IMG/VR virus record: IMGVR_UViG_3300036719_001729
Coordinates: 1 to 20,889 of that record
DNA length: 20,889 nt
Source: a virus
Reading direction: 5' to 3' (one strand)
In this document: one piece after another, positions 1-20,889 of the stretch
How positions within the stretch are numbered: position 1 is the stretch's first letter
Layout of the letters: each line of letters begins with the position of its first letter
Translations under genes and position numbers: made by a program
Notes under the pieces: generated by a model
The model's database searches: none
What the model saw: the letters and a program-made list of their open reading frames with translations, nothing else
What the model was told of the DNA's origin: nothing

Positions 1-10
1 TCATATAACT

Positions 11-1255
11 TTAAAAGGCCGTTAAAGCATTTTGTCTACTATCAAACTGTATAGAGTTTAATTTAACAGATTCTGCAAACCTACCGGTTTGATAAGTTAG
101 CGCCGGAGGCGCCATATTCTTACGTATTACTTCTTGTAGTCTAGAAGCTAATAGGCTTTGTAGACTTGCTACTGATTGAAAAGCTCCTGAGGTTGAGCGA
201 AGCTTAGCTAGTTTAATATTACTACTAGTTACACTTGCTCTTGGATTTCTAATTTTATTAGTAGTATTACTAGCTGATATTGTTTTAGATACCTTTACAT
301 TTTTTGACTTAACTTTTCCGTATAGTATATATTCTACTGTTCTATCTGCTATTTCTTCTTCAGCTGTTTTTGAAAACTGTAGGGTAGCTAGTATATTCTT
401 TACTTCGTTTAATAAAGTAGTTTCAACTCTTGCAAACTCACCTTGATTTTCTTCTCTATCTTGTATTAATACGATATTGGCACCTACATTTACTAATAGG
501 CCTCTAATATCTTTATTTAAATGTACTATTATTTTTTGCCCATAGCTATGTTTAGATATAAAGTCTTTATAATAGTTATCTAAATCCGTCTGTATTTTTA
601 GTAGTTGTGCTCTGGGATTTTTTGTTAACTTAAACCCACCTACTTTATACTCTGCTGCACTTCTAAATGCTTCATTACCAGCACCTTCTTGTAATAGTCC
701 TTCTACTACTCCTCGTACATTATCTATCTGCATACTTAATGGAGTATTGGCTATATCAGAATATTTATTAGCAGTTTTTATATAGGTATGACCTACGTCG
801 AACCCTTTTGCCCTGACTTTACCTTTTTTGCTTGGTATATACGCATCCTTATTAGTATACTCCACAAGTTTACTGTTTAAGAATCCAGTAAATAGATTTT
901 TTTGTGCAGAAGAATAACTAGCGTATAATATACCTGCTATTTCTCCATCTCTACCGACTATTTTTAATGGGCCACTAGCTAAAATATCAGAGATTTCTTC
1001 TGGAGTAACTACTTTACCATCTAAGTTATATATAGTAGAGGTTACAGCTACTAAAGTACGGTATTTATTTACAAACTCTATTACTGCTTTATAAAACTCA
1101 GTTTGCCTTTCCTCACTTAAATAATGTAAAGAAACTTTTAAACTATTTAGGTTAAGAGGTACATAGTGTGGTTTTATATCTAAAGATTTTACTACCGCAT
1201 CTCTACCCGGTAATAATCTATTTAGGATACCACGTAAAAAAGGTATAGTAGCCAT
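11..1255 (-). CDS. Putative virion (neck/tail-completion) protein, 414 aa, possibly cut short
   Basis: Function is not firmly recognised. The protein lies directly after the head-tail connector gene, and its ATG overlaps the connector's TAA (TAATG), so it is translated in the structural operon and probably acts at the head-tail joint. No signal peptide or membrane segment is visible. Residues 1-300 are mixed alpha/beta without a motif I can name; residues 320-350 are a Lys/Ser/Thr/Asn-rich linker. The C-terminal part (about 360-414) contains LTYQTGRFAESVKL, which resembles a family I remember from phage tail-region proteins (RTGRFA.S followed by an aromatic SYM motif). The reading frame stops at TAA in the middle of that motif and continues in frame as Ser-Tyr-Met up to position 2. 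The gene is therefore either truncated, split or read through. The CDS call is sure; the function is not. Confidence 0.85.
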   Translation of the reverse strand: MATIPFLRGILNRLLPGRDAVVKSLDIKPHYVPLNLNSLKVSLHYLSEERQTEFYKAVIEFVNKYRTLVAVTSTIYNLDGKVVTPEEISDILASGPLKIVGRDGEIAGILYASYSSAQKNLFTGFLNSKLVEYTNKDAYIPSKKGKVRAKGFDVGHTYIKTANKYSDIANTPLSMQIDNVRGVVEGLLQEGAGNEAFRSAAEYKVGGFKLTKNPRAQLLKIQTDLDNYYKDFISKHSYGQKIIVHLNKDIRGLLVNVGANIVLIQDREENQGEFARVETTLLNEVKNILATLQFSKTAEEEIADRTVEYILYGKVKSKNVKVSKTISASNTTNKIRNPRASVTSSNIKLAKLRSTSGAFQSVASLQSLLASRLQEVIRKNMAPPALTYQTGRFAESVKLNSIQFDSRQNALTAF

Positions 1256-1824
1256 TATCTAATAACCCTATACAGGTCTAGAACACGCTTAATATGGTGA
1301 GGGAAGTCGGAACTGCGAATATACTCAATACTAACAGAGCCCTGAGTTTTTCTAGGAGAGGCTTCACGTTTCATATAATATTCTAGTAAATCTAGAGCTG
1401 CTATGTATAAGTCTCCTGGAAGTACTGAGTATCCAGCTTTATAAGTAATTCTGAAGTAGTTTGGGTAGTCAATATCAGAAGCACCAAAAATTACTAGTCT
1501 ATCGTTCTGCTTATCAATTAGATAATCAGTATAGTCGGTAAGAGCAGTATATGTTTGACCATTATCTATTGAGTAGGCTACTTCTGATACACTAACTATA
1601 GGAAATTCCTCAGTATACAAGTAGTCATCACCACCATTATAGTATTGTATAATATCAGTAAATAGTTCAGTATCTACATCATAATTATCAATAAAATTTC
1701 TAGTGCAGTAATTTTTTATTAACTGACTTACATAAGGTATTAGTAGTTCTATTCTCTCATCTTGTTCAGAGCTACTAATACTAGCATATATTTTATAGTC
1801 ATCAACTGTAATTAGATTTCTCAT
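1255..1824 (-). CDS. Head-tail connector protein (gp6/gp15-like), 189 aa
   Basis: This is a likely head-tail adaptor that forms a ring under the portal, of the HK97 gp6 / SPP1 gp15 type. Evidence: an N-terminal helical segment (ITVDDYKIYASI, then DERIELLIPYVSQLIKNYCTRNF at about 20-44) followed by a beta-rich middle (YYNGGDDYLYTEEFPI at 61-76, SVSEVAYS at 78-85) and a final helix bundle around LYIAALDLLEYYMKREA (138-155). This is the usual layout of the family, whose members are commonly 100-200 aa. The start ATG overlaps the preceding gene's TGA (ATGA), and its own TAA overlaps the next ATG, so translation is coupled on both sides. In HK97-like phages this gene follows the capsid gene closely; here about ten genes separate them, which suggests a rearranged order or an insertion of the receptor-protein island. 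Confidence 0.75.
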   Translation of the reverse strand: MRNLITVDDYKIYASISSSEQDERIELLIPYVSQLIKNYCTRNFIDNYDVDTELFTDIIQYYNGGDDYLYTEEFPIVSVSEVAYSIDNGQTYTALTDYTDYLIDKQNDRLVIFGASDIDYPNYFRITYKAGYSVLPGDLYIAALDLLEYYMKREASPRKTQGSVSIEYIRSSDFPHHIKRVLDLYRVIR

Positions 1825-2147
1825 TTGTTAACCACCTGAATTTTTACGCTTCTATCATCTTCTCTACCCATAGAGGTTATAATAGATACCACAACTATGT
1901 ATTCTTTTCCAACAGTCCCTCCATCTAACCAAAAAGTAACAGATGTATTGGCATCAGTTAGTGCTGATGATACTACTACTAATTCGGCTGGTTTACTAGA
2001 AACTACTGTGGCCGATACGATGGACTCACCACCTACTACTTGTAGATAGTCCGAAATAGCCCCCGGTCTATTATTAGTTTTAGCAGCAAAGTCCATCAAG
2101 TAGTCTAGCTTAGCCTCAGGATCTTTCTGTAATTTCTTTATTCCCAT
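1821..2147 (-). CDS. Small Ig-like phage protein, 108 aa, unknown function
   Basis: It belongs to a type of small protein common next to phage head-tail genes. There is a short acidic/basic N-terminus (KKLQKDPEAKLDYLMDFAAKT, 4-24), then a beta-sandwich-like stretch rich in Val/Thr/Ser, ending with WLDGGTVGKEYIVVVSIITS and GREDDRSVKIQVV. The G-Y-V-V-ITS-GR-DDR-S pattern is a recurrent one in small phage structural proteins. The fold is inferred from alternating hydrophobic residues; no catalytic residue is visible. The ATG is preceded by GGAGAAATTTA, a good ribosome binding site. The TGA overlaps the connector start by four bases. It could be a head or tail decoration protein; this is inference. 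Confidence 0.7.
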   Translation of the reverse strand: MGIKKLQKDPEAKLDYLMDFAAKTNNRPGAISDYLQVVGGESIVSATVVSSKPAELVVVSSALTDANTSVTFWLDGGTVGKEYIVVVSIITSMGREDDRSVKIQVVNK

Positions 2148-2168
2148 TAAATTTCTCCAATTTGGGGT

Positions 2169-2190
2169 CTAATCGGCGAGTGCCAATTAG
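2169..2190 (-). other. Stem-loop over the stop codon of the 614-aa gene
   Basis: CTAATCGGC (2169-2177), loop GAGT, GCCAATTAG (2182-2190) forms a 9-bp stem with one G-T pair. On the minus strand it contains the TAA of the repetitive protein gene and is followed by ACCCCAAAT rather than a T-run, so it is not a standard intrinsic terminator. It may act in RNA stability or limit readthrough. Confidence 0.4.
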
Positions 2191-4031
2191 ACTGATCTTG
2201 AGGTATTACTGATAAGTATATCTCTATTGTCTTTATCAATGTATAATGTTCTACCATCAAAAATAAGTGCAGCGTCTCTCTCATCCTTAGTTATTATTAA
2301 AAGCCTATTTTCTATTGGTAATAATATATATCTATTATCTTCTGTAGTAGTTATTATTCTACCTTCTTGAATAATACTATTAATCCAAAGTATATGTTGA
2401 ATAATACTACTATGTAATACATCTGATACAATTAAGTGTACTTGTACATCTAAATTAGCATTAGTAGTATAGTTTGAAACAGATAAGTAATCTGCTAGTA
2501 ATATGTGTCCTTGGCTTATGCTAAATGTACTACTAAAAGTATTTACTAATAGATTTAATATACTTATAGTTATATCTTGTACTAAAGATACTTGTTCTGC
2601 ACTGGAACTTACATTTAGACTACTAATTAGTAAGTTATGGGCCTGGTACAGTAGTACTGAGCTTATTGAGTTACCTTGAGCTATACTCTGTAATATTAAA
2701 GTATTAGCTTGTATTAAATTTGCAGTAGTAATTAAATTACTATTAATTAAGTTATTAGTTAATAATGTTAATGCTTGACTTAATAGTACATTATCAATTG
2801 TTTTCGCACTAGCTAAATTATTAACTGTTAATATATAAGCTTGTGTTAATAACACTGGGCTTATTGAATTACCTTGTGCTATACTTTGCAATATTAAAGT
2901 ATTAGCTTGAGTTAAATTCGCAGTAGTAATTAAACTACTATTAACTAAGTTATTAGTTAATAATGTTAATGCTTGACTTAATAGTACGTTATCAATTGTT
3001 TTAGCATTGGCTAAATTATTAACTGTTAATATATAAGCTTGAGTTAATAATACTGAGCTTATTGAGTTACCTTGGGCTATACTTTGTAATATTAAAGTAT
3101 TAGCTTGTATTAAATTCGCAGTAGTAATTAAATTACTATTAACTAAGTTATTAGTTAATAATATTAATGCTTGACTTAATAGTACGTTATCAATTGTTTT
3201 AGCATTGGCTAAATTATTAACTGTTAGTATATAAGCTTGAGTTAATAATACTGAGCTTATTGAGTTACCTTGGGCTATACTTTGTAATATTAAAGTATTA
3301 GCTTGTATTAAACTGGTGGTTGAAATAGCTTGGTAATTTATTAAGTTAGATAAACTTAATGTAAAGTCTACTACTGAGGCTAAAGTATCGAACTGTACCC
3401 AAGATACCTGAATATCTATATACTGTGATAGTAATACTTGGCTTATTGAATTACCTTGAGCTAAACTTTGTAATATTAAAGTATTAGCTTGTATTAAATT
3501 CGTAGTAGTAATTAAACTACTATTAACTAAATTATTAGTTAATAAGGTTAATGCTTGACTTAGTAGTACATTATCAATTGTTTTAGCACTAGCTAAATTA
3601 TTAACTGTTAGTATATAAGCTTGTGTTAGTAATACTGGACTTATTGAGTTACCTTGAGCTAAACTTTGTAGTATTAAAGTATTAGCTTGAGTTAGTAAGG
3701 TAGTACTTATACTATTAGTACTTTGTAGGTAGTTAATTGTTAGTGTATAAGCCTGAGTTAGTACAACATTGCTAACGGCAGTACCGTTAGCAATTGCTTG
3801 TATTATTAAACTATTAGCCTGTGTTAGTACAGTAGTACTTAAACTATTTGTTGATGCTAAATGATTTAGCACAAGTAACAAACCGGAAATAGTTATACTA
3901 AGATGATCGGTATAATTAGTATTTGAAACGTTATTAATTGCTAGTATTAATTCCGCATAAGCATCGAATTGTACAAAAGAAACATCTACATTAATAATAC
4001 GACCTGATGCGAATAATACTAATAGTGACAT
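2187..4031 (-). CDS. Repetitive virion-like protein with 22-residue repeats, 614 aa
   Basis: The function is unknown; it is probably an extended structural protein such as a fibre. Short N-terminal (about 1-45, FVQFDAYAELILA) and central (about 208-230, VSWVQFDTLASVV) elements flank long arrays built from a 22-residue unit of the pattern VLLxQAxxLxxxNLxxxxxIxx. Three units make a 66-residue super-repeat that recurs nearly unchanged (NTLILQSIAQGNSIS / AYILTVNNLA / ALTLLTNNLVNS). The C-terminus (about 560-614) changes to short ENR/DNR strands (DNRYILLPIENRLLIITK, DERDAALIFDGRTLYIDKDNR), an element I associate with phage proteins. It lacks Cys and has very few charged residues in the arrays, which fits a repeat solenoid or fibre. 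Its AT-rich codon use matches the core genome rather than the GC-richer neighbours at 4083 and beyond. AAGGAAAGTCT precedes the ATG. Confidence 0.8.
   Translation of the reverse strand: MSLLVLFASGRIINVDVSFVQFDAYAELILAINNVSNTNYTDHLSITISGLLLVLNHLASTNSLSTTVLTQANSLIIQAIANGTAVSNVVLTQAYTLTINYLQSTNSISTTLLTQANTLILQSLAQGNSISPVLLTQAYILTVNNLASAKTIDNVLLSQALTLLTNNLVNSSLITTTNLIQANTLILQSLAQGNSISQVLLSQYIDIQVSWVQFDTLASVVDFTLSLSNLINYQAISTTSLIQANTLILQSIAQGNSISSVLLTQAYILTVNNLANAKTIDNVLLSQALILLTNNLVNSNLITTANLIQANTLILQSIAQGNSISSVLLTQAYILTVNNLANAKTIDNVLLSQALTLLTNNLVNSSLITTANLTQANTLILQSIAQGNSISPVLLTQAYILTVNNLASAKTIDNVLLSQALTLLTNNLINSNLITTANLIQANTLILQSIAQGNSISSVLLYQAHNLLISSLNVSSSAEQVSLVQDITISILNLLVNTFSSTFSISQGHILLADYLSVSNYTTNANLDVQVHLIVSDVLHSSIIQHILWINSIIQEGRIITTTEDNRYILLPIENRLLIITKDERDAALIFDGRTLYIDKDNRDILISNTSRSV
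2640..3700 (-). repeat. 198-bp tandem DNA repeats inside the 614-aa gene
   Basis: The block starting GTTATTAGTTAATAATGTTA recurs at 2751, 2949 and 3147, exactly 198 bp apart. A related copy starts at 3531 after an interruption of about 190 bp (around 3311-3500) that encodes the ISTTSLIQA/VQFDT segment. 198 bp is three 22-codon units. Copies differ by scattered substitutions only. Confidence 0.9.
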
Positions 4032-4082
4032 AGACTTTCCTTAAATACTACTTCTATATAGTGATTACTTTTAAGTATTAAC

Positions 4083-4364
4083 TTAACCTACTTCGCCAGC
4101 AGGTGCTAATCCATTGGTGACTAAATAAGTATAAATTGCATAGGACAGATCGTCTCTCCGGGTCAGCCCCGGCGTGGACATTGCATCCAGTATCACGGAG
4201 GTGTTTTCAGGTGATATATGAAGTTCCTGACAATCAATCCCCACCCACCCCCCATCTTCCTTGACGTACCCCTTACGCAGGGTGACCATTGCGCTGCCGT
4301 CTGCGTTCAGCACCAAGGGCAGCAGCTTGTACGCGATGCGTACCGTATCAGTAAAAATTGGCAT
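4083..4364 (-). CDS. Small conserved phage protein, 93 aa, unknown function
   Basis: A compact protein of the type often found beside phage tail-fibre genes. It has an N-terminal beta stretch (FTDTVRIAYKLLPLVLNADG), a central VTLRKGYVKEDGGWVGID and a C-terminal helix with HISPENTSVILDA, then RRDDLSYAIYTYLVTNG. No membrane segment, Cys pair or catalytic motif is visible. It marks the left edge of the GC-richer island: the next gene on the left is strongly AT-rich, while this one uses GC-ending codons freely. AAGGAG lies just before the ATG, and nine bases separate it from the gene upstream. A role in fibre assembly or as a chaperone is possible but unsupported. Confidence 0.65.
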   Translation of the reverse strand: MPIFTDTVRIAYKLLPLVLNADGSAMVTLRKGYVKEDGGWVGIDCQELHISPENTSVILDAMSTPGLTRRDDLSYAIYTYLVTNGLAPAGEVG

Positions 4365-4373
4365 AGCTACTCC

Positions 4374-5984
4374 TTAGACCAATGGGATCATCTCTTGCGA
4401 GACAGTTGAGAGGTGGGACTGAAGCAGGATGCAGTCGTAGTTGTCCGTGCCGTCGATAACGCAGTACGAAGCCATACGCTTGCCCTGTGCCGCTGTTCCA
4501 GCCTGTAGAAAGTCGGTCGGTGTGAACGGGGACAACACCCTGTTCTTCACGTCGAAGCGGTACATCTGGTTCACCGCAGAAGCCACATAGACGTTCATGT
4601 AGAACATGCGGCCCTCGTTATCACAAGGCGAGTACGCACCGCATGTCGCTGCGGTCATTGTCACTCCGCCGTCGATGGTCTGATTGTTGGTCCACGCGCC
4701 GGTTGTGCCTCCAGCGATGTCAAGCATGTCAACAAGCCCCGTTGTGCCTCGGAAGAAGTGGCAATGACTGTGGCGTGCATTACGTGCTGCGTCAGGCTGG
4801 ATACCCCACGACGGTGCCCACATACACCCTGCTGCCATCGCGCTACCTGCGGCTGCGAAGTAGGTAGTGCTCCATACATCAGAGGCGATGTTATTGGTGC
4901 CGTTATTGACGAAGGAATCGGTGTAGTTGTAGGTGTACACCGTGGTGGTAGCAGAGGAACGCGCCACAATCAGGTTCGGCAACTCTATGACATACTTCGC
5001 GGAAGACGACGGCGTGACAGTCCAGGGAGTGCCTAGCGTGTAAACTGGAGAAGGCCCAGCCGTATGCGATGCAATGATGCGGCGCTGACCGACTGCCGTC
5101 GGGGTAACAGCGTCGTACACGATGCGAATCTGGAAGTTGCGGTACTCGTTGGCTGCAACCACAGCGTCACCAAGGGTTGCCTGTCCAGTCAGCGTTCCAG
5201 AAGCAGCCGCAGTTGCAGCAAGCGCATGGCGAGTCTCCACCCCGGTGTCGTAAACGAACGTCCCCTGGACCATGCCCTCACCGGGCGTACAGTCATAAGG
5301 TGTGTACTGCTCGTCCAGAACCATGAATGCAGTATCCGTCGCCACAGTGCCCGGCAAGTTGGTGTTGGTCTTGTTGGTAAGGAAGTTCGTTGCTAGTTCG
5401 AAGCTACGGAAGATCGTAGCCCCGAGAGCGCCAGCGGACAACATGAACAGGCGACCCGCAACGATTTCGTACCGTGCACCAGCGGTAGGTGTGAACGAGA
5501 ACGCGGATAGAACTTGGATCGTTGGAGTGGTACCGGCAGTATTGCCAGTGATGTACCGCTCTTCAGTCTTTCCTGCTGTGGTGTCAATGATGCGCAGCTT
5601 GAACCCGTAGTCACCCGAACCTCCGCGATTTGCCAGCATGTTGATACCAACCGCTGCGGGCAGAATGGGGCCCAGCACAACAGAGGTTGTCGTCGCACCC
5701 GCTGCGATGGTCCCGACCAGACCGAAGCTGGGTACGAAAGCGGCTTCTGCACCGACAGCGTAAGTACCACCAAGGGCGGGGGGCACAACGAAGTTCCACG
5801 CCTTGGTGACGATGTTGAAGCGGTTGAGAGTCGTAGCGTTGACTAGGTTGTAAACGAACGGGTTTCTGCTAATGCCTGAGCGCATGTCGGACGCGAGAAT
5901 ACCCGCAGCAGCATGGGCGTTAGGCGACGGAGCAACCTGTCTCCACGCCAGCATATCTATAACTTTTTTGAATGTGTTTGCCAT
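4374..5984 (-). CDS. Putative virion surface/fibre protein with an internal duplication, 536 aa
   Basis: The exact role is unknown; position and composition suggest an exposed virion protein. The sequence is rich in Gly, Ala, Thr and Ser, with short strands throughout, and lacks long helices, signal peptide or membrane segment. Two segments look like duplicates: residues about 126-180 (YGFKLRIID, AGKTEER, NTAGTTPTIQV, ARYEIVAGRL) and about 281-338 (YRNFQIRIVYD, VGQRRIIASHTAG, SPVYTLG, AKYVIELPNL). A His/Cys cluster NARHSHCHFFRG near residue 395 could bind a metal. The C-terminus (YMNVYVASAVNQMYRFDVKNRVLSPF) is propeller-blade-like, which is a guess. The ATG directly abuts the TAA of the upstream gene (TAAATG). 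GC-rich codon use matches its neighbours up to 10.27 kb. Confidence 0.7.
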   Translation of the reverse strand: MANTFKKVIDMLAWRQVAPSPNAHAAAGILASDMRSGISRNPFVYNLVNATTLNRFNIVTKAWNFVVPPALGGTYAVGAEAAFVPSFGLVGTIAAGATTTSVVLGPILPAAVGINMLANRGGSGDYGFKLRIIDTTAGKTEERYITGNTAGTTPTIQVLSAFSFTPTAGARYEIVAGRLFMLSAGALGATIFRSFELATNFLTNKTNTNLPGTVATDTAFMVLDEQYTPYDCTPGEGMVQGTFVYDTGVETRHALAATAAASGTLTGQATLGDAVVAANEYRNFQIRIVYDAVTPTAVGQRRIIASHTAGPSPVYTLGTPWTVTPSSSAKYVIELPNLIVARSSATTTVYTYNYTDSFVNNGTNNIASDVWSTTYFAAAGSAMAAGCMWAPSWGIQPDAARNARHSHCHFFRGTTGLVDMLDIAGGTTGAWTNNQTIDGGVTMTAATCGAYSPCDNEGRMFYMNVYVASAVNQMYRFDVKNRVLSPFTPTDFLQAGTAAQGKRMASYCVIDGTDNYDCILLQSHLSTVSQEMIPLV

Positions 5985-6431
5985 TTAGGTAATCCTCGCT
6001 CTTACGTTTAAGTTCCATGCCGCGTTGACTTGGGCGCGAACAGGTACATCAGCGTTGAAACCGCCGATGTTGGTTTGGTTGGTCAGGGTGGCGCAGGTAG
6101 TGACAGTTCCCACCGTGGTGACAGTCCCCAGCGTTGGCAACGTCTCCACTATCACCGTTCCACGCTGCCGTTGTAGTGACTTATCGTACCCAAGAGGTGA
6201 TAGGAGCATCTGTAGGATGCGACCCAGTATTCCGTTTCCGTCGCTGTCTTGAACAGGCAGTGTTGGAGTGGGTGCGAGAATCATGACTGGTATGGGGTTG
6301 GTAGGCGTAACAAGACTCTCATAGGCAGCACCTCCGATATCTAGCGCCACAACCTGTGTCTTTATACCTGCACGGTCGATATCTCTAACTACATCCCCCG
6401 TTCCAGGTAGGGTGGTATTATCCATAGACAT
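5985..6431 (-). CDS. Conserved phage virion-associated protein, 148 aa
   Basis: It resembles a common phage family that begins with an NTTLPGTGDVV-type N-terminus followed by a KTQVVALDIGG strand. That family sits in tail-fibre or decoration gene clusters; I know no assigned biochemical function. Residues 45-65 are Pro/Thr-rich (PIPVMILAPTPTLPVQD). Residues 100-125 are a Thr/Val/Gly repeat (LPTLGTVTTVGTVTTCATLTNQ), typical of low-complexity beta stretches in these proteins. The end (FNADVPVRAQVNAAWNLNVRARI) is also conserved in style. The start overlaps the TAA of the 710-aa gene (TAATG), and its own TAA abuts the next ATG, so the three genes are co-translated. Met-3 is an alternative start. 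Confidence 0.65.
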   Translation of the reverse strand: MSMDNTTLPGTGDVVRDIDRAGIKTQVVALDIGGAAYESLVTPTNPIPVMILAPTPTLPVQDSDGNGILGRILQMLLSPLGYDKSLQRQRGTVIVETLPTLGTVTTVGTVTTCATLTNQTNIGGFNADVPVRAQVNAAWNLNVRARIT

Positions 6432-8563
6432 TATTGAGCCTCCAATACTATACTTAAGTTATTATAATCCGTTATTGAGTCACACTCAGTCGGGGTTAAG
6501 TTGATTTGATAATCCGCGAAGCTCGAACTCAGTGAACTGAACGTGCGGGTCGCGATGGTGGACGGTGTGCCGAAGGAATAGATTACTTGCTTCTTTGGCT
6601 TGAAGATTTGCCAGGGGTTTTGCGAGATTGGCGCAATCTCAGCGTCTGATAATGCTCGACTAAATACAAGCACAACCCCAATACCGTTTTGAGTTGTGGT
6701 TCCATATACCGGACGTCTCGCCAGATTTAGTCGTCTACCGGAATTGGCTACCGGGTTTGTTGTGTACGCAGAAGAGCTAATAAGTTTTCCGCCACTATAG
6801 AATGAGAACTGTGTGCCGTTATAGGTAGCGCATACTCTGTGGGTATATTGGTCGACACCAGTACCAATGTAACTTGAAACGCCAGTTACTCCTGATGTAG
6901 CATTTTGAACCACGCATACGTTGTTGGGATAGTAAAACTGATCTGTGCCTAAGCCAAACCCATACATATTGCCTTCGTCACCACTACACAATACTAAATC
7001 TATTGTGTAGTTGGCTATTGCAGTATCACCTGTAGGAATAGTTTCAGCAAAAACAGTCCAATTGCCGATGATACTGTCTGCTGGTGTTGGTCGCGCAAGT
7101 GTTTGTCCAGTAGTGTAGAAACCAATGCCCCCTTGTGGGGTGCCTACTGACCTCATCGGCCGTGTAGTTGGCGTTGATGTGCCTGCAAATGTCTGTTTTG
7201 TAATCAGTTCTATATGCTTTCCACCAGCATAAACTATTGCCGCTGCCAAAGACTTAGTTAGAGGATTGCCCCAATCAACCTCAACCGCTCCCTGCGGCTG
7301 CTTAGTCCATCTACGCGGTAGGAAAAGCCCGCCTGATATTCCACCGGGTTGTTTCAGCGTAGCAACCAGCGTACTGCCTGCTGACGACTTGGCCCGGATC
7401 GTGATTACCTGACCTGATGATGTGGCTGGGTCTGTGACCGCGCTTAGTGCCAATTCACATGGATCGTATGCGGTGCTGGTTGTGATGTAATCCGGCGCAT
7501 CACTGGCGGTTTCCTCGTCCAGCATAGCATAGAGGTCTGAGCCAATGGATGGCGTCCATGCTCCTGCAGAAAGGTCTGCTGTCGGGCGACCATAACGAAG
7601 GCTCAGTGTCGTCCAGGTGCCGCTTACCTCAACGACGTTGCTGTATGTCGTGCCGTCGTAAATGACCGCTGCGCTGTCGTACTCTGTGGCGGGATCAAGC
7701 CCGGACGCATCGAGGTATTGACCCGATCCTGTCCATACGGCATTCCCCGCCCACGATGCTGCTGCACCGGTTGAATCCTGCCCCGCTACGATCTGTGCGT
7801 TTGACGGTGTGCCGGTGCCTGCTGGGTACGTGACGGCGAATAATGTCTGGACAGTGATGCCGGACGAGAACGAGTAAATGACTTGCTTCTTTGGCTTGAA
7901 GATTTGCCAGGGGTTGCGTGTGATTTCTTTTGCGAAACTGTCAGGTAATAAGCTGTCCCAGATGGCGGCGAGGGAAATATCACACGCCCCACCCTGCCCA
8001 TAGGCTGGGCGATAGTCATTAAGTGAAAACCGCGCTGCACTTATGTCGGGTACCCCCGTTCCGGCAGTACTGCCGACGTATCTACCATCACGGTAGAAAT
8101 ATGCGGTATTTGCTGTGGCTGTGGTGGCAACAAGCAATGTTGTCCAAACATTTAGCGGTAGTGCTTCTCCAGAAGGAAGGTTATTGCCGTTATGGGTGCC
8201 CCAGTTAGTGCCTGCTTGAGTCCAAATACGGAAGGAATCCACCCCCGCCACAAAAATATAGGCTGTCGTTCTTGGACGCACCCGTACCAGTATGCTGGCC
8301 TTACCAGACACAGCAGCAATATTCCCGGTTGTGCTGTAGCTGCTCGAACCACTTGCGAATACTGCAGACTTATCACTACCTGCCACGCCGATTGTCGGAG
8401 TTCCGGTAACGCTTAACGGGTATCGCCCGTCAACATCCGATAAACGGCCCTCGTTAAACGCAAATACATCACGCGGGCGGACAAACCCGAGTGGTGCAGG
8501 ATCAACCTCAACCACTCCCTGCGGTTGCTTAGTCCATCTACTTGGTAAAATAATAGAAGCCAT
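6431..8563 (-). CDS. Double LamG-module fibre/receptor protein, 710 aa
   Basis: A probable tail-fibre or surface lectin-like protein. Module 1: LPSRWTKQPQG (6-16), a LamG/concanavalin-A-like beta sandwich (about 30-215, with FYRDGRYVGSTAGTG typical of the fold) and NPWQIFKPKKQVIYSF (217-232). An Ig/FN3-like region (about 235-320) and the first half of a jelly-roll-like domain (about 322-408, YGRPTADLSAGAWTPS to STLVATLKQ) follow. Module 2: LPRRWTKQPQG (about 415), a second LamG-like domain with FYSGGKLISSS, and the same NPWQIFKPKKQVIYSF (about 646-661). The last 49 residues (TIATRTFSSL, CDSITDYNNLSIVL) look like the second half of the interrupted jelly-roll. Sugar binding is inferred from the fold; no enzyme motif is seen. 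Its ATG lies two bases after the 270-aa gene's TAA. Confidence 0.75.
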   Translation of the reverse strand: MASIILPSRWTKQPQGVVEVDPAPLGFVRPRDVFAFNEGRLSDVDGRYPLSVTGTPTIGVAGSDKSAVFASGSSSYSTTGNIAAVSGKASILVRVRPRTTAYIFVAGVDSFRIWTQAGTNWGTHNGNNLPSGEALPLNVWTTLLVATTATANTAYFYRDGRYVGSTAGTGVPDISAARFSLNDYRPAYGQGGACDISLAAIWDSLLPDSFAKEITRNPWQIFKPKKQVIYSFSSGITVQTLFAVTYPAGTGTPSNAQIVAGQDSTGAAASWAGNAVWTGSGQYLDASGLDPATEYDSAAVIYDGTTYSNVVEVSGTWTTLSLRYGRPTADLSAGAWTPSIGSDLYAMLDEETASDAPDYITTSTAYDPCELALSAVTDPATSSGQVITIRAKSSAGSTLVATLKQPGGISGGLFLPRRWTKQPQGAVEVDWGNPLTKSLAAAIVYAGGKHIELITKQTFAGTSTPTTRPMRSVGTPQGGIGFYTTGQTLARPTPADSIIGNWTVFAETIPTGDTAIANYTIDLVLCSGDEGNMYGFGLGTDQFYYPNNVCVVQNATSGVTGVSSYIGTGVDQYTHRVCATYNGTQFSFYSGGKLISSSAYTTNPVANSGRRLNLARRPVYGTTTQNGIGVVLVFSRALSDAEIAPISQNPWQIFKPKKQVIYSFGTPSTIATRTFSSLSSSFADYQINLTPTECDSITDYNNLSIVLEAQ

Positions 8564-8697
8564 ATTTATGTACTCGCAGTTAATCGACCACCACTACTGG
8601 TGATATTGCTTACACCGAGCGAGGTGAGAACGGGGAATGATGACCCGAATGAATAAATTACTTGTTTCTTTGGCTTGAAGATTTGCCAGGGGTTTTG
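6576..8697 (-). repeat. Three copies of the module-end repeat (PWQIFKPKKQVIYSF)
   Basis: Near-identical DNA of about 46 bp containing CTTTGGCTTGAAGATTTGCC and CAGGGGTT occurs at 6576-6621, 7871-7917 and 8651-8697. Each encodes the end of a LamG-like module, in the 710-aa protein (two copies) and the 270-aa protein (one copy). Identity extends to silent positions, so the copies are recent duplicates or recombination partners. Confidence 0.9.
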
Positions 8698-9378
8698 GAG
8701 AAGCTCATTGCGTTCCGAATCCCCTAGTGCGCGATTGAACATAGCGAAACCAAGTAGCCCTGACGATCTTGAGGTTCCAGCTAGGTAGCCATTATGTGAT
8801 GCCGCCCAGTCTCCACCGGCTGTATTGAGGCTAACGACGGACTGCTGCCCGCTATCTAGGTAGATCGAAAGTGTGTCCTTCGCCCAATCAACAACCACAA
8901 TACACACGCGCTGAACCCGTGTTGGTAGGCCATTGAGATTACCTGTGGTCACGCTGCCGAACTTATCACCAGTATTAGCTTTGACGCCGTTGTTGCCAAG
9001 GAACAGCTGCAATCCTAGTGCAGCTGAAGTGTAGGTGTTAAGGTTGACCACTGAACTCTCATTGACAGGATGGAAAACCGCCAAAATCGAAACGGAGCCT
9101 TTAACCCCAGGAATCGCAACATTTTTGACTGTATTGTAGCCACCCGCCAGTGTAACGTTAGACGACCACTGATAGCGCATGGATAGGCCATGTTTACCGT
9201 ACTCTTTAATGAGATCAGTGGGATAGATAAACGGGGTGTACTTATCCACCGTTACATCGTAAAAACCAAGATCTTTGGCATAGCCTGCTCCCATCACACT
9301 GTCGAGATAGGCAGGCGCGATGCTGGTAATGCCCTGCGGTTGACGTTTCCATCTGGACGGTAAGATTATCGCAGCCAT
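7274..9378 (-). repeat. Three copies of the module-start repeat (LPSRW..QPQG)
   Basis: DNA coding for LP[SR]RW[TK][KR]QPQG occurs at about 7274-7325, 8501-8555 and 9331-9375. The first two share CTTAGTCCATCTAC and CAACCTCAACC; the third, at the start of the 270-aa protein, is more diverged. These are the opening boundaries of the LamG-like modules and could serve as recombination points for swapping receptor modules. Confidence 0.8.
8566..9378 (-). CDS. Single LamG-module fibre/receptor protein, 270 aa, truncated after the module
   Basis: One lectin-like module of the same build as those in the adjacent 710-aa protein. It opens with ILPSRWKRQPQG (5-16), continues with a beta-sandwich core (about 60-220, including SIYLDSGQQSVVSLNTAGG and a final FNRALGDSERNELLQ helix) and ends with NPWQIFKPKKQVIYSF (about 229-244). 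The remaining 26 residues (PVLTSLGVSNITSSGGRLTAS) look like the first two strands of an FN3/Ig-like domain that stops abruptly, so the gene is probably shortened relative to an ancestor with a full C-terminal domain. The TAA is two bases before the next gene's ATG. Role: probable virion surface binding protein, inferred from fold and neighbours. Confidence 0.7.
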   Translation of the reverse strand: MAAIILPSRWKRQPQGITSIAPAYLDSVMGAGYAKDLGFYDVTVDKYTPFIYPTDLIKEYGKHGLSMRYQWSSNVTLAGGYNTVKNVAIPGVKGSVSILAVFHPVNESSVVNLNTYTSAALGLQLFLGNNGVKANTGDKFGSVTTGNLNGLPTRVQRVCIVVVDWAKDTLSIYLDSGQQSVVSLNTAGGDWAASHNGYLAGTSRSSGLLGFAMFNRALGDSERNELLQNPWQIFKPKKQVIYSFGSSFPVLTSLGVSNITSSGGRLTAST

Positions 9379-9383
9379 GATTA

Positions 9384-9821
9384 TTATGCCGAGTTAGCAG
9401 AAATATTAGCTTGATAAACGTTGCCAGAGGTCAACGCAACGCCTAGGTCGTTCTTTGCCACCAACTTCATGTAACGCGCAGTTGGCAAGCCACTGAGCGA
9501 GAAGAACTTACGATGAAGAGCCGTGGCATTCATAGGTAATACACCAAGGAAGTGCAGATCAGCTTCTTCCGTCGACACATTGCTGCTTTCAGGGCCGGAG
9601 CCAAAATTGGTGTTGTCCAAACTAAATTTGGCAAACAATACCAGCTGCTTATTACCAGAGGGAGCGGAGCCAGGAGTTGCCTCTACCTCGAAAGTAACGT
9701 CGATAGGAATCGCTGCACCGAGGTCAATGGCTGAAGATGTTATATAAGTAGCGCTTTGCAGCGTGCCAAGATTAAGAATAGAACTACTACGAGTTCCTTG
9801 TGCCAGAGTGGTTGTGGTCAT
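9384..9821 (-). CDS. Conserved phage protein, beta-rich, 145 aa
   Basis: A small beta-sandwich-like protein of a kind I recognise from many phage fibre clusters. It has an N-terminal LGTLQSATYITSSAIDLG, then IDVTFEVEATPG, a long strand NKQLVLFAKFSLDNTNFGSG, and finally RKFFSLSGLPTARYMKLVAKNDLGVALTS and GNVYQANI. The pattern (an observable with error-like strand pairs, then LP.ARY.KLVA.ND.G.AL) suggests a compact jelly-roll. No catalytic residue, signal or membrane segment is visible. It is spaced five bases from the 270-aa gene and three from the gene upstream, so it is in the same operon. A role as fibre attachment or decoration protein is inferred only from position. Confidence 0.65.
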   Translation of the reverse strand: MTTTTLAQGTRSSSILNLGTLQSATYITSSAIDLGAAIPIDVTFEVEATPGSAPSGNKQLVLFAKFSLDNTNFGSGPESSNVSTEEADLHFLGVLPMNATALHRKFFSLSGLPTARYMKLVAKNDLGVALTSGNVYQANISANSA

Positions 9822-9824
9822 ATT

Positions 9825-10271
9825 TTAGCCTCTAGTTGCTTGAGCAATCTGCTCAATGGTTACATTACCAAGTCCAGCTTGTTCGGCACGCGAAATCAAC
9901 GTATCAGCCAGACTCAGGATCGTCAGTTTGTTAGTTTCGGTGAAATCCGGGATCAAGTCTTCTGCGACTAGACCATCCAGCACTTGCTCGAACTTGCCTA
10001 GAATCATCGGGTTGGCGAGGTCGAAGATCGGGAAGACTTCCAGCGCGCGCTTGGCAGCAACACATGCAGGCTGAATGCTGGACTCAATAGCGATGAGCAG
10101 GTCAACCAGCATTAAGTATTGGCGGATATCATGAGCAGCTACTTTGCCTTTAGCTGGAATATCTTTACGATTTAGAATTGCTGCTGCAATACCATCCGAG
10201 CCAGCAGCAATATGTGGTGCAAGTTCAGAAGCTAACGGGCCGGTGTTGATTTCTTCAATTAATGTAGTCAT
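9825..10271 (-). CDS. Conserved alpha-helical phage protein, 148 aa
   Basis: The protein is largely helical. The N-terminus INTGPLASELAPHIAAGSDGIAAAILNRKDIPAKG is typical of a widespread phage family encoded near tail or fibre genes and of unknown function. The middle (AAHDIRQYLMLVDLLIAIESS) and the C-terminal helices (LGKFEQVLDGLVAEDLIPDFTETNKLTILSLADTLISRAEQ) show regular hydrophobic spacing that suggests a bundle. No enzymatic motif was found. It lies at the right edge of the GC-richer island. The ATG follows AAGGAATTTT. Possible roles, such as tail assembly or a fibre chaperone, are guesses. Confidence 0.65.
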   Translation of the reverse strand: MTTLIEEINTGPLASELAPHIAAGSDGIAAAILNRKDIPAKGKVAAHDIRQYLMLVDLLIAIESSIQPACVAAKRALEVFPIFDLANPMILGKFEQVLDGLVAEDLIPDFTETNKLTILSLADTLISRAEQAGLGNVTIEQIAQATRG

Positions 10272-10289
10272 AAAATTCCTTATAATAAA

Positions 10290-10658
10290 TTAAGTAGGAT
10301 CACTAGTTTCACATTTGAAAGTAGGGATTGTTACAGTACCACCAGATGTAAGAGCCTGAGAAGTACAAGTAGTGACTAGCAGTACATTAGTACCATCACA
10401 AATAGCAACGTGTGTGGCAGTTCCACTTGCATCAATAGTTACTGCAGATTTTTGAGCTACAGTAATTTTACGACCATTAGTATCACCATTAGCTTTAGTA
10501 AAATCACCACCTGCCATAGTAACATCTGCTAGTGCAAAAGTTGTTACTGCCTCTGTACGAGTAGTTGGTTGTGCTGAGCATACTGTCATAATAGTACCAG
10601 TAGCAATTTTGTCTAGAAGTCCGTCTAGTACTGCGGTTGGATGTAAATATTTAGCCAT
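10290..10658 (-). CDS. Conserved small phage virion-like protein, 122 aa
   Basis: This matches the general look of a common phage protein: N-terminal helix (YLHPTAVLDGLLDKIATG), then TIMTVCSAQPTTRTEAVTTFALADVTM, a DGRK-like turn (GDTNGRKITVAQ) and a C-terminal beta region (GTATHVAICDGTNVLLVTTCTSQALTSGGTVTIPTFKCE). The pattern THxAxxDGTxxLxxT is a hallmark I remember from this group; no function is assigned to it. It is AT-rich like the core genome. The start overlaps the end of the 74-aa gene by eight bases, consistent with translational coupling. It could be a decoration or tail protein. Confidence 0.65.
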   Translation of the reverse strand: MAKYLHPTAVLDGLLDKIATGTIMTVCSAQPTTRTEAVTTFALADVTMAGGDFTKANGDTNGRKITVAQKSAVTIDASGTATHVAICDGTNVLLVTTCTSQALTSGGTVTIPTFKCETSDPT

Positions 10659-10875
10659 TAGCTGATTCTCCTAAAACTGTTATAGACATATCTATTGGGT
10701 TAATTGTACTATCTGTTACAATTCGTTCAGTTAGGCCTACTTGACCTGAAAGGTCCTTCGCCCAGCCGTTTTGGCACCAAGCTGCTCCAACTACATCAGA
10801 AACTGTTAGTCTATCACCAGCTTCTGCATAAAATCCATGGCTACTTAGTTTAGCTTCTAAAATTTCTACTTTCAT
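10651..10875 (-). CDS. Small SH3-like phage protein, 74 aa
   Basis: A short protein starting MKVEILEAKL and continuing YAEAGDRLTVSDVVGAAWCQNGWAK. This is the layout of small SH3-like phage proteins in which a 'sequence start - grow - D.. A..L...GWA' pattern recurs, usually found between head and tail genes. The C-terminus (TERIVTDSTINPIDMSITVLG) is not conserved in my memory. The ATG overlaps the TAA of the 80-aa gene upstream (TAATG). No catalytic residues are visible. The function is unknown; a scaffold or decoration role would fit the position only. Confidence 0.6.
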   Translation of the reverse strand: MKVEILEAKLSSHGFYAEAGDRLTVSDVVGAAWCQNGWAKDLSGQVGLTERIVTDSTINPIDMSITVLGESANG

Positions 10876-11117
10876 TAATTCTCTTCCTTATATACCATAG
10901 TCTTAGCGCGAGCTAGATCTGTATAGTAAGCTAACTTGCAATGTTCTGGTTCCCAGAATATCACATTATTAATAATCTGCTCTATAGGCCAATTTTGTCT
11001 AAATGCTCTACCACTAATGGATTCATTAGCATCACCATTAAATAGTACTACATTTAATAATTGGCTAACAGCATCAAAAGTTCTAACATAGTAATTAGGT
11101 CTTAGTATTATCTGCAT
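10875..11117 (-). CDS. Conserved phage protein with an FFW/FWEPEHC-type motif, 80 aa
   Basis: The sequence has ANESISGRAFRQNW and VIFWEPEHCKLAYYTDLARA. The combination of an 'ESISSRAxR' box followed by a 'FWxxxHC' box is a recurrent feature of small phage proteins of unknown function, often near lysis or head genes. I chose the ATG at 11117 (MQIIL) rather than 11147, because GAGGTACCTAAAA precedes 11117 while the upstream ATG has only a C-rich stretch in front. The overlap with the preceding gene is then 23 bases. No membrane segment is convincing. Co-transcribed with its neighbours. Confidence 0.6.
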   Translation of the reverse strand: MQIILRPNYYVRTFDAVSQLLNVVLFNGDANESISGRAFRQNWPIEQIINNVIFWEPEHCKLAYYTDLARAKTMVYKEEN

Positions 11118-11460
11118 TTTTAGGTACCTCTTGTACTTTTCCTTCAAAAATTATAGGGGGTAACCACTTAGGGTTCTTTTTTTCAATAGGCACAAATTCT
11201 TTATGAATATCTTTTTCCCTCCAGGTAACGTGGTACCATCTACCTGTCCTTAGAAGCTCCCCTAATTGTACTAAAATCCAGGCTGCCCACTGTATTATAA
11301 TACCAATTATCTTTATTGGTATTAGTAAAGAGCGTATTATTGGTTTAGTATTAATATACTTATGTAGTTTACTATTTTTTGTATACTGTATAGAAAGTGA
11401 ATCTGCTATTTCAGCTCTAAATCTACTCCAAGCAGTTAAATGGCAGTTACTTTTACTCAT
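11095..11460 (-). CDS. Small membrane protein, 121 aa
   Basis: The family is not recognised. Residues about 41-68 (IIRSLLIPIKIIGIIIQWAAWILVQLGE) form one long hydrophobic helix that could cross the inner membrane. Both flanks are basic (KYINTK before, RTGRWYH after). The soluble C-terminus has VTWREKDIHKEF and PKWLPPIIFEGKVQEVP. No signal-peptide cleavage site or lipobox is visible, so a spanin lipoprotein is unlikely. The ATG overlaps the upstream stop (ATGA). It is next to another membrane-anchored protein, so the pair could work together in lysis or membrane interaction; this is inference. Confidence 0.55.
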   Translation of the reverse strand: MSKSNCHLTAWSRFRAEIADSLSIQYTKNSKLHKYINTKPIIRSLLIPIKIIGIIIQWAAWILVQLGELLRTGRWYHVTWREKDIHKEFVPIEKKNPKWLPPIIFEGKVQEVPKNADNTKT

Positions 11461-11897
11461 AGCGGTAGGTGACCTGAAGCGAGTACGCCTGCTAAGAACA
11501 TTAATATTGCTGTTAGTAGCTTTTCTAGTACACCCTCGCCAATTTTTCTTTTACTAGCTTTTTGGGCTTTTTCTTCTTCAATTTTCTTTGAAGCAAAATC
11601 ACAATACCCCCCTAAAGCTGTTCTAGTTTTTACAAACTCTACAGTTTTATCTATAGAAGTTGTTTTCTGTATTTGATCTTCAGTCCATTTATGGTGGGCG
11701 TCATGTCTATCAGAGTGTCCGTTTAGTACTATATGTTTTATTTTTGCTTCATCGGACAATACTTTATCTAGTTTATGAGAAATATTATCCATACTTCTCA
11801 TAAGTAACATAAGTACGATACGCTGACCAGAATCTTCAATAGTACCAAGTGCTTCTAACATGTCTTTCCTTAGATCAGCATCTTCATTATCTACCAT
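11457..11897 (-). CDS. C-terminally membrane-anchored protein, 146 aa; candidate holin-like
   Basis: Residues 1-125 are charged and helical (DLRKDMLEALGTIEDSGQR, SMDNISHKLDKVLSDEAK, KKIEEEKAQKASKRKIGEG). The last 20 residues (LLTAILMFLAGVLASGHLPL) form a single membrane segment. A soluble helical domain followed by a C-terminal anchor is the topology of XhlA-type holin accessory proteins, but there is no clear sequence match and no endolysin gene is nearby. A His-rich stretch (NGHSDRHDAHHKW, about 59-71) could bind metal. AAGGAT precedes the ATG. It is the first gene after the capsid terminator, so its transcription depends on readthrough or on a promoter I cannot identify. Confidence 0.55.
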   Translation of the reverse strand: MVDNEDADLRKDMLEALGTIEDSGQRIVLMLLMRSMDNISHKLDKVLSDEAKIKHIVLNGHSDRHDAHHKWTEDQIQKTTSIDKTVEFVKTRTALGGYCDFASKKIEEEKAQKASKRKIGEGVLEKLLTAILMFLAGVLASGHLPL

Positions 11898-11919
11898 ATG
11901 TTATCCTTATTAACTTGTT

Positions 11920-11955
11920 ATTTTACTATGTAATACACGTATTACATAGTAAAAT
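11920..11955. repeat. Perfect 17-bp palindrome
   Basis: ATTTTACTATGTAATAC (11920-11936), spacer AC, then its exact reverse complement (11939-11955). It lies between the capsid terminator and the next gene. As RNA it would be a long AU-rich duplex without a trailing U-run, so an RNase III-type processing site or a protein-binding dyad is as likely as a second terminator. Confidence 0.8.
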
Positions 11956-11972
11956 AGGGGCCGAAGCCCCTA
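11951..11972 (-). terminator. Intrinsic terminator after the capsid gene
   Basis: Read on the minus strand it is TAGGGGC, loop TTCG, GCCCCTA, then TTTTA. This is a GC-rich stem with the very stable C(UUCG)G loop and a U-run, starting about 20 bases after the capsid TAA. It would end or strongly reduce transcription of the packaging-capsid operon. Confidence 0.9.
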
Positions 11973-11992
11973 TCTATATAATTACCTAAAGA

Positions 11993-13246
11993 TTAGGCAG
12001 TCCAACGGAATGTAGAAACACCATTACCTTCAACAGAAGAGATTTGCTGGAATCCAACACGTTGAGAAGCAACAATTAGACGTTGTTGATTTTCGACAGA
12101 GTAATCAGACTCAATACGTAGACCTTTATAACGACCAACTAGATAGTTATTTTGGTTAACTACTACAGCGCCAATCTTAGTAGCTGCCTTAGCTTCGAAC
12201 TCACCACTTAGAACAACTGGGGTGTTAGCAATAGTACCTACTTGACCAGTTAGTAAAGTAGCTTTCATACCAACTTTGTCCATAGTCTGGAATAGTGTGT
12301 CATCTAGTAGATCGTAGTAAACATCATTAGAAACAATGTAAACTAATTCAGAAGGAACTAGACCGCGAGTACCTAAAGCACGACGCATATCTAACATCTT
12401 TTGTACAGTAGCTTTAGCTAAACCAGCACCACCAGCGATGATTTCGCCACCAGCTGCATAAGTAACAATACCCTTAATTGGATCAGCACCAGCACCAGCA
12501 CCACGTAGTAGAGCTAGATCCCAGGCTTTTGCAGTTCTGCGAACAATAGCATCACGAATTAGAGGTAGTAGAGGAATTAGACTATCGTCTTCTTCTTCAG
12601 TACCTAGAAATTCCTTGGTTGCTAGTTTATAAGCATTCATAGTAATTTCTTTTAGTTTGTGTGCTTGAGCAGTACCACTAGATGTTGCAGCTTTAAAGTT
12701 AGCTTCAACTACCCAGTTAGCGTATCCTGCTTCAGGATTAACTGGAAGCATCATAACTGGATTAACCATCTGAATCTGTTTACTAAAGATAGGATCAATA
12801 GTTAGAGAACGACGAATTTCATCCTGCATTGTATTGGAAACATCAATTTCCCATGTTGCACTAGGAACGTGAGTAGAAATACCAGCATTATACTTTTGTA
12901 CAATATTGCGGAAAAGTGAAGTTTCTTCAACTCTCTTATTTGTGGCTTTGGCTAGTAGAACAGCCATTTCTTTTTCAGCATAAGTGATCTTCTCACCAGT
13001 TGCTTTTTCATCAAATTGCATCTTGCTCTTTTGTAGAGCTTCGATTTCGGTTGCTTTTTCTGCTAGAGCGGCACGTAGGTCATCTAGAGCTTTTAGATTT
13101 GTTGCACCTGCAGTTTCTGCGTCTTTAACGCGCTTTTCTGCATCAGCTAGAAGCTTTTCTGCTCCGGACTGGCCAACTTCAATACCTTTTGTTACAGCTG
13201 CACTGGTAGCTTCTGCAATCATCTTCTGTAGTTCTTCTTTATCCAT
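11993..13246 (-). CDS. Possible free major capsid precursor from an internal start, 417 aa
   Basis: Within the protease-capsid gene, the codon at 13246-13244 is ATG (Met-Asp-Lys-Glu-Glu-Leu) preceded by AAAGGAAGAAGAATTT, one of the better ribosome binding sites in this block. It falls at the junction between the acidic linker and the delta-like coiled coil. Its product would have the normal layout of an HK97-type capsid precursor (scaffold helix plus capsid fold). A nested start would let the phage make many capsid subunits per protease. This is inferred from sequence only. Confidence 0.45.
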   Translation of the reverse strand: MDKEELQKMIAEATSAAVTKGIEVGQSGAEKLLADAEKRVKDAETAGATNLKALDDLRAALAEKATEIEALQKSKMQFDEKATGEKITYAEKEMAVLLAKATNKRVEETSLFRNIVQKYNAGISTHVPSATWEIDVSNTMQDEIRRSLTIDPIFSKQIQMVNPVMMLPVNPEAGYANWVVEANFKAATSSGTAQAHKLKEITMNAYKLATKEFLGTEEEDDSLIPLLPLIRDAIVRRTAKAWDLALLRGAGAGADPIKGIVTYAAGGEIIAGGAGLAKATVQKMLDMRRALGTRGLVPSELVYIVSNDVYYDLLDDTLFQTMDKVGMKATLLTGQVGTIANTPVVLSGEFEAKAATKIGAVVVNQNNYLVGRYKGLRIESDYSVENQQRLIVASQRVGFQQISSVEGNGVSTFRWTA

Positions 13247-13855
13247 AAATTCTTCTTCCTTTGGTTTTTCTTCTGGGAGTTCCTGATTATCTTGCTCTTT
13301 AGCAATTTCTTCTAGGTTTTCCTCTGGTGGGTTAAATGATTTTTTAAACTCTAAGTAATCAGCTTCACTATCAAAGCCTTTAGAGACTGAGAATAGACTA
13401 TCCTGATTTGCTGGAACAGAAACTACACTAACTTCCAGTAGTTCTAGATCTTTAATTACAAAAATATCTGTAGTACTATCGTAATCTGCATCCTTAACTT
13501 GGAATCCTATACTAAAAGCTTTTAGGACCCCTTCTTTAATTAGCTGGTAAATTTCTTCGGCAGCTGTGCTGATTCTAGCGGTGATCTTTAAACCTCTTTC
13601 GTCAACGGATAAGGATTCTGCTACACCAATTGGTCTAGAGTGGTTATGATACGCTAGGATAATTGGATTTTGCTTGTAGTTGTTTAAGCCACCTTTGGTC
13701 CAAGCTTCCATTGCTACAACATCACCAACTCTATCTTTTGTAGTAGTATTGGCATAGCCAACAATACGTAATTCGCCTGTTACTTCATCTATACTTTCAG
13801 AAGATTTCTCTATAGAGAAATCGGAGATAAGCTCAAATTTCTTATTTAGCTGCAT
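11993..13855 (-). CDS. Prohead protease fused to HK97-fold major capsid protein, 620 aa
   Basis: Residues 1-165 are an HK97-type prohead protease (peptidase S78/U35). They show GYANTTTKDRVGDVV, the catalytic His in LAYHNHSRPIG (His-70), the Ser in AFSIGF (Ser-115) and an acidic residue in LELLEVSVV (Glu-141). A Glu/Lys-rich linker and coiled coil (about 190-290) act like the HK97 delta/scaffold domain. From about 300 to the end comes the capsid fold: NPEAGYANWVVEANF, KLATKEFLGTEE, GAGADPIKGIV, YIVSNDVYYDLLDD and ENQQRLIVASQRVGF. I prefer the ATG at 13855 (AGGAG upstream, 14-base overlap with portal) to the ATG at 13930, which has no binding site in front. The fusion must be self-processed to release capsid protein, unless the internal start at 13246 makes it separately. 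Confidence 0.9.
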   Translation of the reverse strand: MQLNKKFELISDFSIEKSSESIDEVTGELRIVGYANTTTKDRVGDVVAMEAWTKGGLNNYKQNPIILAYHNHSRPIGVAESLSVDERGLKITARISTAAEEIYQLIKEGVLKAFSIGFQVKDADYDSTTDIFVIKDLELLEVSVVSVPANQDSLFSVSKGFDSEADYLEFKKSFNPPEENLEEIAKEQDNQELPEEKPKEEEFMDKEELQKMIAEATSAAVTKGIEVGQSGAEKLLADAEKRVKDAETAGATNLKALDDLRAALAEKATEIEALQKSKMQFDEKATGEKITYAEKEMAVLLAKATNKRVEETSLFRNIVQKYNAGISTHVPSATWEIDVSNTMQDEIRRSLTIDPIFSKQIQMVNPVMMLPVNPEAGYANWVVEANFKAATSSGTAQAHKLKEITMNAYKLATKEFLGTEEEDDSLIPLLPLIRDAIVRRTAKAWDLALLRGAGAGADPIKGIVTYAAGGEIIAGGAGLAKATVQKMLDMRRALGTRGLVPSELVYIVSNDVYYDLLDDTLFQTMDKVGMKATLLTGQVGTIANTPVVLSGEFEAKAATKIGAVVVNQNNYLVGRYKGLRIESDYSVENQQRLIVASQRVGFQQISSVEGNGVSTFRWTA

Positions 13856-15023
13856 CTTTTGCGGGGGCTCCTCCACCCGGTTCACCTGCCGCACTACCTG
13901 CAATATTTGCGGGTACACGTAGGTCATCATGCCCCGGTTTGGGGACGTATCTTAAAGTTTCTCTAGCTTCATTAGGACTAATGATGCCACCATTTACAAG
14001 AGTACTATGGTACATAGCCTCATCTTTCAAATCTGGCTGTATAGCGGAAACTTTTGAAGCTTCTGGCTCTAGGTCATAACCAAAGAATCTTTCAAAACCA
14101 GCATTTACCATTCTAACAAGTGGTAAAATTGTCTCCATATAAAAGAGTCTGAGATTTGGGGTAATGTTTGCATTATTACCACTAGATATTAATACTTCTG
14201 GAACTCCTAAAGCTACTAGAATTTCTAAGTCTTTAGAAGTTATTGAATCTTTGAAATCTAACTCGCGAAAGTTTACATCCGTAATTTTATCTAAGTCTAG
14301 TCCACCATCTAAAATTAGGGGTCTTTTGCCACCCTTAGTTGGAGAGTACTGTGCTTGCCAAGACTCAATCATACGAGCTTTTATTTTATCTCCAAGTACA
14401 TTAGGAGATTTAATAACTAAACCAGGTACGGCTCCATTTTTAAAGAAGTTACCTTGGAAAGCTGTCATATCACTGCGTACTTTCAAAGTATCAGCAGTTG
14501 ATTTAAGTCTAGAAGTTCCCATGTATATGGAAGTACTAGAATTATCTGATATGTGCAATACTTCACTAGGTTTAAAGTCTATAATGCCATTATACTTGTA
14601 GCCCTTTACATAAATTAAAGGATCTGTTAAGATTTCCATCTGAGATGCTGGTAGATTGTAGAGATATACACCATCATAGTATATAAATGCATTACCAGTT
14701 AATACTAAATCAATATAGATAAGTCTACGAAATTTATTAGTATCAATATATGGATTAGGCTGAAAATTAAGTAGGTTTTCTACTTTAGCTTTTCTAGTAC
14801 CAATTGTGGGGGTTACTAAACCATTTATCTTTTCTTTTACATCTACATCAAAACTAGATGCTCCATTAACAATCATATCTACAGCACGTCTAACAGTAGT
14901 TAGGGCGTCATACGCTTGTTCAAAGGTGATAGTATTATCTGCATAAATACTATCACCTTCATTCCTAGCGATCTCGGCCTGTGCTGGGTTTAACTTCTCA
15001 ATAATCCAAGACTTAATACTCAT
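13842..15023 (-). CDS. Portal protein, HK97 family, 393 aa
   Basis: Forms the dodecameric DNA-entry ring at the capsid vertex. Family features are visible in order: a short N-terminal segment, AYDALTTVRRAVDMIVNGASS (about 37-57), NPYIDTNKFRRLIYIDLVLTGNAFIYYDG (about 90-118), an HISDNSS turn, GTSRLKSTADTLKVRSDM, FFKNGAVPGLVIKSP, the LDGGLDLDKIT segment, GVPEVLISSGNNAN and ETILPLVRMVNAGFERFF. The C-terminus is a Gly/Pro/Ala tail overlapping the protease start. The length is normal for this family. The ATG overlaps the TGA of an HNH gene, and its ribosome binding site (AGGTTT) lies inside the last HNH codons. Confidence 0.93.
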   Translation of the reverse strand: MSIKSWIIEKLNPAQAEIARNEGDSIYADNTITFEQAYDALTTVRRAVDMIVNGASSFDVDVKEKINGLVTPTIGTRKAKVENLLNFQPNPYIDTNKFRRLIYIDLVLTGNAFIYYDGVYLYNLPASQMEILTDPLIYVKGYKYNGIIDFKPSEVLHISDNSSTSIYMGTSRLKSTADTLKVRSDMTAFQGNFFKNGAVPGLVIKSPNVLGDKIKARMIESWQAQYSPTKGGKRPLILDGGLDLDKITDVNFRELDFKDSITSKDLEILVALGVPEVLISSGNNANITPNLRLFYMETILPLVRMVNAGFERFFGYDLEPEASKVSAIQPDLKDEAMYHSTLVNGGIISPNEARETLRYVPKPGHDDLRVPANIAGSAAGEPGGGAPAKDAAK

Positions 15024-15736
15024 ACTTCAAACCTATTTCCTTTACTTAAATTCTCACTAGCGGGTAGATGTTGAAGATTGAATTCACAATGAAGTCCACA
15101 TACTAATTTACCTTGTAATGGAACTATGTGGTCTACGTGATAACCAGTAGGGCAAGTTCGATAAATTTCTTTTATAGCTATCAGATTTGCCCAATTTGGG
15201 GTAGCTTGTAATTTTGTAGCTCTACGTTTTGCAGATTTATACGCGTCTTTATCAAGATTATTTAATCTACATCTTTTTGCTATTAATTTGGACTCCATTG
15301 GGTGCCTAGCTCTCCAAGAGTATGTTAACTTAAGGTGTCTTTCTTTATTTAAATTATAATATTCTTTTCTTGAGCTATTATAGCAATCTTTACATTGGCT
15401 AAAAATAATAGATTTGTCATTAGTATAGTAATAATCTATTGTTTTTGGTATATTACAATCTACACATACATAGTATCCAGTCAAGGATTCAAATAACCTT
15501 TTTAACCCAGTACCTTTATATTCATCAAAAAGCTCATTAAAGTACTTAGATCTTATTCTATATAATATATTACTAGGATCCTTGAATCCTGCTAAAGTAA
15601 AATATTCTGCACTCATATTTAATAATATGAGTTTTATAAACTCTGATGCTACTAACTTAGTCTTTCTATGTACTAATAAATTTTTATCCATATTTAATAT
15701 AAATAGAATACTTGATACTAGTTCATCTATATTCAT
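15020..15736 (-). CDS. HNH homing-type endonuclease, 238 aa (paralogue A)
   Basis: A likely free-standing homing endonuclease. Residues 88-118 hold two CxxC pairs (Cys-91/94 and Cys-115/118), a probable zinc ribbon. The basic helical stretch 120-180 ends with KLQATPNW. The HNH nuclease is at 199-234: YHVDHIVPLQG (His-200, Asp-202, His-203), GLHCEFNLQHLP (His-216, Asn-220) and NLSKGNRF. It shares the C-terminal half with the HNH upstream of the large terminase. AAAAAGGAGACGAA precedes the ATG. The final codons Asn-Arg-Phe-Glu-Val encode AATAGGTTTGAAGT, which is also the ribosome binding site of the portal gene, and the TGA overlaps the portal ATG. Confidence 0.85.
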   Translation of the reverse strand: MNIDELVSSILFILNMDKNLLVHRKTKLVASEFIKLILLNMSAEYFTLAGFKDPSNILYRIRSKYFNELFDEYKGTGLKRLFESLTGYYVCVDCNIPKTIDYYYTNDKSIIFSQCKDCYNSSRKEYYNLNKERHLKLTYSWRARHPMESKLIAKRCRLNNLDKDAYKSAKRRATKLQATPNWANLIAIKEIYRTCPTGYHVDHIVPLQGKLVCGLHCEFNLQHLPASENLSKGNRFEV

Positions 15737-15764
15737 TTCGTCTCCTTTTTAGACAATGTTTGGT

Positions 15765-15811
15765 GAGCTATCTAGTGAAAAAGGCACTAGAAAGGCTGGC
15801 CGGCCCTTTCG
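15765..15811 (-). promoter_or_regulatory. Two-hairpin leader of HNH paralogue A
   Basis: Between the small HNH gene and this HNH gene, CTAGTG (15772-15777) pairs with CACTAG (15785-15790), and GAAAGG (15790-15795) pairs with CCTTTC (15805-15810) around a GGCCGGCC core. A very similar arrangement precedes the other HNH paralogue. The hairpins sit about 35-75 bases upstream of the ATG; they may end upstream transcription or control HNH translation. Confidence 0.6.
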
Positions 15812-15818
15812 CTCAGTT

Positions 15819-16214
15819 TTAATCTTTATGTAACTTACCGTATTGAATCTTGACCCAGTTAGCTTGTTTTGTAGCTGTATGAAGGGCTGGTTTGCTGCCA
15901 TAAATAGTGTGTAGCTTTACATGATGCTCGTTACATAAGGTAACGGCATCTTCATATAATTCTTTCTCGTGCTCCGCTATAAAGGTATCGCGATGGAATA
16001 TAACGTCATCAACATCGTCAATTGAAACACCTGTAGTAACCTTCCACTTCTCCCATAGTAGGGTAAGTGATGAATAGTGGTGAAACTCTAAGTTTTCAGT
16101 AGTATCGCAGATTGCACAACAAGTACCTTTAGGATACCTTGCTTTAGCTTTATCTCTTAAATACTTAACTTCATCCCGTTTTAATTCGGACTTTTTACCA
16201 GTATTTGCTGCCAC
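15819..16214 (-). CDS. HNH endonuclease of the packaging-associated type, 131 aa
   Basis: Small HNH protein with a zinc knuckle and His cluster: Cys-33/Cys-36 (CCAIC), LEFHHYSSL (His-45, His-46), then CNEHHVKLHTIYG (Cys-94, His-97, His-98, His-102). It differs from the other two HNH proteins in this window. The location right after the large terminase gene is where many cos-type phages keep an HNH gene; in HK97 (gp74) that protein works with terminase in DNA cleavage. That role here is inferred. The start is GTG at 16214 with AGGAG ten bases upstream; no ATG fits better. Confidence 0.8.
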   Translation of the reverse strand: MAANTGKKSELKRDEVKYLRDKAKARYPKGTCCAICDTTENLEFHHYSSLTLLWEKWKVTTGVSIDDVDDVIFHRDTFIAEHEKELYEDAVTLCNEHHVKLHTIYGSKPALHTATKQANWVKIQYGKLHKD

Positions 16215-16305
16215 TATTAAACTGCTCCTGAAAATCTTTTACTCTAAACATAATAGGGCTATTATCCCATAAGTATAAAATAAATTCAAATCAATTTTCC
16301 TACCA
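16215..16305 (-). other. 91-base gap between large terminase and small HNH genes
   Basis: AT-rich gap. ATAATA (16250-16255) and TATTAT (16260-16265) form a weak stem around GGGC. AGGAG at about 16225 serves the GTG start of the HNH gene. No convincing promoter or terminator. Confidence 0.4.
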
Positions 16306-17607
16306 TCAGAAATTTCCTACGTTTGATCTGTAACTATACAAGGCATAACGCAAAGCATCTGCCATATGGGAGTACTTGTCATGTACTGGTTTCTCAGTAA
16401 TTAATGTTTCCTTTGGATCCCAACGGAACTGATCTAGTGCAGCTAGAAGGTGCACACATTTGGGGTCAACAATTAATTTTCCTTGTTCAACAATCATCTG
16501 AACATATGCAATCCCGTCCAGCACGGACTTAGTTGCATTAATTGTAGAAATATCGTGGTTTACAGCCCAATCGTAGCGAGTTTGTTGTGCAGCAGAATCA
16601 ATGAAGATCATCTGCACGTCATACTTATCTTCTAGAGTTTTGCACTCTACCGCGTACTGATCTGTAGTCATATTTGCTTGTTGGAATTCGTCTAGCGCGT
16701 AGAAGGTTTGAGAATCATAGTCATACCCCAAAACGAGCATGGCGGTAGGATCTTTGAAACCGATATCAAGTCCCATAATTCTTTCAAGATGTTCCCATCT
16801 GTCCACCGGCATGATACACTTATGGTCAAACTTAAAGATCTGTCCTTCGAACACACTAAAGCTAGCTTCAAACTCTTGCGAAAATCTGCTAGCTGGCATA
16901 GTAGCGCGGGCTTCATTAATATCCTCTTCACTCGCCCGAGGATTCTCTCGGTAGTCGGCATGGATACTAACCCATTTAGCGAATGCAGGTATAGAGTTAA
17001 ACCCGTAATGCCAATAAGTAGAAAACCAATTATTTCTACCGCGCGGCGTACTTATAAAAATAGCTTTTGAATTCGGCTTATCTAGTGTTGGGCGCAATGC
17101 TATCTCGAAGGCTTCTTGTCCTTCGCTAGTAAGAGCAGCCTCATCAAAAATGATTAATGAATATGATCGGCCAACTACTGAATCTATCTGTGATACTGAC
17201 CCCATCCTAATTGTAGACCCATTACTTAATTCTAGTATTCTATCTTTGGCATTATCTCTAGTTAATTCTATTTTATGATGATTTAATAGCTTACGTTGCT
17301 CCTCGAATGAGATAGAAGATAGAGCATAGTTTGGTGAAACTATTAATACATGAGTATCAGGTACTAGAGTAAGTAGGTGACCTACTATGTTTGCTATTAG
17401 CGTTTTACCTACGCGGCGACTAACGGCAGCTACTACGAAACGATACTTAGGGTTATTTAGTGCGTTAACTATTGCAATTTGGGGTCCATTAAGTTCTATT
17501 CCAAGTAAGTTAAGGTACTTATTAACTGGAAGCTTTATAAACCTATTTTCTATGGGGAATTCAGAGAATTCTGTACTACTTACATCACTACGACTAATTT
17601 TTAACAT
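16306..17607 (-). CDS. terL: Terminase large subunit, 433 aa
   Basis: The DNA-packaging motor and nuclease. ATPase motifs: Walker A SRRVGKT (63-69) and Walker B LIIFDEAA (151-158, Asp-155/Glu-156), with a coupling-type STPRGRNNW (187-194). RNase H-like nuclease: MGLDIGFKDPTA (Asp-281), MIFIDSAAQQ (Asp-337) and HDKYSHMADALRY (Asp-410, Asp-417). Length and motif order are normal. The ATG at 17607 lies inside the last codons of the HNH gene, with AGGTTTAAAGT in front. The gene works with the small subunit at 18428-18892. The stop is TGA. Confidence 0.95.
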   Translation of the reverse strand: MLKISRSDVSSTEFSEFPIENRFIKLPVNKYLNLLGIELNGPQIAIVNALNNPKYRFVVAAVSRRVGKTLIANIVGHLLTLVPDTHVLIVSPNYALSSISFEEQRKLLNHHKIELTRDNAKDRILELSNGSTIRMGSVSQIDSVVGRSYSLIIFDEAALTSEGQEAFEIALRPTLDKPNSKAIFISTPRGRNNWFSTYWHYGFNSIPAFAKWVSIHADYRENPRASEEDINEARATMPASRFSQEFEASFSVFEGQIFKFDHKCIMPVDRWEHLERIMGLDIGFKDPTAMLVLGYDYDSQTFYALDEFQQANMTTDQYAVECKTLEDKYDVQMIFIDSAAQQTRYDWAVNHDISTINATKSVLDGIAYVQMIVEQGKLIVDPKCVHLLAALDQFRWDPKETLITEKPVHDKYSHMADALRYALYSYRSNVGNF

Positions 17608-18284
17608 ACTTTAAACCTATTATTCTTACTAAGATTATCCTTAGCCGGTAGATGTTGGAGATTGAATTCGCAGTGGAGCCCACAAACTAGTTCACCTTGT
17701 AATGGTACTATATGATCTACGTGATAACCTTCAGGACATGTTTTATATATCTGTTTTATCTTTTCTTGGTCTATCCAGCTTGGAGTAGCCTGTAATTTAG
17801 AAGCTCTGTAGTGTGCATTTCTAGCATAAAAATCTGACTTGTTTAGTTGGAAGTATTCTTTTGACCATTCTTGTATACGCTCCTTGCTACTTTCCTTATA
17901 TTCTTTTCTACAGCTTTTACATTGATATTCTAATCCTCCACTTCTAGACTTGGAAATACTAAAGTTACTATGATCTAGCACTGAATTACACGTAAAACAT
18001 TTTCTCTTCTCTACTATTATTAAAAAATATGTCAGCCATGTTTTACCAGACTTATCTTTCATTACTTCTGGGTAACGTTCCCTCATAGATCTACCAAAAG
18101 CACTATCATTACAATAGCCACAGTATTTGGCTAAGTCTATAGAAGTCTGTACTTCCATGGACTTAGTAATAAACTGTTTCCAGGTTATATTCTCTGTACG
18201 CTTACGAAACTTAGGTAAAAACACTTCGCCCACACCAAATCGTTTAACTAACACATCATAAATTTCATTAACTAAATTTTCCAC
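17601..18284 (-). CDS. HNH homing-type endonuclease, 227 aa (paralogue B)
   Basis: Paralogue of the HNH gene before portal. A divergent N-terminal region (1-90) is followed by two CxxC pairs (Cys-96/99 and Cys-122/125), a basic helical stretch ending KLQATPSW, and the HNH nuclease YHVDHIVPLQG (His-188, Asp-190, His-191), GLHCEFNLQHLP (His-204, Asn-208), NLSKNNRF. The C-terminal 65 residues are almost the same as in paralogue A, also in DNA. The start is GTG at 18284 with AAAGGAGACA in front. The last codons encode AATAGGTTTAAAGTATG, which contains the ribosome binding site and ATG of the large terminase gene. It separates the two terminase genes. Confidence 0.85.
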   Translation of the reverse strand: MENLVNEIYDVLVKRFGVGEVFLPKFRKRTENITWKQFITKSMEVQTSIDLAKYCGYCNDSAFGRSMRERYPEVMKDKSGKTWLTYFLIIVEKRKCFTCNSVLDHSNFSISKSRSGGLEYQCKSCRKEYKESSKERIQEWSKEYFQLNKSDFYARNAHYRASKLQATPSWIDQEKIKQIYKTCPEGYHVDHIVPLQGELVCGLHCEFNLQHLPAKDNLSKNNRFKVC

Positions 18285-18427
18285 ACTGTCTCCTTTAAGA
18301 CTTTTATTGGTAGGGCTATCCTAGTGTAAAGGCACTAGGAAAGAGCTGCAGGCTCGGTTCACCCATTAACAAGTAGGTTCTAGCGATTTATACGTCTAGG
18401 ACCAATAATTTTATATACTCTAGCAAT
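18285..18427 (-). promoter_or_regulatory. Leader of HNH paralogue B with two hairpins
   Basis: CCTAGTG (18320-18326) pairs with CACTAGG (18333-18339), and GAGC (18343-18346) pairs with GCTC (18352-18355). Sequence and order match the leader of paralogue A (shared GCTATC, CTAGTG, AAAGGCACTAG and AAAGGAGAC). The remaining 70 bases to the end of the small terminase gene show nothing I can name. Confidence 0.6.
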
Positions 18428-18892
18428 TTACTGGGATAAAAGCTGACCTAGTAAAGCACCATAATTACCTTCGCCATACGGCGAGCCACCGGTATTAATT
18501 TGCACATTCGTTTGTTTCTTGATATTACCTTCTCTAACCTTTTCAATATCAGTCATGGCTTTTATCTCATCCATACGCATTTTATGCTGCATCATTAACA
18601 ATTCAGAAATATCCTTTGTTGATGCTAAGCCGGTTTCCATCATCTCGCTAAGCTTATCTTCAATAATCTTATCCATCACCTCCGCTAATCGGTCGCGATT
18701 ACGGTACCCAGCACTAAGGTAAACATGGTCTAGGTAGTTCTTGACTTCTGATTTTCTAAGGTATTGTGAGACTTGCGTGGGATGTATGTCCAGCTCTCTA
18801 GCAGTAGCATTTATATCTTGCGTCTGTAGGTATACATTCAATATCTCTAGAGCTTCGGGAGATATAGGGACCAACTCATTAGGTTTGGACAT
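18428..18892 (-). CDS. terS: Terminase small subunit, 154 aa
   Basis: DNA-recognition part of the packaging enzyme. Residues about 27-50 (NATARELDIHPTQVSQYLRKSEVK) are a helix-turn-helix of the terminase small-subunit type. Residues 60-125 are a charged helical/coiled-coil oligomerisation region (DRLAEVMDKIIEDKLSEMME, MMQHKMRMDEIKAM). The C-terminus is a flexible tail (NIKKQTNVQINTGG) likely to contact the large subunit. Size and position just before terL are normal, except that an HNH gene has come between. No good ribosome binding site is visible before the ATG at 18892 (ACTTCCCTAT), which is unusual here. Confidence 0.82.
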   Translation of the reverse strand: MSKPNELVPISPEALEILNVYLQTQDINATARELDIHPTQVSQYLRKSEVKNYLDHVYLSAGYRNRDRLAEVMDKIIEDKLSEMMETGLASTKDISELLMMQHKMRMDEIKAMTDIEKVREGNIKKQTNVQINTGGSPYGEGNYGALLGQLLSQ

Positions 18893-19015
18893 ATAGGGAA
18901 GTTTGATAAATTTTCATAATGGCTAAGTCTAACATACAGATAGAAGAAAATCAATCTAATTTTATAGGTTTGGTAGATTGAGGCAGTGGGTGGGTGGTTA
19001 AGAAAATTAAGGACA

Positions 19016-19065
19016 ATTTGGACGATTTGGGGTAATCTGCAAAGATTTGGACGATTTGGGGTAAT
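19016..19065 (+). repeat. Two 21-bp direct repeats (iteron-like)
   Basis: Identical 21-bp units at 19016-19036 and 19045-19065. Each is ATTTGG, then ACG, then ATTTGGGGTAAT, so ATTTGG hexamers start at 19016, 19025, 19045 and 19054. They lie about 125-175 bp upstream of terS and about 215 bp upstream of the first early gene. Candidates are terminase binding sites or a regulator's operator. Confidence 0.85.
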
Positions 19066-19189
19066 TTTAGCGCTTAATTGGTTAGTCCTTGGTGATTTAT
19101 AAAGTTTTACGCGGGGACTGGCCTGTGAGCATTAGAAAAGTCGAAGTCTAATAACCGCCCCCGTACCTGGCATGCTTCTTGCATGGTCG

Positions 19190-19279
19190 AAAATATTTTT
19201 TAACCAAACGAAAAATAAACTTGCATTCTTTTGATTTTTCTATATAATAACTACATCGACAACTTACTAAGGAAATGAA
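19190..19279 (+). promoter_or_regulatory. Early promoter cassette 1
   Basis: TTGCAT (19221-19226), 16-nt spacer, TATAAT (19243-19248), then leader ACATCGACAAC and AAGGAAATGAA before the ATG at 19280. An A/T-rich upstream tract (AAATATTTTTTAACC) may act as an UP element. It matches cassettes 2 and 3 over about 90 bases. Confidence 0.85.
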
Positions 19280-19486
19280 ATGCAAATCGTTCAGACCATC
19301 TACTGTTCTAACCACGCTGAAGCTATGACGCTAAGGCTTTATGTTCAGGGCAAGATCAGCAAGCTGCAGGCTTGTATCATCCTGCGTCAATTGACTGGCG
19401 ATGATCTCAACTCCACTGTCAAGCTTCTGCACTTGGCGCAAGATAATGGCTTCTTCGATCACAATGGTAGCATGATCAAAGAGTAA
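19280..19486 (+). CDS. Small early protein, 68 aa, unknown function
   Basis: First gene of the rightward block, directly under promoter cassette 1 with AAGGA eight bases before the ATG. The protein (MQIVQTIYCSNHAEAMTLRL at the start, KISKLQACIILRQLTGDDLN in the middle) is soluble and probably mostly helical. No known motif. Codon use is more GC-balanced than in the other small plus-strand genes, which may point to a separate origin. It is followed at once by a strong terminator, so it is a single-gene unit. Host takeover or inhibition is the usual role of such genes; here it is inference. Confidence 0.75.
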   Translation: MQIVQTIYCSNHAEAMTLRLYVQGKISKLQACIILRQLTGDDLNSTVKLLHLAQDNGFFDHNGSMIKE

Positions 19487-19488
19487 AT

Positions 19489-19511
19489 AAAGCCAGCGAA
19501 AGCTGGCTTTT
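19489..19511 (+). terminator. Intrinsic terminator after the 68-aa gene
   Basis: AAAGCCAGC (19489-19497), loop GAAA, GCTGGCTTT (19502-19510), then T and AAC. A 9-bp GC-rich stem with a GNRA-type loop and a U-run. Confidence 0.9.
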
Positions 19512-19520
19512 AACAGCAGC

Positions 19521-19546
19521 ATAAAAGGATATTTGTATCCTTTTAT
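19521..19546. terminator. Second AT-rich hairpin, backup terminator
   Basis: ATAAAAGGATA (19521-19531), loop TTTG, TATCCTTTTAT (19536-19546); a perfect 11-bp stem. It has U-rich arms on both strands, so it could back up the terminator before it or act in both directions. A hairpin of the same style precedes cassette 3. Confidence 0.65.
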
Positions 19547-19583
19547 CTTAAATGTGCGCCAATTATACTCCAGCCAGCTAGAG

Positions 19584-19694
19584 GCTGTCAAGCAATTTAT
19601 TCGTAAATATTTTTGACCCAATAAAAAATAAGCTTGCATTGTTTTGCTTCTTCTGTATAATGAATTCATCGAACAACGCAACGCAGGAAATGAA
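19584..19694 (+). promoter_or_regulatory. Early promoter cassette 2
   Basis: TTGCAT (19634-19639), 16-nt spacer, TATAAT (19656-19661), leader CATCGAACAACGCAACGCAGG and AAATGAA before the ATG at 19695. It shares GCTGTCAAGCAATTTATTCG and AAATATTTTTGACC with cassette 3. Confidence 0.9.
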
Positions 19695-19823
19695 ATGAAA
19701 GAATATAAATTCACAATCCAAGCAGGTAAATATATTGAAGAGGTTACAGTTTCGGCTACTAGCAAGAAGCGTGCCAAGATTAAAGTTATCGGTATGTTTG
19801 GCTTTGGTGTTAAGTTTATCTAA
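19695..19823 (+). CDS. Small early protein, 42 aa
   Basis: Begins MKEYKFTIQAGKYIEEVTV and ends KRAKIKVIGMFGFGVKFI. It is a short basic beta-type protein with no motif I recognise. It is the first gene under promoter cassette 2, with GCAGGAAATGAA in front of the ATG. The start is supported because the cassette-to-ATG distance is the same as for the genes at 19280 and 20671. The TAA is followed by CTAAGGAATTGAATC and the next ATG, so the 42-, 80-, 54- and 33-aa genes form one operon. Confidence 0.75.
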   Translation: MKEYKFTIQAGKYIEEVTVSATSKKRAKIKVIGMFGFGVKFI

Positions 19824-19838
19824 CTAAGGAATTGAATC

Positions 19839-20081
19839 ATGTTCACAATACTAGAGATTATAAGGATTGACCCTAAAGAATCGGGGAAAGCTTATATTGG
19901 TTGTCCTGATATGGCTTATAAATTGGCTCATACAATATTAGCTTATATGCCTGATTATTATGTCTTAACGGTTGGTGGAGTTGTTAATTGTAAACCTGAA
20001 CGCTCAGATAAAGAAACTAAATTCGTAGAAAATGCTCTTAATCTGGCTTATGCAATTCTTGATAATAATGAGGGTAATTAA
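19839..20081 (+). CDS. Small early protein, 80 aa
   Basis: Second gene of the cassette 2 operon, with AAGGAATTGAATC before the ATG. The sequence alternates short strands and helices (MFTILEIIRIDPKESGKAY, DMAYKLAHTILAYMPDYYVL, ETKFVENALNLAYAILDNN). It contains one CP and one NCKPE, but there is no zinc-binding pattern, membrane segment or nuclease motif. AT-rich codon use is typical of the phage core. Function unknown. Confidence 0.75.
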   Translation: MFTILEIIRIDPKESGKAYIGCPDMAYKLAHTILAYMPDYYVLTVGGVVNCKPERSDKETKFVENALNLAYAILDNNEGN

Positions 20082-20082
20082 A

Positions 20083-20247
20083 ATGGCTCGCGGATTAATG
20101 GTTGTGGTTATTGCTCTATCCTCTGGCAACTATAAGGTAGAGTTTTCTACCTTTAATGAAATTCAATCTAATGAAGTTTATTCAGAAGAAGATTTGTTTA
20201 GACTCTGCGATCTTTATGACGTTGAAGTATTTATTAATGAGGAATAA
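20083..20247 (+). CDS. Small early protein, 54 aa
   Basis: Starts MARGLMVVVIALSSGNYKV and ends EEDLFRLCDLYDVEVFINEE. The ATG at 20083 is preferred over one at 20032 because GAGGGTAATTAAA precedes it, and it lies one base after the previous stop; the longer form would overlap the previous gene by 50 bases in another frame. An acidic C-terminus (nine Asp/Glu in the last 20) could mimic DNA or bind a basic partner; that is speculation. Confidence 0.7.
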   Translation: MARGLMVVVIALSSGNYKVEFSTFNEIQSNEVYSEEDLFRLCDLYDVEVFINEE

Positions 20248-20249
20248 AA

Positions 20250-20351
20250 ATGGAATACGGTTATCCAGATAAAGAAGATATAGTATGGATGATGAAGTTT
20301 GAGGTTGTATTAATAACTATATTAGTTATATATTATATCTTCTTTAATTAA
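20250..20351 (+). CDS. Tiny membrane protein, 33 aa
   Basis: Sequence MEYGYPDKEDIVWMMKFEV then VLITILVIYYIFFN: an acidic N-terminal half and one C-terminal membrane helix (about 18-32). ATG two bases after the previous stop (TAAAAATG), GAGGAATAAAA in front. Last gene of the cassette 2 operon. Small membrane peptides are common in phage early operons; no homologue recognised. Confidence 0.65.
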   Translation: MEYGYPDKEDIVWMMKFEVVLITILVIYYIFFN

Positions 20352-20560
20352 AAGTTGGCACTATTCTTGACTACCAAGAATCGTGCCAGAAAAAAGCCTT
20401 TAGAATCAGGCACTTAGAAAAAAGAAAAAGCCCTTTAGAATCAAGGACTTAGCGCCGCGAAGCGTACCCGAGCGCAGCGAGGAATGGTACTAAAAGATTT
20501 TTATGGGTACATAAAAATCTTTTATGTAGTTCGCGCCGATTTTACCACAAAAATTGTGGA
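20352..20560. other. Structured noncoding stretch: hairpins and a 29-base direct repeat
   Basis: No ORF. In order: TGGCACTATTCTTG (20356-20369) pairs with CAAGAATCGTGCCA (20375-20388), one mismatch; two 29-base direct repeats at 20389-20417 and 20424-20452 (25 of 29 identical, core CCTTTAGAATCA); a GC-rich AGCG/GAAGCG patch (20452-20482); a hairpin (20491-20524); and CCACA/TGTGG (20545-20559). It might be a small RNA, a processing site or the remains of decayed genes. Confidence 0.6.
20491..20524. terminator. AT-rich 14-bp hairpin before cassette 3
   Basis: TAAAAGATTTTTAT (20491-20504), loop GGGTAC, ATAAAAATCTTTTA (20511-20524); perfect stem with U-rich ends on both strands. It parallels the hairpin at 19521-19546 in front of cassette 2 and probably insulates the promoter. 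Confidence 0.6.
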
Positions 20561-20670
20561 GCTGTCAAGCAATTTATTCGTAAATATTTTTGACCAAGGC
20601 GAAAAATACGCTTGCATTGTTTTGCTGTTACTGTAGAATGAACACATCGAACAACTACTAAGGAAATGAA
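20561..20670 (+). promoter_or_regulatory. Early promoter cassette 3
   Basis: TTGCAT (20612-20617), 16-nt spacer, TAGAAT (20634-20639), leader CATCGAACAAC and CTACTAAGGAAATGAA before the ATG at 20671. Nearly the same as cassette 2 from GCTGTCAAGC onward; the -10 has one change from TATAAT. Confidence 0.88.
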
Positions 20671-20856
20671 ATGAAACGCTCTGATGGATATTACTGGAAT
20701 CTGGAAAATGCTCAAGGTAAAGACTTTGTATGGTCAAGCAGTAATTTTGAGCAAGGCATTTCTACACGTCAACAGTTGGCAAAGTTTAATAAAACTCGGC
20801 CTTGCAATGTTAAGCTTATTGATGTTATAATTGCTGTTCTGAAATCAATCTTTTAA
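20671..20856 (+). CDS. Small early protein, 61 aa
   Basis: Starts MKRSDGYYWNLENAQGKDF and ends KTRPCNVKLIDVIIAVLKSIF. The N-terminal half has several aromatic residues (Tyr, Trp, Phe); the C-terminal half is basic then hydrophobic (VKLIDVIIAVLKSIF), perhaps an amphipathic helix that touches the membrane. First gene under promoter cassette 3, with AAGGAAATGAA before the ATG. The TAA is followed by AAGGAAAATAAA and another ATG. No family recognised. Confidence 0.72.
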   Translation: MKRSDGYYWNLENAQGKDFVWSSSNFEQGISTRQQLAKFNKTRPCNVKLIDVIIAVLKSIF

Positions 20857-20866
20857 GGAAAATAAA

Positions 20867-20889
20867 ATGACCAAACTTGAAAAAATGAT
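20867..20889 (+). CDS. Start of a further early gene (partial)
   Basis: ATG at 20867 after AAGGAAAATAA, reading Met-Thr-Lys-Leu-Glu-Lys-Met before the window ends. It continues the cassette 3 operon. Too short to identify. Confidence 0.55.

Follow-up and report, generated by a model that had tools for sequence, protein, structure and literature searches.

A 710-amino acid protein encoded in the window (the whole stretch of DNA analyzed, a virus record of 20,889 bases) is best read as a phage virion surface (adhesin-type) protein in which LamG cassettes are grafted into loops of a scaffold made of FN3-like and CBM-like domains and are exchanged there; we put the probability of this reading at roughly 0.85. 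It carries a LamG module that lies inside another domain of the same protein, a beta-sandwich that we call JR. This arrangement had been proposed in a preliminary description of the DNA, and it is borne out by intact homologs, by a tree in which the interrupted form is nested and by a predicted strand order that is kept across the interruption.

The terminase encoded in the window is 50% identical to those of T5-like phages, and genes for the portal (recognized by its position and by reading of the sequence) and for a protease-capsid protein adjoin it; the locus of the 710-amino acid protein and its LamG modules lies downstream of the capsid gene. The gene (6431..8563, on the minus strand, as are all features of this and the neighboring gene given below) encodes in order LamG module 1, the FN3-like segment FN3b, the first half of JR, LamG module 2 and the second half of JR. 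The neighboring 270-codon gene (8566..9378) encodes a free-standing LamG-type module followed by a C-terminal FN3-like segment, FN3a. The gene order of a 143–154-amino acid gene, a 145–150-amino acid gene, a LamG gene and a JR gene is kept in the window and in the related loci L153 and L157. The region from about 4000 to 10300, which carries the adhesin-type genes, has a higher GC content (0.41–0.57) than its T5-like surroundings (about 0.28–0.40). Elsewhere in the window, a 614-amino acid protein (2187–4031) is made up of long internal repeats, 300 nt in length at a spacing of 198 nt and with subunits of 66 nt; two HNH-like genes (15020–15736 and 17601–18284) have 3′ ends that are 79% alike in nucleotide sequence over 155 nt (15021–15175 and 17605–17759); and AT-rich intergenic blocks are repeated at 19187–19285, 19584–19677 and 20561–20676, some of them just before small plus-strand ORFs.

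Relatives were gathered by scanning viral contigs with the JR first half and with the whole 710-amino acid protein, and a wider scan gave 52 viral and two bacterial loci. A JR profile of 125 positions, built from the uninterrupted relatives, matches the 710-amino acid protein twice, at residues 324–406 (E = 1e-29) and 668–709 (E = 2e-9). The first half, residues 322–405 (7349..7600), ends in STLVATLKQ and covers profile positions 2–82, and the second half, residues 669–710 (6434..6559; TIATRTFSSL...IVLEAQ), covers positions 84–125. The whole 125-position domain is found uninterrupted in about 45 ORFs by profile search, so the uninterrupted relatives that the preliminary description had suggested looking for do exist. 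Among them are L053 and L054, whose JR is 71% identical to that of the window; their 215-amino acid protein has the same FN3-like part and then runs continuously through RFARPSSD...LVATLKQGATTIATRTFTSLG...LEAQ, so that the junction reads LVATLKQ-GATTIATRTF in these phages and LVATLKQ-(LamG)-TIATRTF in the window. At the level of sequence, it is thus confirmed that residues 322–405 and 669–710 are two parts of a single beta-sandwich domain of about 125 residues. Both halves that had been described are present, but the first ends at the LKQ of residue 405 (nucleotide 7349) rather than at residue 408, and the segment that matches JR at the C-terminus is 42 residues long (669–710) rather than 49. 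JR has no clear family in Pfam or PHROGs; one relative matches CBM_4_9 weakly (E = 0.0075, under the cut-off), and a comparison of the JR profile with PDB sequences gave weak matches only (E ≥ 0.004), two of them to CBMs.

An AlphaFold2 model of residues 319–710 agrees with this assignment. In the alignment used for it the intact relatives were entered as separate halves, so the two halves were linked only through interrupted relatives. The pLDDT is about 90 over most of the JR first half and 92–96 in the second half, and the LamG part has weak stretches with values below 50. The elements of the first half (E, strand; H, helix) are E9-14, H26-30, E50-55, E68-73 and E81-87 and those of the second half are E350-357, E365-370, H373-378 and E386-391. 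They pair one by one with those of a model of the intact L054 protein, E127-132, H144-148, E165-171, E184-190 and E197-203 followed by E206-213, E221-226, H229-234 and E241-247, in which the intact JR has a pLDDT of about 91–98. The insert position corresponds to the two-residue turn 204–205 (intact numbering) between two adjacent strands. Both predicted flanks thus keep the intact strand order at high confidence, so that the structure-prediction check proposed with the original observation comes out in favor as far as strand order goes, and from this order and confidence the two halves would probably pack as one domain. The intact JR model matches beta-sandwich CBMs with Z scores of 7–8 and an rmsd of about 3 over 100–110 residues, many families being tied; this is suggestive of a CBM-like fold, although a Z of such size may reflect a common arrangement only. 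The module 2 part of the window model matches ConA-like lectin folds with Z scores of 10–12 over 160–190 residues, and the matches of the LamG part include the lectin module of PilC (Z 11.9) and a sialidase lectin-like domain. The ConA-like fold is very common, and a match to it gives no information about the ligand. When the interrupted model was compared by VIA-align and Foldseek, the lists were taken up with matches to the LamG part, and they are uninformative on the pairing of the JR halves.

LamG module 2 occupies residues 415–664 (6572..7321) and is flanked by the linkers PGGISGGLF and GTPS. It begins with LPRRWTKQPQG (residues 415–425) and ends with NPWQIFKPKKQVIYSF (649–664), and the 710-amino acid protein matches Pfam Laminin_G_3 (E = 2.3e-13; 51 bits against a cut-off of 27.6) with its best stretch at residues 502–644 of this module. 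The complete module that had been described between the two halves is therefore there, with the quoted motifs in place, and it is of LamG type, but to call it a full copy of module 1 was loose, as the two are only about 27% identical inside. Module 1 occupies residues 1–232 (7868..8563). The module of the 270-amino acid protein has no Pfam match of its own and is assigned to LamG from its end motifs and its 30% identity to module 1. The three modules of the window share 27–30% protein identity, with interiors that have no nucleotide similarity, and the close-relative scan detected no relative of the module 2 interior in viral contigs. The GC content is 0.60 in FN3b, 0.56 in the JR first half, 0.465 in module 2, 0.51 in module 1 and 0.45 in the JR second half (in L061 it is 0.48 in two LamG modules and 0.56 in the middle of JR); given the low value of the JR second half, composition alone cannot tell insert from host domain.

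Module 1 lies at a break in the FN3-like domain, which is divided between the two genes. FN3a (8569..8637), the C-terminus of the 270-amino acid protein, supplies the first strands (FPVLTSLGVSNITSSGGRLTAST, then a stop codon), and FN3b (residues 233–321; 7601..7867), which is 83% identical to L054, supplies the remaining strands (QTLFAVTYPAGTG...) after module 1 in the next gene. As the FN3-like parts flank it, module 1 too appears to sit at a break between strands. The gene break is at the same place in L123–L132 and, more distantly, in L138, L139, L142 and L147. L053, L054, L127 and L130 and the distant L138, L139, L142 and L147 have the break with no LamG between the parts, the domain is contiguous in L143, L146 and L150, and in L051 a LamG gene directly precedes the second FN3-like part. 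A read-through model of the L054 FN3-like domain is of low confidence (pLDDT about 30–60). The split domain (8566–8637 plus 7601–7867 in the window) has TGACATG or in-frame TAA junctions across distant phages, and it could reflect docking of a split domain, coupled re-initiation or, in some phages, frameshifting; a +1 frameshift at TGACATG is not favored, as TGACATG is not the junction in L054, L142 or the window.

The ends of the modules are far more alike than their interiors. The start repeats of module 2 (7274..7320) and module 1 (8501..8547) are 91.5% identical over 47 nt, and their end repeats (6572..6619, encoding NPWQIFKPKKQVIYSF, and 7868..7915) are 91.7% identical over 48 nt. The end of module 2 is also 93% identical over 58 nt to that of the 270-codon gene, whose end repeat lies at 8647..8694; at the start of the 270-codon gene the match is poorer (72% over 53 nt). 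The near identity of end repeats reported earlier therefore applies to both ends of modules 1 and 2 and to the end, but not the start, of the module in the 270-codon gene. All three window copies of NPWQIFKPK use synonymously identical codons, for which a chance of about 1e-6 is estimated from module-interior codon usage for independent codons. The end motifs are conserved in protein as well, so constraint could account for part of the nucleotide similarity.

Comparison of closely related alleles points to exchange of the modules. L020 and L025 have mostly 97–100% nucleotide identity in the scaffold (80–82% over the 40 residues before the insert), fall to about 30–48% in the interior of the LamG module at the JR insertion site called C and return to 90–100% at NPWQIF; the two modules are unrelated, and the breakpoints are at the QPQG and NPWQIF ends. 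L036 and L040 similarly have 26–52% identity in the interior of the module at site B (the site occupied in the window) between scaffold flanks of about 73–92%, and at site A their LamG modules have ends of about 90% identity and a partly diverged middle. On the tree path between these two phages, JR has about 0.11 changes per site versus more than 4 for the site-B LamG. L157 and L158 have nearly the same JR and different N-terminal LamG modules. These pairs of near-identical proteins that differ in one block show inserts being replaced while the scaffold stays, and they support homologous recombination, at or close to the short conserved ends, as the means by which modules are replaced. A tree test did not reject a common ancestor for the site-B modules of the window, L036 and L040 (p-AU 0.228). 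An alternative is that the likeness of the ends reflects recent duplication followed by fast divergence of the interiors under diversifying selection, or constraint on the DNA of the ends, with no recombinational exchange; the end motifs are indeed conserved in the proteins of many phages and the codon choice there is biased, but the nucleotide identity of the L020 and L025 interiors is random-like and gives way sharply to DNA that is nearly the same in both, and rapid point change would not leave adjacent 100% identity or indels so large, so this alternative seems unlikely. The earlier idea that module 2 was inserted by recombination at the repeats holds up as an explanation of module exchange among natural alleles but not of the first insertion; the intact hairpin is without such module ends, so first entry into a loop needs a different route.

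Inserts are found in at least four JR loops (sites A–D) across the phages. Site A follows the first JR strand and precedes the LYxxLDE helix; it holds LamG in L036, in L040, L058 and L061, and in L079; the inserts of L079 and of L036/L040 could have one origin. In L106 (3272–4333) site A holds a non-LamG beta domain, so this loop may take more than one domain type. Site B is occupied in the window, L036, L040 and the distant pair L017/L011, which is far from the window clade in the tree; two or more separate entries into site B are therefore probable. Site C is occupied in L006, L020, L025 and L033, and site D in L006 and L021. Within one lineage, L020 and L025 have an insert at site C only, L021 at site D only and L006 at both; in these four the first JR strand was not seen and LamG starts the protein. 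From tree position and linkers we infer about seven or eight loop entries. Two other arrangements were seen among these loci. In L033 (2551–3441 and 3426–4496, minus strand) JR is split over two genes that overlap at TGATG, the second of which begins with a LamG that supplies its own start codon, and in L060 (1871–4951) a different phage beta domain (SWRYIGQ...GDLFVAM) seems to be broken up by a stretch of some 560 residues with propeller-like repeats (VTYSSTEDLFVAVGxxGTIITSPDGTTW).

The JR tree, rooted at its midpoint only, groups the window with L036 and L040 (support 100/96) among the intact L053/L054 and L060, and shows the uninterrupted JR as ancestral and the interrupted form as derived in the window clade. 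The interrupted form is thus nested inside intact lineages, and the doubt raised at the outset, that the interrupted order might be the ancestral one, is answered under this rooting in favor of an intact ancestor. Were the interrupted form ancestral, the intact relatives would be losses of the insert. Loss can occur, and in the L006, L020, L021 and L025 lineage sites C and D are each filled in some members and empty in others, which suggests that gains and losses may both take place; but intact forms occur in nearly every part of the tree, the sister group of the window clade included, and different clades carry inserts in different loops, which makes an interrupted ancestor rather improbable. 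It is more improbable still that the exchange depends on a recombinase or invertase dedicated to it or on a diversity-generating retroelement; one cassette type is exchanged repeatedly at fixed sites, as such an element might do, but the window repeats are ordinary coding sequence, and inspection of the ORFs and repeats of the 20.9-kb window, itself a fragment, brought up neither a reverse transcriptase nor a template repeat nor an invertase. Equally remote is an ordinary tandem chain in which the flanks are separate small domains that resemble a split domain by chance. Phage proteins do often have tandem domain arrays, and LamG followed by an intact JR does occur (L014, L007), but the halves match consecutive, non-overlapping parts of the profile, intact proteins hold both contiguously and the model preserves the strand order, so that the sequences by themselves already refute it.

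Under the loop-grafting explanation, the 710-amino acid protein would most likely belong to the virion surface of a tailed phage, with a scaffold of an FN3-like domain and then a CBM-like beta-sandwich. LamG/ConA-like modules would be grafted into turns that join neighboring scaffold strands and would be replaced by homologous recombination within their short conserved ends. In the window, one such module occupies site B, a hairpin turn of the CBM-like sandwich, and a second lies where the FN3-like domain is broken. Each loop was presumably first entered through a rare illegitimate or microhomology event. From their fold and context the modules may bind glycans or other surface ligands, in which case swapping them would diversify binding; the lectin-fold modules, the CBM- and FN3-like scaffold, the virion-gene cluster and the synteny in distant phages together suggest an adhesin with exchanged binding modules. 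Searches by tblastn with the 710-amino acid, the intact 215-amino acid and the 868-amino acid L006 proteins found no homolog among the isolated phages in the collection, and L020 had no match among plasmids. A broader proposal, which we advance tentatively and at somewhat less than even odds, is that at least four permissive loops of the CBM-like domain serve for display, holding whole lectin-fold cassettes that are swapped as alleles via their short shared ends. If so, a phage could vary several binding modules on one fold that need not be rebuilt, much as an immunoglobulin keeps its frame and varies its loops, except that each loop would here be an entire domain.

Host-interaction proteins of phages are known mosaics, usually built like beads on a string. 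Ongoing domain shuffling in phage receptor-binding and tail proteins, with recent exchange between related proteins, is described in the main text of a 2023 Nature Communications paper (PMC10684548), where the words laminin, concanavalin and lectin have no mention. The relatives of the window also show recent domain exchange, but here the exchanged domain is nested in loops of another domain, with several loops per scaffold. The PilC protein of Streptococcus sanguinis, in which a ConA-like module on a type IV pilin scaffold gives glycan binding (PMC9934059), is a parallel for the grafting of such a module, and it is among the top fold matches of the window LamG part (Z 11.9); its module differs in being a C-terminal addition to a pilin rather than lying within a CBM-like hairpin, and no exchange is noted in that paper. 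The phage modules match the Laminin_G_3/ConA-like superfamily (PF13385) by profile and by fold, but they have their own start and end motifs (QPQG and NPWQIFKP) and can sit within other domains. The intact JR may share its fold with the beta-sandwich CBMs (CBM4, 6, 16, 29, 32 and 36; Z 7–8), but it is without a significant sequence family and the likeness is one of predicted fold. Capsid decoration proteins with Ig-like domains, such as pb10 of T5 (PMC5292684), are a possible parallel in setting, given the T5-like terminase of the window and the position of the locus downstream of the capsid gene. Among open-licence papers we found nothing on nested domain insertion of this kind in phages. With the phages gathered here one can ask, as in a natural experiment, where a small beta-sandwich tolerates a whole domain in its loops. 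They also provide material for comparing ways in which binding may be diversified by phages that use no retroelement, and they warn that profile tools used in annotation miss half-domains around inserts and domains split over two genes. New here, relative to the mosaics described before, is an exchange unit that is nested within another domain and occupies several of its loops, with natural alleles that reveal the edges of the exchange.
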